This document shows positions 1 to 64,000 of a stretch of 64,000 nt of DNA, piece by piece. Position numbers and translations under genes: made by a program. The notes under the pieces were generated by a model that saw only the letters and a list, made by a program, of their open reading frames with translations, had not been told where the DNA came from and did not search any database. Source of the DNA: Oceanicaulis sp. HTCC2633 (GTDB lineage: Bacteria > Pseudomonadota > Alphaproteobacteria > Caulobacterales > Maricaulaceae); the NCBI RefSeq assembly GCF_000152745.1, contig NZ_CH672428.1:2509425-2573424 (forward strand), written 5' to 3'. Each line of letters starts with the position of its first letter. The stretch's first letter is position 1.

Positions 1-431
1 AACTTCTGAAAATCGGGGAGCTGTCGGCGCGCACGGGGGTGCCGGTGTCGGCCCTGCGTTATTACGCTGATGCCGGTCTGATCCAGCCTTATCGCACCAA
101 TGCCGGACAGCGCCGCTTCGCGCGCGCGGACATCCGGCGCGTTTCCTTCATCCTGATCGCCCAGCAATTGGGGCTCAGCCTGGAAGAGATCGGGGCCATT
201 CTTCAGCGTCTGCCTGACGGGCGCACGCCGACAAAAGCGGATTGGTCTCAGATTTCCGGCGGCATCCGGAGGCGGGTCGAGGCGCGGATCGCCGAGCTGG
301 AACGCATTCGCGAACGTCTGGACGGCTGTATCGGCTGTGGCTGCCTCTCGCTGGAAACCTGCAAGCTCTACAACCCGCAGGACCGGCTGGGCGCGCAGGG
401 GCCGGGGCCGCGCCGCCTTCTGGGCGACTGA
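1..431 (+). CDS. soxR: SoxR-type redox-sensing MerR regulator (5' end cut by window)
   Basis: The reading frame is already open at base 3, so the first residues and the start codon lie upstream of the window. The visible protein begins with the MerR winged-helix pattern (KIGELSARTG followed by ALRYYADAGLI). It ends with a four-cysteine cluster of the CIGCGCLSLETC type followed by YNPQD. That cluster binds the [2Fe-2S] centre in SoxR and separates SoxR from other MerR proteins. Known SoxR proteins sense redox-cycling compounds or superoxide and switch on nearby genes. The likely target is upstream and not visible. The next gene is convergent, so they are not an operon. Confidence 0.9.
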   Translation, partial: LLKIGELSARTGVPVSALRYYADAGLIQPYRTNAGQRRFARADIRRVSFILIAQQLGLSLEEIGAILQRLPDGRTPTKADWSQISGGIRRRVEARIAELERIRERLDGCIGCGCLSLETCKLYNPQDRLGAQGPGPRRLLGD

Positions 432-456
432 CCGGACCCGGCCCGTCCGTGTCAGG

Positions 457-723
457 CTAGAGCGGGTAGTCGCGCTCCGGATTCACGCCCGCCGTTTCAA
501 GGAAACTGCGCAGCTGGCGCACTTCATCCTTGGGCAGGGAGTGAGAGGCGTGATGGAAATTGGCGGTATGTCCGTTCAGGCTCACGGCGAATTTCGCGCC
601 CGACCGCTCGCTGATCTCGGCGCCCAGATCGGTCAGCACATGCTCGACCTCGGCGGGTGACAGATTGGCCGGCTCGGGATGTGCGAACAGGGCATGCAGG
701 GTTTTCCGGTGTTTGTGGTTCAT
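457..723 (-). CDS. HicA-like small protein, no visible antitoxin partner
   Basis: The protein has 88 residues and opens MNHKHRKTLHALFAHP. It contains a central SLNGHTANFHHA segment and ends with a FLETAGVNP motif. This matches from memory a family often annotated as HicA-type toxin, with a small dsRBD-like fold. A strong ribosome site (GGGGAGGAG) precedes the ATG. A classic HicA is followed by a HicB antitoxin, but the next genes here are SoxR (convergent) and a CoA-transferase. The gene therefore stands alone, and toxin activity should not be assumed. No signal peptide or membrane segment is seen. Confidence 0.75.
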   Translation of the reverse strand: MNHKHRKTLHALFAHPEPANLSPAEVEHVLTDLGAEISERSGAKFAVSLNGHTANFHHASHSLPKDEVRQLRSFLETAGVNPERDYPL

Positions 724-936
724 CGCGTTCTCCTCCCCTTGCTGGGTCTGAAACCAGACTGGCAGGCGGATGGAGCGGGGGGAATGCGACCCTGTGTCCT
801 TGTTCAGCTGAGCCTCAACTCACTGTCAAAGCGTGTGGTTTCCAGGATATTCACTCTAAAGTCGTAGATCGGCTTGGACAGAGTCTGTCTTTTCGTTAAC
901 ATTTGCGGAAAGTGGAAACTGAGCTGTGAGTCTTGC

Positions 937-2109
937 ATGCATCAGCCTCTGAGCGGCCTTCGGGTTCTCACCATCGAGCAGGACGGCGCGGGGCCTTATG
1001 GCACGCAACTGCTCGCCTCGCTCGGCGCGGACGTCATCAAGATCGAGAACCCGTCCACGGGCGGCGATAGCGGGCGCTGCGCCGGTCCTTACTTCCTCGG
1101 CGAGTATGACAGCGAGTTCTTCCAGACCTTCAACCGCGGCAAGCGCTCCATGGCGCTCGATCTCAAGGATCGTGGCGACCGCCGTATTTTCGAGCGGCTC
1201 CTGGCCACAGCGGACGCCTGTGCGAACAATCTCAGGGGCGACCTGCCGGCGGAGCTGCAGGTCGATTACGCCCATCTGCGTGAGATCAAGCCCGACATCG
1301 TCTGCGCGCACCTCTCCGCCTATGGCCGGGACAGCGAGCGGGCGCACTGGCCCGGCTATGACTATCTGATGCAGGCCGAAGCCGGGCTGATGGCGATGAC
1401 CGGGGAGCCCGATGCGCCGCCCACCCGCTTCGGCATGTCCATGATCGACTATATGGGCGGCGCCATGATGGCGCTCGGCCTGGTCTCGGCGGTGCTGGGC
1501 GCCAAACGCACCGGGCGGGGCTGCGATGTGGATGTGTCGCTCTACGATGTCGCGCTGAACCAGCTCTCCTATCCGGCTACCTGGTATCTCAATGAAGGCA
1601 AGTGCGCGGAGCGTCAGGAGCGCTCGGCCCATCCGTCCGTCGCGCCCAGCCAGCTCTTCCGCACGGCGGATGGCTGGATCTTCGTGATGTGCCAGGCGCC
1701 CAAATTCTGGGGCGCGTTCTGCAAGGCGATCGGACGCGAGGACCTGCTGGCGAATCCGGCCTATGCCGACATGGCGGCGCGACGGATGAATCGCGAGAAG
1801 TTGCAGAACGAGCTCGACGCTTTCCTCTCGACCCGCACCACGGCGGCGTGGATGGCGCGTCTTGGCGGGGTGGCTCCGGCGGCCCCGGTCAACTCGATGT
1901 CCTGCGCGCTGGGGGCGCCGGAGGCCCGGTCAAGGATCGAAACGGTCTCCCATCCCGACAAGCCCGAAGGCCTGAAACTGGTCCGCGATCCGGTCCGGAT
2001 CAACGGACAGAACGCGCCCTCCTGCCGGGCGCCCAAGCTGGGCGAGGATACCCGGGACATTCTCGACGAGATGCTCAGCGACAAGCCTGGGGACCGGGCG
2101 GCGGAGTGA
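937..2109 (+). CDS. CaiB/BaiF family (class III) CoA-transferase
   Basis: This family moves CoA between carboxylic acids; the substrate cannot be read from sequence. The 390-aa protein starts with the family pattern LSGLRVLTIEQDGAGPYGTQ and then LGADVIKIENP. The catalytic aspartate should be in MIDYMGG, about residue 171, matching Asp169 of formyl-CoA transferase. I chose the ATG at 937 because homology begins immediately after it; a TTG 63 bases upstream adds an unrelated segment. The gene ends one base before the convergent GntR regulator's stop. That regulator and the nearby acyl-CoA enzymes suggest an acid-degradation role, but this is inference. Confidence 0.88.
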   Translation: MHQPLSGLRVLTIEQDGAGPYGTQLLASLGADVIKIENPSTGGDSGRCAGPYFLGEYDSEFFQTFNRGKRSMALDLKDRGDRRIFERLLATADACANNLRGDLPAELQVDYAHLREIKPDIVCAHLSAYGRDSERAHWPGYDYLMQAEAGLMAMTGEPDAPPTRFGMSMIDYMGGAMMALGLVSAVLGAKRTGRGCDVDVSLYDVALNQLSYPATWYLNEGKCAERQERSAHPSVAPSQLFRTADGWIFVMCQAPKFWGAFCKAIGREDLLANPAYADMAARRMNREKLQNELDAFLSTRTTAAWMARLGGVAPAAPVNSMSCALGAPEARSRIETVSHPDKPEGLKLVRDPVRINGQNAPSCRAPKLGEDTRDILDEMLSDKPGDRAAE

Positions 2110-2862
2110 TCAGTCCGCTTCGCGCTGCATGGTCATTTCATACGTGAAGCGATCGGCCGGGTGCACGGTGTCGGACAGGGCGATGATGCGTCCGCCCTTG
2201 TCGTAATAGCGCCGCATGGTCCGCAGCACGGCGGATCCCGGCTCGGCGTCCAGCACGTCCGCTTCGCTGTCGGTCAAAAGTCCGCCCGCAATGGTCTGCT
2301 CGATCCGGGCGGTCGGGGCGCCGCGCTCGGTGGCCATCCATTCGGTGACGCCGCCATTGAGCTCGACGAACACATCCACCGGCGGGGCGAGATCAGCGCG
2401 GATATACATGTCCGTCAGGGCGACAGGCGCGCGATCGGGCTGACCGCGCAGGCCGTGGACGTGCAGATAGTCTCCCCCCGGGGCGACGCCGAAGGCGCGG
2501 GCGACGGCGGGATCGAGCGGGCCCACATGCTGGCGCAGCGGCTTCAGGCGCGCCGTGCGGGTATACTGCATCAGATCATCCACCCCGCCCAGGCGCTGGG
2601 CGAACCCCGCGCGGGCTTCGGACGCCACCACGACCGTCCCGGCGCCGCGGCGACGGGCGATCAGGCCGGCTTCCGCCAGCATGCGCAGCGCTTCGCGCAC
2701 GGTGTGACGGGACACGCCATACTGTTCTGTCAGGGCATGTTCGGTGGGCAGCAATTCACCCACGGCCGGATTGCCGGCGGCGATGCCCGCTCGCAGGGTT
2801 TCGGCCAGCGTCATGTAGCGCGGCGCGCTGGAGACCGGTTCTACGCCTGAATGATCGGACAC
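2110..2862 (-). CDS. GntR family regulator, HutC/UTRA type
   Basis: Residues about 15-85 form the GntR winged helix, with LLPTEHALTEQYGVSRHTVREALRMLAEAGLI as the recognition core in part. Residues about 100-245 fit a UTRA ligand-binding domain of the HutC subfamily. The start is GTG, preceded by a clear GGGAGGA ribosome site. UTRA domains bind small metabolites and release the repressor from DNA. The gene converges on the CoA-transferase with no spacing between stops. It is divergent from nothing close by, so its target is not obvious; the acyl-CoA genes on either side are candidates. Confidence 0.88.
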   Translation of the reverse strand: MSDHSGVEPVSSAPRYMTLAETLRAGIAAGNPAVGELLPTEHALTEQYGVSRHTVREALRMLAEAGLIARRRGAGTVVVASEARAGFAQRLGGVDDLMQYTRTARLKPLRQHVGPLDPAVARAFGVAPGGDYLHVHGLRGQPDRAPVALTDMYIRADLAPPVDVFVELNGGVTEWMATERGAPTARIEQTIAGGLLTDSEADVLDAEPGSAVLRTMRRYYDKGGRIIALSDTVHPADRFTYEMTMQREAD

Positions 2863-2960
2863 AGGATCCTCCCGCCTTCAAAAGACGGGGCTAACATAGT
2901 CGTTGCCACTAGGAATGCGAGTTGCGCCTGCATGGTGCAGAGCAACAAAGAACCAGAGGC

Positions 2961-3764
2961 TCAGGGCTTGGGGAAATTCGGACGGCGTTTCTCAAGGAAG
3001 GCCTGATAGCCTTCCTGGAAATGCTCGCCGGAAAAGGCTTCGAGGAAGAGCTGCCGGGTCTGTTCGCAATCCTCGTCCTGACCCGCTTCAATCAGGGCGA
3101 TCATCTGTTTGGTGATCTTCGCGGTATGGCTGGAGGTCTGGGTGATATGGCTGACATATTCCTCCACCGCTTCGGCGAGAATGCCCTGCGGCATCAGCCG
3201 GTTGATCAGGCCCATCTGGAGCGCCGTCTCTGCATCGACAAGCCGGGCGGTGAACAGAAGGTCCTTGGCGGCGGACGCGCCCACCGTGCTGACGAGACGG
3301 CGCATGTCGTTGAAGGGATAGACCAGGCCCAGCTTGGCCGGAGTGACGCCGAACCGCGCGCCCTGGGCCGCGAACCGCAGATCGCACGCCAGCGCTAGCG
3401 CGCAGCCCCCGCCCACGCAGGCCCCTTCAATGGCGGCGATCGTGGGCTTGGAAAAGCGCGCCAGACCGTCGAGCGCCTCTCCGATGGCGCGCGAATAGGC
3501 GGCGGCGCGTTCGGCGGTGGCGTAGACCTCCTCGAACTCGGAAATATCCGCGCCCGCCGCAAAGGCGCCGCCCTTGCCGCGGACGATCAGCACCTGGATG
3601 TCGCGATCGGCTTCCGCTTCAGCCAGCAGGTCGGGGATTTCCCGCCACATCGCCTCGGTCAGGGCGTTGTGCTTGGACGGGCGATTGAGCACCAGCGATG
3701 CAATTTCGCCGTGACGGGAAAGATAGATCTGTTCTGCATGCATGGCTTTGCCCCGGAACTGCAT
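2961..3764 (-). CDS. Enoyl-CoA hydratase/isomerase family protein
   Basis: This is a crotonase-fold protein of 267 aa acting on acyl-CoA thioesters, probably adding water to trans-2-enoyl-CoA. The oxyanion-hole segments are visible: KGGAFAAGADISEF in the first half and AIEGACVGGGCALALACD in the second. The family ends with a FLEKRRPNF-type tail, also present. Two ATG starts are possible, at 3764 and at 3743; the second gives MHAEQIYLSRHGEIA, closer to usual N termini. The glutaryl-CoA dehydrogenase gene lies about 0.5 kb upstream on the same strand. That enzyme's product, crotonyl-CoA, is a typical hydratase substrate, so a shared pathway is plausible. Confidence 0.88.
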   Translation of the reverse strand: MQFRGKAMHAEQIYLSRHGEIASLVLNRPSKHNALTEAMWREIPDLLAEAEADRDIQVLIVRGKGGAFAAGADISEFEEVYATAERAAAYSRAIGEALDGLARFSKPTIAAIEGACVGGGCALALACDLRFAAQGARFGVTPAKLGLVYPFNDMRRLVSTVGASAAKDLLFTARLVDAETALQMGLINRLMPQGILAEAVEEYVSHITQTSSHTAKITKQMIALIEAGQDEDCEQTRQLFLEAFSGEHFQEGYQAFLEKRRPNFPKP

Positions 3765-3877
3765 CCTGCCTGGGGCGTTGTTTGCGCCTGAATGTGGTGA
3801 ATCGTCAAGAAATTAGGGGTGAGGCGGATTGTCCTCGCGGGAAAAAATTTATCCGTACCCTGCCAAAAAACTTGACG

Positions 3878-3906
3878 TCGACCGCGAAAGGTGACACTTT
3901 TATAAC
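3878..3906 (+). promoter_or_regulatory. Possible promoter of the two-TM small protein
   Basis: A TATAAC -10-like hexamer at 3901-3906 is preceded, 17 bases away, by TCGACC at 3878-3883, which matches four of six bases of TTGACA. The region is AT-richer than its surroundings and lies 23 bases upstream of the small gene's ATG. This is only a pattern match. Confidence 0.35.
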
Positions 3907-3929
3907 GGTGAGCAATACAGGAGGTCCAC

Positions 3930-4142
3930 ATGTCTCATCTTGTTGGTGTGGGTCTGATTGCCGCCTGGTTGGCCTTCGCACTGCTGGCGCCGCGTCTGGC
4001 GTCCGCTGAAGTGACCAGCATCCTGGCCCTGGTCGGCATGGCGCTGACCCTGGTCGTGCTCTTCGCAACGGGACGGCTGACACGGCCTGACCCGCTGGCG
4101 TTGAACCTGACGGCACGGCGTCCGTACTGGGAAACGCGCTAA
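3930..4142 (+). CDS. Small two-helix membrane protein
   Basis: The 70-aa product has two hydrophobic helices, about residues 4-25 and 29-48, followed by a short polar tail rich in Arg. No family is recognised. A near-perfect ribosome site (CAGGAGG, ending seven bases before the ATG) and a rho-independent terminator just downstream make it a convincing one-gene transcription unit. It sits between two acyl-CoA genes on the other strand, with no evident link. Function unknown. Confidence 0.7.
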   Translation: MSHLVGVGLIAAWLAFALLAPRLASAEVTSILALVGMALTLVVLFATGRLTRPDPLALNLTARRPYWETR

Positions 4143-4172
4143 CGCGCTTTTCCACGGCGACAGACCCGAAAC

Positions 4173-4207
4173 AAAAAAGCCCCGGCGCCCTGGCGCCGGG
4201 GTTTTTT
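4173..4207. terminator. Bidirectional intrinsic terminator
   Basis: A 9-10 bp GC stem (CCCCGGCGCC paired with GGCGCCGGGG) is flanked by six A on the left and six T on the right. It can end transcription from the small + gene and from the convergent glutaryl-CoA dehydrogenase gene. Confidence 0.9.
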
Positions 4208-4234
4208 GTTGTGCGACTGAAAAGGAGATCAGGC

Positions 4235-5422
4235 TTAAGAGAAAGCCTGAAGCCCGGTCATGGCGCGGCCCAGAATGAGGGCGTGCACGTCATGGGTGCC
4301 CTCATAGGTGTTCACGGTCTCAAGATTAATGGCGTGGCGCAGGATGTGGTATTCCTCGGCGATGCCATTGCCGCCATGGATGTCGCGCGCCTCGCGGGCG
4401 ATGGCCAGGGCCTTGCCGCAATTGTTGCGCTTCATCATGGAGATCGCTTCGGGGATCCAGGCGCCCTGATCGAGCATGCGGCCGAGCGCCAGCGCGCCCT
4501 GATAGCCGAGCGCGATCTCGGTCTGCATGTCGGCGAGTTTCTTCTGCACCAGCTGGGTTCCGGCGATCGGCTTTCCGAAGACGACGCGCTCCATGGCGTA
4601 GTCGCGGGCGGCGTGTAGGCAGAACTCGGCCGCGCCCATGGCGCCCCAGGCGATGCCGTAGCGCGCCTTGTTCAAGCAGGAGAACGGACCGCGCAGGCCC
4701 TTCACATGCGGCAGCAGGTTCTCTTCGGGCACGAAGGCGTCATTGAGCGAGATCGAGCCGGTGATCGAGGCGCGCAGCGACAGCTTGCCTTCGATCTTGG
4801 GGCAATCGAAGCCTTCGGTTCCCTTGTCGACGATGAAGCCGCGGATCTCGCCGTCCAGCTTGGCCCAGACCACCGCCAGATCGGAGATCGGCGAGTTGGT
4901 GATCCACATCTTTGCACCGTTCAGCACATAGCCGCCATCGGCCTTCCTGGCGGTGGTGCGCATGGCGCCCGGATCCGAACCGCCATCGGGTTCGGTCAGG
5001 CCGAAACAGCCCACATATTCGCCGCTGGCGAGCTTGGGCAGGTATTTGTGCTTTTGTTCTTCCGTGCCGAAGGCCTCGATCGGATACATGACGAGGGAAG
5101 ACTGCACGCTCATCGCCGAGCGGTAACCGGAATCAATCGCTTCCACCTCGCGCGCGATCAGGCCGTAGGCCACATGGGACAGGCCCGCGCCGCCATATTC
5201 CTCGGCCACGGTGGCGCCCAGCAGCCCCATCTCGCCCATCTCGGTCATGATGTTGCGATCAAAGCTTTCCTCACGATAGGCGTCGACCACGCGCGGCAGC
5301 AGCTTCTCGCGGCAATAGCTGCGGGCGCTGTCGGCGATCATGCGCTCCTCTTCGCTCAGCTGCTGCTGAAGGTGAAGCGGGTCTTCCCAGGAGAAGCTCA
5401 GGCCGGTCTCTTTCGCCGCCAT
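4235..5422 (-). CDS. gcdH: Glutaryl-CoA dehydrogenase
   Basis: This flavoenzyme oxidises and decarboxylates glutaryl-CoA to crotonyl-CoA in lysine, tryptophan and glutarate breakdown, passing electrons to ETF. The 395-aa length and motifs match the human and bacterial enzymes closely. They include [13 protein letters not shown] at the N terminus, [43 protein letters not shown] and [12 protein letters not shown]. The [12 protein letters not shown] segment near the end carries the catalytic glutamate, about residue 374. An AAGGA ribosome site precedes the ATG. EtfAB, the expected electron acceptor, is encoded at about 54 kb. A hydratase gene lies downstream on the same strand. Confidence 0.95.
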
Positions 5423-5685
5423 GCGTGGATATCCTTCTTCGTCTCTTACGGCCCTATATGGCCCGGCGCCGGTGCGATGACCAGCGGCGAGCGGGCGATG
5501 CGTCGTCTCTGCCCGAGGTGGTAGCGGACCGAGCGCGTGAGGGGCAAGCAGGCGCTTGGCGCCGAGCTGAAGTTTTCCGGCCCTGACACAGGCGTGAAGA
5601 CCGGTCGCACCCGATCAATCTGGACCTTTGAGCCGGAAGGGCGCAGTTTCCCGGTCCAGTGACAAGAGTGAATCCGGAGCGCCGC

Positions 5686-6129
5686 ATGACCCGCCCCTTT
5701 CTGCCCGATGACATCGCGATCGCCGATCTGCAAACGCCCTATGCGTCCGCCCCAGAGCCGAAAGGCGCACTCGGGAATGCGGAATACGCGGCCCGCAACG
5801 GCAAGCGGGTTCTGGCGGTGTTCGGTGCGGACTGGTGCCCGGACGCGCGGCGCTTCGCGAGCGTGCTGGCGTTGCCGCAGCTGCAGGACTTCCTGTCCGA
5901 GCGCTACGAGATCGTGCTGATTGATGTGGGTCGCTATGACAGGAATATCGATCTGGCGGCGGGCTATGGACTGGAGAAGATCGAGGGGGCGCCCGCGATC
6001 GTGGTGGCTGATGCGGATGGCCGCGTGGTGAATGCGGGCGGCGCCTATGACTGGCGCACCGCCCGCTCGCGCCGACCGCAGGAATTCGCCGACTTTCTCG
6101 CCGTGTACGCCGAGGTTCCCGCCCCGTGA
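5686..6129 (+). CDS. Thioredoxin-fold protein with a single active-site cysteine
   Basis: The 147-aa protein has a thioredoxin-like core: VLAVFGADWCPDARRF at about residues 42-57, then a strand IVLIDVG and a cis-proline region EGAPAIVV. The usual CxxC site reads CPDA, so the second cysteine is replaced by alanine (position 54) and normal dithiol exchange is not possible. No signal peptide is visible, so it is probably cytoplasmic. I chose the ATG at 5686 because GGAG lies seven bases upstream; a GTG nine codons earlier is weaker. Its stop overlaps the GTG start of the FAD oxidoreductase, indicating translational coupling. Confidence 0.75.
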   Translation: MTRPFLPDDIAIADLQTPYASAPEPKGALGNAEYAARNGKRVLAVFGADWCPDARRFASVLALPQLQDFLSERYEIVLIDVGRYDRNIDLAAGYGLEKIEGAPAIVVADADGRVVNAGGAYDWRTARSRRPQEFADFLAVYAEVPAP

Positions 6130-7199
6130 CCCGTCAAGTCGTTCTGATCGGGGCCGGCCATGCCCATATGGAGGCGCTGCGCCAGTCAAAGCGCTTCGCT
6201 AATGCGGGCCTGACGCTGACGCTGATTGACCCGGGCGCCTTCTGGTATTCCGGCGCCGCCACGGGCGTGCTCTCCGGAGCGCTTGATCCCGCTGCGGCGC
6301 GACTGAATCCGGCGGACATGGCTGGTCCGTTCCTGCATGTGCGCCAACGGGTCGCCTCGGTGAATTCTGTGACCCGGACGGTCCGGCTCGAGGACGGTCT
6401 GGAACTCAGTTATGATGTGTTGTCGCTGAATACCGGCAGCCATATCGCCCACACGCCGCTTCTGGAGGCGGGCGCCATTCCCGCCAAACCGGTCAGTGCG
6501 CTCGCCGCGCTTCGGGCGACGGTCGAAACCGCCGGAGGGCGCCTGCGTCTTGCGGTCGCCGGCGCCGGTGCGACAGGGCTGGAGATCGCGCTGTCGCTCG
6601 CCAGCCTGCAGCGCCGGCTGGGCGCGCACCCGCAAATGGTGCTTGCCGGCCCGGATCTGTTGCCGGGCTGGCCGGACAAGGCGCGCGACCTGGCGCGCGA
6701 CGCGATGGCGCGCTGTGGTGTCGAGTATGTGCCCCGCAGAGTGCAGGATCTGTCGATGGGTCTCATCCATTTCGGGGAACGCAGGGTCGCGCCCGTGGAC
6801 ATTCTGGTGGCCGCGACCGGGCTGAGCGCCAATCTTCCCGACGGATTTGACGCGTCCGGTGACGGCTTGCCGGTGAATGAAGACCTGTCCTGGACGGGCG
6901 ATGGCTCGGTGTTCGCTGTGGGTGATTGCGCGCGCATGGTGGATCACCCCCGGCCCAGGCTGGGCGTGTTCGGCGTGCGCGCGGCGCCCATCCTGATCCA
7001 GAATCTGATCAATGCGGCGGGCGGTCGTACGACGCGTCGGCGGTATACGCCGCAATCGCGCTGGCTCTCGATCCTGGATGTGGGCGACGGCACGGGCCTG
7101 GCCCGCTATGGCGATCTCGCCTTTCAGGGCAAACCGGCCCTCACGCTCAAGCGCTGGCTCGACGGCCGCTTCCTGCAACGCTTCCGGGAGGAGCATTGA
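6126..7199 (+). CDS. FAD-dependent pyridine nucleotide-disulfide-type oxidoreductase (NDH-2-like)
   Basis: The N terminus VVLIGAGHAHMEALR is an FAD-binding Rossmann motif of the kind seen in the oxidoreductase family fused to or found near SelD. A second nucleotide motif, LAVAGAGATGLEIALSL, lies near residue 145, and the C-terminal FAD motif VFAVGDCARM near 260. The 357-aa length fits NDH-2-like enzymes, which pass electrons from NAD(P)H to a quinone or other acceptor. The substrate is unknown. It starts with GTG inside the end of the thioredoxin-like gene and its TGA overlaps the ATG of the PhzF gene, so the three form a coupled operon. Confidence 0.82.
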   Translation: MTRQVVLIGAGHAHMEALRQSKRFANAGLTLTLIDPGAFWYSGAATGVLSGALDPAAARLNPADMAGPFLHVRQRVASVNSVTRTVRLEDGLELSYDVLSLNTGSHIAHTPLLEAGAIPAKPVSALAALRATVETAGGRLRLAVAGAGATGLEIALSLASLQRRLGAHPQMVLAGPDLLPGWPDKARDLARDAMARCGVEYVPRRVQDLSMGLIHFGERRVAPVDILVAATGLSANLPDGFDASGDGLPVNEDLSWTGDGSVFAVGDCARMVDHPRPRLGVFGVRAAPILIQNLINAAGGRTTRRRYTPQSRWLSILDVGDGTGLARYGDLAFQGKPALTLKRWLDGRFLQRFREEH

Positions 7200-8014
7200 T
7201 GGAATTTTCCTACGCAGAGATTCACGCCTTTCCCGACGGACCCAAGCCGCATTCGGGCAATCCGGCCGGGGTTGTCCTGCTGCATCGTGATCTGTCGGAT
7301 GCCGACCTTCTGGGGATCGCGCAATCGAACAACCTGTCCGAGACAGCCTATCTCAAGCCCATGGGAGAGAAGGATCAGTGGTCTCTGCGCTGGTTCACGC
7401 CGGGGCTGGAGGTGGAGCTGTGCGGACATGCCACGCTGGCCTCGGCCGCCTGGCTGTTTGAAACCGGCCGCGTGGTGGGACCGGAGGCGCGCTTTCACAC
7501 CCTGTCAGGATTGCTGAAGGTCTCGCGTCTGGAGGATGGCCGGTACCAGATGGATTTCCCGGTGATCGGATATGAGCCGGGCAAGGCCGATTCCGCCGTG
7601 GTTGACGCGCTGGGCGGCGGCGAGCCGGAAGCCGTTTACGAGATCGAACGCGTGCACGGCAATCGCTATCAGATGCTGGTGTTCGCCGATGAAGCCGCCG
7701 TGGTGGGGCTCAATCCCGACATAAAGGCGCTCGAGGCCGCCCGCACCAATGTGATCGCCACGGCGCCGGGACGGGCGTCGGACTTCGTGTCCCGCTTCTT
7801 CGGCCCCGCCAGCGGGGTGGACGAGGATCCGGTGACGGGCTCCGCGCACTGCACGCTGGCGCCGTACTGGTTCCAGCGTCTTGAGAAGACCGCGCTGAAG
7901 GCGCGGCAGGTCGGCCCGCGCTCCGGCGCGCTCGAGGTGCGCGCCGGGGCATCGGGCCGTGTTCTGCTCGTCGGGTCCGCCCTGCGTTATCTGGACGGGG
8001 TGATCCGGCTCTAG
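7199..8014 (+). CDS. PhzF family isomerase
   Basis: This 271-aa protein has the PhzF/YddE fold, related to diaminopimelate epimerase. The proton-shuttling glutamate sits in NNLSETAYL (about residue 48), and the second conserved loop DEDPVTGSAHC is present near residue 215. PhzF of phenazine synthesis isomerises dihydro-hydroxyanthranilate, but most family members have unknown substrates, and no phenazine genes are present here. The start ATG overlaps the preceding TGA (TGATG), so it is translated with the two upstream redox genes. That linkage suggests a shared small-molecule redox task, which is inference. Confidence 0.85.
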   Translation: MEFSYAEIHAFPDGPKPHSGNPAGVVLLHRDLSDADLLGIAQSNNLSETAYLKPMGEKDQWSLRWFTPGLEVELCGHATLASAAWLFETGRVVGPEARFHTLSGLLKVSRLEDGRYQMDFPVIGYEPGKADSAVVDALGGGEPEAVYEIERVHGNRYQMLVFADEAAVVGLNPDIKALEAARTNVIATAPGRASDFVSRFFGPASGVDEDPVTGSAHCTLAPYWFQRLEKTALKARQVGPRSGALEVRAGASGRVLLVGSALRYLDGVIRL

Positions 8015-8017
8015 GTC

Positions 8018-8563
8018 CTAGTGACGGCCATGGCCGTAATGGTCGCGACCGCGTCCGCGGCCATGACCGCGACCATAATGGTCGTATCCGCGACGGCCGT
8101 GGACGACCTGCACGGGCACCGCGCCCCAACGAGTCTCGGCGTAATAGCCGCCCGTGCGACGATCAAGATAGGCGCGATCCGGGCGCAGGCGATCGCCGGT
8201 CCGGCCGTCCCGGGCTTCCCGGCGGCTGGGCACGTAATCCCAGGCGCGGTCCGGGCAATCGATGATCCGGCTGTCCCGGCGGTCCTCGCGGCGATCCCGC
8301 CAGCCGGTATCGCGTCGGCGGTCGCGGCGGTCCTCACGCAGATCCGGGCAGGCATTGGCGTAGACCACGAAATGGCCCTCCGGGCCGTTCCAGCGATACC
8401 CGCGATGATGGGGCTCATAGCCGCGGCGGTGGCCATGGGCCTGAGCCGTTGCCGCAGTGCTGACCGATACGGTCAGATCGGCGGCGTTCGCCGCGGCGGG
8501 CAGGGCGGTGGCGGCAAGTCCGGCGAAGGCGGCCGCCGCAGCCAGTTTTGCGAACAGTTGCAT
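8018..8563 (-). CDS. Secreted Arg/Asp-rich protein of unknown function
   Basis: The 181-aa product begins with a signal peptide (hydrophobic stretch about residues 5-22, cleavage after AANAA near 28). The mature part is extremely charged: a region around residues 75-100 is built of alternating DRRD/REDRRD units. The last 25 residues are a GRGHGRGRG-type tail rich in Gly, His and Arg. The middle holds GGYYAETRWG, which resembles the RcnB-like/periplasmic proteins of alphaproteobacteria, but I cannot assign it. It converges on phzF with a three-base gap. Likely periplasmic; a role in metal or nucleic-acid binding is speculative. Confidence 0.7.
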   Translation of the reverse strand: MQLFAKLAAAAAFAGLAATALPAAANAADLTVSVSTAATAQAHGHRRGYEPHHRGYRWNGPEGHFVVYANACPDLREDRRDRRRDTGWRDRREDRRDSRIIDCPDRAWDYVPSRREARDGRTGDRLRPDRAYLDRRTGGYYAETRWGAVPVQVVHGRRGYDHYGRGHGRGRGRDHYGHGRH

Positions 8564-8727
8564 TGTGTGTCTCCTTCATCCTTGGCCTTCCGGCCTGATG
8601 GGGACGACAATGACGCATCGCGCCTGAACGCATGCTGGGCTAGGCTTTCATGTTCTATTCAACCAGATGAACGATACTGAGCTTGACCGGCGCAAGGGGG
8701 CGTGCGCCAAAAGTGATTGGGGATCCT

Positions 8728-10020
8728 ATGCTTAAATCTGTTTTGGCTGCAGCCGCCGGACTTGTGATGCTGGCGGGCGGCGCCGTCGCCCAGCAATTGA
8801 GCTGGCCGCAGGGCGAGACGTTCACCAGCCGGGACTATCAGGACATCCTGCACCAGGTGACCAAGCCCGGGGCGCGTCCCGCGACCGGAGCCAGCGCCAT
8901 TGCCGGCGATGACAGCTGCCAATACGCCAATGACAATGAGTGTGACGAGCCGGGTCTGGGCACCGGCGCCTGCGTGGCTGGCACGGATCATTCCGATTGC
9001 TGGCGGTTGATGGCGGGCGTCGAGGATGATTCCTGCCAGTGGGCCAATGACGGCGAATGTGATGAGCCCGGCTTCGGCACGGGCGCCTGCACCCAGGCCA
9101 CGGACCGCACCGATTGCGGCGCGCTGATCGAACTGCGCTTCCGCAATGACCAGTGCGAGACGGCTTTCAACGGCGTTTGCGAGGAGCCGGGCGTGGGCAA
9201 TGGCGCCTGCGAGGCGCGGACCGACCGCGCCGACTGCATCGGTCGCGAGCGCCCGATGACCATTCAGGATCATTATTTCGGTCATGATGACCGGGTGCTG
9301 ATGGATACGGGCGTCTTCCCGTGGAGCGTTGTGGGGTACATCGTCTTTGACGCTGGCGGGACCTGCACCGCCACTCTCATTGACGAGGATGTGCTGATCA
9401 CGGCGGCCCATTGCGTATCCGAGAACGGGCGCATCAATGCCGCCGGCGTGTTCCATACCGGCGAGAACCTGCCGGGCGGCGGTCGCTCGGCCCGGGTAAT
9501 CGACTACCTCATGGATTCCGAATGGGATGAAGAGGTCTTCAATGCCGGCGATGACCGCGACGGCACGGACTGGGCCATGCTGCGCATTGACCAGCCGCTG
9601 GGCGCGGAGCTGGGTCATGTGGGTTTCGAGGCGCTGGTGGATGTCGAGGGCCCGCGCGCGGCCCTGCGTGCGCCCATCCGTCAGGCGGGATATTCCTGGG
9701 ACACCGGCGAGCATCTGTCGGGCAATCTTGATTGCCGCATGGTCGAGGTCTTCGACGACAACACCATGGCGCACAATTGCGACACCACGCGCGGGGATTC
9801 CGGATCCCCCTTCATGATCGAACGCAATGGCGAGTGGCGCGTGGTGGCGACCGATTCCAATTTCCGCTCCAATCCGGACGGACCCTTCATCTATATCGCG
9901 GCGCGGTCGGATCGCTGGGTTCCGCTGGTGGCGGACTTCGCCGCGGGACGGATCGGGAATGGCGGCCTGCGTCCGCGCGGGCCGGGCAAGCCTGGCAAGC
10001 CCGAGCCGATCAAGAAATAG
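8728..10020 (+). CDS. Secreted trypsin-like serine protease with three Cys-rich repeats
   Basis: The 430-aa precursor has a signal peptide (residues 1-21, cut after AVA), three four-cysteine repeats at about 61-91, 100-130 and 140-170, then a peptidase S1 domain. The catalytic triad is visible: His228 in LITAAHC, Asp281 in GTDWAMLRID and Ser358 in RGDSGSPF. The tail is Pro/Gly/Lys rich. The start at 8728 is chosen because the signal peptide follows directly; upstream in-frame residues do not look coding. The enzyme should be exported to the periplasm or outside. The repeats could bind metal or a target surface, but their role is unknown. Confidence 0.88.
   Translation: MLKSVLAAAAGLVMLAGGAVAQQLSWPQGETFTSRDYQDILHQVTKPGARPATGASAIAGDDSCQYANDNECDEPGLGTGACVAGTDHSDCWRLMAGVEDDSCQWANDGECDEPGFGTGACTQATDRTDCGALIELRFRNDQCETAFNGVCEEPGVGNGACEARTDRADCIGRERPMTIQDHYFGHDDRVLMDTGVFPWSVVGYIVFDAGGTCTATLIDEDVLITAAHCVSENGRINAAGVFHTGENLPGGGRSARVIDYLMDSEWDEEVFNAGDDRDGTDWAMLRIDQPLGAELGHVGFEALVDVEGPRAALRAPIRQAGYSWDTGEHLSGNLDCRMVEVFDDNTMAHNCDTTRGDSGSPFMIERNGEWRVVATDSNFRSNPDGPFIYIAARSDRWVPLVADFAAGRIGNGGLRPRGPGKPGKPEPIKK
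8908..9237 (+). repeat. Three tandem 31-residue cysteine-rich protein repeats
   Basis: Within the protease, three units share the pattern C-x2-A-N/F-N/D-x2-C-(D/E)EPG-x-G-x-GAC-x3-TD-x2-DC, spaced 39-40 residues apart. Each unit has four cysteines and several acidic residues, consistent with two disulfides and possibly a bound calcium ion. The third is the most diverged. Confidence 0.85.
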
Positions 10021-10032
10021 CCGCAGGCGCGA

Positions 10033-11055
10033 TCAGAACTCCCGGACGAGGGCGAGGTCGGTGCGACTGTCACCGGCCTCGAAGCCCGGCTCGGGGTCAA
10101 ATTCGTAGCGATACCGGTAGCGCAGCTCCAGCGACCACAGATCCCCAAGATCGGTGTTCAGCTTGAAGAGCTGGTCGGCGCGCGCATTGTTGGAAGCCAG
10201 GAACCGGGTTTCAGATTCCAGCCGCATGCTGTCGCTGAGCTGAAGCTCGACATCGGACAGCAGGTCGAATGCGCCCTCATAATAGGAGCCGTTGTCCGCT
10301 TCCTGGATGTATCTCAGGCCGGGTGCGGCGCGGATCGTCCATTCCGCCTTGTCGCGCTGCAGGGCGCGATAGCCGGCGCCGACGCCCATGAAACCCGTCC
10401 AGTCAAAGCCCGAGACCTGGTCGCGCTCCCATTCTGTATTGGTGAACAGGGTCCAGCGGTCACCGGCCTCGCGCTCGCCGCGCGCTTTCAGGATCAGCTC
10501 GTCCCGTCCCACATTGTCGTCCACTTCGGAATAGGAATAGATGATGCTGGATTCAAAGCCCCAGCCGACCAGTTCGCGCTCCGCATCCAGGCCCAGCGTA
10601 TAGTCCAGCCGATCGGTGTCTCCGCTGTCAGCGCGCACGCCCAGCCGGACCTTGCCGGTCCACAGCTCGGATTCAGCCTGGGTCAGCAGCAGGACGGCGG
10701 AGGTCGGGGCGGCGATCCAGAACGGGTCGACCCTGGAGGTCAGCTCGTTCTCGACCGCCGCCTCTTGCAGCTCGGCGTCCACCGCGATCATGGCGGGGGG
10801 CGGAACAGGCGTCACGGGCGCGACCGGCAGGCCCAGCGTTCTGCGGGCTATGATCGCGTGATGATCAGACAGGCGCGCGGCGCCAACTGCGATCCGTTCC
10901 GCCGATTGCGTCAGGGACAGCAGATGGATGGCGTTGGTGAAGACCGCCTCGTCATCCTCCGCCGCAGCCGCCGCCAAGAGCTCCTGGAAAGGGGGGGCGA
11001 GGCCTTCCGCCGGCGCAGCGGCGAGGGTAAGAGCAGCAAAGGCGGACAGGATCAT
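10033..11055 (-). CDS. DUF481 (YdiY-like) outer-membrane protein
   Basis: The 340-aa protein starts with a signal peptide (hydrophobic about residues 2-14). An alanine-rich helical N-terminal part follows. From about residue 130 it shows alternating strands typical of DUF481 beta-barrels, for example GKVRLGVRADSGDTDRLDYTLGLDAE in part, GFMGVGAGYR and LELRYRYRYEFDPEPG. It ends in phenylalanine (LALVREF), as outer-membrane barrels do. E. coli YdiY is called salt-induced, but function is unclear. It converges on the protease gene, 12 bases away. Confidence 0.85.
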   Translation of the reverse strand: MILSAFAALTLAAAPAEGLAPPFQELLAAAAAEDDEAVFTNAIHLLSLTQSAERIAVGAARLSDHHAIIARRTLGLPVAPVTPVPPPAMIAVDAELQEAAVENELTSRVDPFWIAAPTSAVLLLTQAESELWTGKVRLGVRADSGDTDRLDYTLGLDAERELVGWGFESSIIYSYSEVDDNVGRDELILKARGEREAGDRWTLFTNTEWERDQVSGFDWTGFMGVGAGYRALQRDKAEWTIRAAPGLRYIQEADNGSYYEGAFDLLSDVELQLSDSMRLESETRFLASNNARADQLFKLNTDLGDLWSLELRYRYRYEFDPEPGFEAGDSRTDLALVREF

Positions 11056-11206
11056 GCATCAGGCTCCGGGCGGGGATAGGAAAACAAACACATTCGGACG
11101 GGGAAACAAACCCTTGAGCCTGTAAAACTGCCGTATGCCTTGACGCTTGCGCAGGAACGCGGCACGCCTTTGACCTCATTGGCGCTCCTTTGTGACGAGA
11201 TCTGAA

Positions 11207-11941
11207 ATGACCGACCCAGTCGCTGACCGTTATGCCCGCACCGAGCCGCTCTTTCCCGACTGGGCGGCCCCGATCTATTTGTGGGTGTCGGTCGCGGCCT
11301 CGGTGATCTATCTGGGCCTGGACCTGACGACGGCCTCCATGCCGGGGCTGGCGCTGACCAAGGCGCTGGGGATCATCCTGCTGGGCGTCTATGCGCTGCT
11401 CAAACGCGCGCCTGTGCTGGCTGTGGCGCTGCTCTTGTCGGCGGGTGGGGATTACGCCCTCGCCATGCGGCCCCCTCAACTGGAAGCCGGGATCGGCTTC
11501 TTTGGCGCCGCACATCTCACCTACATCGCCATTTTCGCGCTGATGGTCCTGAAGGGCGGGATCAAGCGCGAGGGCCTAGTGCTGGCGGGCGGCCTGTTCG
11601 TCTATGGCGTGGCGATGTGGCTGTGGCTCAATGGCGGCATGGGCGCGCTGATCGCGCCGGCCAGCATCTATCTGGGCATCATCCTGGTGATGGCCATGGC
11701 CGCAGGGATGATCAAAGGCCCCAATCTCATCGTGATCGGGGCCCTGTTGTTCGTGGTGTCGGATTCGGTGCTGGCCATGCGCTGGTTCCGCGGCGTGCTC
11801 GTGTTCGAGAACGGGCTCGACTGGGGCGGCGTCATCGTCTGGGCCACCTATTACGGCGCGCAGCTCTGCCTGACCCTGGGCGTGGTTCGCGCGCGGGCGT
11901 TGCAGGCGATCACGGGGCGGAAGGCTGAGCCGGCGGCTTAG
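11207..11941 (+). CDS. YhhN/TMEM86 family membrane protein (lysoplasmalogenase-like)
   Basis: The 244-aa protein has about eight hydrophobic segments. It carries the family's conserved acidic residues in SAGGDYALAM (near residue 89) and VSDSVLAMRWF (near 185). Animal relatives hydrolyse the vinyl-ether bond of lysoplasmalogens; the bacterial substrate is mostly unknown. The ATG at 11207 is favoured over one five codons earlier because of fit to the family. Its TAG stop overlaps the stop of rpoH by four bases on the opposite strand. Confidence 0.83.
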   Translation: MTDPVADRYARTEPLFPDWAAPIYLWVSVAASVIYLGLDLTTASMPGLALTKALGIILLGVYALLKRAPVLAVALLLSAGGDYALAMRPPQLEAGIGFFGAAHLTYIAIFALMVLKGGIKREGLVLAGGLFVYGVAMWLWLNGGMGALIAPASIYLGIILVMAMAAGMIKGPNLIVIGALLFVVSDSVLAMRWFRGVLVFENGLDWGGVIVWATYYGAQLCLTLGVVRARALQAITGRKAEPAA

Positions 11942-12828
11942 GCCGGCATCAGGCCGCGTTCCTCGGCCAGCCGCTTCATCTCGTTCTGCAGCTTTTCAAA
12001 CGCGCGCACCTCGATCTGGCGGATGCGTTCGCGGCTGACGCCATAGACCTGGGCGAGATCCTCGAGCGTTTTCGGCTCCTCGGTGAGGCGGCGTTCCTGG
12101 ATGATGTTCTGCTCACGCTCGTTCAGCGCGCCCATGGCCTCCTGTAGGAGGGTCATGCGCATGGAGAATTCATCGGATTCCGCGAGCTCGTCCTCGGCGT
12201 CATCCGCATCATCATCGGCCAGCCAGTCCTGCCATTCCGCCTCGCCATCCGCGCGCATCGGCGCGTTAAGGGACGCATCGGGGCCGGACAGGCGACGGTT
12301 CATGGAGATGACGTCGTCATCGGTGACGCCGAGCTTGGTGGCGATTTCCTCGACCTGATCGGGGCGCAGATCGCCCTCGTCCAGCGCGCGCATCTGGCTC
12401 TTCATCCGGCGGAGGTTGAAGAACAGCTTCTTCTGTGCGGCGGTGGTGCCCATTTTCACCAGCGACCAGGAGCGCAGGATGTATTCCTGGATCGAGGCGC
12501 GGATCCACCACATGGCGTAGGTCGCCAGGCGGAAGCCCTTGTCCGGATCGAACTTCTTCACCGCCTGCATCAGGCCCACATTGCCCTCGCTGATCACCTC
12601 GGCGATCGGCAGGCCATAGCCGCGATAGCCCATGGCGATCTTGGCCACGAGACGCAGGTGCGAGGTGACAAGCTGGTGGGCGGCGTCAGAATCCTCGTGT
12701 TCCTGCCAGCGCTTGGCCAGCATGAACTCCTGATCCTTCTCCAGCATGGGGAATTTCCGGATCTCCGCGAGATATCGCGACAGACCGGCTTCGGGCGACA
12801 TGGTCAGCGCCGTTTTCATGTTTGCCAT
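11938..12828 (-). CDS. rpoH: RNA polymerase sigma-32 factor (heat shock)
   Basis: This sigma factor directs transcription of heat-shock genes. The 296-aa protein has region 2 (FDPDKGFRLATYAMWWIRASIQ, in part) near residues 93-115. The RpoH box QKKLFFNLR at 132-140 distinguishes sigma-32 from sigma-70. A C-terminal region 4 helix-turn-helix (LAQVYGVSRERIRQIE) follows. A very acidic insert of alternating D, E and A lies near residues 200-225. I chose the ATG at 12828 because GGGGAG precedes it; a longer in-frame version starting at 12885 has an unrelated N terminus. The 215-base upstream gap should contain its promoter. Confidence 0.95.
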   Translation of the reverse strand: MANMKTALTMSPEAGLSRYLAEIRKFPMLEKDQEFMLAKRWQEHEDSDAAHQLVTSHLRLVAKIAMGYRGYGLPIAEVISEGNVGLMQAVKKFDPDKGFRLATYAMWWIRASIQEYILRSWSLVKMGTTAAQKKLFFNLRRMKSQMRALDEGDLRPDQVEEIATKLGVTDDDVISMNRRLSGPDASLNAPMRADGEAEWQDWLADDDADDAEDELAESDEFSMRMTLLQEAMGALNEREQNIIQERRLTEEPKTLEDLAQVYGVSRERIRQIEVRAFEKLQNEMKRLAEERGLMPA

Positions 12829-13043
12829 GGTTGTCACTCCCCAGTGAGCCCTTGGCGCCGACGGAATGACCAGCGCCGCGTTCATTTAGGTAGCCGATTT
12901 GCAGATTGGTAGGGGTCACAAGCCAGTGAAGCTGAAACCCGATCTGACACATCCTGCAATAAACCAGAAAACGGCGCCCAGATTAAGGCTCTCAGCGGAA
13001 ACAATGTATTGCTCTCGCGCGAAAGCCCGCGAAAACTGACCCC

Positions 13044-13562
13044 ATGAGCATTACCGTGAGACAGGCCCGATCGGGCGATCAGGACGCCCTCGCCCTTGTG
13101 GGGGCGACGACCTTTCTGGAAAGCTATGCCGGCGTGGTCGACGGCGGCGCGATCATCCGTCATTGCGCCGAGCGTCACACGCCGGAGGTCTACGGACAGG
13201 CGCTTGAAACGCGCAGTCATGCGCTCTGGCTGGCCGAGATGGCGCCGGGCGCGGCGCCCGTGGGCTATCTGCACCTGACCCCGCCCGACCTTCCGGTCGA
13301 GACACGGCCTGACGATCTCGAGATCAAGCGCATCTATGTACTGGCGAGCCTGCACCGCACGGGCCTGGGGCGCCGCTTCATCGCCGAGGCGGTCAACCAT
13401 GCCCGCGCAGAGGGGGCGTCGCGACTTCTGCTGGGGGTGTATCAGGGGAATGAACGGGCGCTCGCCTTCTATGAGCGCATGGGCTTCGACAAGATCGGCA
13501 CGCGACAGTTCGATGTGGGCGGACGCATCTATGACGATTGGGTGCTGGCGTTGGGCGTCTAG
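13044..13562 (+). CDS. GNAT family N-acetyltransferase
   Basis: The 172-aa protein has the GNAT acetyl-CoA fold: beta strand 4 with IKRIYVLASLHRTGLGRRFI (the R/Q-x-x-G-x-G/A loop at HRTGLGRR, about residues 106-113), and the C-terminal NERALAFYERMGF segment. The substrate is unknown. The ribosome site is weak. The gene and the following symporter lie on the + strand between rpoH and rluD, both on the minus strand. Confidence 0.87.
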   Translation: MSITVRQARSGDQDALALVGATTFLESYAGVVDGGAIIRHCAERHTPEVYGQALETRSHALWLAEMAPGAAPVGYLHLTPPDLPVETRPDDLEIKRIYVLASLHRTGLGRRFIAEAVNHARAEGASRLLLGVYQGNERALAFYERMGFDKIGTRQFDVGGRIYDDWVLALGV

Positions 13563-13634
13563 CCTGAAAGGGTGCTCAAGCCCCTAATCCGATTGTCACT
13601 TTATGCGCTCTCTTAAGCGCTTTAGGGTTGGCGC

Positions 13635-14522
13635 ATGGATACTCTGTTTGCGCAAGTTCTGCTCCCGCTCGCCCTGGCGTTCATCATGTTCACTCTCGGG
13701 GTGGGGCTGACGCCGGCGGACTTCAAACGCATCGCCTTGCAGCCCAGGGCCTTTCTCGTCGGCACGGCGTTGCAATTCATATCCCTGCCGCTGATCGCGA
13801 TCGCACTCGTGGCCTTCCTGCCCATCCCGCCCATCGTCAAGGTCGGCGTGGTTTTGCTGGCGGCCTGTCCGGGCGGCACGACATCGAACCTGCTCACGCA
13901 CATGGCGCGCGGCGATGTCGCGCTGTCGGTCTCCCTGACCGCGATCACCTCGCTCGCCTCGGTGGTGACCGTGCCGGTGGTGCTGATGGTCGCGCTCGCC
14001 CTGTTCATGGGACCGGACGCGCCGCAGGTGGGGATGGTCTCAACGGGCGTGGTGATCTTCGCACTGACCGTCATACCGGTCGGACTGGGCATGATTCTGC
14101 GCAAGCTGGCGCCGAAACCGGCTGTGGCGCTGGAGCGTCATTCGCGTTTCATGTCCGGGCTGGTCTTCACCGCGGTGGTCATCGCCACCGTGCTCAATGA
14201 AGGGATTGGCGAGACCCTGCGGCGTCTCACTCAGGCGGGTGCGGTGTCGCTGGCGTTGAATGTCGCCGCCATGGCGGTGGCGTTCGCGGTGTCGAGCTGG
14301 ATGGCCTTCAAGATGCGTCAGCGCGTGGCCCTTACGCTGGAATGCGGCCTGCAGAACGCCACGCTGGCGATCGTGGTGGCGAGTTCGCTGCTGGGCGATA
14401 TCGACTACGCCATGCCCGCCGCCATCTATGGCCTGATGATGTTCGCAACGGCCGGGCTGTTCATCCTGTGGGCGCGGCGCTGGTCGAAGGCAGCTCTCCG
14501 TGCACGGAATATGGCGCTCTAG
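13635..14522 (+). CDS. Bile acid:sodium symporter family transporter
   Basis: The 295-aa protein is almost entirely hydrophobic with about nine or ten transmembrane helices. Family motifs include MFTLGVGLTPADFKRI near residue 16 and LLAACPGGTTSNLLTHMARGD near 75, the Na+-binding crossover region. LECGLQNATLAIVVASSLL near 235 forms the second crossover. Bacterial members move organic acids, bile acids or pantoate with sodium. The substrate here is not deducible. Its TAG overlaps the stop of rluD by four bases. Confidence 0.9.
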   Translation: MDTLFAQVLLPLALAFIMFTLGVGLTPADFKRIALQPRAFLVGTALQFISLPLIAIALVAFLPIPPIVKVGVVLLAACPGGTTSNLLTHMARGDVALSVSLTAITSLASVVTVPVVLMVALALFMGPDAPQVGMVSTGVVIFALTVIPVGLGMILRKLAPKPAVALERHSRFMSGLVFTAVVIATVLNEGIGETLRRLTQAGAVSLALNVAAMAVAFAVSSWMAFKMRQRVALTLECGLQNATLAIVVASSLLGDIDYAMPAAIYGLMMFATAGLFILWARRWSKAALRARNMAL

Positions 14523-15526
14523 AGCCGCTCCAGAAACCCTTGCAGTCTTTGCATGTCCTTGGGCAGCTCGGTCTCGAACCGCACCTGTTCGCCGGTCACC
14601 GGGTGGTCAAAGCCCAGCACGGCGGCATGCAGCGCCTGGCGGCGGAAATCCTTGAAGTCCTTGCCGCTGTCCAGCTTTGCGAGCGGCGTGGAGCGGCCCC
14701 GGCCATAGACCGGGTCGCCCAGCAGCGGGCAGCCGATATGGGCCATGTGCACCCGGATCTGATGGGTGCGTCCGGTCTCCAGCCGGCAGCGGACCAGCGC
14801 GCACATGGGATGCCCCACAGACTTGCCGGGCTCCTGACCAAAGGTCGCCAGCGTCTCGTAATTGGTGATGGCGTGCTTGCCGGCTTGAGAGCCGGGCGCA
14901 TCGATCACCGCCATCTTCTTGCGATCATGGCTTGATCGCGCCAGTCGCGTCTCGATCCGGCCTGTGCGGGGCTGGGGGGCGGAACGGGTGAACGCCAGAT
15001 AGGCGCGCTCGACCGTGTGGGCGGCGAATTGTGCGGACAGGCCCTGATGCGCCTTGTCGGTCTTGGCGGCGACCATGACGCCGGAGGTGTCCTTGTCGAG
15101 GCGATGGACAATGCCGGGGCGCTCCACCCCGCCGATTCCCGACAGGGACCCCGCGCAGTGAAACAGCAGGGCGTGGACCAGCGTGCCCGTCCAGTTGCCC
15201 GCGGCCGGATGCACCGCCATGCCGGCGGGCTTGTTGATGACGATCAGATGGTCATCCTCGAACAGGACCTCGAGCGGGATGTCCTCGGGCTTGGGCGTGG
15301 CTTCCACCGGAGCCGGCACATCAAGGCGATAGACGCCTTCGCGCACCTTGGCGGAGGGATCCGTAAGCGCCTCTCCATCGACGAACAGGCAGCCTTGCTC
15401 GACCAGCGCCTTGCAGCGTGAGCGTGACAGATCCTCCCAGATCGCGGCCATCCAGCGATCAAGCCGCTCACCGGCGTCAGCGGAAGTTGCAATCTGCTCT
15501 CGTGAAGTCTTGGCGTTCATTTCCAA
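14519..15526 (-). CDS. rluD: RluD-type 23S rRNA pseudouridine synthase
   Basis: The 335-aa protein has an S4 RNA-binding domain (ERLDRWMAAIWEDLSRSRCKALVEQG in part, about residues 20-60) and an RluA-family catalytic domain. The active-site motif HRLDKDTSG near residue 143 contains the catalytic Asp, and GRTHQIRVHMAHIGCPLLGDPVYG is the conserved second motif region. The family makes pseudouridines in helix 69 of 23S rRNA. In many alphaproteobacteria, as I recall it, this gene stands next to rpoH; here two + strand genes separate them. Confidence 0.9.
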   Translation of the reverse strand: MEMNAKTSREQIATSADAGERLDRWMAAIWEDLSRSRCKALVEQGCLFVDGEALTDPSAKVREGVYRLDVPAPVEATPKPEDIPLEVLFEDDHLIVINKPAGMAVHPAAGNWTGTLVHALLFHCAGSLSGIGGVERPGIVHRLDKDTSGVMVAAKTDKAHQGLSAQFAAHTVERAYLAFTRSAPQPRTGRIETRLARSSHDRKKMAVIDAPGSQAGKHAITNYETLATFGQEPGKSVGHPMCALVRCRLETGRTHQIRVHMAHIGCPLLGDPVYGRGRSTPLAKLDSGKDFKDFRRQALHAAVLGFDHPVTGEQVRFETELPKDMQRLQGFLERL

Positions 15527-15705
15527 ATGAATTGACCTATTCGTATATGCATATCCAGTGGCATTTGGGTAACGTCATCTGCATTACGCCGAACCGTAAC
15601 CATTCTTTGTTCGAGTCGTTAGCGAAGCGTCACACTTGACCCCTACCAGCAGCCGGTCTGCGCACATCTCGTGTGCGCTATGTAACAAGTTCAGGGGTCC
15701 TTACA

Positions 15706-18042
15706 ATGACGTTCAAAGCTCGCCTGTCTGCGTGCGCCGCTCTTCTCGCCCTCGCACCGGCCTCGACCGCCTTCGCGCAAACCGAGGTCAATGAGCAGGT
15801 CACCGACGTGATCACCGTGACCACCCAGTTCCGCGAGCAATCCCTCGCTGACGTTCCGATCAACGTGTCGGCGTTCAACGAGGAGCTGATCGAGCGTCTC
15901 GACATCCGCAACATGGAAGACATGGCCCTGTTCACGCCGGGCCTCGTCATTCAGGAGCAGAGCCCGAACAATACCGGCTACTCCCTGCGCGGCATCACCA
16001 CCGACAGCGGCGTTTCGACCGCCGAAGCGCGCGTGGCCATGTTCCAGGACGGCCTGTCCATCTCCCGCTCGCGCGGCTCCTATGTGGAACTGTTCGACAT
16101 CGAGCGGCTGGAAGTCGCCAAGGGCCCGCAGCCGACCCTGTTCGGTCGCGGCGCGCTGATCGGCGGCATCAACATCATCCAGAACAAGGCGGCGTTCGAG
16201 AACTCCGCCAGCGTCTTCGCCGGTCTGGGCAATTACGACGCCTATGAAGTGGGCGGCCATGTGAACTACGCCATCGCCGACGCTTACGGCCTGCGCGTCG
16301 CCGCGGTGAACCGCGTGCGCGACGGTTACATCCCCAATCTGGGCGATGGCGACGACCTGCAGGGTCGTGACGTTCTGGCGGGCCGGGTGGTGTTCTCCGG
16401 CGAACCGACCAGCTCTTTCAGCTTCGACCTGATCGGCAACTGGCAGCAGGACAGCGGTCCGGGCAGCTCGTTCAAATCCGGCGTCATCGCCCCGCAAGGC
16501 GGCAGCACCAATCCGTATTCCGCAGCCGATCTGCGCGTGATCGACGGGTTTGAGAGCAATCAGGGCCTGGGTCTGGACCGGACTGTCTGGGGCATCACCG
16601 CCCTGACCAGCTGGGACATCAACCCGTCCTGGAACCTGTCCACCGTGACCGGCTATCGCGAATACGACTCGGTCGAGATCTTCGACCCGCTCGGCATCGG
16701 CTTCGAGGCCCTGAACTTCGGCGAAGACGCGACCGGTCGCCAGACCAGCCACGAAATGCGCCTGAGCTTTGACAATGGCGGCCGCTTCACCGCGTTTGGC
16801 GGCGTCACCTATTTCTACGAAGCCAACACCCAGCGCATCCCGGCGATCTACAACGAGGCCGTCACCCAGGCCCTGTTCGTGCGTCTGGGCCAGTTCGGCA
16901 ATGTGAACACGCTCGCCGGCCTGCTCGGTGTTCCGGCTTCGGCGCTGACCGATCTCGCCAACCCGTTCCCGTATTCCATCGCCGCCCTGTCCCAGGGCAT
17001 AGGCCTGGTGCCGCTGCGCCCCAACTACACCGAGGAATCCGCGAACGCTGGTTCGACCGAGGCGCTCGATTTCTTCGCCGACGCCTCTTTTGACGTCACT
17101 GACCGCCTGACCGTGACGGCCGGCCTTCGCTATACCGACGAAAGCAAGAATGCGTCCGGTTATGGCGGCACCAGCATGGGGCCGAACCGCGTCACCTTTG
17201 GCCCGGCGCTGATCCTGACCAGCTCGCCGAACGGCGCCGAAATCAGCTCCAGCGCGGACTTTGATGACTGGACCTATCGCGTGAACGCCGCCTACGAGGT
17301 GAGCGATCGCATGAACGCCTGGGTCAGCTATGCCCGCGGTCGCAGCCCGGATCTGATCTCGATCGACTCCAATTCGCCGACCCTGTTCAGCACCTCTCCG
17401 GCCGAGATCGTGGACTCCCTGGAAGTGGGCGCCTTCTTCACGCTGGATCGCGGCACGCTGACCGCCTCCATCTACGAGTCCAAGTACGACAACTTCCGCA
17501 CCTCGGTGTTCGACCCGCTCACCAGCACCTTCGTGCCGCAGAACTCCGGTTCCGCGACCCAGCGGGGCCTCGAGCTGCAGGGCGATTTCCGCATCACCGA
17601 CACGCTCGACCTGATGGCGACCTATTCCTACAACCTCGCCAAGTTCGACAAGACCTCGAACGGCGTGGCTCAGGAGCTGGGCGGCAACCGTTTCCGGTAT
17701 GCGCCCGAGTACTCCTTCTCGCTGGGCGCGCGCTGGGAAGCCCTGACCCGGCCCTGGGGCACGGTGACCATCCTGCCGAGCTTCTCCTGGCAGTCCCATG
17801 TCTTCACCGACAACGACAATGACCGCTTTGTCGGCGTGCGTCAGGACTCCTACGGCCTGCTGCGGGCCCGGGTGCGCTATGATGATCCGTCCGAACGTTA
17901 TTTTGCGGAGATCTACGGCAACAACATCGCTGATCAGGAATACCTGATCGACGCCGGCAACACCGGCGCGGGCTTTGGTCTGCCGACCTTCATCGCCGGC
18001 GCGCCGCGCACTTACGGCTTCCGCATCGGCGCCAGCTTCTAG
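15706..18042 (+). CDS. TonB-dependent outer-membrane receptor
   Basis: The 778-aa protein has a signal peptide ending in STAFAQ near residue 25, then a TonB-box-like DVITVTTQ. The plug domain carries LADVPINVSAFNEELIE, YSLRGITTDSG and IERLEVAKGPQPTLFGRGALIGGINI. A long 22-strand barrel follows, ending in phenylalanine (RIGASF). Such receptors import siderophores, cobalamin, sugars or other large nutrients using proton-motive force. The ATG at 15706 is chosen over one 11 codons upstream because the signal peptide starts there. The next gene encodes a PhoD phosphatase, which suggests a phosphorus-containing substrate; this is inference. Confidence 0.92.
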   Translation: MTFKARLSACAALLALAPASTAFAQTEVNEQVTDVITVTTQFREQSLADVPINVSAFNEELIERLDIRNMEDMALFTPGLVIQEQSPNNTGYSLRGITTDSGVSTAEARVAMFQDGLSISRSRGSYVELFDIERLEVAKGPQPTLFGRGALIGGINIIQNKAAFENSASVFAGLGNYDAYEVGGHVNYAIADAYGLRVAAVNRVRDGYIPNLGDGDDLQGRDVLAGRVVFSGEPTSSFSFDLIGNWQQDSGPGSSFKSGVIAPQGGSTNPYSAADLRVIDGFESNQGLGLDRTVWGITALTSWDINPSWNLSTVTGYREYDSVEIFDPLGIGFEALNFGEDATGRQTSHEMRLSFDNGGRFTAFGGVTYFYEANTQRIPAIYNEAVTQALFVRLGQFGNVNTLAGLLGVPASALTDLANPFPYSIAALSQGIGLVPLRPNYTEESANAGSTEALDFFADASFDVTDRLTVTAGLRYTDESKNASGYGGTSMGPNRVTFGPALILTSSPNGAEISSSADFDDWTYRVNAAYEVSDRMNAWVSYARGRSPDLISIDSNSPTLFSTSPAEIVDSLEVGAFFTLDRGTLTASIYESKYDNFRTSVFDPLTSTFVPQNSGSATQRGLELQGDFRITDTLDLMATYSYNLAKFDKTSNGVAQELGGNRFRYAPEYSFSLGARWEALTRPWGTVTILPSFSWQSHVFTDNDNDRFVGVRQDSYGLLRARVRYDDPSERYFAEIYGNNIADQEYLIDAGNTGAGFGLPTFIAGAPRTYGFRIGASF

Positions 18043-18080
18043 GCTGACGCATTAAGACTCGTCCGGGGGGACGGGGCTGT

Positions 18081-18122
18081 GGCCGGCGCGGGGAGAGGGG
18101 CCTTGCGCCGGCCTTCTTGTTT
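18081..18122 (+). terminator. Terminator-like hairpin between TonB receptor and phoD
   Basis: A 9 bp stem (GGCCGGCGC with GCGCCGGCC), loop of 15 bases, is followed by TTCTTGTTT. It could end or attenuate transcription after the receptor gene, so phoD may be partly independent. Confidence 0.6.
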
Positions 18123-18174
18123 GGTTTCTACTTTGCCCGAGCTCGCTCGATCGAGCCGATCACAGGGGGATGAC

Positions 18175-19890
18175 ATGTCACAGCAATTCAAGCTGACGCG
18201 TCGCGCCGCGCTGGCGGGCGCCGCAGGGCTCGGCCTGGCCGCCACGGCCTGCAGCCGCGAAGAGCCGAGCTTCGTGCCGCGCCTGCCCGCTGACGGTCCC
18301 TTCAAGCATGGCGTGGCCAGCGGTGATCCGGACCAGAGCTCTATCATGCTGTGGACCGCCATCACCGCCGAGACGCTGGACGCGCCGGTGCGGGTGGAGC
18401 TCGCCGAGGATGACGCCTTCAGTTCGATCCTTCTCGAGGCCGAGGCGGCGCCGGCCGCGGCGACCGTGAACGGCATGACCCCGTTCAAGCTGCTCGCAGA
18501 CGGGCTGCAGCCTGGGCGGGACTACTGGTACCGCTTCCACTTCGGCGATGCGACAAGCGAGACGGGGCGCACGCGCACCCTGCCTGAAGCCGGCGTGGAC
18601 CGTTTCACCATCGCGGCTTTCTCCTGCTCGAATTATCCGGCGGGCTTCTTCAACGCTTACCGCGCCGCGGCGGATCGCGGCGATATCGATCTTGTCGTGC
18701 ATCTGGGCGATTACCTCTACGAATATGGCCGCGGCGGTTACGCCATGGAGGATGACGAGCGCCTGGGGCGGGTGGTCGAACCGGCCCACGAGATCGTCAC
18801 CTATGAGGACTATGTCACCCGCTACGCCCAGTATGGCGCGGACCCGGACCTGAAGGCGCTCAAGGCGGCGGCTCCCTGGCTGACCATCTGGGATGATCAC
18901 GAGACCGCCAACAACGCCCATCTCACTGGCGCCGAGAACCACGACCCGGAGGAGGGCGAGGGCGCCTGGTCTGACCGTGTGGACGCCGCGCTGCGCGCCT
19001 ATTACGGCTGGCTGCCGGTGCGTGAGCCGCAGGACCGCCGGGCGCGCTATGGCGCGCTCGAGATCGGGGATCTGGCGACGCTCATCTTCCTGGAAAGCCG
19101 TTTGCTGGCGCGCTCTGACGAGATGACGCTGGATGATTTCCCGGTGCCGCTCGATTCCGATCCCGAGGATCCTCTCGTGCAGGAGACCGTGCGCAACTGG
19201 CTGCAGGCGCGGGTGGGCGGCGAGGACCGGACCTTGCTGGGCGCCGAGCAGTTCGACTTCGTCATCCGCACGCTCGAGCAGTCGGTCGCCGCCGGCAAGC
19301 CCTGGCGGATTTTCGCCAACCAGGTGCTTATGGGCTCGGCCACCGCGCCCGATTACACCAAGGAGCCGCCGCTCTGGCTGCGCTGGGGCATGCGTCTGGC
19401 GGGCGGGCAGATCTGGGATTTCGCCCGGCAGACCCAGTTCGGCGTGCCGATGACGCTGGACACCTGGGATGGCTTTCCGGCCGAGCGCGAACGCCTGTTC
19501 AGCGCGGCGCGCGAGGCGAACGCCGATTTCATCGTGCTGACCGGTGACAGTCATAATTTCTGGACCGTGGATTTGAAGACTGATGGCGGTGAACGGGTTG
19601 GCGTCGAGTTCGGCGTGACCTCCGTGACCAGCCCGTCCGACTATGAGTTCGTCAACGCGCCGAGCGTCGATTTCGGCCAGATGACGCTGAAGGCCAATCC
19701 GCACATCCTGCATCACAGCGTGTACGCGAAGGGGTTCGTGCTGCTGACCCTGACGCCGGAAGAGGCGGTGGCGGACTTCGTTTCGGTCTCCACCATCAAG
19801 GACACCGCCTTCGAGGCCGGGCTCGACAGTCGCTGGCGGGTCACGCCGGCCCTTGGCGGACCTGTGGCCGAAGTCGAGCGTCTGGGCTGA
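18175..19890 (+). CDS. phoD: PhoD-type alkaline phosphatase, Tat-exported
   Basis: The 571-aa enzyme would release phosphate from phosphomono- and diesters outside the cytoplasm. The N terminus has a Tat signal (TRRAALAG, Arg9-Arg10) followed by AATAC, so it may be a lipoprotein anchored at Cys26. Domain order is the PhoD N-terminal fibronectin-like domain (FKHGVASGDPDQSSIMLWT onward) and then the metallophosphatase with HLGDYLYEYG, WDDHETANN and TGDSHNFW metal-binding motifs. The ATG at 18175 follows a purine-rich stretch and starts the Tat signal. It follows the TonB receptor by 132 bases with a hairpin between. Confidence 0.92.
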   Translation: MSQQFKLTRRAALAGAAGLGLAATACSREEPSFVPRLPADGPFKHGVASGDPDQSSIMLWTAITAETLDAPVRVELAEDDAFSSILLEAEAAPAAATVNGMTPFKLLADGLQPGRDYWYRFHFGDATSETGRTRTLPEAGVDRFTIAAFSCSNYPAGFFNAYRAAADRGDIDLVVHLGDYLYEYGRGGYAMEDDERLGRVVEPAHEIVTYEDYVTRYAQYGADPDLKALKAAAPWLTIWDDHETANNAHLTGAENHDPEEGEGAWSDRVDAALRAYYGWLPVREPQDRRARYGALEIGDLATLIFLESRLLARSDEMTLDDFPVPLDSDPEDPLVQETVRNWLQARVGGEDRTLLGAEQFDFVIRTLEQSVAAGKPWRIFANQVLMGSATAPDYTKEPPLWLRWGMRLAGGQIWDFARQTQFGVPMTLDTWDGFPAERERLFSAAREANADFIVLTGDSHNFWTVDLKTDGGERVGVEFGVTSVTSPSDYEFVNAPSVDFGQMTLKANPHILHHSVYAKGFVLLTLTPEEAVADFVSVSTIKDTAFEAGLDSRWRVTPALGGPVAEVERLG

Positions 19891-19991
19891 TCGCATTCAC
19901 CGTTGCGGTCTTTTAAGGCGGTCGCGCCTAGACAGGGCTGTGCAGCTGGGCCAATTTGAAGGTCAATTCGGGGGTGAAATAAGGGGTTCCC

Positions 19992-21863
19992 ATGTCGTCT
20001 GACGAAAACATCGTGGCGCGCATCTGGCGCTATATCGGCGCATTCCAGCACGGAATTCTGCGCATTTTCGGGATCTTCGTGATCCTTTTCCTGCTGATCG
20101 TCTTCATTGGCGGCCTGTTGTCGAACGACGAGTTCGAGCTGGCGGACAGCGGCGTCCTGATCTTCGCGCCTGAAGGTCCGGTCGTGGAGGAACCCACCAC
20201 CATCTCTCCCAATGACGCCTTCACGGCGTCCCTGCTGGGCGGCGGTCCGGGGTCCGAAGTGCTTCTGAGCGATGTGGTCGAGGGCTTCCGTCGCGCCACC
20301 GAGGATGACGACGTCACCACCATCGTGATGAATCTGGAGCGCTTTGGCGGCGGGTATCCGGCCGCCCTGCACCAGATCGCGCACGAGATGGACGCCTTCC
20401 GCGATGCGGGCAAGGAAATCATCGTCTATGGCGATAACTATTCCATGACCGGCTATTTCCTGGCGTCTCACGCCAGCCAGATCTATCTGCACGATATGGG
20501 CGGCGCCAATGTGAACGGCTATGCGGTCTATCGCACCTTCTTCCGCTCCCTGCTCGAGCGCCTGAACGTCACCGTGAACGTCTACCGCGTGGGCACCTTC
20601 AAGTCGGCGCTGGAGCCCTATCTGGGCGACGAGATGTCCGAGCCGGCCGCAGAAGCCAACCGTTATGTGTTCGGCGATCTGTGGAACGCCTATCAGGATA
20701 GCGTGGAAGCGGCGCGCGGCCTGTCTGACGGCGCGCTCCAGACCTATGCCGACCAGTTCCCCGAGCTGCTGGTCGCCCAGGGCGGCGATACGGCGGCGGT
20801 GTCCCTGAACGAAGGCTTGGTGGATGAAGTGATCGGCCGCGGTCATTACCGTGACCTGCTCGAAGAGCGGTTCGGCCGCGATGAGAGCGAGGATTCCCTG
20901 GGCTTCGTCGCCAGCGACTTCTTCGACTATGTCGAGGCCAATCGTGAGTTCAACCTGATCCCGAGCGACAAGATCGTCGTGATCAAGGCTGTCGGCGGCA
21001 TTGTGGACGGCAATGGCGATGGCGGCGTGATCGGCGGCGATCAGCATGCCGAGCTGATCCGTCGCGCGCGTCTGGACGACGATGTGCGGGCCATCGTGCT
21101 GCGCATCGATTCGGGCGGCGGTTCGGCCTTCGCGTCCGAACTGATCCGCGAGGAGCTGGAAATGGCGCGCCTCGAAGGCAAGATCGTCATCGCCTCCATG
21201 GGCGGCGTGGCGGCGTCTGGCGGCTACTGGATCGCCACTCCGGCGCATGAGATCTGGGCCGAGCCGACCACCATCACCGGCTCGATCGGCATTTTCGGCT
21301 TCATTCCGACCTTTGAGGACAGCCTGGCCGAGATCGGCGTCTACGAGGACGGCATCGCTCTGACCGAGACGGCGCGTCAGCCCTCCCAGTTCGGCGGCGT
21401 GACCGAGGAATGGGACACCATCCTGCAATCCTCCATCGAGGCCGGTTATGAGCGCTTCCTGTCCATCGTGGCGGAATCGCGCAACATGACCCGCGACGAG
21501 GTGGACGCTGTGGCGCAGGGCCGCATCTGGACTGGCCAGCAGGCGTTCGATCGCGGCCTGGTCGACCAGCTTGGCGGGTATGACGAGGCGATTGCCGCCG
21601 CGGCCGCCCGTGCGGGCCTGGAAGAGGGCGATTATCGCGTCATCGAATTCCGTGACGAGGTGGACCCGTTCCATCAGTTCCTGCAGATGTTCGGTCAGAG
21701 CGCCGGCGTTGCGGTCTTCGGCGAGGGCCTGCTGGGTTCGGGCCTGCTGGGCGATATGGCCCGCGGCGCCCAGGCCGAGATCGAAACCATCAACATGATG
21801 AACGATCCCAACGGCATCTACGCCACCTGCTTTGAGTGCACGGCGTTCCGCACGGCGCACTAG
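19992..21863 (+). CDS. sppA: Signal peptide peptidase SppA, 67 kDa type
   Basis: SppA digests leftover signal peptides in the inner membrane. The 623-aa length and two tandem ClpP-like domains match the E. coli long form. An N-terminal membrane helix (about residues 22-43) anchors it. The catalytic pair is visible: Lys204 in VGTFKSALEPY and Ser409 in GVAASGGYWIA, very near the E. coli positions 209 and 409. The gene is preceded by a short spacer after phoD and followed by a strong terminator, so it probably forms the end of this transcription unit. Confidence 0.94.
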   Translation: MSSDENIVARIWRYIGAFQHGILRIFGIFVILFLLIVFIGGLLSNDEFELADSGVLIFAPEGPVVEEPTTISPNDAFTASLLGGGPGSEVLLSDVVEGFRRATEDDDVTTIVMNLERFGGGYPAALHQIAHEMDAFRDAGKEIIVYGDNYSMTGYFLASHASQIYLHDMGGANVNGYAVYRTFFRSLLERLNVTVNVYRVGTFKSALEPYLGDEMSEPAAEANRYVFGDLWNAYQDSVEAARGLSDGALQTYADQFPELLVAQGGDTAAVSLNEGLVDEVIGRGHYRDLLEERFGRDESEDSLGFVASDFFDYVEANREFNLIPSDKIVVIKAVGGIVDGNGDGGVIGGDQHAELIRRARLDDDVRAIVLRIDSGGGSAFASELIREELEMARLEGKIVIASMGGVAASGGYWIATPAHEIWAEPTTITGSIGIFGFIPTFEDSLAEIGVYEDGIALTETARQPSQFGGVTEEWDTILQSSIEAGYERFLSIVAESRNMTRDEVDAVAQGRIWTGQQAFDRGLVDQLGGYDEAIAAAAARAGLEEGDYRVIEFRDEVDPFHQFLQMFGQSAGVAVFGEGLLGSGLLGDMARGAQAEIETINMMNDPNGIYATCFECTAFRTAH

Positions 21864-21883
21864 GCGACGCAGACTGCAAACGC

Positions 21884-21914
21884 AAAGGCCCGGCTGGTTC
21901 AGCCGGGCCTTTTT
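21884..21914 (+). terminator. Intrinsic terminator after sppA
   Basis: A GC-rich stem of 10-13 bp (AAAGGCCCGGCTG with CAGCCGGGCCTTT, loop GTT) is followed by a T run. It lies between sppA and the convergent LysR gene. Confidence 0.9.
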
Positions 21915-21919
21915 CGTGA

Positions 21920-22786
21920 TCAGGGCTGGAAGTGGGGGCGGAGCCAGCTGAGGAACTTGCGCACCTTGCTCGACTGAAGGGCCTCTTCACGCCCCGCAAT
22001 CCTGTAGGCGGGCCCCTTGAGCCGGGCTGCCGGGCCGACCGGAACCAGCAGGTTCCGCTCGACCAGAAGGCTCAGCAGATAGGGGCTGCCCAGCAGCACG
22101 CCCTGTCCCGCCAGCGCACACTGGACGGCGTATTGCTCATCCTCGAAGACGCGGTCCTGCGCGATCTTGAGCGATGCGCCCGTCTGTTGCGACAGGTCCG
22201 CCCATGTGGGCGCCGCGCCGATGGGCATGCGCCAGCTCGGGCTGAGCAGGTCCACGCTGCGCCCCGCCAGCGCCTTGTCGCGCAAGGCGGGCGTCGCGAA
22301 AGCGCCGAACTCATCCTCGACCAGAACCTCATCGCCCTCCTGCGCAGGTCCATAGCGGATCGCGAGATCGATCTGCGGGGCGCGCTTGAGGTCCACAGGC
22401 GCGTAGGAGGGTTCGATCTGCACGTCGAGATCGGGCAGGTCGGCGGCGAGCCGGGCCAGCCGGGGCGCGAGCCACAGGCTGGCGAAAGCCGGCGTCACCG
22501 CCAGGGTGAGGCGGCCGGACCGGGTTTTCAGCTCGGCCACGGCCAGGTCAATCTCGGCAAAGGCGCCGGACAGGCGCTCGGCCAGGTGCTGGCCCTCCGC
22601 CGTGGCGCTCACCCCGCGCGGGGACCGGATCAGCAAGGTCAGACCCAGCTGACCCTCCAGCGTCTTGATCGCATGCGAGAGCGCGGTGGGCGTCACCCGC
22701 AATTCCCCGGCGGCGCCCGCCAGGCTTCCATGACGGATCGCTGCTTCAAGGGCGCGCATGGCCCGGTGGGAGAGATGGGCTGACAT
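21920..22786 (-). CDS. LysR family transcriptional regulator
   Basis: The 288-aa protein has the LysR helix-turn-helix at residues about 5-60 (RALEAAIRHGSLAGAAGELRVTPTALSHAIKTLE in part). A substrate-binding domain of the GcvA-like subgroup follows, with LTLAVTPAFASLWLAPRLARL near residue 95. It is divergent from an azoreductase gene across a 105-base gap, the usual arrangement for a LysR protein and its target. Confidence 0.9.
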   Translation of the reverse strand: MSAHLSHRAMRALEAAIRHGSLAGAAGELRVTPTALSHAIKTLEGQLGLTLLIRSPRGVSATAEGQHLAERLSGAFAEIDLAVAELKTRSGRLTLAVTPAFASLWLAPRLARLAADLPDLDVQIEPSYAPVDLKRAPQIDLAIRYGPAQEGDEVLVEDEFGAFATPALRDKALAGRSVDLLSPSWRMPIGAAPTWADLSQQTGASLKIAQDRVFEDEQYAVQCALAGQGVLLGSPYLLSLLVERNLLVPVGPAARLKGPAYRIAGREEALQSSKVRKFLSWLRPHFQP

Positions 22787-22891
22787 GAGAAAATCTCATT
22801 ACGGAGTGAAGTTATCTCTATAGCGCATGACGCCAATATGAGGAAATTCAGACGCCTCTTTTGAAACCTGACAATCTGAGAGGTGAGAAAC

Positions 22892-23524
22892 ATGCATGTC
22901 CTGAGAGTGGATGCGAGCGTGCGCAAGCCAGGCTCGCTCAGCCGCAAGATCGGAGACGCCTTCCTGGAGGCGCTGGGCGAAACCCATCCTGCAATGACAG
23001 TGACCGAACGCGATGTGGGCCTGAACCCGCCGCCTCTCATCACCTCAGACTGGGTGGCGGCGGCCTTTACGCCGAAGGCGCAAAGAAGCGCGGCGCAGTC
23101 ACAGCTTCTGGCGCAGAGTGATCACGCCATCGCCGAATTGCGTCAGGCGGAGATCATCCTGATCACCGCGCCCATGTACAATTACGGCATGCCGGCGGGT
23201 CTGAAGGCCTGGGTGGATAGCGTGGTGCGCAAGGACGAGACCTTCACCTTCGATTTGGCGCGGGGCGACTTCCCGCTCCAGCCCGTCCTGTCCGGCAAGA
23301 CACTGGTCCTTGCGACGGCCTGGGGCGAGTTCGGCTTTGAGCCGGGCGGCGTCCGGGACGGGCAGGGCCATCTGATAGGCCATGTAAAGGCGGTATCGGG
23401 CTATCTGGGCGCGGACCGTTTCGAGCATGTGGGGGTGGAGTATCAGGAGTTCGCCGATGATCGCTTTGAAGCAAGCATGCAGGCGGCGCTGGAGCGCGCC
23501 AATGCCCTGGGCGGGCGTCTTTAA
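22892..23524 (+). CDS. azoR: FMN-dependent NADH-azoreductase / NAD(P)H quinone reductase
   Basis: The 210-aa flavodoxin-like protein has the AzoR signatures: RVDASVRKPGSLSRKI at the N terminus (FMN phosphate binding), APMYNYGMPAGLKAWVD near residue 92 and TFTFDLARG after it. These enzymes reduce quinones and azo compounds with NADH. The ATG at 22892 has GAGAGGTGAG just upstream; a GTG three codons earlier is less likely. The divergent LysR gene is the probable regulator. A terminator follows at once, so it is monocistronic. Confidence 0.88.
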   Translation: MHVLRVDASVRKPGSLSRKIGDAFLEALGETHPAMTVTERDVGLNPPPLITSDWVAAAFTPKAQRSAAQSQLLAQSDHAIAELRQAEIILITAPMYNYGMPAGLKAWVDSVVRKDETFTFDLARGDFPLQPVLSGKTLVLATAWGEFGFEPGGVRDGQGHLIGHVKAVSGYLGADRFEHVGVEYQEFADDRFEASMQAALERANALGGRL

Positions 23525-23528
23525 AAGA

Positions 23529-23557
23529 AAAGCCCGGGAGCGGACCTCCCGGGCTTT
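23529..23557. terminator. Bidirectional intrinsic terminator after azoR
   Basis: A 12 bp stem AAAGCCCGGGAG / CTCCCGGGCTTT with loop CGGAC. It sits between azoR and the convergent folE. Confidence 0.88.
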
Positions 23558-23582
23558 CGCCTGATTGCGGATCAGCCTGCGC

Positions 23583-24212
23583 CTAGCGCTTGGACTGCTC
23601 ACACAGATTCATGAAGCGCTGGCGCAGTTCGGCGTTCGCCTTGAATTCGCCGCGGAACATGGTGGTGATCGTGGAGACGTTCGGGTGGTGCACGCCGCGC
23701 GTGGTCATGCACTGGTGCTTGGCGTCCACGAAGATGGCGACGCCCAGCGGGCTCATCGCGTCCTCGATCGCGTCGGCGATCTGGGCGGTCATGGTCTCCT
23801 GGGTCTGCAGGCGCTTGGAGAAGGCCTCGACCACCTTGGCGATCTTGGAGATGCCGACAACGGCGCGGTCCGGCAGATAGGCGACGCAGGCCGTGCCCAG
23901 GATCGGCGCCATGTGGTGCTCACAGTGAGACTCCACATCGATATTGGTCAGCATGACCATGTCGTCATAGCCCTGCACATCCTCGAAACGTTTGCCGAGA
24001 ATCTTGTGCGGGTCTTCGTCATAGCCGCGGAACCAGTCGTTATAGGCGTTCACGACACGCTTGGGCGTCTCCAGAAGGCCTTCACGGCGGGGGTCGTCGC
24101 CGGCCCAGCGCAGCAGGGTGCGCACTGCTTCTTCAGCTTCTTCACGGGTCGGGCGAACGATGGCGTCCTCAGGGAGGCTGGCCAGGGTTTTCTTGTCAGT
24201 CATGGCGTCCAT
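23583..24212 (-). CDS. folE: GTP cyclohydrolase I
   Basis: This enzyme converts GTP to dihydroneopterin triphosphate, the first step to folate. The 209-aa protein has the zinc ligands in ESHCEHHMAP and HQCMTTRGV, the TPKRVVNAYNDWFRGY region and the QTQETMTAQIADAI motif. The ATG at 24212 is chosen because AAAGGA precedes it and homology starts soon after; the frame stays open 48 codons further upstream with no family similarity. It is divergent from cysS across a 285-base gap. Confidence 0.95.
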   Translation of the reverse strand: MDAMTDKKTLASLPEDAIVRPTREEAEEAVRTLLRWAGDDPRREGLLETPKRVVNAYNDWFRGYDEDPHKILGKRFEDVQGYDDMVMLTNIDVESHCEHHMAPILGTACVAYLPDRAVVGISKIAKVVEAFSKRLQTQETMTAQIADAIEDAMSPLGVAIFVDAKHQCMTTRGVHHPNVSTITTMFRGEFKANAELRQRFMNLCEQSKR

Positions 24213-24497
24213 GAATGGCGGATCCTTTCGTTGACGGGCGCCGTCCTGCGCAGGACAGAACGACGAAGTACCGGTTTCCGGATCCAGCAGGGCGGGACGG
24301 GGAAGCCGTCGGCGCGCGCCGGGTCTAGATGTTATCCTCCGGGAAGCGGGTTTCACCGCGTCCAGCGCTTAGTTAGTTTCGGCATTTCAAAAGTCCAATG
24401 CCGTAACAAGTCTTTTTCCCAAGCGGACGACGTTGTAGACCGGCACCTTGGTGCAACGCAAATCCCTGCGCTGCGCTCAGACTTTGGAAAAGTTCAG

Positions 24498-25886
24498 ATG
24501 ACCGTCCTCACGCTTTACGACACCGCAGCGCGCAAGAAGCGCGACTTCGTCCCGATCGATGCCGACCGGGTGACGATGTATGTGTGTGGTCCGACGGTCT
24601 ATTCCGAGGCCCATATTGGCAATTTCCGCCCGCCGGTGGCGTTTGACGTGCTGTTCCGGCTGCTGCGTCACATCTATGGCTCCGAGCATGTGGTCTATGC
24701 GCGCAACATCACGGACGTGGATGACAAGATCAACAAGGCGGCCGCTGACGCCGGCGTTGATATTTCCGTGATCACGGACAAGTACGCGGCGATCTATCGC
24801 GAAGACAGCGCGGCGCTGAACATCACCCCGCCGACGCTCGAGCCGGCGGCGACCGCGCACATGCCCCAGATGATCGCCATGATCGAAAAGCTGATCGCGG
24901 ACGGTTTCGCCTACGCCGCCGAAGGGCATGTGCTGTTCTCGGTCGGCAGCTACGACAAGTACGGCAAGCTGTCCGGGCGTTCGCTCGACGACATGATCGC
25001 GGGCGCGCGCGTGGAAGTGGCGCCCTACAAGAAGGACCCCGCGGATTTCGTGCTGTGGAAGCCGTCCAAGCCCGGTGAGCCGGTCTGGGAAGCGCCCTTC
25101 GGCGATGGCCGTCCGGGCTGGCACCTGGAATGCTCGGCCATGATCGAGGCCACACTCGGCGAGACCATCGACATTCATGCCGGGGGCGGCGATCTCGTCT
25201 TCCCGCACCATGAGAACGAGGTGGCCCAGTCCGTCTGCGCCCATGCGGGCGCGCCTCTGGCGAACTACTGGCTGCACAACGGCTTTCTGTCGATGGCGTC
25301 CGAGAAGATGTCCAAATCGCTCGGCAATGTGATCAAGCCCAATGACCTCTTGCAGAACGGGGTGAAGGGCGAGGTGATCCGCTACGCCCTGATGACCGGC
25401 CATTATCGCGCGCCGCTCGACTGGAACGCCAAGCTTCTGGAGAACACCCAGCGGTCCATGGACCGGCTCTATGGCGTCCTCCGGCGCCTGAAAGGGGTCA
25501 ACGCGGCCGATGTCGCTGCGCCCGAAGCCGTGATGGACGCCCTGCTGGATGATCTGAACACGCCCAAGGCGCTGGCGGCGCTGTTCGAGATCGCCGGGCG
25601 CGCCAACAAGGCCGACAGCGAGGACGCGCAGGCCCGGGCCAAGGGCGAGCTTCTGGCGGCGGGGCGCCTGCTGGGCCTGTTTGACCAGGATCCGGACGCC
25701 TGGTTCGGTCTTGATACGGTTGATGAAGCGCTGCGGGCCGAGATCGACCAGCTTCTGGCCGAACGGCTGGCGGCGCGTCAGGCCAAGGATTTCGAGAAGG
25801 CGGACGCCATTCGCGAAATCCTGAACGCCAAGAATGTCCAGGTGGATGACGGGCCGGAAGGGGCGACCTGGCGGCTCAAGGACTGA
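24498..25886 (+). CDS. cysS: Cysteinyl-tRNA synthetase
   Basis: The enzyme charges tRNA-Cys. The 462-aa protein shows the class I signatures: HIGN (HIGH motif) in YVCGPTVYSEAHIGNFRP near residue 40 and KMSKS at 270-274. Zinc ligands are in CGPTVY, WHLECSAM and HHENEVAQS. The reading frame is open for another 311 codons upstream, crossing folE, but the ATG at 24498 is where family homology starts. No tRNA-like or riboswitch structure is apparent upstream. Confidence 0.96.
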   Translation: MTVLTLYDTAARKKRDFVPIDADRVTMYVCGPTVYSEAHIGNFRPPVAFDVLFRLLRHIYGSEHVVYARNITDVDDKINKAAADAGVDISVITDKYAAIYREDSAALNITPPTLEPAATAHMPQMIAMIEKLIADGFAYAAEGHVLFSVGSYDKYGKLSGRSLDDMIAGARVEVAPYKKDPADFVLWKPSKPGEPVWEAPFGDGRPGWHLECSAMIEATLGETIDIHAGGGDLVFPHHENEVAQSVCAHAGAPLANYWLHNGFLSMASEKMSKSLGNVIKPNDLLQNGVKGEVIRYALMTGHYRAPLDWNAKLLENTQRSMDRLYGVLRRLKGVNAADVAAPEAVMDALLDDLNTPKALAALFEIAGRANKADSEDAQARAKGELLAAGRLLGLFDQDPDAWFGLDTVDEALRAEIDQLLAERLAARQAKDFEKADAIREILNAKNVQVDDGPEGATWRLKD

Positions 25887-25925
25887 CGTCTTGAAATCGC
25901 CCGCCGGGGTGCGGACATAATCGCC

Positions 25926-26354
25926 ATGAGCGAGATCTACACCAATGACCTTCTGGAGCTGGCGGCCGATATTCTCCATATCGGCCGCCTGCCGGACCCT
26001 GACGGCAGCGCCAGCAGGGTTTCGCGCATCTGCGGGTCCGAGCTGACGCTGGATCTGAAGGTCGCGGATGGCCGCATCGCCGATCTGGGGCTCGAGGTGA
26101 AGGCCTGCGCCCTAGGCCAGGCCAGCGCCAGCGTGTTCGCCCGCGCGGCCCTCGGCGCTGACCTTGAAGAAATTCGCGTGACGCGGGAGGCGCTTAGGTT
26201 GATGCTGAAAGAGGGCGCCCCGGCGCCGAATGGTCGTTTTTCCGCCCTCAAGGCGCTTCAACCCGCCGCATCCTATCGTCAGCGGCACGGCTCCATAATG
26301 CTGGCGTTTGACGCCGCCGAGCAGGCGTTTGAAGCTGCGTTGTCGCAGGACTGA
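25926..26354 (+). CDS. IscU/NifU-like Fe-S cluster scaffold protein
   Basis: The 142-aa protein resembles the alphaproteobacterial iron-sulfur scaffold family. Two expected cysteines are visible in SRICGSELTLDL (about residue 36) and EVKACALGQASASV (about 59), and a RQRHGSIMLAF segment follows near 118. The third ligand cysteine of IscU is not seen in the expected place, so it may be a variant that builds or carries clusters differently. The gene is followed by yidD, a pairing I recall from many alphaproteobacteria. Confidence 0.8.
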   Translation: MSEIYTNDLLELAADILHIGRLPDPDGSASRVSRICGSELTLDLKVADGRIADLGLEVKACALGQASASVFARAALGADLEEIRVTREALRLMLKEGAPAPNGRFSALKALQPAASYRQRHGSIMLAFDAAEQAFEAALSQD

Positions 26355-26413
26355 GAGCGGCGTAGCCGGTCCCGGCCAGATTTGGATTGATCGTGTGTGA
26401 AACTGGGCCTCTA

Positions 26414-26770
26414 ATGTGCGAACGAGCTGGAATTACACGTTTGCCGACTCGCGTAGGACTGGTACTGCTTCGCGCCTATCAGATCGGATTGTCTCCGGTG
26501 CTCTACGCTTTTGGCGTACGATGTCGTCATCAGCCCAGTTGTTCGAATTACGCAGTGGGATGCGTGACCGAACAGGGATTGTGGCGCGGCTCCTGGCTGG
26601 CCGCGGGCCGCGTTCTGCGGTGTCGGCCCGGCGGGACCTGGGGGTATGATCCGGCTCCGACACCTCGCCTGGATGTGGCGTGGTGGAAGGTCTGGGCGCT
26701 ACGCGAGGGGCCGGCGCGCGACACAAAAGGCTACATTCTTTCGGCGGATGATGCGCCGGAAGATGAGTGA
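26414..26770 (+). CDS. yidD: Membrane protein insertion efficiency factor YidD
   Basis: YidD is a small protein that helps YidC insert inner-membrane proteins. The core is diagnostic: LLRAYQIGLSPVLYAFGVRCRHQPSCS in part, then GVRCRHQPSCSNYA and LRCRPGGTWGYDPAP. The cysteines in CRHQPSC and RCRPGG are conserved. Start choice is uncertain: ATG at 26414 or TTG at 26387; neither has a good ribosome site. The C-terminal extension beyond DPAP (about 40 residues) is longer than in E. coli. Its TGA overlaps the GTG of the next gene. Confidence 0.9.
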   Translation: MCERAGITRLPTRVGLVLLRAYQIGLSPVLYAFGVRCRHQPSCSNYAVGCVTEQGLWRGSWLAAGRVLRCRPGGTWGYDPAPTPRLDVAWWKVWALREGPARDTKGYILSADDAPEDE

Positions 26771-27669
26771 GCGGGGGAACGGACGTGGATCAGCCAGTCC
26801 GATCAGGAATTTCAGCCGTCATCGTGACCTTCCGCACGGGTGACGTTCTGCTTGAATGCGTGGATTCCGTCCTCGCCGCCCCGGACATTGACGAACTGGT
26901 CCTCGTCAATCACGACAATCCACCCGAAATGGTCGAGCAGCTTGAGCAACGCGCCCGCCACGACGCCAAGCTGAGACTGGTGCATACCGGTGAAAATCTC
27001 GGCTTTTCCAAAGGCTGCAATATCGGCGCGCAGGCCGCACGCGGGGATGCGCTGCTCTTTCTCAATCCTGATGCCGTGCTCAAGCCCGGGGACGCCAGCC
27101 GGCTTCTCAAGACCGTTCAGGGGCGAGCAGAGCCGGCCATAGTAGGGGCCCGGTTGATCGGGCCGGACGGCCGGGAACAGCGCGGCGCGCGTCGCGGCGC
27201 CTTGACGCTGGGGTCGGCCCTGACCGGTTTCCTGGGTCTGTCCTGCGCCTTTCACCGCGAGCATGAACCGCTGCCATCCAGGCCGGTCGCCATGCCGACC
27301 GTTTCGGGCGCGGCCATGCTGATGACCCGGCGCGGGTTTGAGCGGCTGGAGGGGTTTGACGAAGGCTATTTCCTGCATGTCGAGGATATCGACATCTGCA
27401 AGCGCGCCCGTGATGCAGGCGGCGAAGTGATTTTCGAGCCCCGCGTCGAGATCGCCCATGTGGGCTCCACATCCAAGATCAGCCAGATCAAGGTGGAGAT
27501 CTTCAAGGCGCTCGGTCTGGCGCGCTATTTCACCCTGCATGGCGGAGTGGTCGGACCCTTGCAGGGGTTCGTGCTCGGGCCGGTCTTTCTGGTGGGCGCA
27601 GTGATGCGCTCGGTGCTGTTTCAGATCCAGGCCCGGACCGCCGGCAAGCTGCCCGCGTCCGAACTCTAG
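26767..27669 (+). CDS. Family 2 glycosyltransferase (rhamnosyltransferase-like)
   Basis: The 300-aa protein has the GT2 fold: SAVIVTFRTGDVLLECVDSV at the N terminus, LVLVNHDNPP, the sugar-nucleotide loop NLGFSKGCNIGAQAARGDALLFLNPD in part (LNPDA carries the metal-binding Asp), and EGFDEGYFLHVEDIDICKRA, the acceptor-side motif with the catalytic acidic residue. A weak hydrophobic segment near residues 260-285 suggests membrane contact. It starts with GTG inside the end of yidD. Likely substrate is an envelope polysaccharide. Confidence 0.88.
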   Translation: MSGGTDVDQPVRSGISAVIVTFRTGDVLLECVDSVLAAPDIDELVLVNHDNPPEMVEQLEQRARHDAKLRLVHTGENLGFSKGCNIGAQAARGDALLFLNPDAVLKPGDASRLLKTVQGRAEPAIVGARLIGPDGREQRGARRGALTLGSALTGFLGLSCAFHREHEPLPSRPVAMPTVSGAAMLMTRRGFERLEGFDEGYFLHVEDIDICKRARDAGGEVIFEPRVEIAHVGSTSKISQIKVEIFKALGLARYFTLHGGVVGPLQGFVLGPVFLVGAVMRSVLFQIQARTAGKLPASEL

Positions 27670-27681
27670 ATCACCGATCGT

Positions 27682-28236
27682 CTAGGGCACATCCGAGCCG
27701 GCAGGCTCTTGCGGATTCAACTGACCTTCAAATTCAGGCATCGGGCGAGCCTCCGCCTCGGCCTGGCTGGTCGCCGGTCCGTTCTCGGCAATGTCGCGGA
27801 TCAGCCACTCCATTTCCTTGATCTCGCGGCGCTGGGCCTCAATGATCCCGTCCGCCAGTTCGCGCACGCGCACATCCTCGATGCCGGCGCGTTCACTTGT
27901 CATGATGGCGATCGAGTGGTGCGGGATCATGGCCTTCATGTAGGACTGATCACCCACCGTCACTTGGGAGCGCACCAGGAACAACGCCAGCACGAACACA
28001 ACGGCGCTGCCGGCGTAAATGCCGAGATTGATCCTCGCATTCCTGTACATGCCCAACATGAAGGACAGCATGACCACGGCCATGGCGGCGCCCATGACGA
28101 AGGTCATGTAGAAGCGGGTTTCGCTCCAGCGCACATGCTCGAGCGCAAAGGTATTGAAATACATCAGGATGAACATGACCAGGGACGACGTCCCGATCAT
28201 CGCGGCGAAGCGCCAGTAATTGCTCTTGCTGTCCAT
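27682..28236 (-). CDS. DUF305 membrane protein
   Basis: The 184-aa product has three N-terminal transmembrane helices (about residues 12-30, 42-63 and 70-90) and then the DUF305 ferritin-like motif YMKAMIPHHSIAIMTSERA near residue 100. The tail is acidic and proline rich. DUF305 proteins are often found near copper or heavy-metal genes, but no such genes are visible here. A GAGG ribosome site precedes the ATG. Confidence 0.85.
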   Translation of the reverse strand: MDSKSNYWRFAAMIGTSSLVMFILMYFNTFALEHVRWSETRFYMTFVMGAAMAVVMLSFMLGMYRNARINLGIYAGSAVVFVLALFLVRSQVTVGDQSYMKAMIPHHSIAIMTSERAGIEDVRVRELADGIIEAQRREIKEMEWLIRDIAENGPATSQAEAEARPMPEFEGQLNPQEPAGSDVP

Positions 28237-28320
28237 GCCTCAGGCCTCGTCAGTTGCGAGTAGAGAAACTGTCTAACGAGGCATCTCGCGTCCGGTTCCA
28301 CTGGACGGGGAATGTGAGGT

Positions 28321-29223
28321 TCAACGGGGCGGAAACGGCCCCGCCTTCGAGAGCGCGGACTCGATGGGGTGCTTGAGCGCGACCTGTTCGAGCCAGTGCG
28401 CCGTCTCGATCATCTTGTCCAGATCAATGCCCGTGCTGAAGCCGCCCCGTTCGAGCATGTAGACCACATCCTCGGTCGCCACATTGCCGGTGGCTTTGGG
28501 GGCGAAGGGACAGCCGCCAATCCCTCCGGCAGAGGCATCGATCACATCAACGCCCGCCTCGACGGCGGCGAAGACATTGGCGATGGCGGTGTTGCGGGTG
28601 TTGTGAAAGTGAAGGCGCAGACGCGCCTTCGGCGCGGCGTCCCGGACAATGTCGACCGCCTTCTTCACCTGCCAGGGCGTCGCGACGCCGATCGTGTCCC
28701 CGAGCGCGATTTCCTGCGCGCCCGCGGCGGCGGCGCGTCCGGCCAACTCGCCCAGAATGGCCGGGTCCACCTCGCCATCGAACGGATCGCCAAAGGCCAC
28801 CGAGATGGTGGCCGACAACGGGATGGCCGCGTCATGGGCCAGCACCGCGATGCGGTCCAGAAGGTCAGCGGTGTCCTGCGGCGTGGCGTTCTGGTTGCGT
28901 TTGCCGAAGCCTTCAGAGGCGACCATCACATAGTTGATCTCGTCACAGCGGGATTCGATGGCCTGACGCATGCCGCGCTCATTGAGCGCCAGTCCGATGA
29001 AGGACACGCCGCGATCACGCGGAACCTGCGCCATCACCTCGATGGAATCCGCCATCTTGGGCACGGCCTTGGGATTGACGAAGCTCGCCGCCTCCATGCG
29101 CTTCACGCCGGTCTCGATCAGCCGCTCGATGAATTCCAGTTTGACCGAGGTGTCCAGCAGGACCGGGTCGTTCTGCAGTCCGTCGCGCGGACCGACTTCC
29201 ACAATCTCGATCGGGCGGCTCAT
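28321..29223 (-). CDS. Hydroxymethylglutaryl-CoA lyase
   Basis: The enzyme splits HMG-CoA into acetoacetate and acetyl-CoA, the last step of leucine breakdown. The 300-aa protein shows the N-terminal metal site VEVGPRDGLQND, AASFVNPKAVPKMAD, LRLHFHNTRN (metal-binding histidines) and the lyase active-site Cys loop GGCPFAPKATGN near residue 235. No other leucine-catabolic genes are adjacent. The ATG overlaps the stop of the upstream glycosyltransferase gene, so the two are co-translated. Confidence 0.93.
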   Translation of the reverse strand: MSRPIEIVEVGPRDGLQNDPVLLDTSVKLEFIERLIETGVKRMEAASFVNPKAVPKMADSIEVMAQVPRDRGVSFIGLALNERGMRQAIESRCDEINYVMVASEGFGKRNQNATPQDTADLLDRIAVLAHDAAIPLSATISVAFGDPFDGEVDPAILGELAGRAAAAGAQEIALGDTIGVATPWQVKKAVDIVRDAAPKARLRLHFHNTRNTAIANVFAAVEAGVDVIDASAGGIGGCPFAPKATGNVATEDVVYMLERGGFSTGIDLDKMIETAHWLEQVALKHPIESALSKAGPFPPR

Positions 29224-30926
29224 GGCGTACTCCCTGAAGGCTCGGTTGCAGCATCGGGGCTGCAGCCGGTCGCGGCGATCAACAGGACCGTGTCGTCGCC
29301 GCGTGAATAATTGAACCCGTCCACCAGCCGGACCGCGCAGGCGCGCTGGACAAGTGGACGAAGCGTCTGGGCCGCGGAGTCGCTCCAGCGGCTGAGATCA
29401 AAGACGTAAAGGCGCGGAGCGGAGAAATCGAGGTCTCCGCTGGCCAGTTGCGCAGCGATTGCGTCGGCATCTCGCAATTCCACCTCGCCCCGGGTCAGGA
29501 AGACGAAGCTGGGCTCGGTGTAAGTGGAGATCAGCGGGGCGTCGGGGACAAGGGTGCGCAGGTCCGCCACTTCCCGGGCCGCGGGGCCCGAGGGAAAGAG
29601 GATCGAGGCGGAGGGCGCGACCACGCCGCGGCCCAGCCCGTGCCAGCTCAGCCCGAGGACGACGAGCGCGATCAGCGCCAGGTCATAGCGCCGCATATAG
29701 AGGGCGAAGGTCGCCGCCAGCCCGCAAAACAGCATCAGGGCCGCCGCCAGATAGGCCGCCCAGAGCGCGCCGTGAAAGCGGATGCCGAGGGCGATCAGTA
29801 CGCCTGAAGCCAAAATGACGCCCAAAGCCAGAAGGCCCAGTCCCAGCAGACGCCAGCGGCGCTCCACCCGTCCCCACCGCACAAATCCGAGCCCGGAGAT
29901 CACGGCGATCGCCGGATAGATCGGCAGGGAATAGTGCGGCAACTTGGTGGGCAGAAACTCGATCAAGAGCCAGGCGGGCGCGATGAAGGCGACCAGCAGG
30001 CGCGCAGCCCGGGCGTCCGGCGTCTGCTCGCGCCAGTCCTTGACGAGGCTGGCGATCCCGGCGGGCAGGCTGACGATGGCGGGCAGGAAGAGGAGCGGCA
30101 GCAACAGGAGATGACTGCCCGGCGGCGCGCCATGGCCCTCATGCCCCGAGGTGACCTTGGGCGCCATGTCCCCGCCGAGCGCTTCGGTCAGAAAACGCCC
30201 TTCGGAAACGACCTGAACGCCGATGAGCCAGGGCAGGATGATCAGCGCCGCCAGAACGGGGCCCGGCCAGTAGAAGAAGACTTTCAGCCAGACGAGGCGC
30301 CGCTCGAGCGCGCAGAGCGCCAGTACGGCCAGAGCCATCATGATCGGAGTGACGGGGCCTTTGATCAGGGCGGCCAGCGCCACGAACACCCACATCAGCA
30401 CCGCCCATTTGCGGCGTTTGGCGGGCGTTTCCGCCAGCCAGACCTCAACGAGCGCCAGCACGCTCAGCCCGGTCATGGCGGCCAGCATGGCGTCGGTCTT
30501 GGCGATGCCGCCCTCGCTGGCGAGCAGCAGGCTGACCGAGACGAGCGCGCCGGCGAAAACGCCCGTGCGATGGTCGTACAGCCGCCGCCCGACCCAGAAG
30601 GCGCTGAGCGCCGCCAGCATCGCCCCCAGCACCGAAGGCAGGCGATAGGTCCAGATCTCGCGCGCCGCGGGTCCGGTCGTCACGGCGACGGTCAGGCTCT
30701 GCATCCAGTAAATGCCGATGGGTTTCTTGTGGCGGGGCTGATCCTGGAAGCGGATATCGATGATATCGCCGGTCTCGGCCATCTGCGCGCTGGCCTGGGC
30801 GAAGCGCGCTTCGTCCCGATCCAGAACCGGCAGGGTGAACACTCCCGCAAGGCTCGCAACGAGCGCAAGCAGGGCAATGAACAGGCGGGCCCGTTCGGTG
30901 TTTATCAGGCGATCTTGCAACAACAT
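29220..30926 (-). CDS. ArnT-like (GT83/PMT superfamily) membrane glycosyltransferase
   Basis: The 568-aa protein has about eleven to thirteen transmembrane helices. The first periplasmic loop carries the catalytic LDRDEARFAQA motif (about residue 35) and HKKPIGIYWMQ, hallmarks of ArnT-type enzymes that move a sugar from an undecaprenyl phosphate carrier to lipid A or another acceptor. The C-terminal soluble part is periplasmic. The divergent neighbour at 31037 is a DPM1-like transferase that could make the carrier-linked sugar. The stop overlaps the start of HMG-CoA lyase. Confidence 0.88.
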   Translation of the reverse strand: MLLQDRLINTERARLFIALLALVASLAGVFTLPVLDRDEARFAQASAQMAETGDIIDIRFQDQPRHKKPIGIYWMQSLTVAVTTGPAAREIWTYRLPSVLGAMLAALSAFWVGRRLYDHRTGVFAGALVSVSLLLASEGGIAKTDAMLAAMTGLSVLALVEVWLAETPAKRRKWAVLMWVFVALAALIKGPVTPIMMALAVLALCALERRLVWLKVFFYWPGPVLAALIILPWLIGVQVVSEGRFLTEALGGDMAPKVTSGHEGHGAPPGSHLLLLPLLFLPAIVSLPAGIASLVKDWREQTPDARAARLLVAFIAPAWLLIEFLPTKLPHYSLPIYPAIAVISGLGFVRWGRVERRWRLLGLGLLALGVILASGVLIALGIRFHGALWAAYLAAALMLFCGLAATFALYMRRYDLALIALVVLGLSWHGLGRGVVAPSASILFPSGPAAREVADLRTLVPDAPLISTYTEPSFVFLTRGEVELRDADAIAAQLASGDLDFSAPRLYVFDLSRWSDSAAQTLRPLVQRACAVRLVDGFNYSRGDDTVLLIAATGCSPDAATEPSGSTP

Positions 30927-31036
30927 GAACGGCCCGGGCGCAGGAAAACAGAAAAAGGTCGTGCGTCTGTCTCAATAATCGGTATGAAACGCGGCGAGAT
31001 ATTCTTCAAGCAAGTCCGTCCAAGACGAAGCGTTTC

Positions 31037-31765
31037 ATGACCGATTCCCGCCCTGAGCTGAGCATTATCGCCCCCATGCACAATGAGGCGGGCAATGCCG
31101 CGCGCCTTGTGGAAGAGATTTATGGCGTTCTCAAGGACCGCTCGCACGAGATCGTCATTATCAATGACGCCAGCACGGACGGGACGCTGTCTGAACTGAT
31201 CGCCGCCAAGGAGACCGTTCCGACGCTGCGCATTGTCGCCCATCACCGCAATGCGGGACAATCGCGCGCCATTCGCACGGGCGTGCTGGCCGCCAGGGCT
31301 CCCTTCATCTGCATGCTGGATGGCGACGGTCAGAACCCGCCGGCGGACATCCCCACGCTCGTGGACGCCCTGATCGCCGAGCCTGATGGCACGGGCATGG
31401 TGGCGGGACGCCGGGTCGGGCGTCAGGACAGCGAATGGAAGAAAACGGCGTCGCGCCTCGGCAATGGCGTGCGCAAGGCGCTTCTCAATGACGACGCCGA
31501 TGATACCGGATGCGGGCTCAAGGCCTTCCGCCGGGACGCCTATCTGCTCCTGCCCTTCTTTGATCACCAGCACCGTTTCCTCCCCGCCCTCATGAAGCGT
31601 GAAGGCTATCATGTGGAATTCCGCGATGTGGGCCACAGGCCACGCATGGCGGGACAATCGAAATATACCAATCTGGGCCGTCTTTTCGCCTCGTTGAGCG
31701 ATATGTTAGGTATAATGTGGCTCAACAGTCGTGCGCGTCAGCCCGGCGGCTGGGACGAGATCTAG
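31037..31765 (+). CDS. DPM1/ArnC-like family 2 glycosyltransferase
   Basis: The 242-aa protein has LSIIAPMHNEAGNAARLVEEI at the start, VIINDASTDGT, and the metal-binding MLDGDGQNPPADI. RLGNGVRKALLNDDADDTGCGLKAFRR follows in part, as in polyprenol-phosphate sugar transferases. It lacks the two C-terminal membrane helices of ArnC, so it resembles soluble DPM1. It probably loads a sugar on undecaprenyl phosphate for the divergent ArnT-like enzyme. Confidence 0.86.
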   Translation: MTDSRPELSIIAPMHNEAGNAARLVEEIYGVLKDRSHEIVIINDASTDGTLSELIAAKETVPTLRIVAHHRNAGQSRAIRTGVLAARAPFICMLDGDGQNPPADIPTLVDALIAEPDGTGMVAGRRVGRQDSEWKKTASRLGNGVRKALLNDDADDTGCGLKAFRRDAYLLLPFFDHQHRFLPALMKREGYHVEFRDVGHRPRMAGQSKYTNLGRLFASLSDMLGIMWLNSRARQPGGWDEI

Positions 31766-31823
31766 AGGCTCCGGTCCAATCCGGCGCCGGTGGTGGACGG
31801 GCGACGGGGATAGGAGGCCGACC

Positions 31824-32312
31824 ATGGCCGATTCAACGGGTTCAGGTGTTGCTGTGGGGCTCGCCAGCTCTGAAGCGCAAGTTCAACAGAGCGGGGGGCT
31901 CAACATGTTCACGATTTTTCCGAAGCTTCTGATACCGATGGCGATTTACGCCCTGGTGGCCTATAGCGACGCCTTCTTCGGCGCCGAGGGCGCGTCCATG
32001 CTCACCAATGCGCTGTTCACCCTGGGCCTGCCCAGCGGCGACTGGGCGGTGTCGGCGGCCGACCTCATCCTGACGCTGGGCCTTGTGATGCTGTTCATCG
32101 AGATGATCGGTTCGGCCAGTTCGGGAACCTCGTCGCTGCTGAACCATGGCCTGTCCATGGCGACGCTGCTGATCGGCATCCTGCTCTTCCTGCTGGTGCC
32201 GGTCTTTGCGACCTCGACCTTCTTCCTGCTGATCGTCATGGCCCTGCTCGACGTGGTGGCGGGCTTCACCGTGACGGCAATCTCCGCACGTCGCGACCTC
32301 GGCGCCGGCTAG
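31824..32312 (+). CDS. Four-helix membrane protein, function unknown
   Basis: The 162-aa product has a polar 27-residue N terminus and then about four transmembrane helices (about residues 32-50, 65-90, 105-125 and 132-152). It has no family motif I recognise. A perfect AGGAGG lies six bases before the ATG at 31824, which decides the start. It follows the DPM1-like gene by 58 bases on the same strand and ends in a terminator, so it may share that transcript. Confidence 0.72.
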   Translation: MADSTGSGVAVGLASSEAQVQQSGGLNMFTIFPKLLIPMAIYALVAYSDAFFGAEGASMLTNALFTLGLPSGDWAVSAADLILTLGLVMLFIEMIGSASSGTSSLLNHGLSMATLLIGILLFLLVPVFATSTFFLLIVMALLDVVAGFTVTAISARRDLGAG

Positions 32313-32337
32313 ACGGACCGCCAGAGACGCAGAAGTA

Positions 32338-32368
32338 CGGCCGGCTCGATCCTCGAGCCGGCCGTTTT
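32338..32368. terminator. Intrinsic terminator
   Basis: A 12 bp perfect stem (CGGCCGGCTCGA / TCGAGCCGGCCG, loop TCC) followed by TTTT. It closes the glycosyltransferase/membrane-protein unit against the convergent AhpD-like gene. Confidence 0.88.
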
Positions 32369-32392
32369 CGTTTTGGCGCGAGAAGCCGGACC

Positions 32393-32947
32393 TCAGTCCC
32401 TGCGCGACCAGGCGAAGGCTTCAAACGGGGCGTCCACCGGGGTGTGCGCCACATGATTGGTGTAATTGGACATGATCTTCTGGCTGTAGCCCAGGATCAC
32501 CTCAAGCACATTGCGCTGGGAGAAGCCGGCGTCGAAGAAGGCCTGCATGTCTTCATCCGACATCACGCCATGCTGACGGATCAGCTTCAGGGTGAAGGTC
32601 CGCAGCGCCTCCAGACGGGCGTCCGGCAGCGGAGTTTCATTGCGCAGGGCCTCGTTGATGGCGTCATCGACCTTCATGCTCCTGGCGATGAAGGAGTGGG
32701 CCGGCACGCAGTAATGGCAGTTGTTTTCCACATTGATGGTCTGCCAGACCACGGTCAGCTCTTCGGCATTGAAGCTGGTGTTCTGAAACAGCGCATGCAC
32801 GCGCTGATAGGCGTCCAGCAGTTCAGGGGCTTCCGCCATTACGGCGTGAAGGCCCGGCACCATGCCGAAGGCTTGCTGAGACTTCTCAAGCAAGGGCTGT
32901 GAGGCTTCTGGCGCGGTGTCGGCGGTGTGAAGGGTGAACTCGGTCAT
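32393..32947 (-). CDS. Carboxymuconolactone decarboxylase/AhpD-like peroxidase family protein
   Basis: The 184-aa protein has the AhpD-type redox motif NNCHYCVPAH (Cys77, Cys80, His84), typical of alkylhydroperoxidase D-like proteins that reduce peroxides or act as thiol carriers. The helical pattern with RLEALRTFTLKLI agrees. I set the start at 32947, where an AAAGGA ribosome site precedes ATG; the longer open frame runs through the operator region. It is divergent from a TetR gene across a gap with two palindromes, so it is very probably that repressor's target. Confidence 0.88.
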   Translation of the reverse strand: MTEFTLHTADTAPEASQPLLEKSQQAFGMVPGLHAVMAEAPELLDAYQRVHALFQNTSFNAEELTVVWQTINVENNCHYCVPAHSFIARSMKVDDAINEALRNETPLPDARLEALRTFTLKLIRQHGVMSDEDMQAFFDAGFSQRNVLEVILGYSQKIMSNYTNHVAHTPVDAPFEAFAWSRRD

Positions 32948-33000
32948 GGCGTGATCCTTTCGCTGGCCCCGGCGGAGGGGCAGGCGAGAGCTAGGACTCT

Positions 33001-33040
33001 TTGAGTGATCACTCAATAATAAATTTGAGCAATCACTCAA
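33001..33040. promoter_or_regulatory. Two tandem 16-bp palindromes: probable TetR operators
   Basis: TTGAGTGATCACTCAA at 33001-33016 is a perfect palindrome, and TTGAGCAATCACTCAA at 33025-33040 is the same sequence with two changes in one half. Centres are 24 bp apart. They sit 53 bases upstream of the AhpD-like ATG and 58 upstream of the TetR ATG, where a repressor would block both promoters. Confidence 0.85.
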
Positions 33041-33098
33041 ATGTGAGCTATGCTGTGCGGGCTTTCCCGGAGTAGACTGGGGCGAAAGGGGGCCTGTC

Positions 33099-33707
33099 AT
33101 GCAACGCGCCGCGCCATATGATCGAAATGAAGCGCTTAAGGCCGCTCAGGACCTGTTCTGGCGCAAGGGGTATCACGCCACCTCGTTGAAGGATCTCGAG
33201 GCGGCGCTGAACATGAAGCCGGGCAGCATCTACGCGGCGTTCAAGAGCAAGCACGCCCTCTACCTGACCTGCCTGGAACGCTATTTCGACGAGACGGTGG
33301 CCGCATTGGATGCGCGTCTCGAGGCCTCGCCCACCGTGCTTGACGCGTTGGCGGACTTTGTCCGCGCCTTCGGCAGGGAGCATCTGGCCAGCGAGACGCC
33401 CGTGCGGGTCTGCATGCTGGTCAAGACCGCCCTCGAGGCGACGGAGGACGAACCGGAATTGCGCGACCGGGCGCAGGCCTATCTTCTGAAGATGCGCGCA
33501 GCGTTCGAGACCTGCTTCCGTCAGGCGCAGCAGACCGGAGAGGTGTCCGGTGATCATGACCCGGCGCAGCTGGCGGTGAACCTGCAGGCGGACATCACCG
33601 CGATCCGGATCGAGGCCCAGCAGACTGGCGGGTCAATCACGACGGCCTGGCTGGCCAATCGCAAGGCGCAGGATGTGCTGGCGCTGCGCGACAGTCCGGC
33701 GCACTAG
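33099..33707 (+). CDS. TetR/AcrR family repressor
   Basis: The 202-aa protein carries the TetR DNA-binding domain at residues about 8-55: ALKAAQDLFWRKGYHATSLKDLEAALNMKPGSIYAAFKSKHALY in part. A C-terminal all-helical ligand domain follows, with CMLVKTALEAT typical of the YxaF/LmrA-like group. It is divergent from the AhpD-like gene. The two palindromes between them are its likely operators, giving autoregulation and control of the peroxidase. Confidence 0.93.
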   Translation: MQRAAPYDRNEALKAAQDLFWRKGYHATSLKDLEAALNMKPGSIYAAFKSKHALYLTCLERYFDETVAALDARLEASPTVLDALADFVRAFGREHLASETPVRVCMLVKTALEATEDEPELRDRAQAYLLKMRAAFETCFRQAQQTGEVSGDHDPAQLAVNLQADITAIRIEAQQTGGSITTAWLANRKAQDVLALRDSPAH

Positions 33708-33714
33708 GCCGCGC

Positions 33715-33810
33715 CTAGATCATCACGAACAGGAATGCCAGAACCCACACCCCGTCCCAGACGGGGCTGAACCGGTGTTCGATATTGTCCAGGGTGAACA
33801 ACGCGCTCAT
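33715..33810 (-). CDS. Candidate 31-residue hydrophobic small protein
   Basis: This ORF is below usual annotation limits. The product is polar at the start (MSALFTLDNIEHRF) and then has a hydrophobic run VWVLAFLFVMI at its end. An excellent TCAGGAG site lies about seven bases before the ATG. The ATG overlaps the TGA of the ORF upstream on the same strand (ATGA), a sign of translational coupling. No family is recognised. It could be a membrane-inserted microprotein. No transcription evidence is available. Confidence 0.45.
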   Translation of the reverse strand: MSALFTLDNIEHRFSPVWDGVWVLAFLFVMI

Positions 33811-34154
33811 GCGGACCGCTCCTGACCGCGCTTCGGCGCGGGCGCGCTCAGGCTTTGCGCATTGTCATACGCGCGAGCGTAGCGGGCCCGTTCGCTGGCG
33901 TCGGCGCGCAGACCGCGGCGCGGGTGCGGAAAATCGGCCTGAAGCTGAACGCCGGTTGCGCTAGTGATGCGGGCGACCGCCGGTTCGACCGGTGCGTCCG
34001 TGCGACGCCGGCCTCGACGCTCCGAGGTCGCAGGGCCGAGACGGTCTTCCTGCCGCTCGTGCGTGCGCTCGGTCGGGTGCACCTGCACCGAACGCGAAGA
34101 GGTCGGAGCCGGGAGCGCGGGGCGGCGCGCGGAGTGTGAGCCATAAACAAACAT
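33807..34154 (-). CDS. Candidate 115-aa basic protein, uncertain
   Basis: The region 33811-34248 has no gene with recognisable homology. This frame is the best candidate: about 80 percent of its third codon positions are G or C, as expected here, and it ends exactly at the start of the 31-residue ORF. The product is rich in Arg, Ala, Ser and Pro and is probably disordered. Against it, the only ATG lies in the T-rich tail of the hairpin that follows phaR, and no ribosome site is visible. It may be non-coding or start at another codon. Confidence 0.35.
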   Translation of the reverse strand: MFVYGSHSARRPALPAPTSSRSVQVHPTERTHERQEDRLGPATSERRGRRRTDAPVEPAVARITSATGVQLQADFPHPRRGLRADASERARYARAYDNAQSLSAPAPKRGQERSA

Positions 34155-34180
34155 GGCCTGGACCGAGCAAGGTCCAGGCC
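34142..34180 (-). terminator. Hairpin downstream of phaR
   Basis: A perfect 10 bp stem (GGCCTGGACC / GGTCCAGGCC, loop GAGCAA) is followed on the minus strand by a T-rich stretch (TGTTTGTTTA) and on the plus strand by AGTTTT. It fits a terminator for phaR, about 70 bases after the phaR stop. Confidence 0.75.
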
Positions 34181-34248
34181 AGTTTTAACGCTTCGTTTAC
34201 GTCTCTAAACGCGCCATTAACCGTGATCGCGTTTCAGTTCGGGACGGA

Positions 34249-34848
34249 TCACTCCTTGGAGGCCAGCTGATCGAGCTTCTGACGCATGGCGTCCAGCTCC
34301 GCACGCAGCGCCTGCACGTCGTCAGACTTGGCCGAGGACTCCTGAGAGGACGCGCCGGGCATGTCGCCCATGGAGGCGCCGGTTGAAAAGGGGGTGAACA
34401 TGGACATGGCCTGCTGGAACATCGCCATGTTGCGCTTGGCCTGTTCCTCCAGCATGGCCATGGAATTGCCGCCCATGGCCTCGCCCATTGCGCCCGCCAT
34501 CTTGTCGCGCATGGCCTGGTGCTGGCGCGCGAAGGTCTCCATCGACATCTGCAGATAGCTCGGCACCATGGATTGCATGGAGTCGCCATAAAAGGAGATC
34601 AGCTGGCGCAGGAATTCGACCGGAAGCAGAGTCTCGCCCTTGGACTCCTCCTCGAAGATGATCTGGGCGAGAACGCCCCGCGTCAGATCGTCACCGGACT
34701 TGGCGTCGATGACCTTGAAGTCGCGTCCTTCCCGGACCAGCTCGCGTAAATGGTCGAGCGTCACATAGCGGCTGGCGGACGTGTCATATAACCGCCGGTT
34801 CGCATATTTCTTGATGATCACGGCGTCAGACGTCTTGGTCTCGGTCAC
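34249..34848 (-). CDS. phaR: Polyhydroxyalkanoate synthesis repressor PhaR
   Basis: PhaR binds DNA and PHA polymer and represses PHA-granule genes. The 199-aa protein starts with the PHB_acc_N domain (VIIKKYANRRLYDTSASRYVTLDHL in part). The PHB_acc domain with LLPVEFLRQLISFYGDSMQSMVPSYL follows, and the C-terminal helix ends in ALRAELDAMRQKLDQL, a probable coiled coil. A Met/Gln-rich segment lies at about 115-150. The start is GTG with GGGAGGA upstream. It is divergent from phaB across a 204-base gap carrying a perfect palindrome. Confidence 0.94.
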   Translation of the reverse strand: MTETKTSDAVIIKKYANRRLYDTSASRYVTLDHLRELVREGRDFKVIDAKSGDDLTRGVLAQIIFEEESKGETLLPVEFLRQLISFYGDSMQSMVPSYLQMSMETFARQHQAMRDKMAGAMGEAMGGNSMAMLEEQAKRNMAMFQQAMSMFTPFSTGASMGDMPGASSQESSAKSDDVQALRAELDAMRQKLDQLASKE

Positions 34849-34998
34849 GCGTTGTCCTCCCTGCGGTCCCTGGTCTCTTGCTTCGAACTCTCCGGAATAA
34901 CCGGCTCGACTCAGCTGGCATTCAACGTCATTAATCAAGTGCGGCGCGAAGGCTCGAAGGCAGGCGCTCCCATCATGATTGCTGCGAGCGCCATATTG

Positions 34999-35016
34999 TT
35001 ATGCTGCGCAGCATAA
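34999..35016. promoter_or_regulatory. Perfect 18-bp palindrome between phaR and phaB: candidate PhaR operator
   Basis: TTATGCTGCGCAGCATAA is a perfect inverted repeat 36 bases upstream of the phaB ATG. Its core CTGCGCAG resembles the TGC-rich CTGC-N-GCAG sites reported for PhaR of other alphaproteobacteria, though without the 3-4 base spacer I recall. Position suits repression of phaB or autoregulation. Confidence 0.7.
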
Positions 35017-35052
35017 CCCGAGTTTGGCCCGAAGGACAAAGGGGAAATCGAG

Positions 35053-35775
35053 ATGCGGCGAACAGCTTTGGTGACAGGGGGCACGCGGGGAATTGGTCGT
35101 GCGATTTCAATTGCCTTGAAAAACGCCGGATACGCCGTTGGCGCGAACTATTGTGGCAATGACTCTGTTGCGGCGCAGTTCACGGAAGAGACCGGCATCC
35201 CGGCGTTCAAATGGTCCGTCGCCGATTATGACGCATGCGCGGAAGGCATCCGTCAGGTCGAGCAGGCTCTGGGGCCGGTCGATGTGCTGGTCAACAATGC
35301 CGGCATCACGCGTGATGCGCCGTTTCACAAGATGACGCCCGAGCAGTGGCGCGAAGTGATCGACACCAACCTGAATGGCGTTTTCAACATGACCCATCCG
35401 GTCTGGTCCGGGATGCGCGATCGCGGCTTTGGCCGGATCATCACCATTTCCTCGATCAACGGTCAGAAAGGCCAGTTCGCCCAGGCCAATTATTCCGCCT
35501 CCAAGGCCGGGGATCTGGGCTTCACCAAGGCGCTGGCCCAGGAAGGCGCGCGCAAGGGCGTGACCGTGAACGCCATCTGCCCGGGCTATGTGGCGACCGA
35601 GATGGTGATGGCCGTGCCCGAGGAGATCCGCAACCAGATCATCGCGACCATTCCCGCCGGTCGTCTGGGCGAGGCAGACGAGATTGCCCGCTGCGTGGTG
35701 TTCCTCGCTTCTGACGACGCGGGCTTCATCACGGGCGCGACGCTGACCGCGAATGGCGGGCAATATATGACCTGA
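35053..35775 (+). CDS. phaB: Acetoacetyl-CoA reductase
   Basis: This NADPH-dependent short-chain dehydrogenase makes (R)-3-hydroxybutyryl-CoA, the monomer for PHB. The 240-aa protein has the cofactor motif TGGTRGIGRAI at the N terminus, NNAGITRD, and the PhaB signature ITISSINGQKGQFAQANYSASKAG in part, with the catalytic Tyr and Lys in YSASK. It ends in TANGGQYMT, typical of PhaB and not of FabG. A GGGG-rich ribosome site precedes the ATG. PHA synthase is not in this window. Confidence 0.95.
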   Translation: MRRTALVTGGTRGIGRAISIALKNAGYAVGANYCGNDSVAAQFTEETGIPAFKWSVADYDACAEGIRQVEQALGPVDVLVNNAGITRDAPFHKMTPEQWREVIDTNLNGVFNMTHPVWSGMRDRGFGRIITISSINGQKGQFAQANYSASKAGDLGFTKALAQEGARKGVTVNAICPGYVATEMVMAVPEEIRNQIIATIPAGRLGEADEIARCVVFLASDDAGFITGATLTANGGQYMT

Positions 35776-35855
35776 GGGCAACAGGGTCGGGCCGAGCGCA
35801 GACAAGCCGCGCTCACGCCTCGAAATCGCCGTGAAGCGGATTACACTGTGCCTTC

Positions 35856-36590
35856 ATGAAACGTGGAATTCTTGTCCTTCTCGTTCTCAGCGCCGGTCTG
35901 TGGGCGCTCGGAACCGGAGAAGGCGTCGCACAGAGCAACCCGTTCCGGCGCATGCTGGGGCAGGAAGTCCAGACCGTAGAGCGTTCGTTATGGTTCGAGC
36001 GCGCGGACGGACGCGGCGGCTTCACATTTGATCGTTCGGCCTCCATGCCGCTCATCCGCGCGGATGACGATGACGAGATCATGGCTGTTCATCAGGTGCG
36101 GGCGGCCGGGGGCGGCGAAGTCTGGATCACCGATACCGGACGCATGCTGCTGCGCCAGTCCAATCTGGGCGGCTGGACCTATTTCCCGTCTGACCGTCCC
36201 GACGGCGTGATCGTCGAACCCGTGGGACAGGCCCAGCCGCTCGCCGCCGAACCCATGGATGGCGAAGCGCTTGAGCGCGTGGCCACCGAGATGGCGCATG
36301 CTCTGGCCCAGATTTCCCGCAAGGAGGTGCTGGCGGAGCTCACGGCGCTCGACCCGGAAGGCAATGCGTATATGGCCGACGCCATGCGCATGGTGCGCCG
36401 GGGCGCTGATCTGGCGCCGCGCCGCACGGTGCGCGAGCTTGAAGTGGTTCGGCTGGGCATCGGCGAGGCGCCCCAGGTCAGCTATGACGGGCAGGTGCTG
36501 GATGTCTCCATCACCCCGTCGCTGGGATATGGGGGGCGACCCAGCTCGGCCCTGATCCGTCGCAGTTTTGAAAACCCGGCGCCGCGCTAG
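35856..36590 (+). CDS. Secreted hypothetical protein (possibly DUF4908)
   Basis: The 244-aa product has a signal peptide (about residues 1-25, ending GVAQS). The mature part contains RSLWFERADGRGGFTFDRS and a FPSDRPDGVIVEPVG segment, and is predicted to be periplasmic. The size and N-terminal pattern remind me of the DUF4908 proteins of Caulobacterales, but this is recollection and not certain. It lies between phaB and a cupin gene, with no evident link to PHA metabolism. Confidence 0.65.
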   Translation: MKRGILVLLVLSAGLWALGTGEGVAQSNPFRRMLGQEVQTVERSLWFERADGRGGFTFDRSASMPLIRADDDDEIMAVHQVRAAGGGEVWITDTGRMLLRQSNLGGWTYFPSDRPDGVIVEPVGQAQPLAAEPMDGEALERVATEMAHALAQISRKEVLAELTALDPEGNAYMADAMRMVRRGADLAPRRTVRELEVVRLGIGEAPQVSYDGQVLDVSITPSLGYGGRPSSALIRRSFENPAPR

Positions 36591-36593
36591 ACC

Positions 36594-37049
36594 CTAGCCA
36601 GGCGCGCCGTCCGGCCCCGGCCGCCAGTCCTCCGGCGCCAGCTCGAAACCGTCGAACTCGAACCCGGGCGCCACCAGGCAGCTGACCAGCGTCCAGGCGC
36701 CAAGGGATTCCGCCGTTTGCCAGGCATGAGCGGGAATGACCTGTTGCGGGCGTTCGCCCGCGCGCAGATTGGGGCCGAGTCTTTGATGGCGGGCGGTTGT
36801 CGCATCCTCGCTCCAGCTTAGCGACAGGGGGGCGCCCGCCTGCCACAGCCAGGTTTCGGCCGCGTCCACCTTGTGCCAGCGGGACACTTCATCCGCCGCC
36901 AGCAGGAAATAGATCGCCGTGAAGCGGGCCCGACCATCCGGTCCGGGGGCGTCCCGCCAGGTCTCGACATAGTGTCCGCCTTCGGGATGGGGCTTCATGC
37001 CCAGCATCCGGATGATCTCGTTGACTCCCATATCTCCGGATGGCGTCAT
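36594..37049 (-). CDS. Cupin DUF985 family protein
   Basis: The 151-aa protein has the cupin-5 pattern: LGMKPHPEGGHYVETWRD near the N terminus, IYFLLAADEVSRWHKVDAAETWLWQAGAP, and AHAWQTAESLGAWTLVSCLVAPGFEFDGFELA toward the end. Relatives such as yeast YML079w bind small ligands in a beta barrel, but their reactions are unknown. It converges on the preceding secreted protein gene with a three-base gap. Confidence 0.88.
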   Translation of the reverse strand: MTPSGDMGVNEIIRMLGMKPHPEGGHYVETWRDAPGPDGRARFTAIYFLLAADEVSRWHKVDAAETWLWQAGAPLSLSWSEDATTARHQRLGPNLRAGERPQQVIPAHAWQTAESLGAWTLVSCLVAPGFEFDGFELAPEDWRPGPDGAPG

Positions 37050-37110
37050 GGCGCGCTCCTATTGGCCTGATTTTTGCAAGACATTCCCGGAACAGAACAG
37101 GCGCAGGTTC

Positions 37111-38232
37111 ATGACCCAGAATACCTTTGGTAAGCTGAAATTGCTCAAATCGGGTGGCTCGACAAGCCGCGTGATGGATTTGCTGTCTGTTCAGGAAAGC
37201 GCCGGCGCTCTGGGTCTGACCAGCAAGACCTCCATGTTCAACACCAAACGCCTGAACACCAGCTTCATTGTGAAACACACCCTGCGCGCCTGGGAGCGCG
37301 AGCAGGTCAGCGGCGCCCGCATCTCGGCCACCAAGATCATCATTCCGATGTCCGAGACGAATCTCGATTCAGGCGGACACAGCATTTTTGTCGAGGATCC
37401 GGGACTCGCCGAGAAACTCAGCACCCATCTGGGCGTCGCCAAGACCTTGCCGCGTTTCCGGGAGGATATTGCGCGCCTGCGCGAGCTCTGCGCCCTGCCG
37501 TCCTTCGATCCCTACCTGCTTTATGATCATTTCCGTCGCTCCAAGCGCAAGGTGTCTGACGCCTATTTCCAGATGAGCGCACAGGAGGTTTCCCAGATCA
37601 GCGAGTTCGTTGCGGGCCAGATCAATCTGCTGGTGCGCCGTGCGCTCAACACGGCCCAGGACGGCTCGCTCCTGCAGGCGCGTCGTCTGGCGAACACCCT
37701 CTTCGAGGACCATGAATCCGAGAAGCTGGATGTGCTGCGCAGCGCGCTGAACATGACGCCGGATCAGTACCGGCTGAGCATGAATGGCTGGAAGGGCACG
37801 CTGTATTATTGCTGGCGCGCCGGGGCCTGCGGCAAGGATCTGTCAGACTTCCTGACCGCGATCAACGCCCTCAATCTGGGCCAGCTGCATGCGACAGACC
37901 GGGACGAGTACCGCCAGCTGGTGGCGGGCGTGTCCAGCGAGGCCAAGCAGCGCTGGGCCCGGGTTCAGACCAAGCTTCAGCAGTACCATGATCAGTTCGC
38001 ACGTTTTCTGAATCACGGTGATGGCGGCGCCCTGTCATCCTTCCTGAATGCGGCTCCGGAACTCTTTGTCGAGATGGGCGACGATATCAGCCGCATCCAG
38101 CATGTCTGCGCGTCCTGGCGGTTCTGGCAGGGTGATCGCAAGGCGTCAGAGCTTCCGGTTGCGGAAGGCCGCGCCCTCCTGCTCGATTATGACAGCGTTC
38201 TGAGCTTTGAAGAGCAGCGCAAGGCCGCCTGA
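37111..38232 (+). CDS. Unrecognised 373-aa soluble protein
   Basis: I do not recognise this family. The protein has no signal peptide and no membrane segment. After a Ser/Thr-rich N terminus (LKLLKSGGSTSRVMDLL) it appears to be mostly alpha-helical, with charged heptad-like stretches such as FREDIARLRELC and RLANTLFEDHESEKLDVLR. Single cysteines occur in YYCWRAGACGKD. The ATG at 37111 is chosen because the frame upstream overlaps the cupin gene; the ribosome site is weak. Its stop is directly before the convergent gloB stop. Neighbours give no clue. Codon use resembles the rest of the window, so recent transfer is not suggested. Confidence 0.72.
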   Translation: MTQNTFGKLKLLKSGGSTSRVMDLLSVQESAGALGLTSKTSMFNTKRLNTSFIVKHTLRAWEREQVSGARISATKIIIPMSETNLDSGGHSIFVEDPGLAEKLSTHLGVAKTLPRFREDIARLRELCALPSFDPYLLYDHFRRSKRKVSDAYFQMSAQEVSQISEFVAGQINLLVRRALNTAQDGSLLQARRLANTLFEDHESEKLDVLRSALNMTPDQYRLSMNGWKGTLYYCWRAGACGKDLSDFLTAINALNLGQLHATDRDEYRQLVAGVSSEAKQRWARVQTKLQQYHDQFARFLNHGDGGALSSFLNAAPELFVEMGDDISRIQHVCASWRFWQGDRKASELPVAEGRALLLDYDSVLSFEEQRKAA

Positions 38233-39000
38233 TCAGAAGCTGTCCTTGCGCCGACGCAGTTCGGCGAACACCTCTGCATCGCTGGCCGCTTGCAGACCGA
38301 GCCGGGCGCGCAGACCCTCGTCATCCCAACGCAGGAAGGGATTGGATTCACATTCGGCGGCCAGAACCGTGGGGATTGTCGGCTTGTCCTCGGCCCTGAG
38401 CTCATCCACGCGCCGGGCATAGCTCTGAAGCGCGGCGTTCTCCGGATCTACGCTCAACGCAAACCGGGCGTTCGCCTGGGTGTATTCATGGGCGCAATAG
38501 ATCACGGTTTCCGGCGGCAGACCGCGCAACCGCGCCAGTCCGGCCTGCATCTGCTGGGGCGTGCCCTCGAACATCCGGCCGCAGCCCAGGGCGAACAGGC
38601 TGTCCCCGACAAAGGCGACGCCCGCCTCCTCGAACCAGTAGGCCACATGACCGAGCGTATGCCCGCCGACATCCATGACCCGGGCGGTCAGGTTTCCCAG
38701 TGCGACCGCGTCACCGGCCGCGACAGGCTGGTCCACATGACCGATGGTGGCCGCTTCGGCCCTGGGCGCGACAATGCGGGCGCCCGTCGCCTGCCGGATC
38801 GCTTCATTGCCGCCGGCATGGTCCCAATGGTGATGGGTGTTCCAGATGGCGCGGATCGGCCAGTCCAGGGTCTGGGATTCTTCCAGGATCACATCCGCTT
38901 CCGGCGTGTCTATGCAGGCGGTCGCGCCCGTCTCCGAACAGCGGATCAGAAAGCCGTAATTGTCCTGAAGGCAGGGGAACTGCCGGATTTCAAGCGCCAT
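38233..39000 (-). CDS. gloB: Hydroxyacylglutathione hydrolase (glyoxalase II)
   Basis: The enzyme hydrolyses S-lactoylglutathione to lactate and glutathione in methylglyoxal detoxification. The 255-aa protein has the metallo-beta-lactamase zinc motif THHHWDHAGG (His56, His58, Asp60, His61), GGHTLGHVAYW, and VFVGDSL-like FVGDSLFALGCGR. The C-terminal glyoxalase II domain carries CAHEYTQANARFA. The ATG at 39000 is preceded by GGGAGG. It is divergent from a methyltransferase gene, an arrangement I recall from other alphaproteobacteria. Confidence 0.93.
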   Translation of the reverse strand: MALEIRQFPCLQDNYGFLIRCSETGATACIDTPEADVILEESQTLDWPIRAIWNTHHHWDHAGGNEAIRQATGARIVAPRAEAATIGHVDQPVAAGDAVALGNLTARVMDVGGHTLGHVAYWFEEAGVAFVGDSLFALGCGRMFEGTPQQMQAGLARLRGLPPETVIYCAHEYTQANARFALSVDPENAALQSYARRVDELRAEDKPTIPTVLAAECESNPFLRWDDEGLRARLGLQAASDAEVFAELRRRKDSF

Positions 39001-39104
39001 CAGGCCGCCTCCCAAATGTGTAACCCTTGAACGAGAGCTGGGTCTTACCCTTATCAGGTCAAGAGCCTAGCATGGGGCTCGACCCGCTTGCCATGAGCTG
39101 ACCG

Positions 39105-39890
39105 ATGCGAACCGACGCCCTTGATATCGCCCGCTTCTACCGCACCCCGCCGGGCCGGGCCGCGCGGGATATGGTGCAGCGTCGCATTCTGGCGCTCTGG
39201 CCGGATGTGGACGGGCTCGACATGCTGGGATTTGGCTATGCGCCGCCCTATCTGGAGCCCTTCCGCGGGCGGGCGCGGCGCACCATCGCTTTCATGCCCG
39301 CCGCCCAGGGCGCGGTGCCCTGGCCCGCCCCCGGTGTGGGCAAGGGCGGGTTGAGCATGCTGGGCGACGAGCAACGGTTCGCCTTCAAGGAAGCGCTCTT
39401 TGACCGGGTGATCCTCGTGCATGCTCTGGAAGAGGCGGCTGATCCCGCCCGCCTGCTGCGCGAGGTCTGGCGGGTGATGGCGCCGGAAGGTCGCCTGCTG
39501 GTGATCGCGGCGCACCGGACCGGATTGTGGTCGCGCGCAGATTCCACCCCTTTCGGTCATGGCCGACCGTTTACGCGCAGCCAGCTCACCGGCCTGCTCA
39601 GCGATTCCCTGTTCGAACCGATCGCCTGGTCGCGCGCCCTGTTCACGCCGCCCTGGCGGTTCACTTGCGGACCCAAGACGGCGCGGGCGTTTGAAAGTGC
39701 GGGCGAGCGGCTCTGGCCGGCCTTTGGCGGACTGATCCTGAGTGAAGCGGTCAAGCATGTGGGCGCGGTGCGCGCGGGCGGCGCGACGCAGCGGGTGCGC
39801 AGAAAGGCGCTTGAAGGCGTCACAAGGCCCGCGCTATCTCCTCGGTCAGATCGCACACCGCATGAAGATGAGCAGAAAGGCGCACCATGA
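39105..39890 (+). CDS. SAM-dependent methyltransferase
   Basis: The 261-aa protein has a class I methyltransferase fold with a degenerate motif I (LDMLGFGYAPPYLEPF). Motifs II-III follow in FDRVILVHALEEAADPARLLREVWRVMAPEGRLLVIA, in part, as in the methyltransferase type 11 group. The substrate is unknown. A C-terminal extension rich in Arg and Pro follows the catalytic core. The stop overlaps the ATG of hisC, so the two are co-translated. Confidence 0.82.
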   Translation: MRTDALDIARFYRTPPGRAARDMVQRRILALWPDVDGLDMLGFGYAPPYLEPFRGRARRTIAFMPAAQGAVPWPAPGVGKGGLSMLGDEQRFAFKEALFDRVILVHALEEAADPARLLREVWRVMAPEGRLLVIAAHRTGLWSRADSTPFGHGRPFTRSQLTGLLSDSLFEPIAWSRALFTPPWRFTCGPKTARAFESAGERLWPAFGGLILSEAVKHVGAVRAGGATQRVRRKALEGVTRPALSPRSDRTPHEDEQKGAP

Positions 39891-40966
39891 CGCTCCAACC
39901 CCGTCCCGGTCTTCTCGACATCAAACCCTATGTGCCGGGCGCAGCCGCGCCGGAAGGGGCGGTGAAACTGTCCTCGAACGAGAACGCGCTGGGCTGCAGC
40001 CCCAAGGCGGCGGACGCCTTCAAGGCGGCGGCGAGTTCGCTGCACATCTATCCCGACGGCGGCGCGACCGAATTGCGCGAAGCCATCGCGAAAATGGAAA
40101 ACCTCAAGGCCGAACAGATCGTCTGCGGCGCAGGCTCGGACGAGCTGCTGCAGCTGATCGGCAAGGCCTATCTCGGCCCCGAGGACAAGGTGGTCCAGAG
40201 CCAGTATGGCTTCCTGGTCTATCGTCTGGTGGCGATGCAGTCCGGCGCCCGGATCGTGTCTGCGCCTGAAAAGAACTATACCGCCGATGTGGACGCGCTG
40301 ATCGAGACGGCGGGTGATGACGCCAAGATCGTCTTCCTGGCCAATCCCAACAATCCGACCGGCACCTGGATCCCGGGCTCGGAAATCCGTCGCCTGCGGG
40401 AGGGGCTACCGGATTCCACCCTGCTGGTGATCGACTGCGCCTATGGCGAGTTCGTCGATGCGCCGGAGTACGAAGACCCGCTGGCGCTGGTGGCTGAGTA
40501 CGACAATGTGGTCGTGACCCGCACCTTCTCGAAAATTCACGGCCTGGCCGGTCTGCGTCTGGGCTGGATGTATGGTCCCAAGGACGTGGTGGATGTGATC
40601 CACCGCGTGCGCGGCCCGTTCAACGTCAACCTGCCTGCCATCGAGGCCGGGACCGCCGCTATTCAGGACCGCGACTTCCTGAAGAAGTCCAAAGAGCACA
40701 ATGACCGCTCGCTGGCCTTCCTGACCCAGCAACTGGGCGGTCTGGGCTATGATGTGACGCCGTCGGTGTGCAATTTCGTGCTGGTGCATTTCCCCGAAAC
40801 GCCGGGCAAGACCGCCGATGACGCGAACAAATTCCTCGCGGAGCGCGGCCTGATCGTGCGGGGCGTGCAGCCCTATGGCTTGCCGAACGCGCTGCGCATC
40901 TCGGTGGGGCTGGAAGAGCACAACCGCGCCGTGGTTGAAGCGCTCGAGGCCTTCGCCAAGGCGTAA
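39887..40966 (+). CDS. hisC: Histidinol-phosphate aminotransferase
   Basis: The PLP enzyme makes histidinol phosphate in histidine synthesis and may also act on aromatic amino acids. The 359-aa protein carries KLSSNENALGCSPKA at the N terminus, FLANPNNPTGTW, and the PLP lysine at about residue 216 in RTFSKIHGLAGLRLG. The C-terminal ALRISVG arginine motif is present. Other his genes are not adjacent. It overlaps the methyltransferase stop (ATGA) and ends in a strong terminator. Confidence 0.92.
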   Translation: MTLQPRPGLLDIKPYVPGAAAPEGAVKLSSNENALGCSPKAADAFKAAASSLHIYPDGGATELREAIAKMENLKAEQIVCGAGSDELLQLIGKAYLGPEDKVVQSQYGFLVYRLVAMQSGARIVSAPEKNYTADVDALIETAGDDAKIVFLANPNNPTGTWIPGSEIRRLREGLPDSTLLVIDCAYGEFVDAPEYEDPLALVAEYDNVVVTRTFSKIHGLAGLRLGWMYGPKDVVDVIHRVRGPFNVNLPAIEAGTAAIQDRDFLKKSKEHNDRSLAFLTQQLGGLGYDVTPSVCNFVLVHFPETPGKTADDANKFLAERGLIVRGVQPYGLPNALRISVGLEEHNRAVVEALEAFAKA

Positions 40967-40988
40967 GCGCGCCAGCGCTCAACGGTCG

Positions 40989-41023
40989 AAAAAAGCCCCG
41001 GACGCCAGGCGTCCGGGGCTTTT
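40989..41023. terminator. Bidirectional intrinsic terminator after hisC
   Basis: A long stem AAAAGCCCCGGACGC pairs with GCGTCCGGGGCTTTT around a three-base loop. It serves hisC and the convergent DUF2125 gene. Confidence 0.9.
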
Positions 41024-41041
41024 GCGTGTCTGCGGCGGCGC

Positions 41042-42085
41042 CTAGTCCAGTGCGCCGACTTCGCCGATCCGGGCGGGCCCCAGGAACAGGCCGCCATCCT
41101 GCAACAGGAAGGGCAGGGCGATGCCCTCGTCACGGCGCGGCGCCATCATGGCCGCCAGACGCAGCGCAGCGCCCTGTTCGTCATAGACGAGGCGGGCGTC
41201 TTCCAGCGCCGAAATCAGACTTTCAGGGTCGGAGACCACCACGCTCAATCGACCCGCAGGGCGGATCTCGCGATCCAGCGTGATCTCGCCCGACCCGGTC
41301 AGGGCGGCCGGGCCCCAGTCAAGCCGGGTTTGCCGGATGACAAGACGGCCGCCGGCGCGGGACCAGGCCAGCGGGTCTCCCGCCAGGGACAGGGTGTCGA
41401 ATTCTGTCAGCACGCTATCAAGCTGAACAAGCGTGACGGTGTCGCCAAAGGCGGACTGAAGCGGATTGTCGAGCTGGCTGTCATGAAACCGCATGCCTTC
41501 GATTTCGAACCCGCTGATGAATTCGCCTGTCTCGGCCATGCGCCCGTTCATTGCAAAGCGCTCGACGGCGCCGATCATCGGTTCGGGTCCGGACAGGGCC
41601 TCAATGGACAGGGCGTTGATTTCCGCGCCGATCTGGCTCGTGACTCCCTTGCGGGTGATGAGGCTGAGGCGCGCCTTCTCGCTGACGAGGGCGTATTGAG
41701 AGCGCTCGCCATCAATGCGCGTATCCAGAATGGCGTTCTGGCCCAGCGTGACGATCCAGTGATCAAGATTGTAGAACTGGGCGCTGGCGGCGGCGGCGTC
41801 CATGGAAATCCGCCAGCCTCCGTCCGTGGCTGGCGCGCTGACTTCCGCTTCGCTCAGATGGATGGTGAAGCGGAACGGATAGCCGCGCACCTTCATCGTG
41901 GAATAGTCAATGGCGTATCCCGCCTCGACCTTGTCCTCGATCCAGGCCTCGGCGGCGGTGTGGATCTGGCCGGACATGATCACCCAGTAGGCCGCGTGGA
42001 TGACGATCGCCAGCGCGAGCGCGCCAAAGGGAAGATACAGGCCGAGCCGGGAATGGGGGCGAGCCGGGGCGTTTTGGGCGGTCAT
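41042..42085 (-). CDS. DUF2125 membrane-anchored protein
   Basis: The 347-aa protein has one N-terminal transmembrane helix (about residues 16-36) and a long beta-rich domain outside. Typical DUF2125 segments are present, such as VRGYPFRFTIHLSEAEV near residue 70 and LTGSGEITLDREIRPAGRLSVVV near 270. The family is frequent in alphaproteobacteria and of unknown function. Its start overlaps the stop of plsC, so it is translated with it. Confidence 0.85.
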   Translation of the reverse strand: MTAQNAPARPHSRLGLYLPFGALALAIVIHAAYWVIMSGQIHTAAEAWIEDKVEAGYAIDYSTMKVRGYPFRFTIHLSEAEVSAPATDGGWRISMDAAAASAQFYNLDHWIVTLGQNAILDTRIDGERSQYALVSEKARLSLITRKGVTSQIGAEINALSIEALSGPEPMIGAVERFAMNGRMAETGEFISGFEIEGMRFHDSQLDNPLQSAFGDTVTLVQLDSVLTEFDTLSLAGDPLAWSRAGGRLVIRQTRLDWGPAALTGSGEITLDREIRPAGRLSVVVSDPESLISALEDARLVYDEQGAALRLAAMMAPRRDEGIALPFLLQDGGLFLGPARIGEVGALD

Positions 42086-42813
42086 GCTGCGGTCTCGGCG
42101 GAATGGGAGGCCGGCAGAAGCGCGTCCGAAGCGGTCTCGATCCGGGTTTGAAGTTCAGCCATGAAGGCGTCCTTGCTCAGGCCCGGTTCGATCGCGGGCA
42201 GGAATTGCACAATGATCACGCCAGGTCTGCGCACGAAGCCATGGGGCGGCCAGTAGAGGCCGGAATTGAGCGCAACAGGGACGCAGGGCGTTTTCATCGC
42301 CTTGTATAGCCCCACGACACCGGGTTTGTAGCTGTCGCTTTCACCCGGCTCCAGGCGCGTGCCCTGCGGGAAGATCACGACCTGACGGCCTTCCTCGGCG
42401 CGCTGGCTGGCCTGTTTGAGCATGTCGCGCAGGGCTTTGGCGCCCGCGGAGCGGTCCACCTTGATGTTCTTGAGCTTCATGGCGTACCAGCCAAAGAAGG
42501 GCAGATAGGCCAGCTCCTTCTTCAGAATGATCGCCGGATCATCCAGAATCGCCCAGAAGGCCAGGGTCTCGAACATGGACTGGTGCTTGGAGGCGACGAG
42601 GGCGCCGCCCTTCGGCAGATGCTCGCGTCCACGGACCTCATAGCGAATGCCGCAGATCAGTCTGAGGCCGCCGAAGACCAGGGCCAGATAGACGCGCATG
42701 CAGCCTTTCACGCCGCTGCGCGGGCCGAGCAGGAACGGGGCGCAGACAATCCCCATCACCACCATCAGCCCGTACATCCAGACGACGAAAATTGCAGACC
42801 TGAGTGCGGCCAC
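42082..42813 (-). CDS. plsC: 1-acyl-sn-glycerol-3-phosphate acyltransferase
   Basis: This inner-membrane enzyme adds the second acyl chain in phosphatidic acid synthesis. The 243-aa protein has an N-terminal membrane helix (about residues 8-30), the catalytic block SKHQSMFET near residue 77 and the substrate-binding IFPQGTRLEPGE near 148. The HX4D motif reads HX4E here (His77, Glu82), a form I recall as common in alphaproteobacterial PlsC and therefore probably active. It is followed by DUF2125 with a four-base overlap. Confidence 0.92.
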   Translation of the reverse strand: MAALRSAIFVVWMYGLMVVMGIVCAPFLLGPRSGVKGCMRVYLALVFGGLRLICGIRYEVRGREHLPKGGALVASKHQSMFETLAFWAILDDPAIILKKELAYLPFFGWYAMKLKNIKVDRSAGAKALRDMLKQASQRAEEGRQVVIFPQGTRLEPGESDSYKPGVVGLYKAMKTPCVPVALNSGLYWPPHGFVRRPGVIIVQFLPAIEPGLSKDAFMAELQTRIETASDALLPASHSAETAA

Positions 42814-42841
42814 GTAGCTCTCCTAGACAGTTCAGATGGGC

Positions 42842-43417
42842 TTAAAGCGTGCGAACGCGTTCGCGTCCATAGACGGCGGCGTATTTTACATACTCCACCA
42901 GCCATCGCCGCGCTTCATGGCCGCCGCTCCAGGGCGCCGGCGCCGGCACGCCATAGGCCACCAGTCGGACATCCGGCATCGCCGCCTGCAGCTCCAGTAG
43001 CGCGCGGGGCATGTGATAGTCGCTGGTGACGACGATGATCCGGTCATAGCCGTGCTGGCGGGCCCAGGCGGCGGTCTCGGCGGCGTTGCCGATGGTGTCG
43101 GCGGCCTGAAGTCCGAAATCCACGCAGCATTCGAAGAGCGCCTGAGACGCCCCGGCCGCGGCGGCGATATCAGCCGGCGGACTGTCCGGATTGACCCCGG
43201 AGATGAGCAGACGTCGCCCCGAGCCGTCCTGCAACAAGGCGGCGGCGGTGCTCACGCGGTTGGGGCCGCCTGTCAGCACCACGATCGCCTGTCCGCGCAC
43301 GGAGGCGTCGGGGGTGAAGGTGCGGGCCTGGCGTACAAACAGCGCAAAGCCCACCACGAAGGCGGTCAGAAGGATGAAGGCGGTCAGCCTGAGGAACCGC
43401 CCGCCGCTCATGACCAT
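42842..43417 (-). CDS. YdcF/DUF218 family protein
   Basis: The 191-aa protein has an N-terminal membrane helix (about residues 10-28) and a DUF218 domain with AIVVLTGGPNRVSTAAALL, ISGVNPDSPP, ETAAWARQHGYDRIIVVTSDYHMPRALLEL in part. DUF218 proteins such as SanA and ElyC affect envelope polysaccharide synthesis and vancomycin exclusion. The ATG at 43417 has GAAGG upstream; the ATG at 43411 overlaps the ftsX stop and is also possible. It follows ftsEX in an operon. Confidence 0.86.
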   Translation of the reverse strand: MVMSGGRFLRLTAFILLTAFVVGFALFVRQARTFTPDASVRGQAIVVLTGGPNRVSTAAALLQDGSGRRLLISGVNPDSPPADIAAAAGASQALFECCVDFGLQAADTIGNAAETAAWARQHGYDRIIVVTSDYHMPRALLELQAAMPDVRLVAYGVPAPAPWSGGHEARRWLVEYVKYAAVYGRERVRTL

Positions 43418-44310
43418 CGCGCCTTCAGATCGCTGGAGACGGCCGTGCGCGCGGCGACGGCGGCGATGAGCGCTGCAATCAGGGCGGCGAGGGGCGGGAT
43501 CATCAGCGCGCTCCAGCCCAGCTCAAGCGTGGGCACAAAGAACAAGCCGCCAGAGGCCGCCCCGGCCTGCGCCAGCCCCAGGGCGGCGAGCGCCGCGGCG
43601 ATGGATCCGGTCAGACCCGATTTGAGGCCCAGAAAGAAGAACCGTTCCTGAAACAGGCCCGTGACATAGCGGTCGGGCGCCCCGACCAGATGCAGGGCTT
43701 CAGCCACGTCCCAGCGAGCGGCGAGCGAGGCGCGCGCGGCGAAGGCCACCACGGCCGCGGCGGCGACGGTCAGCAGGAGCACCAGTCCGAGGGCGAAATA
43801 GCGCACGGCGTTCGCGGCGCGCTGCACAGCGTCTTCCCAGCGTTGATGATCGTCGACAAGTATCTCATAGGGCTCGTCCGCCAACAGCGCCTCGATGGCG
43901 CCATTGGCCGGCGGGTTGTCGGCATTGATCTGCACCGCCACCAGCCGGGGGACCGGCAGGTCTTCGGGCAGGTCCGCCGATCCCAGCCAGGGGCTGACCA
44001 GGCGCTCGGCTTCGGCCCGGTCCATGGCGATCACGCCGGTCACGCCGGGCAGGCGGGCGATGGCTTCGGCGGCGGCGACGGCGTCCGCATCCGCATCACG
44101 ATCCTCGCCGGGCAGGATCTGGACGGTGATCTCGGCGGTCAGCTGATCGGTCCAGCCATCCGCCGCGCGCCAGGCGCCCGCGGCGCCGAAGGCGGACAGG
44201 CAGGCCAGAAAGACCAGGATCGCCGCCACGGCGAAGAGCGGTCGGTCCCGCCCCGAATCAGGCGGCAGAAGCGGCGCGACCCGTTGGGCTTTGGACTTGT
44301 CCTGGCTCAT
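43408..44310 (-). CDS. ftsX: Cell division protein FtsX
   Basis: FtsX is the membrane half of the FtsEX ABC system, which activates peptidoglycan hydrolases during division. The 300-aa protein has four transmembrane helices (about residues 25-47, 168-192, 222-243 and 265-290). A large external loop with ITVQILPGEDRDADAD lies between the first two, and the C-terminal half fits the FtsX permease domain. Its ATG overlaps the stop of ftsE. Confidence 0.9.
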   Translation of the reverse strand: MSQDKSKAQRVAPLLPPDSGRDRPLFAVAAILVFLACLSAFGAAGAWRAADGWTDQLTAEITVQILPGEDRDADADAVAAAEAIARLPGVTGVIAMDRAEAERLVSPWLGSADLPEDLPVPRLVAVQINADNPPANGAIEALLADEPYEILVDDHQRWEDAVQRAANAVRYFALGLVLLLTVAAAAVVAFAARASLAARWDVAEALHLVGAPDRYVTGLFQERFFFLGLKSGLTGSIAAALAALGLAQAGAASGGLFFVPTLELGWSALMIPPLAALIAALIAAVAARTAVSSDLKARWS

Positions 44311-45026
44311 GCGGCGCGCACCTTGCCCACCAGTCGGCCCTCGGACAGCTCCAGCACCGGCGCGTTCAGGCTGTTCACGAGGGTCAGGTCGTGGGTCGCC
44401 ATCAGGATCGTCGCGCCCAGCCGGTTCAGCTCGACGAACAGGCGCAGCAGGCGCCGCGCCATCTCAGGGTCCACATTGCCCGTCGGCTCGTCCGCGATCA
44501 GCAGGTCGGGCTTGGAGATCACGGCGCGGGCGATTGCGGCGCGTTGCTGCTCTCCGCCCGACAGGGTCGAGGGGAAGGCGTCCATGCGCTCGCCCAGACC
44601 GACCCAGGCCAGAAGTTCGGCCACATCCTCGGCATAGCTTGAGCGCGCCTGGCCTGCGACGCGCAGGGGCAAGGCGACATTGTCGAAGACGGTCAGATGG
44701 TCGAGCAGGCGAAAGTCCTGAAACACCACGCCAATCCGACGGCGCAGAGCCGGCAGGGCGTCACGCGGCAGAAGCGAGGCGTCCCGTCCGAACAGATTGA
44801 TCAGGCCACGGGACGGGCGCTCGGCGCGATAAATAAGTCGCAGCAGTGAAGACTTTCCCGCGCCGGACGGTCCGGTGAGGAAATGGAAACTTCCGCTTGG
44901 TAACTCAAAGCTTAGGTCGCTGAGCACTTCCGGGCCCCGACCATAGCGCATGCCCACGGAATCAAACCGCACCGCCGTTTCAAAGGCGGGCGTGTTTGGA
45001 GCCGGATCATTCGGGTGTGAGCTCAT
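44307..45026 (-). CDS. ftsE: Cell division ATP-binding protein FtsE
   Basis: The 239-aa ATPase has a Walker A motif GPSGAGKSS near residue 52, the signature LSGGEQQR near 148 and Walker B LLIADEPTGNVDPE. FtsE-typical VVFQDFRLLDHLTVFDN is present. The ATG at 45026 is where homology starts; the frame stays open upstream without similarity. It is the first gene of an ftsE-ftsX-ydcF operon, divergent from a zinc-ribbon gene. Confidence 0.94.
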   Translation of the reverse strand: MSSHPNDPAPNTPAFETAVRFDSVGMRYGRGPEVLSDLSFELPSGSFHFLTGPSGAGKSSLLRLIYRAERPSRGLINLFGRDASLLPRDALPALRRRIGVVFQDFRLLDHLTVFDNVALPLRVAGQARSSYAEDVAELLAWVGLGERMDAFPSTLSGGEQQRAAIARAVISKPDLLIADEPTGNVDPEMARRLLRLFVELNRLGATILMATHDLTLVNSLNAPVLELSEGRLVGKVRAA

Positions 45027-45094
45027 GGGTCTGGCGTACCGCAGCTTGGCGTGAATTCGAAGTCGACTATGCAGGACAAGCGAGGCGTCCGTCC

Positions 45095-46039
45095 ATGATC
45101 GTGACCTGTCCCAGCTGCGAGGCGAAGTATCGCGTGGATGCCGACGCCCTGGCCGCGCGCGGCAACAAGGTGAAGTGCGCCGCCTGTGCGCACTCCTGGG
45201 TCGTGGAGGATGAGGGGCTGACCCTGAACGAGCCGGTCGAGCCCTCTTTCGATCCGTCTCCGGCGCCGTCAGAGGCCGATCCGCAAGCTGACGCCGAACC
45301 CGCGCCATCGATTCGTGAAAAGCCCGCCGCCGCCGTGCGCGCGCGCGCCGAACAGCAACGCCTCAAACAGCGCAAGGCCGTGGAAGGCGCCGGCTGGGCC
45401 GGCGTCGCCGCCTGCCTGGCCGTGGCGCTGATCGGCGCGGTGATCTTCCGCGTCAATATCGTGCAGACCTGGCCGCGCACCGCCGGCGCCTATGCCGCTG
45501 TGGGCATGGACATCAACCCTTACGGGCTGGAAGTGGGCATGCTGACCGCCAGCTTTGAAGAGGGCGGTCTCCATGTCGAAGGCGTTCTGGAGAACATTAC
45601 GGGCGGCGATCGCCCGACCGTGCCGCTGAGCGCGCGTGTTCTGGATTCTCAGGGCGTGGTGCTGGAAAGCTGGCCGGTGGCGCTGGAATCCGCCTCTCTG
45701 CCGGGCGGCGGCGCCGAACGGTTCTACACGACGCTGGAAACCGTGCCCGAGGGCGCGGTCCGGGTCGAGGTGATCATCGCTGATACGGGCGCCGCAACGC
45801 CGGAAGCGGCTCATGGTGATCCCACGGCCGCTCACGATGACGCTGCGATGTCACATGGTGACGCTCATGCGGGGGGCGATCATTCGGGCGGACAAGCCGC
45901 GCCTGCGGCGACCGATCACGGCGACGCCGCGTCGCATGATCCTCATGACCCGGCAGATCATGGCGCCGCACAGGGTGATGACCACGGCGCGGCCGAAGAC
46001 CACGCGGCGCCCCAGCCACACGCCAGCGATCATCACTAG
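45095..46039 (+). CDS. MJ0042-type zinc-ribbon protein with DUF3426 and a His-rich tail
   Basis: The 314-aa protein begins with a zinc ribbon (Cys5, Cys8, Cys28, Cys31 in TCPSCEAKY and VKCAACAHSW). A charged linker, one transmembrane helix (about residues 102-120) and a DUF3426 domain (about 140-232, VEGVLENITG) follow. Residues 240-314 form a tail with 14 histidines and 14 aspartates in HGD, HDP and DHGAA units, which should bind divalent metals. The zinc ribbon would be cytoplasmic and the tail periplasmic. The gene is divergent from ftsE, an arrangement I recall as common in alphaproteobacteria; function unknown. Confidence 0.87.
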   Translation: MIVTCPSCEAKYRVDADALAARGNKVKCAACAHSWVVEDEGLTLNEPVEPSFDPSPAPSEADPQADAEPAPSIREKPAAAVRARAEQQRLKQRKAVEGAGWAGVAACLAVALIGAVIFRVNIVQTWPRTAGAYAAVGMDINPYGLEVGMLTASFEEGGLHVEGVLENITGGDRPTVPLSARVLDSQGVVLESWPVALESASLPGGGAERFYTTLETVPEGAVRVEVIIADTGAATPEAAHGDPTAAHDDAAMSHGDAHAGGDHSGGQAAPAATDHGDAASHDPHDPADHGAAQGDDHGAAEDHAAPQPHASDHH

Positions 46040-46042
46040 CGC

Positions 46043-48577
46043 CTAGAAGCGTTCCAGCAGCCGGTCGATATAGTCGAGCTCTTCCTGCGGGCGGCCTCGC
46101 TCCGCGGCCCGGCGACGCAATTCTTCCAGGATGTCGCGGGCGCGCTGACGTTCGCTTTCGCTGGGCAGTTGGGTGTCCTGCCCTTCCGCGGCGCCGCGGC
46201 CAAGCGGATCATTGCCCTCGCCCTCTTCACCCTGATTGAGCTCCTGCTCCAGCGCTTCAGCGGCTGATTGCGCCGCACTGCGCAGTCCCGCCAGCGCTTC
46301 GTCCTGACGCGCGAGCGCGTCCTCGCCATCCCCTTCACGCAGGGCGCGGGCGGCGTCTTCCATGGCGCGGCGGGCATCCTGCAGGGCCTGTCGGGCGTCC
46401 TCGCCGGCTTCGCTGCCGGGCATGGCGTCTTCGATGTCGCCAAGGCCGCCGGGCAGGTTTTCCTGCGGTTCCGCCAGCTCCTGCAGACCACGCCCCGAGG
46501 CGCCGTCCTGACGTTCAAAGCTTTGCGGGCCCTCAAGGGAATCGTCAGTCGAACCACCGCGCTCAGGCTCGCCGGGCGCGAGCGGGTCTGACAGCGGGTC
46601 GCGACCGGACGGGCCCTGCTGGCCCTCTTGTTGCTCTCGCTGGGCGTTGAAGGTGTCCTCCATCAGCCCGCGCTGTTCATTGATGGCGTCGCTCAGCTCC
46701 TCGAGCGCCTCGCGCATGGCCTGGGCGGCGGCGCTTTCGCCCTCTCCATCGCCATTGCCCTGCCCCAGGGTGACCTGCATGTTGCGCAGGAGTTCGGCCA
46801 GCATGGCGAGCGCCTGACGCGAGCCTTCGGTGTCGCCAAGCTCGGTGGCTTCGCGCAGGGCTTCCAGCAATTGCTCCAGCATGTCCGCAGACATGTTGCC
46901 GCCCCCGCCGCCCTCGGCGAAGCGGCCCGCTTCAGCGGCCTCGCGCATCAGAAGCTGCATGTAGCGGTCCATGGCCTGCTCGAAGGCGTCCATCAGGGCT
47001 GAGATCTCGATCTGGTCCGCGCCGCGCGCCAGGGCGTCGGCCAGCGCGCGTTCAGCGGCGGCGAGCGCGGCTTCCGCATCGGCCAGACTGCCCAGCTCGG
47101 CGCGCAGGGCGATGTCCCACAGATCGCCCTCCATATGATCAAGCTCATCAAGCTCGCGCGCCCGACGCACCTCCATCAGGGCGGTGCGCAAGCCCATCCA
47201 GACAATCGCATCGTCGAAATAGGAGGAGGGCGCATCACTGACGGCGTTGAGCGCCATGGCGAGGCGACGTATTTCGTCAGGAGCGCGTTCCAGACGGCGC
47301 TGGGGCTGATCATCCAGATAGGGCCGCTCGCGCGGCGGGCCGTCGGGCATGGCGGCGTAGCTGTCATCGACCTGGAGGAAACGACGGCGTTCGCTGGCGA
47401 CCGACCGGGCCAGAGGATCGAGAAACACCCGTTGGGGCAGGGTGATCGTCATCTCCCCGCTTTGCCCGCGCTGGCCGGCGCCATCGACGCCTGCAAGCCG
47501 GATCACCACGCGCTCGCCGGCGAGCGGGCTGCGCGACAGGTCGATTTCGGCGAGATCCAGACCGCCTTCAGACGGGCGGATCTGACCGGGTGTGATCTCC
47601 TGGCTCTGAAAGACGGCGGCCGGCTGGCTCTCATCCGCCGGGGCCCGGGCGTATTCCAGCCAGATCGTCTTGAGCCCGTAATCATCCTCGGCGACAAATT
47701 CGAGCTTCAACCGGCCCTGCGCATCGCCCTCGGGTTCGGCTGCAAAGGTCAGATGCGGCGGCGTATCCTCAATCAGGGTGAAGTCCACGCTTTCACGCAG
47801 GCGGCCCGCCCGCAGGCTGATCACGCCATCTGACTGGGGCGTGATGCGCGCCAGTTGCACGCCCTCGGACAGGGTTTCGGTCTCGAACGGCGCGCCGGAT
47901 ATGCTGGGCGCGCGATTGAGACCGGCGATGCGGGCGAAAAGCGTCGAGCCCTCCGGGATTTCAGCAGTGCGGCGATCGCGCAGGAACAAAGCGGGGCGAC
48001 CGGTGTAGTCAGGCGCCTCAACCCAGAGATCAACGCGGGCATCCTGACCGCCGCCCGCCAGAAGCCGTGGTGCGAAGGCGTCCCCCAGACGCGGGCCGGC
48101 CAGATCACCTGCCAGGAAGCCGCCGGTCAGCAGGACGATGACGAAGCTGACGCGCAGGCCATAGGGATCAAGCCGACCCCAGGCCGCTCTGGGGCGGCGC
48201 GCTCTTGCGGTTGCAAGTCGCGCCTTCATGCGCTCGATATGGGCGGACCAGAGCTGCGGATCGCCAGACGCCGGGGCATCGCGCAGCGCCTCGAACGGAC
48301 GATCTTTCAGACCGCTATCGTCTTCCACACGGCGTTCGATCTCGGTCCGGTCCGGAACCGTGAACAAGGGCAGTTTCCAGCGGATCCAGGCCGCGGCTGC
48401 GCCCAGCGTCATCGCCAGCGCGATCAGCCGCCAGGGGTCGCCCAGACGTTCGAATGCGCCAAACAGGGCAAGCGCCAGATAGGCGCCCAGCAGCGCCGCC
48501 GGGCCGATCAGCACCGGAGCCGCGCGCTCCCACAGGAGCGCAATGCGTGCGCGAAGGAAGGCGTGCGAGCGTTGCAT
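46043..48577 (-). CDS. DUF4175 (TIGR02302-type) large membrane protein
   Basis: The 844-aa protein has two N-terminal membrane helices (about residues 22-45 and 50-68) and a third near 143-163. A large periplasmic part follows. The last 300 residues are low-complexity, rich in Gln, Glu, Ala, Gly and Met (for example EQQEGQQGPSGRDPLSDPL), ending in helical REELDYIDRLLERF. The family is widespread in alphaproteobacteria and uncharacterised. It converges on the zinc-ribbon gene and follows lptM and argH on the same strand, where lysA is usually found between. Confidence 0.88.
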   Translation of the reverse strand: MQRSHAFLRARIALLWERAAPVLIGPAALLGAYLALALFGAFERLGDPWRLIALAMTLGAAAAWIRWKLPLFTVPDRTEIERRVEDDSGLKDRPFEALRDAPASGDPQLWSAHIERMKARLATARARRPRAAWGRLDPYGLRVSFVIVLLTGGFLAGDLAGPRLGDAFAPRLLAGGGQDARVDLWVEAPDYTGRPALFLRDRRTAEIPEGSTLFARIAGLNRAPSISGAPFETETLSEGVQLARITPQSDGVISLRAGRLRESVDFTLIEDTPPHLTFAAEPEGDAQGRLKLEFVAEDDYGLKTIWLEYARAPADESQPAAVFQSQEITPGQIRPSEGGLDLAEIDLSRSPLAGERVVIRLAGVDGAGQRGQSGEMTITLPQRVFLDPLARSVASERRRFLQVDDSYAAMPDGPPRERPYLDDQPQRRLERAPDEIRRLAMALNAVSDAPSSYFDDAIVWMGLRTALMEVRRARELDELDHMEGDLWDIALRAELGSLADAEAALAAAERALADALARGADQIEISALMDAFEQAMDRYMQLLMREAAEAGRFAEGGGGGNMSADMLEQLLEALREATELGDTEGSRQALAMLAELLRNMQVTLGQGNGDGEGESAAAQAMREALEELSDAINEQRGLMEDTFNAQREQQEGQQGPSGRDPLSDPLAPGEPERGGSTDDSLEGPQSFERQDGASGRGLQELAEPQENLPGGLGDIEDAMPGSEAGEDARQALQDARRAMEDAARALREGDGEDALARQDEALAGLRSAAQSAAEALEQELNQGEEGEGNDPLGRGAAEGQDTQLPSESERQRARDILEELRRRAAERGRPQEELDYIDRLLERF

Positions 48578-48624
48578 GACTGGAAGGCTATACGCTCAGG
48601 ACCGGCTTTGCACGGGGGAAAGCC

Positions 48625-48822
48625 CTAGCGGGTTTCACCGTTTGCAGTGGCCTCGGCTTGCGCCTCGGCGGGGGCGTCCTCGGTCTCATAGGCGCGCTCC
48701 TCATCGGTGCGCTCGTCCGGTCCCCAGAAGGGCGGGGGACGTTCGAGATCACCGCGAATGCCGCAGCCCGACAACACCATCGCCGCCGCGAATCCCAGAA
48801 AGGCGAGGGTCAGTTTCTTCAT
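48625..48822 (-). CDS. lptM: LptM-like small lipoprotein
   Basis: The 65-aa precursor has a lipoprotein signal with the lipobox LSGC (Cys20), followed at once by [15 protein letters not shown], matching the LptM family (C-G-x-x-G-x-L-x-x-P-P). LptM assists oxidation and assembly of the LPS translocon LptD/E in E. coli. The rest is acidic and alanine rich. The ATG overlaps the stop of argH, and argH-lptM neighbours are common. Confidence 0.87.
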
Positions 48823-50273
48823 GCCGTCTCTCCATCGGCGTCTGCGTCAAACAGCTCCGCCTCAAACTCGAAATGCTCTTTCCAGGCCTGCACCTGTTCG
48901 CGGACGCGCACCGGTGCGGTGCCGCCATAGCTGGTGCGGCTCTCCATGGAGGCACGCGCGGAGAGCACCGTAAAGACCCGGTCGTCGATGCGCGGCTCGA
49001 TGGCCTGATACTCGGCGAGCGGCAGGTCTTTCAGCGGCACGCCCCTGGCTTCGGCGGCCTTCACGGCGGAGCCTGACACATGGTGGGCGTCACGGAAGGG
49101 CATGTTCAGCTCGCGCACCAGCCAGTCCGCGAGGTCGGTGGCGTCGGAATAGGATTCCCCCGCCGCCGCTTCAAGCGTGTCCCGGTTGAAGCTGAGATCG
49201 GACGCCATGCCGGTCATCGCCGCGACCGCGAGCGCCAGGTCATCAAAGGCGTCGAAGACCATCTGCTTGTCTTCCTGCATGTCCTTGGAATAGGCGAGCG
49301 GCAGGCCCTTGCAGACAATGATCAGCCCCTGCAGCGCGCCGGAAATGCGGCCCGGCTTGGCGCGCACCAGCTCGGCGGCGTCGGGATTGCGCTTTTGCGG
49401 CATGATCGAGCTGCCCGTGGAGAAGGCGTCGGTCAGCTGGGCGAAGCGGAAGCGACCCGAAGTCCACAGGACGATCTCTTCTGCGAAACGCGACAGGTTC
49501 ACCGCCGTAATCGCCGCCGCCGCCAGCGCTTCCAGCGCGAAGTCGCGCGAGGACACCGCGTCGAGCGAGTTCGCCATGGGCACGTCAAAGCCAAGGGCGT
49601 CCGCCGTCATTGAACGGTCGATCGGGAAGGCGGTGCCAGCTAGCGCGGCCGCGCCCAGAGGGCATTCATTCAGGCGGTCGCGCGCATCCAGCAGGCGGCC
49701 CCGGTCGCGCTCGGCGGCCTCGACCCAGCACAGAAGATGGTGGCCCAGCGAAATGGGCTGGGCGGTCTGAAGATGGGTGAAGCCCGGCATCACCCAGTCG
49801 GCATGGGCCTCGGCCTGTTTGACCAGCGCTTCCTGGTAGGCGCGCAGGCCCTTCGCCGCGTCATCCAGAGCGCCGCGCAGCCAGAGGCGGAAGTCCGTCA
49901 CGACCTGGTCATTGCGTGAGCGGGCGGTGTGCAGGCGGCCGGCAGGGGCGCCGATCTTGTCCTTCAGCGCCGCCTCGATATTCATGTGCACGTCTTCAAG
50001 CTCGGGCTTCCACTCAAACTGGCCTGCGAGAATGTCATCGCGGATCGCGACAAGGCCCGAGGTGATCGCCTGCTCGTCCTCGCTTGAAATCACACCGCAG
50101 GCGGCCAACATCCGCGCATGGGCGAGGGAGCCGGCGATATCCTGTTCAAAAAGTCGTTGATCCACGCCCACGGACGCATTGATGGCTTGCATCACGGCGG
50201 AAGGTCCGGCGTTAAATCGGCCGCCCCAGATTCCGCTGGCCTGAGCGTTTTGGGGTTTTACATCTTCGGTCAT
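48819..50273 (-). CDS. argH: Argininosuccinate lyase
   Basis: The enzyme cleaves argininosuccinate to arginine and fumarate, the last step of arginine synthesis. The 484-aa protein carries [13 protein letters not shown] at the N terminus, [21 protein letters not shown] with the catalytic His, and the family signature [12 protein letters not shown] with the catalytic Ser near residue 290. The ATG at 50273 is chosen because similarity starts right after it. It is divergent from tlpA and overlaps lptM by four bases. Confidence 0.96.
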
Positions 50274-50328
50274 GGGCGATGCGTCCTTGGGCGGGGTTCG
50301 CGAACGAACCGGTAGGAAAGAGGTCGAA

Positions 50329-50922
50329 ATGAAAACGCCGACATTGAAAACGGGCATTATCGCGGTCGGCGGCATTGGCGCTTTGGCCATCCTATACGTC
50401 ATTTTCAGTTCGTTTGTCAGTTCCACCCATGGCCCGCTCGACAGTTACGCCGTGGGGACAATGGCGAAATTCCGAACGGTCCCCGAGGCGCCGGACCAGC
50501 CGCAGAACACTCTTGTCACCGAAACGGGCGAGGAGCTGACGCTTGCGGACATGCGCGGCAAGATCGTGCTGGTGAATTTCTGGGCGACCTGGTGCGCGCC
50601 CTGCGTTGTGGAGATGCCGTATCTGGACGCGCTCCAGGGCCGGTATGGTTCGGACGCGTTCGAGGTCGTCACCATTTCCATGGATCGCCGGATCGAGGAG
50701 CCGCTCGCCTTTTTCGAAGAGTACGAGCTCGAGAACCTGAACTTCTATTTCGACCCCGGAATGAGCATCGCCTTTGGCGTGATGGGCAGCGCCAATCGCG
50801 GCCTGCCGCTGACCATCCTCTATGACCGCAATGGTCAGGAGATCGGGCGTCTGGCGGGCGAAGCGGAATGGGACAGCCCGGAAGCCCATGCGCTAATCGA
50901 AGCCGCGCTGGAGCGGTATTAA
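50329..50922 (+). CDS. tlpA: TlpA-like membrane-anchored thioredoxin
   Basis: The 197-aa protein has an N-terminal membrane helix (about residues 9-30) and a TlpA/ResA-type domain outside. The active site is WCAPC (Cys89, Cys92), followed by [13 protein letters not shown] and a cis-proline loop [15 protein letters not shown]. Such proteins reduce apocytochrome c or copper-site thiols. It is divergent from argH, an order I recall in Caulobacter relatives. Ribosome site AGAGGT precedes the ATG. Confidence 0.9.
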
Positions 50923-50991
50923 CGCGCCTTCACTTGCCTTTAAGACCGGGAGCGGTCCCAATCAGGCTTTCAGTCTGGGGAGGACGCTGTC

Positions 50992-51492
50992 ATGAAACAT
51001 CTGATGATCTTTGGCGCGGGCTTGGCCGCATTGGGGCTTTCCGCGCCAGCCCTGGCGCAGGAAACGCCGGGCGAAGCCGTCGAGGCGCTCTATGACGTCA
51101 TCTCGGGCCCGGTCGGCGAGGTGCGCGATTGGGACCGCTTCCGGGCGATGTTCCTTGAAGGCGCGCAGATGACGGTGCTGGCGCCGCAGCCCGATGGCGA
51201 GGACCGCGTCGTGACCCTCACTATCGAGGATTATGTCAGCCGCAATGCCGAGCGCCTGTCCGAAATGGGCTTCACCGAAGCCGAGACCCGGCGTCAGACC
51301 CATGTCTATGGCGGGCTCGCCACGGTCCTGAGCGCCTATGAAGCGACGCGCGCGGATACCGGCGAGACCTTCGCCGCGGGGGTCAACACCATCGTGCTGG
51401 CGCGGCAGGAGGGCGTGTGGAAAGTCGCCAGCCTCGCCTGGCGGTCGGAGACCGGGGACTGGCCGGTCGAGCGAGCGTTCGAGACTCAATGA
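50992..51492 (+). CDS. Secreted NTF2-like (SnoaL/DUF4440-type) protein
   Basis: The 166-aa product has a signal peptide (residues 1-22, cut after ALA). The remainder fits the NTF2-like fold: a helix WDRFRAMFLEGAQMTVLAP, a beta sheet with YGGLATVLSAYEATR and NTIVLARQEGVWKVASLAWR. Function cannot be assigned. The stop overlaps the next gene's ATG, so the two are translated together. Confidence 0.72.
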   Translation: MKHLMIFGAGLAALGLSAPALAQETPGEAVEALYDVISGPVGEVRDWDRFRAMFLEGAQMTVLAPQPDGEDRVVTLTIEDYVSRNAERLSEMGFTEAETRRQTHVYGGLATVLSAYEATRADTGETFAAGVNTIVLARQEGVWKVASLAWRSETGDWPVERAFETQ

Positions 51493-52061
51493 TGCACGCC
51501 CAAGATGTTGAGGCGGCTGAGGCTTTGTTTGAGCAGACCCAGAAGCAGTTTGGCGTTCTGGCCACACTTGGTTCCGCTTTGAACCTCGGCGCTCTGGCCG
51601 GCTTCAATCCCAGAACGCGAAGCCATCGCGTCAAGACGATGAGGCGCTCTGATCGCGCCATAAGGCTTGAGACGGGTCTTGCTGGCCTGGGGGCGGCCGG
51701 GCTGTCCTATTTCACGGGCCTGGCCGTTGTGAGCAAGGAGCAGGCCGAGGCCGCGTTCCGCTATACCGCAATCGTCAATTTCACCGCTCCCATTACGGTT
51801 CTCGTGATCTTCAACCAGATCCTCGAGGGCGGGATCATGGGCGCACTCGGGAGCGGTTCAGACCTCGAGGGCTGGGTGCTCAGCCTTCTGGCCGCCGCCT
51901 TTGTGGTGACCATGGTCGGGGTGGTGTCCTACGCCTATATCGGCGCTCAGATGGCGCGTGACGTCCTGCATCTGGCCCAGCTGGAGCAGGCGCGGCGCGG
52001 GAGTTTCAGTCCGGCTGGGCCAGAGGCGGAAGACGGAATGGTGGAGCCGCCCGATCTCTAG
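51489..52061 (+). CDS. Membrane protein of unknown function
   Basis: The 190-aa product has an amphipathic N terminus (VEAAEALFEQTQKQFGVLATLGSAL), a basic segment (RTRSHRVKTMRRSDR), and three transmembrane helices near residues 62-82, 96-115 and 132-155. No family is recognised. It starts within the stop of the NTF2-like gene (ATGA). Its TAG stop overlaps the stop of the convergent XRE gene. Confidence 0.7.
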   Translation: MMHAQDVEAAEALFEQTQKQFGVLATLGSALNLGALAGFNPRTRSHRVKTMRRSDRAIRLETGLAGLGAAGLSYFTGLAVVSKEQAEAAFRYTAIVNFTAPITVLVIFNQILEGGIMGALGSGSDLEGWVLSLLAAAFVVTMVGVVSYAYIGAQMARDVLHLAQLEQARRGSFSPAGPEAEDGMVEPPDL

Positions 52062-52297
52062 TCTTCGGGCGCGCGCTCAGACTCTTCAGACGGGCCGGGC
52101 ACGTAATCAAGAATGTCGCCGGGTTTGCAGTCGAGATACTCGCACATCATCTCGAGATTCTTGAAGCGGATGCCCTTGAGCTTGCCGGACTTGAACAGGG
52201 ACAGGCTGGTCTCGGTCAGGCCCAGATATTTGGCGAGGTCCTTGGACTTGACCTTCCGCTTGGCCAGCATGACGTCGAGATTGATCACTAGGGGCAT
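52058..52297 (-). CDS. XRE-family small regulator (YozG-like)
   Basis: The 79-aa protein is a Cro/CI-type helix-turn-helix: INLDVMLAKRKVKSKDLAKYLGLTETSLSLFKSGKLKGIRF in part, then LEMMCEYLDCKPGDILDY. The YozG-like subgroup is typically encoded next to a DUF2975 membrane protein, as here (six bases downstream of it). Such pairs may form an autoregulated membrane-linked unit. The likely operator is the TTTAAA pair upstream of the DUF2975 gene. Confidence 0.9.
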   Translation of the reverse strand: MPLVINLDVMLAKRKVKSKDLAKYLGLTETSLSLFKSGKLKGIRFKNLEMMCEYLDCKPGDILDYVPGPSEESERAPED

Positions 52298-52303
52298 GGG
52301 GTC

Positions 52304-52813
52304 TCACAAGAACTGGCGGTTTTCTTCGATCTCGGCCTGCGCAATGTCGAGCGCCCGGGACACCAGATAGATGATCAGGCTGATCACGATGGTGCTCAGA
52401 TCCCGAAAGTCGAGCACCAGAGAGAGGGCTGGCAGACCGTTTGCCCGCATGACCGCGATCGTCTCGATCAGGCTGTCGCCCATAAATCCCGCCAGGGTGG
52501 CGATGACCAGAAGGACGGACAGTCGACGCAGGTCCTGCGCGCTCTGACGCCAGTTCTCGCCAATCGTCTCGAGCCGTTTGACGGTCAGATATCCCTGAAA
52601 GAGCGCGGCGACGAACAGCCCTCCGCTGGAGAGCGCGATCACATAGCCCAGAAGCCCTGCAGAGGAGGGCGCGCCCGGACCGCGTTCATCGAAGGTGATG
52701 AAGGGGATGTGCAGGCCCAGTCCGGCTTGCGCCAGGAGGCCGACAAGGCCCGCGACAGACAGACCGATCCAGAGCAATACGCCATAGCGGATCAAGAGGT
52801 AGGTATTTTTCAT
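52304..52813 (-). CDS. DUF2975 membrane protein
   Basis: The 169-aa protein has four transmembrane helices (about residues 7-30, 58-80, 98-120 and 132-152) and ends in the family motif EIEENRQFL. DUF2975 is nearly always paired with a YozG-like regulator, and the partner follows here. The ATG at 52813 is preferred to a TTG three codons upstream because of spacing to GGAAG. Function unknown. Confidence 0.88.
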   Translation of the reverse strand: MKNTYLLIRYGVLLWIGLSVAGLVGLLAQAGLGLHIPFITFDERGPGAPSSAGLLGYVIALSSGGLFVAALFQGYLTVKRLETIGENWRQSAQDLRRLSVLLVIATLAGFMGDSLIETIAVMRANGLPALSLVLDFRDLSTIVISLIIYLVSRALDIAQAEIEENRQFL

Positions 52814-52828
52814 CCTATCCAACTTCCA

Positions 52829-52857
52829 TTGACATAAATTTAAATGCGATTTAAAGA
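52829..52857 (+). promoter_or_regulatory. Promoter for the CPBP gene overlapping two TTTAAA palindromes
   Basis: TTGACA (52829-52834) and TAAAGA (52852-52857) are separated by 17 bases, a good sigma-70-type promoter pointing to the CPBP protease gene. Two TTTAAA units at 52839-52844 and 52850-52855 lie 11 bp apart, one helical turn, within it. This AT-rich patch also lies upstream of DUF2975 and is a candidate XRE operator. Confidence 0.55.
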
Positions 52858-52932
52858 AATCGCTATCCGGCGAAAAGATGCGAGAAAACTCGCACAGCCG
52901 GTTGGTTGTGTCGAACAGAAAAGAGATCAGAG

Positions 52933-53634
52933 ATGAACGGTCATCCCCGGCTGCTTGAAGCGGCCCTGAGCCTTGTCGCCGTGATCGGCGGATATTTCCT
53001 CCTGGGCTACGGCCTCAAGTTCAGCCTCGAGCAGGTCACGATCGGCGGATACGCCTTGTCCTGGAGCGTCTGGGCCTCGCTCCTGCTATCCATCGCTGTC
53101 ATCGCCTATACGCGGTTTCGCGGGCGGCCCCTGTCCAGCCTAGGCGTATCGCGTCCGCGTTCGGTTCTGAAAGCGATCGTGACGGGCGTTCTTGGCGCCG
53201 TCCTGATTTTTGCGGGGGTGATGCTGTCCATTTCTCTGCTGGCGTCTGCGGGTCTGATAACCCCGCCTGACGCTGAACCTGTCATGCTGGTCGAGGGGCC
53301 GGACCTGGCCCTGAGTCTGACGCTGTCCATCGCCGTGATGTGGATCAACGCGGCCTTTGGCGAGGAATTGCTGTTTCGCGGTTTTCTGATGAACAGCCTG
53401 ATGCGGGCTCTGGGCGACACCCGTCTTGCCGGGTTCGTCTCCGCTGCGGGGATCGCGCTCGCCTTTGGCGCCATGCACATCCCGTCTCAGGGGCTGTACG
53501 GACTCGCGGTGACCGGCGTAGTCGGTTTCCTGATGGGATTGCTGTTTCTCTTCGGGAAGAGAAATCTGATGCCGGTTGTCATCGCGCATGGCGTCATCAA
53601 CACGACAAGCATGATCATGCTGGCGACCGCCTAG
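52933..53634 (+). CDS. CPBP family intramembrane metalloprotease
   Basis: The 233-aa protein has about seven membrane helices. The CPBP motifs are clear: EELLFRG at 144-150 (two Glu and Arg149), FGAMH with His182, and HGVIN with His219 and Asn223. Members process prenylated proteins or protect against bacteriocins; the substrate here is unknown. The start at 52933 follows an AGAG ribosome site. It lies divergently from the XRE/DUF2975 pair with a shared AT-rich control region, and ends in a terminator. Confidence 0.9.
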   Translation: MNGHPRLLEAALSLVAVIGGYFLLGYGLKFSLEQVTIGGYALSWSVWASLLLSIAVIAYTRFRGRPLSSLGVSRPRSVLKAIVTGVLGAVLIFAGVMLSISLLASAGLITPPDAEPVMLVEGPDLALSLTLSIAVMWINAAFGEELLFRGFLMNSLMRALGDTRLAGFVSAAGIALAFGAMHIPSQGLYGLAVTGVVGFLMGLLFLFGKRNLMPVVIAHGVINTTSMIMLATA

Positions 53635-53651
53635 GCGCAGCTTGGGAACAC

Positions 53652-53685
53652 AAAAAACCCCGGAAGCACGGCTTCCGGGGTTTTT
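53652..53685. terminator. Bidirectional intrinsic terminator
   Basis: An AAAAAACCCCGGAAGC stem pairs with GCTTCCGGGGTTTTT around ACG, between the convergent CPBP and etfA genes. Confidence 0.92.
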
Positions 53686-53706
53686 CTTGGGTCTGTCGGA
53701 AGCGGC

Positions 53707-54648
53707 CTAGTAGCCCGCTTTCTCAAGCTCGGCTTCAAACGCCGGGACAGCGTCGAACAGGTCTGCGACCAAGCCGTAATCGGCGACGGAGAAGATCGGG
53801 GCTTCCTCGTCCTTGTTGATCGCGACGATGACCTTGGAGTCCTTCATGCCCGCCAGGTGCTGGATCGCGCCGGAAATGCCGACGGCGATGTACAGTTCCG
53901 GGGCGACCACCTTGCCGGTCTGGCCGACCTGATAGTCGTTCGGCACGAAGCCCGCATCGACCGCGGCGCGCGAGGCGCCCACAGCGGCGTTGAGCTTGTC
54001 GGCGACCTTTTCAAGGATGGCGAAGTTCTCGCCATTGCCCATGCCGCGGCCGCCGGAGATGACGATCTTGGCCTGGGTCAGTTCCGGACGGTCCGATTTC
54101 GAGAGCTCTTCGGAGACGAACTCGGAGTTCGCGCTCGGCACCGGAGCGTCGATCGTGTCCACGGAGGCCGAACCGCCGTCACCCGCCTTCTCGAAGGTGG
54201 TCGGACGCACGGTGATGACCTTCTTGGCGTCGTTGGATTTGACAGTCAGCATCGCATTGCCCGCATAGATCGGGCGCACGAAGGTGTCCGCGCTTTCAAC
54301 AGCCGTGATGTCGGAAATCAGCATGACGTCGAGCTTGGCGGCGACGCGCGGCATGAAGTTCTTACCCACGGTCGTGGCCGGGGAGAGAATGGCGTCGTAA
54401 TCGCCCGCGATGGAGACCACGAGGGCTTCCATGGCTTCAGCCAGCTTCTTCTCGAGCGTGTCGGAATCGGCGTGCAGGACTTTCGCAACGCCGTCGAGCT
54501 TGCCGGCGGCTTCGGCCACCGCGCCCGCGCCCTTGCCGGCGACCAGCACGTGAATGTCGCCGCCGATCTTGGAAGCGGCGGTCACGGCGGCGCGGGTGGC
54601 GTCGTTCAGTTCCGCGTTGTCGTGTTCAGCAATAACGAGAACAGTCAT
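53707..54648 (-). CDS. etfA: Electron transfer flavoprotein, alpha subunit
   Basis: ETF takes electrons from acyl-CoA dehydrogenases, including glutaryl-CoA dehydrogenase, and delivers them to ETF:quinone oxidoreductase. The 313-aa protein starts with [16 protein letters not shown]. It ends with the FAD-binding C-terminal domain ([32 protein letters not shown] in part, [17 protein letters not shown]). It is one base downstream of etfB on the same strand. Confidence 0.95.
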
Positions 54649-54649
54649 C

Positions 54650-55399
54650 TTAGATCACCCCCGCTTCGTTCTTCAGCTTGTCGACCAGCTCGGCCACGGT
54701 CTCGACCTTGACGCCGGCTTCACGCTTGGGCGGCTCGGAGACCTTCACGACTTCAAGACGCGGGCTGATGTCCACGCCGTAATCGTCCGGGGTCTTGGCG
54801 TCGATCGGCTTGCGCTTGGCCTTCATGATGTTCGGCAGAGACGCATAGCGCGGCTCGTTCAGGCGCAGGTCGGTGGTGACGATGGCCGGGGACGGGATGG
54901 CGAGGGTCTGCAGACCGCCGTCGATCTCGCGGGTCACCTTGAAGCCGGAATCGGTCTTCTCGACTTCGGAGGCGAAGGTGGCTTGCGGCCAGCCCATCAG
55001 GGCGGCGAGCATCTGACCGGTCGCGTTGGAATCGTCGTCGATCGCCTGCTTGCCCAGAAGCACAAGCTCGGGGGATTCGGCCTCGACCACGCCCTTGAGG
55101 ATCTTGGCGACGCCCAGCGGCTCGACCGTTTCATCCGTGGTGACGTGAATGCCGCGATCCGCGCCCATGGCGAGGGCGGTGCGGATGGTTTCCTGAGCCT
55201 GGGCCGGGCCGATGGAGACCACGACGATCTCTTCGGCGATGCCTTTTTCCTTCAGGCGGATCGCTTCTTCGACAGCGATTTCGCAGAAGGGGTTCATGCT
55301 CATCTTGACGTTGGCCAGGTCGACCCCGCTCTGATCCGGTTTGACGCGGACCTTCACGTTGTAGTCGACCACCCGTTTGACGGGGACGAGGATCTTCAT
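54650..55399 (-). CDS. etfB: Electron transfer flavoprotein, beta subunit
   Basis: The 249-aa protein has [19 protein letters not shown] at the N terminus, [18 protein letters not shown], and the conserved loop [22 protein letters not shown] in part (ETF-beta recognition loop residues 190-205) that docks with acyl-CoA dehydrogenases. It binds AMP and pairs with EtfA. It is first in the two-gene operon. In many alphaproteobacteria a cobalamin adenosyltransferase lies just upstream; here yceI intervenes. Confidence 0.95.
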
Positions 55400-55615
55400 C
55401 GACGGCTCCGGTTGCTACTCGTTGGAACTCTTCGGTGCGACGGAGCTGGCGCTCCCGTGAACTCGCACCGACTTTGGTCAGGCTTGAACTTAGGGGCGGA
55501 AACTGCCCTTGCCACCCCCATAAGTCAACGCGCCATGCCTGAAGGTCCGGACATGGCGCTGCGGTGCAGCAGTCCGGGCGTGAGAGCCCGCCATATGCAG
55601 ATGTGCAAACGCACA

Positions 55616-55653
55616 GACAAACGGCCGGTTCCTGTCGAGCAGGACCGGCCGTC
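55616..55653 (-). terminator. Probable terminator downstream of yceI
   Basis: An imperfect stem, ACGGCCGGTTCCTG against CAGGACCGGCCGT with one bulged T and loop TCGAG, is followed on the minus strand by TTTGTCTG. The 293-base stretch 55400-55692 holds no other recognisable feature. Confidence 0.6.
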
Positions 55654-55692
55654 AATCATCGTCAGTGGCGCAGGCGAGCCTGCGCGAGACGC

Positions 55693-56295
55693 TTACTCGC
55701 TGACGAGAGTCAGCTCGGTGTTGATCTCGATGCGCACCTCGTCGGAAACCGCCGGCGCGGCATAGCCCAGACCCCATTGCGAGCGCAGGATCTCGCCCGT
55801 GGCCGTGAAGCCGGCGGTCGGCGTGCCCGACATCGGGTTCGGTGCGCGCTGGTTCAGCGTGACGTCGAGGGTCACCGGGTGGGTCTGGCCCAGCAGGGTC
55901 AGGTCGCCGGTCATCTGGCCGGTCTCGCCATCCTCGGTTTCAAAACCGGTCGCGACAAAGCGCGCGGTCGGATACTCGGAGATGTTGAACAGGTCCGGCG
56001 AGCTGAGATGGCCCACGAAGCGGTCCTGATCGGCGCCGACCCAGAAGCCGTCTTCCAGATTGAAGGTCACATCGACGGTGGAGTTTTCCGGCTCCTCGAA
56101 GTCGAGCATCAGAACACCGTCGAAATCGGTGAACTGGATGGCCTGGTGGGAGAAGCCCAGATGGGTCCAGGTGGCGCGAATGGCGGTGTGGGTCTTGTCG
56201 AACTGGTACTCGGCCGGATCGGCGAAAGCGGTCGGGGCGAGGGTGGCGGCGCCCAGGAAGGCGGCCAGCGAGGCGGCGGCGTAAGCGGTCTTCAT
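55693..56295 (-). CDS. YceI family periplasmic lipid-binding protein
   Basis: The 200-aa precursor has a signal peptide (about residues 1-25, ending AFA). The mature lipocalin-like YceI domain shows YQFDKTHTAIRATWTHLGFS, DFDGVLMLDFEEPENSTVDV, and FNISEYPTARFVATGFE. YceI proteins bind polyisoprenoids such as ubiquinone chains. It sits alone between the cobalamin adenosyltransferase and etf genes on the same strand. Confidence 0.9.
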   Translation of the reverse strand: MKTAYAAASLAAFLGAATLAPTAFADPAEYQFDKTHTAIRATWTHLGFSHQAIQFTDFDGVLMLDFEEPENSTVDVTFNLEDGFWVGADQDRFVGHLSSPDLFNISEYPTARFVATGFETEDGETGQMTGDLTLLGQTHPVTLDVTLNQRAPNPMSGTPTAGFTATGEILRSQWGLGYAAPAVSDEVRIEINTELTLVSE

Positions 56296-56446
56296 TGTGC
56301 TCTGTCCCTTTTATTGAACGGCAGACTGCGGCCACAAGCCGCACGCCGTTACATAGGGAGGGGCGCCCCGATTTCGCTACCCATGCCGCGCGAATTTCGT
56401 TGTTTCCGAATTGGAAAAGGCTTCACGCCTGCGTGAGCGAGGGGGG

Positions 56447-57022
56447 CTAGCGGTTCGCGCCCGGGATCCATTTCACATCGCGCGCGCCGGCCTCATTGGC
56501 GATGCGCGCGGCCACGAACAGATAATCGGATACTCGGTTGAGATAGGTGATGACCGGCGCGCCCACCACACCGCCGCGGCTTGCGAGCTCCACGGTGCGG
56601 CGTTCCGCGCGCCGGGCGATGGTGCGCGCCAGGTGCAGGCGAGCGGAGAGTTCCGAGCCGCCCGGCAGGATGAAGCTGTCGAGCGGTTCCAGATTCTCAT
56701 TGTGCGCGTCGATGCGGGTTTCCAGCCAATCGGTCTGCCCCGGCGTCATGCGCAAGGGCTCCCAGTCGAGTTTCTCGCCCTTATCCGGCACGCACAGATC
56801 CGCCCCCAGATCGAACAGGTCATTCTGGATGCGGGTCAGCTCGGCCGTGAGCGGATGATCGTCGCCCGCTTCCGAGGCGGCGAGGCCGAGTGCGGCGTTC
56901 AGCTCGTCGACAGCGCCATAGGCCTCGACCCGCAGATCGAACTTGTCGGTTTCGCTCATATCGCCGAGCCGGGTGCGTCCCGTGTCGCCGGTGCGGGTGT
57001 AGATTTTCGTGAGACGGACCAT
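56447..57022 (-). CDS. PduO-type cob(I)alamin adenosyltransferase
   Basis: The enzyme makes adenosylcobalamin from cob(I)alamin and ATP. The 191-aa protein shows the PduO signatures: IYTRTGDTGRTRLGD at the N terminus, the AYGAVDELNAALGLA segment, FILPGGSELSARLHLARTIARRAERR in part, and YLNRVSDYLFVAAR. It is cytoplasmic. The window has no B12-dependent mutase. In related genomes it stands with etfBA and a twin-TM protein, as partly here. Confidence 0.93.
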   Translation of the reverse strand: MVRLTKIYTRTGDTGRTRLGDMSETDKFDLRVEAYGAVDELNAALGLAASEAGDDHPLTAELTRIQNDLFDLGADLCVPDKGEKLDWEPLRMTPGQTDWLETRIDAHNENLEPLDSFILPGGSELSARLHLARTIARRAERRTVELASRGGVVGAPVITYLNRVSDYLFVAARIANEAGARDVKWIPGANR

Positions 57023-57187
57023 GTGGCGAGCTCCCTGAACAGGCTGTGCACGCTATCGGGCCGGAGAGGGCGGGGCAATGGCGCGAGATGCGTGGGACAG
57101 ATCGCTTTTAGGCGATGCTTGACGACGAAAGATGAGGCTGCCATGCCTGAGAGGAGTTACCTTTGCGTAACATCGGGGAGTGCGAAG

Positions 57188-58279
57188 ATGAAAGGTCTGA
57201 TGAGCATTCTGGCGATCGCCCTCCTGTGCGTGTCGCCTGCACAGGCCCGGCAGGCCTTGCAGACGGAAGCCGAGGCGCTTTTGTCTCGAAGCGGCGCGCC
57301 GGCGGCCGGCGTCGCGCGCGTGACCCGATCCGGTGACCGCGCCGTCGCCGTTGCAGGCGTGCGCGCCCTGGAAGAGACCATGCCGGTGCAACCCGGTGAT
57401 CTGTGGCATCTGGGGTCGAATACCAAGGCGATGACCGCCACGCTGGCGGCCCGTTTGGTGGAAGCCGGGCGGATCGACTGGGACACCTCGCTGGCTGAAG
57501 GCCTCTCTGGGGTGGGGATGGACCCCGCCTACGCGTCCGTAACCCTTGCGGACCTCCTGCATCACCGGTCCGGCCTGCCCGCCAATCTGGGCCGTCTGTC
57601 CGTGTTTCACTTTCTTGGAACCGATGAAAGCCGGGATGTGGCGGCGGACCGCGTGCGTTTTGCTGAAATCGTGCTCAATCAGCCTCCCGCCACCGAACGG
57701 GGGGCGTTTCTGTACTCCAATGCCGGATATGTCATTGCCGCCCTCATGCTCGAACAGGCGGCGGATCGCCCGTATGAAGCGCTGATGGAGGATGAGGTGT
57801 TCACGCCGCTGGGCATGGACAGCGCGGGCTGGGGCCCGCCTGGCGAGGTCGGCGCGCTTGATCAGCCCCGAGGGCACGCCGCGGGACTGTTTGGCGGTCT
57901 GGCTGCGCGTGAACCGGATGAACGGGCCGACAATCCGGCCGTGCTCAACTCGGCGGGCTGGGCGCATATGGCTCTCGATGATGTGCTCGATTTCCTGCAG
58001 GCCCATCTGGCGGCCGAGGATGGCCCTTATCTCAGCGCCGAGAGCTGGGCGCGTCTTCACGCCCCTGTGGGCGAAGAGGCCTACGCCATGGGCTGGGGCG
58101 TGACGCCAGACGGACGTCTGGGGCATTCAGGCTCGAACACCATGTGGATGATCCGCGCGCAAATCGATCCGGAGCGCGGCATGGCCGCCGCGGCCGTGGT
58201 CAATGAGGGTCGGATCAGTCAGCTCGCACCGGTTCTGGGCGAAAGTCTCGATCATCTGCTCGAGACAGGAGCGGACTAG
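57188..58279 (+). CDS. Serine beta-lactamase-like hydrolase
   Basis: The 363-aa protein has a signal peptide (residues 1-20, cut after AQA) and a class C beta-lactamase/penicillin-binding fold. The active-site SxxK is SNTK (Ser77, Lys80), the YxN motif is YSNAGY (about residue 176), and the third motif is HSG in LGHSGSN. These proteins are mostly esterases or D-amino peptidases and rarely true beta-lactamases. The ATG at 57188 is preferred because GGGGAG precedes it; an ATG 45 bases upstream is also in frame. Its TAG overlaps the convergent twin-TM stop. Confidence 0.88.
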   Translation: MKGLMSILAIALLCVSPAQARQALQTEAEALLSRSGAPAAGVARVTRSGDRAVAVAGVRALEETMPVQPGDLWHLGSNTKAMTATLAARLVEAGRIDWDTSLAEGLSGVGMDPAYASVTLADLLHHRSGLPANLGRLSVFHFLGTDESRDVAADRVRFAEIVLNQPPATERGAFLYSNAGYVIAALMLEQAADRPYEALMEDEVFTPLGMDSAGWGPPGEVGALDQPRGHAAGLFGGLAAREPDERADNPAVLNSAGWAHMALDDVLDFLQAHLAAEDGPYLSAESWARLHAPVGEEAYAMGWGVTPDGRLGHSGSNTMWMIRAQIDPERGMAAAAVVNEGRISQLAPVLGESLDHLLETGAD

Positions 58280-58482
58280 GCCGCCAGATGGCTCTTCAGC
58301 CAGAAGCCGGCCACGAGCACCAGTATGGCGACGAATTGCAGCACCACGCGGGCCCGCATCAGCTTGTTGGACCAGGACCGGCCGAAGTCCCCGCCCTTGA
58401 ACAGGGAGAAGACCCCCAGGCAGAGGACGACGAAGACAATCGCCAGCAGGATGTACAGAAGAATATCGACGAGTGTGATCAT
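58276..58482 (-). CDS. Twin-transmembrane small protein (HIG1-like)
   Basis: The 68-aa protein has two helices (about residues 5-27 and 46-63) joined by FKGGDFGRSWSNKLMRARVVLQF, where SNKLMRARV is the diagnostic loop of the family related to mitochondrial HIG1 respiratory factors. It lies near cobalamin adenosyltransferase and etf genes in many relatives, as I recall; here a serine hydrolase on the other strand separates them. Confidence 0.88.
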   Translation of the reverse strand: MITLVDILLYILLAIVFVVLCLGVFSLFKGGDFGRSWSNKLMRARVVLQFVAILVLVAGFWLKSHLAA

Positions 58483-58678
58483 GGCGCTGATGTAGGCCGG
58501 AACACAAAAACTGGCAATGGCGTCGGGGATGCGGCAAACTTGAAAATGTTTCTACTTCTGCGTTTGCGGCAGGCAAGTTCGCGCAAAACGGGCAAAATCG
58601 CCCGGCTGCCTGTTCAAGCGCCCGGAAAGACTCCATAGTGCGCGAATCGCTGAGTACATTCATTTAAGGGCCTGATCT

Positions 58679-59302
58679 ATGCGTGATCTTGCTGGAGGGC
58701 GCGTGACCCGTCGCGATATGCGGCGTGAAGCGACAAAAGCCGCTGTTCTTGAGGCGGCCGAAAAGGTTTTTCTGTCTCAGGGCTATGAAGGCGCGACCAT
58801 CAAGGCCATTGCTGACGAGGCGGGCGTCTCGCCCGGAACCGTTCTGAACGCCGAGCCGTCCAAGGCGGCGCTGCTCATGGCGATCCTCAGCAATGAAGTC
58901 GAGATGATCGCGGAATCCGTCGAACAGATGGAAGCCGCCCTGTCCGGAAATCTGGCCGACCGCATCATCGCCTTGCTGCAGATCATGCTGGAAGGTCAGT
59001 CGCGCAACAGCGAGCTGTTCGCCGCCGCCGTGGGGCACAGCTGGATGGTGGCGGATCCCACCTATCAGGCGGCCTTTGACCAGATGGAACTGGCCTGGCG
59101 TCCCATCCGCCGTGTCGTGGAGACCGGGATCTCCGAAGGCGAGCTGCGGCGGGATGTGGATGTGGACACATTGATCGCGGTGCTGAGCGATCTGTTCCTG
59201 GGCGCCATGCGCGCGGCGCGACGCAGCGAATTCGAGGAACGCCCGATCGTGTCGCTGGAAGCGCGGGTGCGCGTGGTCATCGAAGGCATGCTGGCGCGCT
59301 AG
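58679..59302 (+). CDS. TetR family transcriptional regulator
   Basis: The 207-aa protein has a TetR DNA-binding domain at about residues 15-62 (TKAAVLEAAEKVFLSQGYEGATIKAIADEAGVSPGTVLN in part). The usual YYHF-type ending of the recognition helix reads VLNAEPSKAAL. A helical ligand domain follows. It converges on the Rieske oxygenase gene with a three-base gap, so regulation of that gene is possible but not shown by position. No clear palindrome is visible in front of it. Confidence 0.9.
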   Translation: MRDLAGGRVTRRDMRREATKAAVLEAAEKVFLSQGYEGATIKAIADEAGVSPGTVLNAEPSKAALLMAILSNEVEMIAESVEQMEAALSGNLADRIIALLQIMLEGQSRNSELFAAAVGHSWMVADPTYQAAFDQMELAWRPIRRVVETGISEGELRRDVDVDTLIAVLSDLFLGAMRAARRSEFEERPIVSLEARVRVVIEGMLAR

Positions 59303-59305
59303 GCG

Positions 59306-60439
59306 TCAGGTCCGCCAACGCAAGACAGCGGGTTTGACCGGGTTCTTGAAGGCCCGGCCTTCCGCCTTTGCGCTCATCCATTCACGCTTGAGGCGGCGAT
59401 ACCAGACCATCAGGGTGTCGGCGTCCGGAATCTGCATGAGCGGCGGATTGTAGGACAGGCCCTCGCCCTGCAGCTTCATGATGCGGGCATCCTGCTCAAG
59501 GAAGGCGTGGGTGAAGGGACGGGCGATCAGCTTGACGAGATTCAGGATCGGCACGTCCCAGTACATGATCTCACGGATTTCACACAGGTTCTCGTCAATC
59601 GGCGTGATCGCGGCAAGGCCGAGAAAGCCGTATTTCTCATTGCGGATGGATTCCGCGCGCAGGCCCGGCAGCAGGAACTGGATCTCCACCCGGATCTCGC
59701 CGCCAATGATGTTGTAGATGTAGGAATTGACCGGCTTGTGGGAGAGCATGGTGAAGCCCATCTCGCTGGGCGCGTAATGCTTCTCCTTTTCCTTGAGCGT
59801 CTTCGAGCTGCGCCAGAGCGGGCTCTTGTGCACGAACGGCGTGTGGGCCGGGTCCAGCAGCCCGATCACGGCGTGGTCCTGATGGCAGGCGAGTTCTGCG
59901 CGCTGGACGAATTTCACTTTCGCTTCGGTCTGGCCCTTGTGCAGCACCATGTTCTCGAACCGGGGCGGCGCGCTGTCGGGTTCGCCCGCAGGGTCGGTGG
60001 GCATGTAGATCCAGATCAGCCCGTCCTGTTCGGCCAGCGCGTACTTGCGCACCCGGATCTTCTCGAGATCAAAGGGCTGCCCCTCCACGAGCGATGGAAT
60101 ATGCGCGCATCCGCCGTCGGGGCGGAACCGCCAGCCATGGTAGGGACATTCCACCGTCTTGCCGCCATCGGGTTCGTCCAGCATCTGTCCGGCGGACAGC
60201 GGCACGGCCCGGTGCGGGCAGAGGTCCCGCAGGGCAAACGGTTCGCCCTTGCCATCGCGCCCCATCACGATGGGCTCGCCCAGAAACTTCTTCTTGTAGA
60301 GCTTGCCCGCTCTGAGCTCGTCCGCCGTCATCGCCACATACCAGATGTCGCGGATCAGCGGGCCGCCCAGGGCGCGAAAGGGATCGTCGCCGGGTTTCGG
60401 AGCAGAGGAAGCGGAGGCGGGAGCAGTCGTGTCGGTCAT
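59306..60439 (-). CDS. Rieske non-haem iron oxygenase, alpha subunit type
   Basis: The 377-aa protein has a Rieske [2Fe-2S] domain with CPH (Cys74, His76) and CPYHGW (Cys98, His101). The catalytic domain follows, with the iron ligands in DHAVIGLLDPAHTPFVH (two His) and a distal acidic residue. Such oxygenases hydroxylate or demethylate aromatic and other compounds, using a separate reductase that is not encoded here. No signal is seen; it is cytoplasmic. The ATG overlaps the stop of the upstream exporter (ATGA). Confidence 0.9.
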   Translation of the reverse strand: MTDTTAPASASSAPKPGDDPFRALGGPLIRDIWYVAMTADELRAGKLYKKKFLGEPIVMGRDGKGEPFALRDLCPHRAVPLSAGQMLDEPDGGKTVECPYHGWRFRPDGGCAHIPSLVEGQPFDLEKIRVRKYALAEQDGLIWIYMPTDPAGEPDSAPPRFENMVLHKGQTEAKVKFVQRAELACHQDHAVIGLLDPAHTPFVHKSPLWRSSKTLKEKEKHYAPSEMGFTMLSHKPVNSYIYNIIGGEIRVEIQFLLPGLRAESIRNEKYGFLGLAAITPIDENLCEIREIMYWDVPILNLVKLIARPFTHAFLEQDARIMKLQGEGLSYNPPLMQIPDADTLMVWYRRLKREWMSAKAEGRAFKNPVKPAVLRWRT

Positions 60440-61380
60440 GGGTCGGGTTTAACCGCGCCCGAGCCCGGGGTCGAGACTTGAACGCCTGCGCGTTGTGCGG
60501 CGTAAACGCCGATCAGGACGAAGGCGGCCCCGGCCCATTGCAGGGGCGTGAAGGCCTCTCCGAACAGGATCCAGCCGACAAGGGCGGAGACGACCGGCTG
60601 GATCAGGATGATCAGGGTGGCGAGTGCGGCCGGAGTATGACCCAGTCCGTAGGCGACGCCGCCCTGTCCGCCCACATGGACAATCAGCGCCAGAGCCAGC
60701 AAGGGCCACCAGTCCGAAGGCTCTGGCGGCAAGAGCGGTTCGTTGAACCCCAGTGCGATCAGCAGCGCGATCGGCGCGCCGACAAAGGCTGACCAAAACA
60801 TCACCTCGACCGTGGCGGCGCCGGCCCGTCGGGCCGCGCGGATGCTCAACAGATAGCCGGTGTACCAGACCGCTGTGAGCGCCGAGAGGATGTCGCCGCT
60901 GACCCGTTCGGGCGCGAACCGGACATTGCCGGCGGCCAGACAGACCGCGCCCAGGATGGCGAGAGCGCCCGCCAGCACCATGCCGCGCGTGGGCCTTTCC
61001 TGAAACAGGAACCAGGCGGCGATCGCCACGAGAATGGGCGTCAGATTGGCCAGGAGCGTGGCGTTGGCGGCGGTCGTGATCTTGATGCCGGCATGCCAGA
61101 AGGCGAGATCGCCGGCGAAGAACACGCCCGCCAGCGCCAGCGCTTTCCACCCCGGTGGCCGCAGAATGAAGGGGCGGCCGGCGCGGCGTTGCTTGCGCAG
61201 GCCATGGATCAGCGCCAGGGCGAGCAGGGGCAGACCGAGCGAGAGCCGCCAGAAGGCGATCGCCTGAGGACCGAGGTCTGACGCTTTGACCAGGATGGAC
61301 GCGAATCCCAGAACAACCGCGCTGACGGCCAGGACCGCAACGCCCGGAATCGGCGTCCGGGAAGAGGAGGATGCGGTCAT
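60436..61380 (-). CDS. DMT/EamA family transporter
   Basis: The 314-aa protein has about ten transmembrane helices in two EamA repeats: AVSAVVLGFASILVKASDLGPQAIAFWR in part at the first repeat, and LAALIVHVGGQGGVAYGLGHTPAALATLI-type sequence in the second. Family members export metabolites or amino acids. It is translationally coupled to the Rieske oxygenase, suggesting export or uptake of its substrate or product; this is inference. Confidence 0.88.
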   Translation of the reverse strand: MTASSSSRTPIPGVAVLAVSAVVLGFASILVKASDLGPQAIAFWRLSLGLPLLALALIHGLRKQRRAGRPFILRPPGWKALALAGVFFAGDLAFWHAGIKITTAANATLLANLTPILVAIAAWFLFQERPTRGMVLAGALAILGAVCLAAGNVRFAPERVSGDILSALTAVWYTGYLLSIRAARRAGAATVEVMFWSAFVGAPIALLIALGFNEPLLPPEPSDWWPLLALALIVHVGGQGGVAYGLGHTPAALATLIILIQPVVSALVGWILFGEAFTPLQWAGAAFVLIGVYAAQRAGVQVSTPGSGAVKPDP

Positions 61381-61580
61381 GGGCCTGCCTGCGCTGCGAT
61401 CAGAGAGTGAACCGCATCATTTGCAGATCGGTAACCGGTGCTGTCCACCGTCATTTCTGTGTTGAAGATATTCTGTTGCAGCCGGGTGCGTCCGGACCGG
61501 GCGTGTCGGTTTTCTGGAAAAAGACCCTGCCCTTGCTCTCTGATTTTGCTTACGCTCTCACCCAGTCATGGGGAGAGAGA

Positions 61581-63062
61581 ATGGACGATTTGGGCGCCAC
61601 CGCCGGCATCGTGCTGATTACGCTTATCGCCTACAAGCTGGGCCTGATCCTGATCGGGGTTCTGGCGGCGCGATTCACCCGCGATGAAACCGACTTCTTT
61701 CTCGGCGGCCGGAATATGGGGCCGTGGGTGGCGGGGCTGTCCTACGCCGCCTCCACCTCTTCGGCCTGGGTGCTGCTGGGCTATACGGGATTTGTCTATG
61801 ATCAGGGGGTGTCCGCCCTGTGGATGGTCCCTGGAATTCTGGGCGCCTATGCCGTGATCTGGTTGTTCTTCGGCCCCCGGCTACGCGCGGAATCCGCCGA
61901 AGAAGGCCATATCACCTCCTCCGATTTCATTGCGGCGCGTGCGGGTCGCTGGAAGGGGTGGGTTCGGGGCGTCGCCGGGCTGCTCGTCCTCTTTACCTTC
62001 ATGGTCTACATCGCGGCCCAGTTCGGCGCTGCGGCGGTGGCGTTTGAAAGCCAGTTCCGTCTCACCCATTGGGAAGGCGTGCTGCTGGGCGCCTGGGTGA
62101 TCCTGATCTACGCGCTCATGGGCGGGTTCTGGGCGGTTTCACTGACCGATACGCTGCAGGCCGGCGTCATGGCCCTGATTTCGGTGGCGCTGCCGCTTCT
62201 GGCGCTTCTCAGCGCCGGCGGGGTCGGCGGCGTGATGGAGACGCTGTCGACCACCATGCCGGCCGCCTATCTCGATCCGATGGGCGGCCGCGGGCTGTTC
62301 GCCTTTCTCGGTTTCGCCTTCGGCATCGCCTCCATCGGGCTGGGCGCGCTGGGGCAACCGCATCTATTGGCGCGGCTCATGGCGGTCCGGGACGAGAACG
62401 CCCGGGTCCGGGGCTTCACCATCGCGATCGGATGGGGCGTCATTGTCCATCTGGGCATGGCGGTTCTGGCGCTGTCCGGGCGCGCGCTGATCATGGATGC
62501 GCCGGATGGCGAAGCGCTGATGTATGACATCGCCGACCGCGTCCTGCCGGCGATCCTTGCCGGCATCGTGATCGCCGCCGTCCTGTCGGCGGTGATGAGT
62601 ACGGTGGACTCGCTGCTGATCGCGGCTTCGGCGGCGGCGGTGAATGATCTCGGTCTCGACAAGCGTTTCGCCGGCCGGGAAATGCTGGTCAGCCGACTGA
62701 CCATGGCGGCCCTGTGCGTGTTCGCCGTCACCCTGACCCTCAGCCTGCCGGCCTCGATCTTTGACCGGGTTCTGTTTTCCTGGTCCGCGCTGGGCGCGGC
62801 GTTCGGCCCCGTGATCGTGGCCCGGGTGTGCGGGGTCGAATCCCGGGGGCTCGCCATTCTGGGCGCGATCCTCACCGGCTTCACGCTGACCGTGGTCTTC
62901 TATGTCTTCGGCCAGGTGGATGGCCAGGCGATGGGCGGTCTGGGGGCCATGCTCTCCTCGCTCGCAGGCGTCGCGGGCGATCCGTTCGAGCGGATCTTCC
63001 CCTGGCTCGCGCCGCTGGCTCTGCTGTTCGGTTTCCGCCAGCCTGCGCGCCAGTCGGCATGA
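61581..63062 (+). CDS. Sodium/solute symporter, PutP-like
   Basis: The 493-aa protein belongs to the SSS family with about 13 helices. LGGRNMGPWVAGLSYAASTSSAWVLLGYTGF in part matches the PutP signature, and GLGALGQPHLLARLMAV follows near residue 245. AVLSAVMSTVDSLLIAASAAAVNDL near 345 carries the Na+-binding serines. Proline is the likeliest substrate but putA is not nearby. The ATG at 61581 is preceded by GAGAGAGA; the frame stays open 70 codons upstream without homology. The stop overlaps the next ATG. Confidence 0.88.
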   Translation: MDDLGATAGIVLITLIAYKLGLILIGVLAARFTRDETDFFLGGRNMGPWVAGLSYAASTSSAWVLLGYTGFVYDQGVSALWMVPGILGAYAVIWLFFGPRLRAESAEEGHITSSDFIAARAGRWKGWVRGVAGLLVLFTFMVYIAAQFGAAAVAFESQFRLTHWEGVLLGAWVILIYALMGGFWAVSLTDTLQAGVMALISVALPLLALLSAGGVGGVMETLSTTMPAAYLDPMGGRGLFAFLGFAFGIASIGLGALGQPHLLARLMAVRDENARVRGFTIAIGWGVIVHLGMAVLALSGRALIMDAPDGEALMYDIADRVLPAILAGIVIAAVLSAVMSTVDSLLIAASAAAVNDLGLDKRFAGREMLVSRLTMAALCVFAVTLTLSLPASIFDRVLFSWSALGAAFGPVIVARVCGVESRGLAILGAILTGFTLTVVFYVFGQVDGQAMGGLGAMLSSLAGVAGDPFERIFPWLAPLALLFGFRQPARQSA

Positions 63063-63598
63063 GCGGTCGTCCCTGTCCCACGCTTAACACCGAGCGCCTG
63101 ATCCTGAGAGAGACGCGGCTGGAGGATTTCGAGCCGAGCGTGGCGCTGTGGTCGGATGAAGCCGTGGTGCGCCATATCTCCGGCTCCGCCTCCAGCCGGA
63201 GCGAGAGCTGGGGGCGTTTGCTGCGGTTTCCCGGTCTCTGGTCGCTGCTGGGCTATGGCTATTGGACTGTGATCGAGCGTGAGAGCGGACGCTTTGTCGG
63301 ACAGGCCGGTCTGGCCGATTTCAAGCGCGAGATGACCCCGTCCATCGAAGGCGTGCCGGAAGCCGGTTACGTCTTTTCTCCGGACTGTCACGGCAAGGGA
63401 TATGCGACCGAAGCCATGCGCGCCGTGATGGCGTGGTCCGATGAAGCGCTGCAGGCGGCGCGGTGCTGCGCCATCATCAATCCGGACAATCGCGCTTCGA
63501 TCCGGGTGGCTGAAAAGCTGGGCTTTTCATTGTCGGAGCCGGCGGAGTTTGCGGGCCGGAACGTCACCCTGTTCTGGCGTGATCGCGTTTCAGCCTGA
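63059..63598 (+). CDS. RimJ/RimL-type GNAT acetyltransferase
   Basis: The 179-aa protein starts LNTERLILRETRLEDFEPSVALWSD, typical of the RimL subgroup. It shows the acetyl-CoA loop in FSPDCHGKGYATEAMRAVM (near residue 105) and NPDNRASIRVAEKLGFSLS. Such proteins acetylate ribosomal proteins, tRNA-linked or small-molecule amines; the target is unknown. It starts within the symporter's stop codon (ATGA). Confidence 0.9.
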   Translation: MSGRPCPTLNTERLILRETRLEDFEPSVALWSDEAVVRHISGSASSRSESWGRLLRFPGLWSLLGYGYWTVIERESGRFVGQAGLADFKREMTPSIEGVPEAGYVFSPDCHGKGYATEAMRAVMAWSDEALQAARCCAIINPDNRASIRVAEKLGFSLSEPAEFAGRNVTLFWRDRVSA

Positions 63599-63808
63599 AG
63601 GAAAGGGGTGGGACTCGCCTCGCGGTCGCGCAGGCCTCGATCGCCCCCCTCTGACGATACTGTGCCGCGCTGATACACACAGGGCGAGCCCCAAGCTGCC
63701 ACACGCAAAGAGCGTGCAGTTCAGCCTTTGCACCTTCGTGGATGTCTGTGGCCGCAACCGAGCGAACTGGCGCCGAAAATGGGACTCACGCAGACGTGAG
63801 CGCCTAGC

Positions 63809-64000
63809 CTAGCTCTCGTAAGGCTGGATCTCGATCAGTTCGAGCGTGTAGGCCGTGTCGCCCAGATCGTTGTCGTGGCGATCGGTATGCATCACGCCTT
63901 TGACATAGACCGGGTCCCAAAGGCCCTGGATCTGGATCGGTGTTTCAGCATGTACGTACACGAGCTGGTTCGGCGGGGGCGGCGGCACGTGGATGCATGC
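63809..64000 (-). CDS. DUF3299 protein, C-terminal fragment
   Basis: This reading frame enters from the right edge and ends at a TAG at 63809. The 63 visible residues include CIHVPPPPPNQLVYV and PIQIQGLWDPVYVKGVMH, the conserved end of DUF3299 periplasmic proteins. The N terminus is outside the window. The 210-base gap between this gene and the GNAT gene holds only a short inverted repeat (CTCACG/CGTGAG) near its end. Confidence 0.85.
   Translation of the reverse strand, partial: ACIHVPPPPPNQLVYVHAETPIQIQGLWDPVYVKGVMHTDRHDNDLGDTAYTLELIEIQPYES

Follow-up and report, generated by a model that had tools for sequence, protein, structure and literature searches.

Why does a bacterial protease of the trypsin type carry three small cysteine-rich repeats in front of its catalytic domain, and what are these repeats? 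The question is raised by a gene at 8728-10020 (+) of a 64,000-nucleotide stretch from Oceanicaulis sp. HTCC2633, which is called the window here. The ATG at 8728 matches the starts of close orthologs in an alignment of 24 proteins, and the encoded protein has 430 amino acids. It begins with a probable Sec signal peptide, called by eye (residues 1-22; 8728-8793, +). After it come a stretch of lower conservation, the three repeats, a linker and finally the trypsin-like domain. The repeats occupy residues 61-91 (8908-9000, +; Cys 64, 72, 82 and 91), 100-130 (9025-9117, +; Cys 103, 111, 121 and 130) and 140-170 (9145-9237, +; Cys 143, 151, 161 and 170). They contain 12 of the 16 cysteines of the protein; the other four are in the protease. 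Translation of 8728-10017 (+) shows the spacing C-x7-C-x9-C-x8-C in all three 31-residue units. When residues 23-190 were shuffled 100,000 times, 56 shuffles contained one copy of this pattern and no shuffle contained more. The original prediction of three four-cysteine repeats ahead of a trypsin-like protease is borne out by the translation and by the Pfam match given below, and the span that it assigned to them (8908-9237) corresponds exactly to residues 61-170. It also described the units as nearly identical, which is right for the cysteine spacing but less apt once the acidic residues in the third repeat are considered. Mean identity within the repeat classes is 0.81, 0.80 and 0.68, compared with 0.73 between repeats 1 and 2 and 0.49-0.51 between repeat 3 and either of the others (400 random pairs each). 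The first two repeats strongly resemble each other, and the third forms a distinct, terminal class.

The enzyme is of a known kind. Residues 195-367 match the Pfam family PF00089 (44.6 bits against a cut-off of 20.6; E 2e-11), and this match, the alignment and a structural model place the S1 domain at residues 190-410 (9295-9957, +). The apparent catalytic triad, assigned by motif, consists of His228 (9409-9411, +), Asp281 (9568-9570, +) and Ser358 (9799-9801, +), and these residues are invariant in all 24 aligned proteins. Asp352 lies six residues before the catalytic serine, a position that we take to be like that of Asp189 in trypsin, with no claim as to specificity. In the full-length model most ten-residue blocks of the protease have a pLDDT of 79-97, and single blocks drop to 60 and 70. 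The top match to the protease domain is YdgD from E. coli (7uxg; phmmer 6.5e-19, Foldseek 7.2e-14), which has the motifs FGHDDRV and CDT..GDSGSP in common with it; the glutamyl endopeptidase of Bacillus intermedius (1p3c) also matched (phmmer 4.5e-7, Foldseek 7.9e-12). Both are more distant solved relatives, which appear to consist essentially of the protease domain without repeats: most of their 273 and 215 residues, respectively, are matched, so that a repeat array would not fit, judging from chain length.

The original prediction held that the domain formed by the repeats could not be named, and our searches agree. Pfam, NCBIfam, PHROGs and profile searches of PDB sequences gave no name for the window repeats, and the libraries used contained no well-studied domain that matched them. 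When 126 repeat pairs were searched, no consistent Pfam or NCBIfam family emerged, and the window pair had no Pfam match at all. The weak names that came up among the 126 pairs were set aside; they were EGF_STAB1-2 (16 pairs, best 0.12), Gamma-thionin (13, best 0.55), DUF6061 (10, best 0.0033), single matches to Kelch_3 (0.0035) and Crisp (0.0039), and the VirB4 model of NCBIfam (6 pairs, best 0.0096). Among PDB sequences, the four-cysteine profile retrieved only phosphatidylinositol 5-phosphate 4-kinase chains (E 1.4-1.5), which we took as chance. A literature search with repeat motif strings and terms returned nothing on the repeat, which is weak evidence because such strings are rare in full text. 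The repeats behave as one family. The window repeats have the core C-D-[DE] ... D-x-x-D-C and match the family profile A2, but their scores (2.2e-17, 4.9e-17 and 1.2e-15) are high by construction since all three are rows of A2. Independent support comes from the finding that a single window repeat retrieves relatives in other genomes, and A2 also finds proteins outside its own alignment, e.g. L142 and L143 at 9e-13. The module is real, conserved and unnamed in the libraries searched, and it looks like an undescribed building block. The repeat is uncommon in broad samples of the class and phylum: one window repeat as query found 7 of 289 class genomes, A2 found 12 of 398 phylum genomes (several through two-cysteine relatives, see below) and a two-cysteine profile found 14 of 385 class genomes (several through four-cysteine proteins), each count including the window's own genome.

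The original prediction considered the repeats as small disulfide or calcium-binding modules on a secreted S1 protease. This idea fits the data, since the cysteines and the D-x-x-D-C core are invariant and the other acidic positions nearly so. Among 197 unique repeats, Asp is found at C3+5 and C3+8 in 100%, an acidic residue at C2+1 in 92% and at C2+2 in 96%, and C1+5 is Asp in 86% or Asn in 13%; this pattern of acidic positions suggests calcium. The predicted modules also fit because of the probable signal peptide and because AlphaFold2 modeled repeats 1-2 with high confidence and almost no regular secondary structure (126 rows; pLDDT 94.7, pTM 0.78, two helices, no strands). The full-length model, built from 24 rows, gave the repeats a pLDDT of only about 31-40 and no trusted placement relative to the protease; the confidence of the model therefore depends on the alignment. 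A Foldseek search of the PDB with the two-repeat model resulted in four matches (best E 2.0), viral structures gave 4.7 at best, and with VIA-align none of five chains reached Z >= 2. Because Foldseek performs poorly on strand-free folds, the missing PDB match is weak evidence of newness and does not imply a new fold.

A variant of the module speaks to the pairing of the cysteines. Repeats were picked out by C2 and the D-x-x-D-C core, with no requirement for C1 or C3. C1 and C3 were both present in 330 distinct repeats and both absent in 25, and there was no repeat with one of them alone. The two-cysteine form (FGDD..WANDGECDDPRF..DATDC), an unnamed module from other Proteobacteria, differs from the window module by the absence of exactly Cys1 and Cys3 and by a longer loop. 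Nonetheless, hhalign aligned the two profiles over all 32 columns with a score of 53.4, which none of 150 permutations reached under either of two nulls, and the similarity argues that the two forms are related. Two-cysteine proteins (L145, L149, L168) matched no Pfam family above the cut-off, and the two-cysteine profile matched no PDB sequence. The joint absence of C1 and C3 suggests disulfides between C1 and C3 and between C2 and C4 as the simplest arrangement, since a 1-4/2-3 pairing would orphan one cysteine of each bond. The two-cysteine form may have a single origin, in which case this evidence amounts to about one observation rather than 25.

In the genomes searched, the array goes together with this type of protease. 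A search with the full protein found matches in 51 of 137 family genomes (own genome included), and three repeats were present in 30 of 30 loci among the matches listed, the window gene among them. The protease domain by itself (E<=1e-8) was also searched against a sample of 249 genomes from the order. Fifty genomes, the own one included, had a match and 199 had none. The best match in each of the 50 has three repeats (49 counted by script, L241 by reading its translation), and no protease domain without any repeat was met at this threshold among the 249 genomes. Relatives lacking the repeats, which would have spoken against the original prediction, were therefore not seen among the 50 matching genomes. 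In four of the 50 genomes secondary matches were tandem paralogs with one repeat each. In two pairwise comparisons with close relatives, dN/dS was 0.030 and 0.051 for the repeats, lower than the 0.080 and 0.084 of the protease, with 0.206 and 0.115 for the N-terminal stretch and 0.00 and 0.025 for the linker; the low values of the repeats may in part be due to the many Cys, Asp and Gly positions that any small module needs.

Next to the protease the geometry is nearly fixed. When species genomes were scanned for the pattern DGECD[ED]P[GR], 400 stretches came up, 255 of which were relatives; the best 80 of the 255, chosen by closeness to the window repeat, represent 79 distinct loci, and all counts in this paragraph refer to these best 80 of 255. 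Repeats occur in 84 open frames at the 79 loci, and 73 of these frames were scored because they have a downstream GDSGSP-type motif. The 11 frames left out carry a variant of the motif (L068, L073, L094, L106, L113, L126), are truncated or masked (L090, L127) or are without protease (L136, L139, L140). The 73 proteases carry one (5), three (50), four (7), five (2), six (2), seven (2), eight (3) or nine (2) copies, these numbers being lower bounds where a locus ends within the gene. The spacer before the last repeat is 12 amino acids long in 67 of 68 cases and the next one outward 10-11 in 67 of 68, while those further out vary in length. The conserved linker (residues 171-189; 9238-9294, +) contains the motifs GRERP and FGHDDR, and the distance from the last repeat cysteine to GxDDR is 14 residues in 70 of 73 proteins. 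Two of the three exceptions have no GxDDR and the third, L062, was scored at a later GDDR; its protein is the same as L006, which has the usual spacing in the 24-protein alignment.

The explanation that we prefer, although we consider its chances only about even, is that the gene encodes a probably exported mosaic protease, in which small disulfide modules, probably held by calcium, form an N-terminal array, either retained or regulatory, whose role would be to position or restrain the protease. After export the cysteines would be oxidised, and three 31-residue modules with disulfides 1-3 and 2-4 would make a stiff array. Each module would probably bind one calcium ion, with the acidic N/D-D-G-E-C-D-E loop on one side and the invariant D-x-x-D-C motif at the last cysteine on the other. 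The innermost module, at its fixed distance from the protease, would belong to a core that is structurally part of the enzyme, and the outer modules, which are gained or lost in relatives, would more likely serve reach or surface binding. We divide core from outer part in this way because the inner repeat and linker are fixed, conservation is strong and the number of outer copies varies. The array would in this way position or restrain the protease; the full-length model lends no structural support to a contact between the two. Also at odds with this explanation are the nearest solved enzymes, 7uxg and 1p3c, which appear to be little more than a protease domain, and the single-repeat paralogs described below, of whose repeats only two in five resemble the terminal class.

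The main rival is that the repeats are a propeptide, which aids folding or blocks the enzyme and is then cut off in the conserved linker. It owes this rank to the solved chain of 1p3c, which starts at the linker: in the phmmer alignment window residue 185 corresponds to chain residue 4 of 1p3c, which would put the mature start within the linker, and a chain start so close to it fits removal of the repeats. The linker itself, with its arginines, its near lack of amino acid replacement and its constant length in 70 of 73 proteins (best 80 of 255 relatives), would suit a cleavage site. However, propeptides usually drift faster than their enzyme, and these repeats drift more slowly than the protease. 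Arrays of up to 9 copies and proteins made of repeats alone also suggest that the module has a role in its own right. We consider the propeptide possible, but on the unlikely side.

The occurrence of the module on other proteins bears on a further alternative, namely that the repeats are mainly a tag for a surface or ligand and have no effect on the protease. Five proteins, apparently exported, consist of repeats only (L044, L057, L136, L140, L181). By pattern L044 has 11 repeats, L057 and L181 have 10 each, and L140 has 12, or 13 by HMM. In L058 the repeats stand beside Sel1 and peptidoglycan-binding domains, and in L191 beside DUF4189. The proteins made almost entirely of repeats (L044, L057, L140, L181), L058 and the variable number of outer copies would suit a tag. 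On the other hand, the three-repeat core and its spacing near the protease are almost invariant, beyond what a loose tether needs, and we regard a pure tag as quite improbable. Some of L044, L057, L140 and L181 have Gly/Pro-rich spacers between their repeats. L144 and L148 are very acidic proteins rich in Ala, Glu and Asp, with frames of 664 and 661 amino acids and a C-terminal pair of two-cysteine repeats.

The known modules LNR and LDLa have a different make-up. LNR modules have six cysteines, which pair C1-C5, C2-C4 and C3-C6. It is highly improbable that the window repeats are divergent members of the Lin12/Notch (LNR) or LDL-receptor class A (LDLa) families: LNR units do have the short motifs DG-x-CD and D-x-x-D-C in common with them, but both families have six cysteines against four per unit here, neither profile matches (PF00066 and PF00057 are absent from the 23 weak Pfam matches of the 126 repeat pairs), A2 aligned with LNR over just 8 columns with a score equaled in 6/150 and 11/150 column permutations and with LDLa at a score equaled in 19/150 and 13/150, the joint absence of C1 and C3 is at odds with the LNR pairing, and Foldseek, weak as it is for such folds, found no PDB match even though Notch NRR entries are in the PDB. 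The module may still work like LNR or LDLa, by analogy and without being shown to be either. In the Notch LNR triplet, three small modules adjoin a regulated proteolytic region and guard a substrate site (PMC2726630). The triplet is not joined to a protease, unlike the window repeats.

Returning to the preferred mosaic protease, eukaryotes provide a parallel. Matriptase, with its LDLa array, and the coagulation factors are mosaic S1 proteases, and like the window protein they have tandem small disulfide/calcium modules (predicted here) ahead of the S1 domain. The window protein differs from them in being bacterial, and LDLa is unrelated to its repeats by the profile test. A second case is found at L178:655-2139(-), where two two-cysteine repeats precede a Trypsin_2 (DegP-like) protease; this suggests a second, separate joining of the module family to a protease. 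A more far-reaching proposal would be that the repeats are a new, small calcium-folded disulfide domain of bacteria, paired 1-3/2-4 and thus of a distinct topology, from which bacteria built calcium-gated mosaic proteases at least twice. We hold this to be unlikely; if true, the YdgD-like and Trypsin_2/DegP-like lines would parallel the LDLa- or EGF-bearing proteases of animals. Identification of this conserved module, unnamed in the libraries searched, would give a handle on, and a testable role for, a set of bacterial proteins, chiefly from alphaproteobacteria among those found, and would provide an uncomplicated bacterial example of a protease linked to a putative disulfide/calcium array.

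The genes around the protease (window 7199-12885) encode a PhzF-like protein, a 181-residue protein without a Pfam match, a DUF481 protein and a YhhN protein; a further neighbor resembles, by eye, an RNA polymerase sigma factor. PhzF-like and YhhN genes are present in the flanks of 32 and 31, respectively, of the 79 loci (best 80 of 255 relatives). Because these neighbors have been retained near the protease, a recent origin of the gene from a mobile element looks unlikely. Plasmid and phage collections gave no match. A fourth weak match in the own genome (L004, E 1.34) was rejected because it lies in an antisense frame. Among the best 80 of 255 relatives, the nearest named records are from Oceanicaulis and Maricaulis, and the closest repeat, from Oceanicaulis sp. 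MMSF_3324, is identical. Some metagenome assemblies among the same 80 that are named for other groups (Anaerolineae, Trueperaceae, Hydrogenophilaceae) also carry matches; they may be misbinned, and we draw no inference on other phyla. One ortholog, L252 (G027:C1:123900-126000), has a frame of 637 amino acids in which the protease match is split and an insertion lies between query residues 122 and 134.

At five loci (L066:1852-2958(+), L071, L080, L096 and L102), the three-repeat gene is preceded by a tandem paralog that has only one repeat. We had expected this single repeat to be of the terminal class, but it resembles that class in only two of the five (L066 and L102) and is mixed in the other three. 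In all five paralogs the protease contains, immediately ahead of QAGYS, an insert of about 50 residues that includes two hydrophobic segments resembling transmembrane helices. Among the multi-repeat proteases, 70 of 74 have no such hydrophobic segment behind the repeats, and the other four have one.
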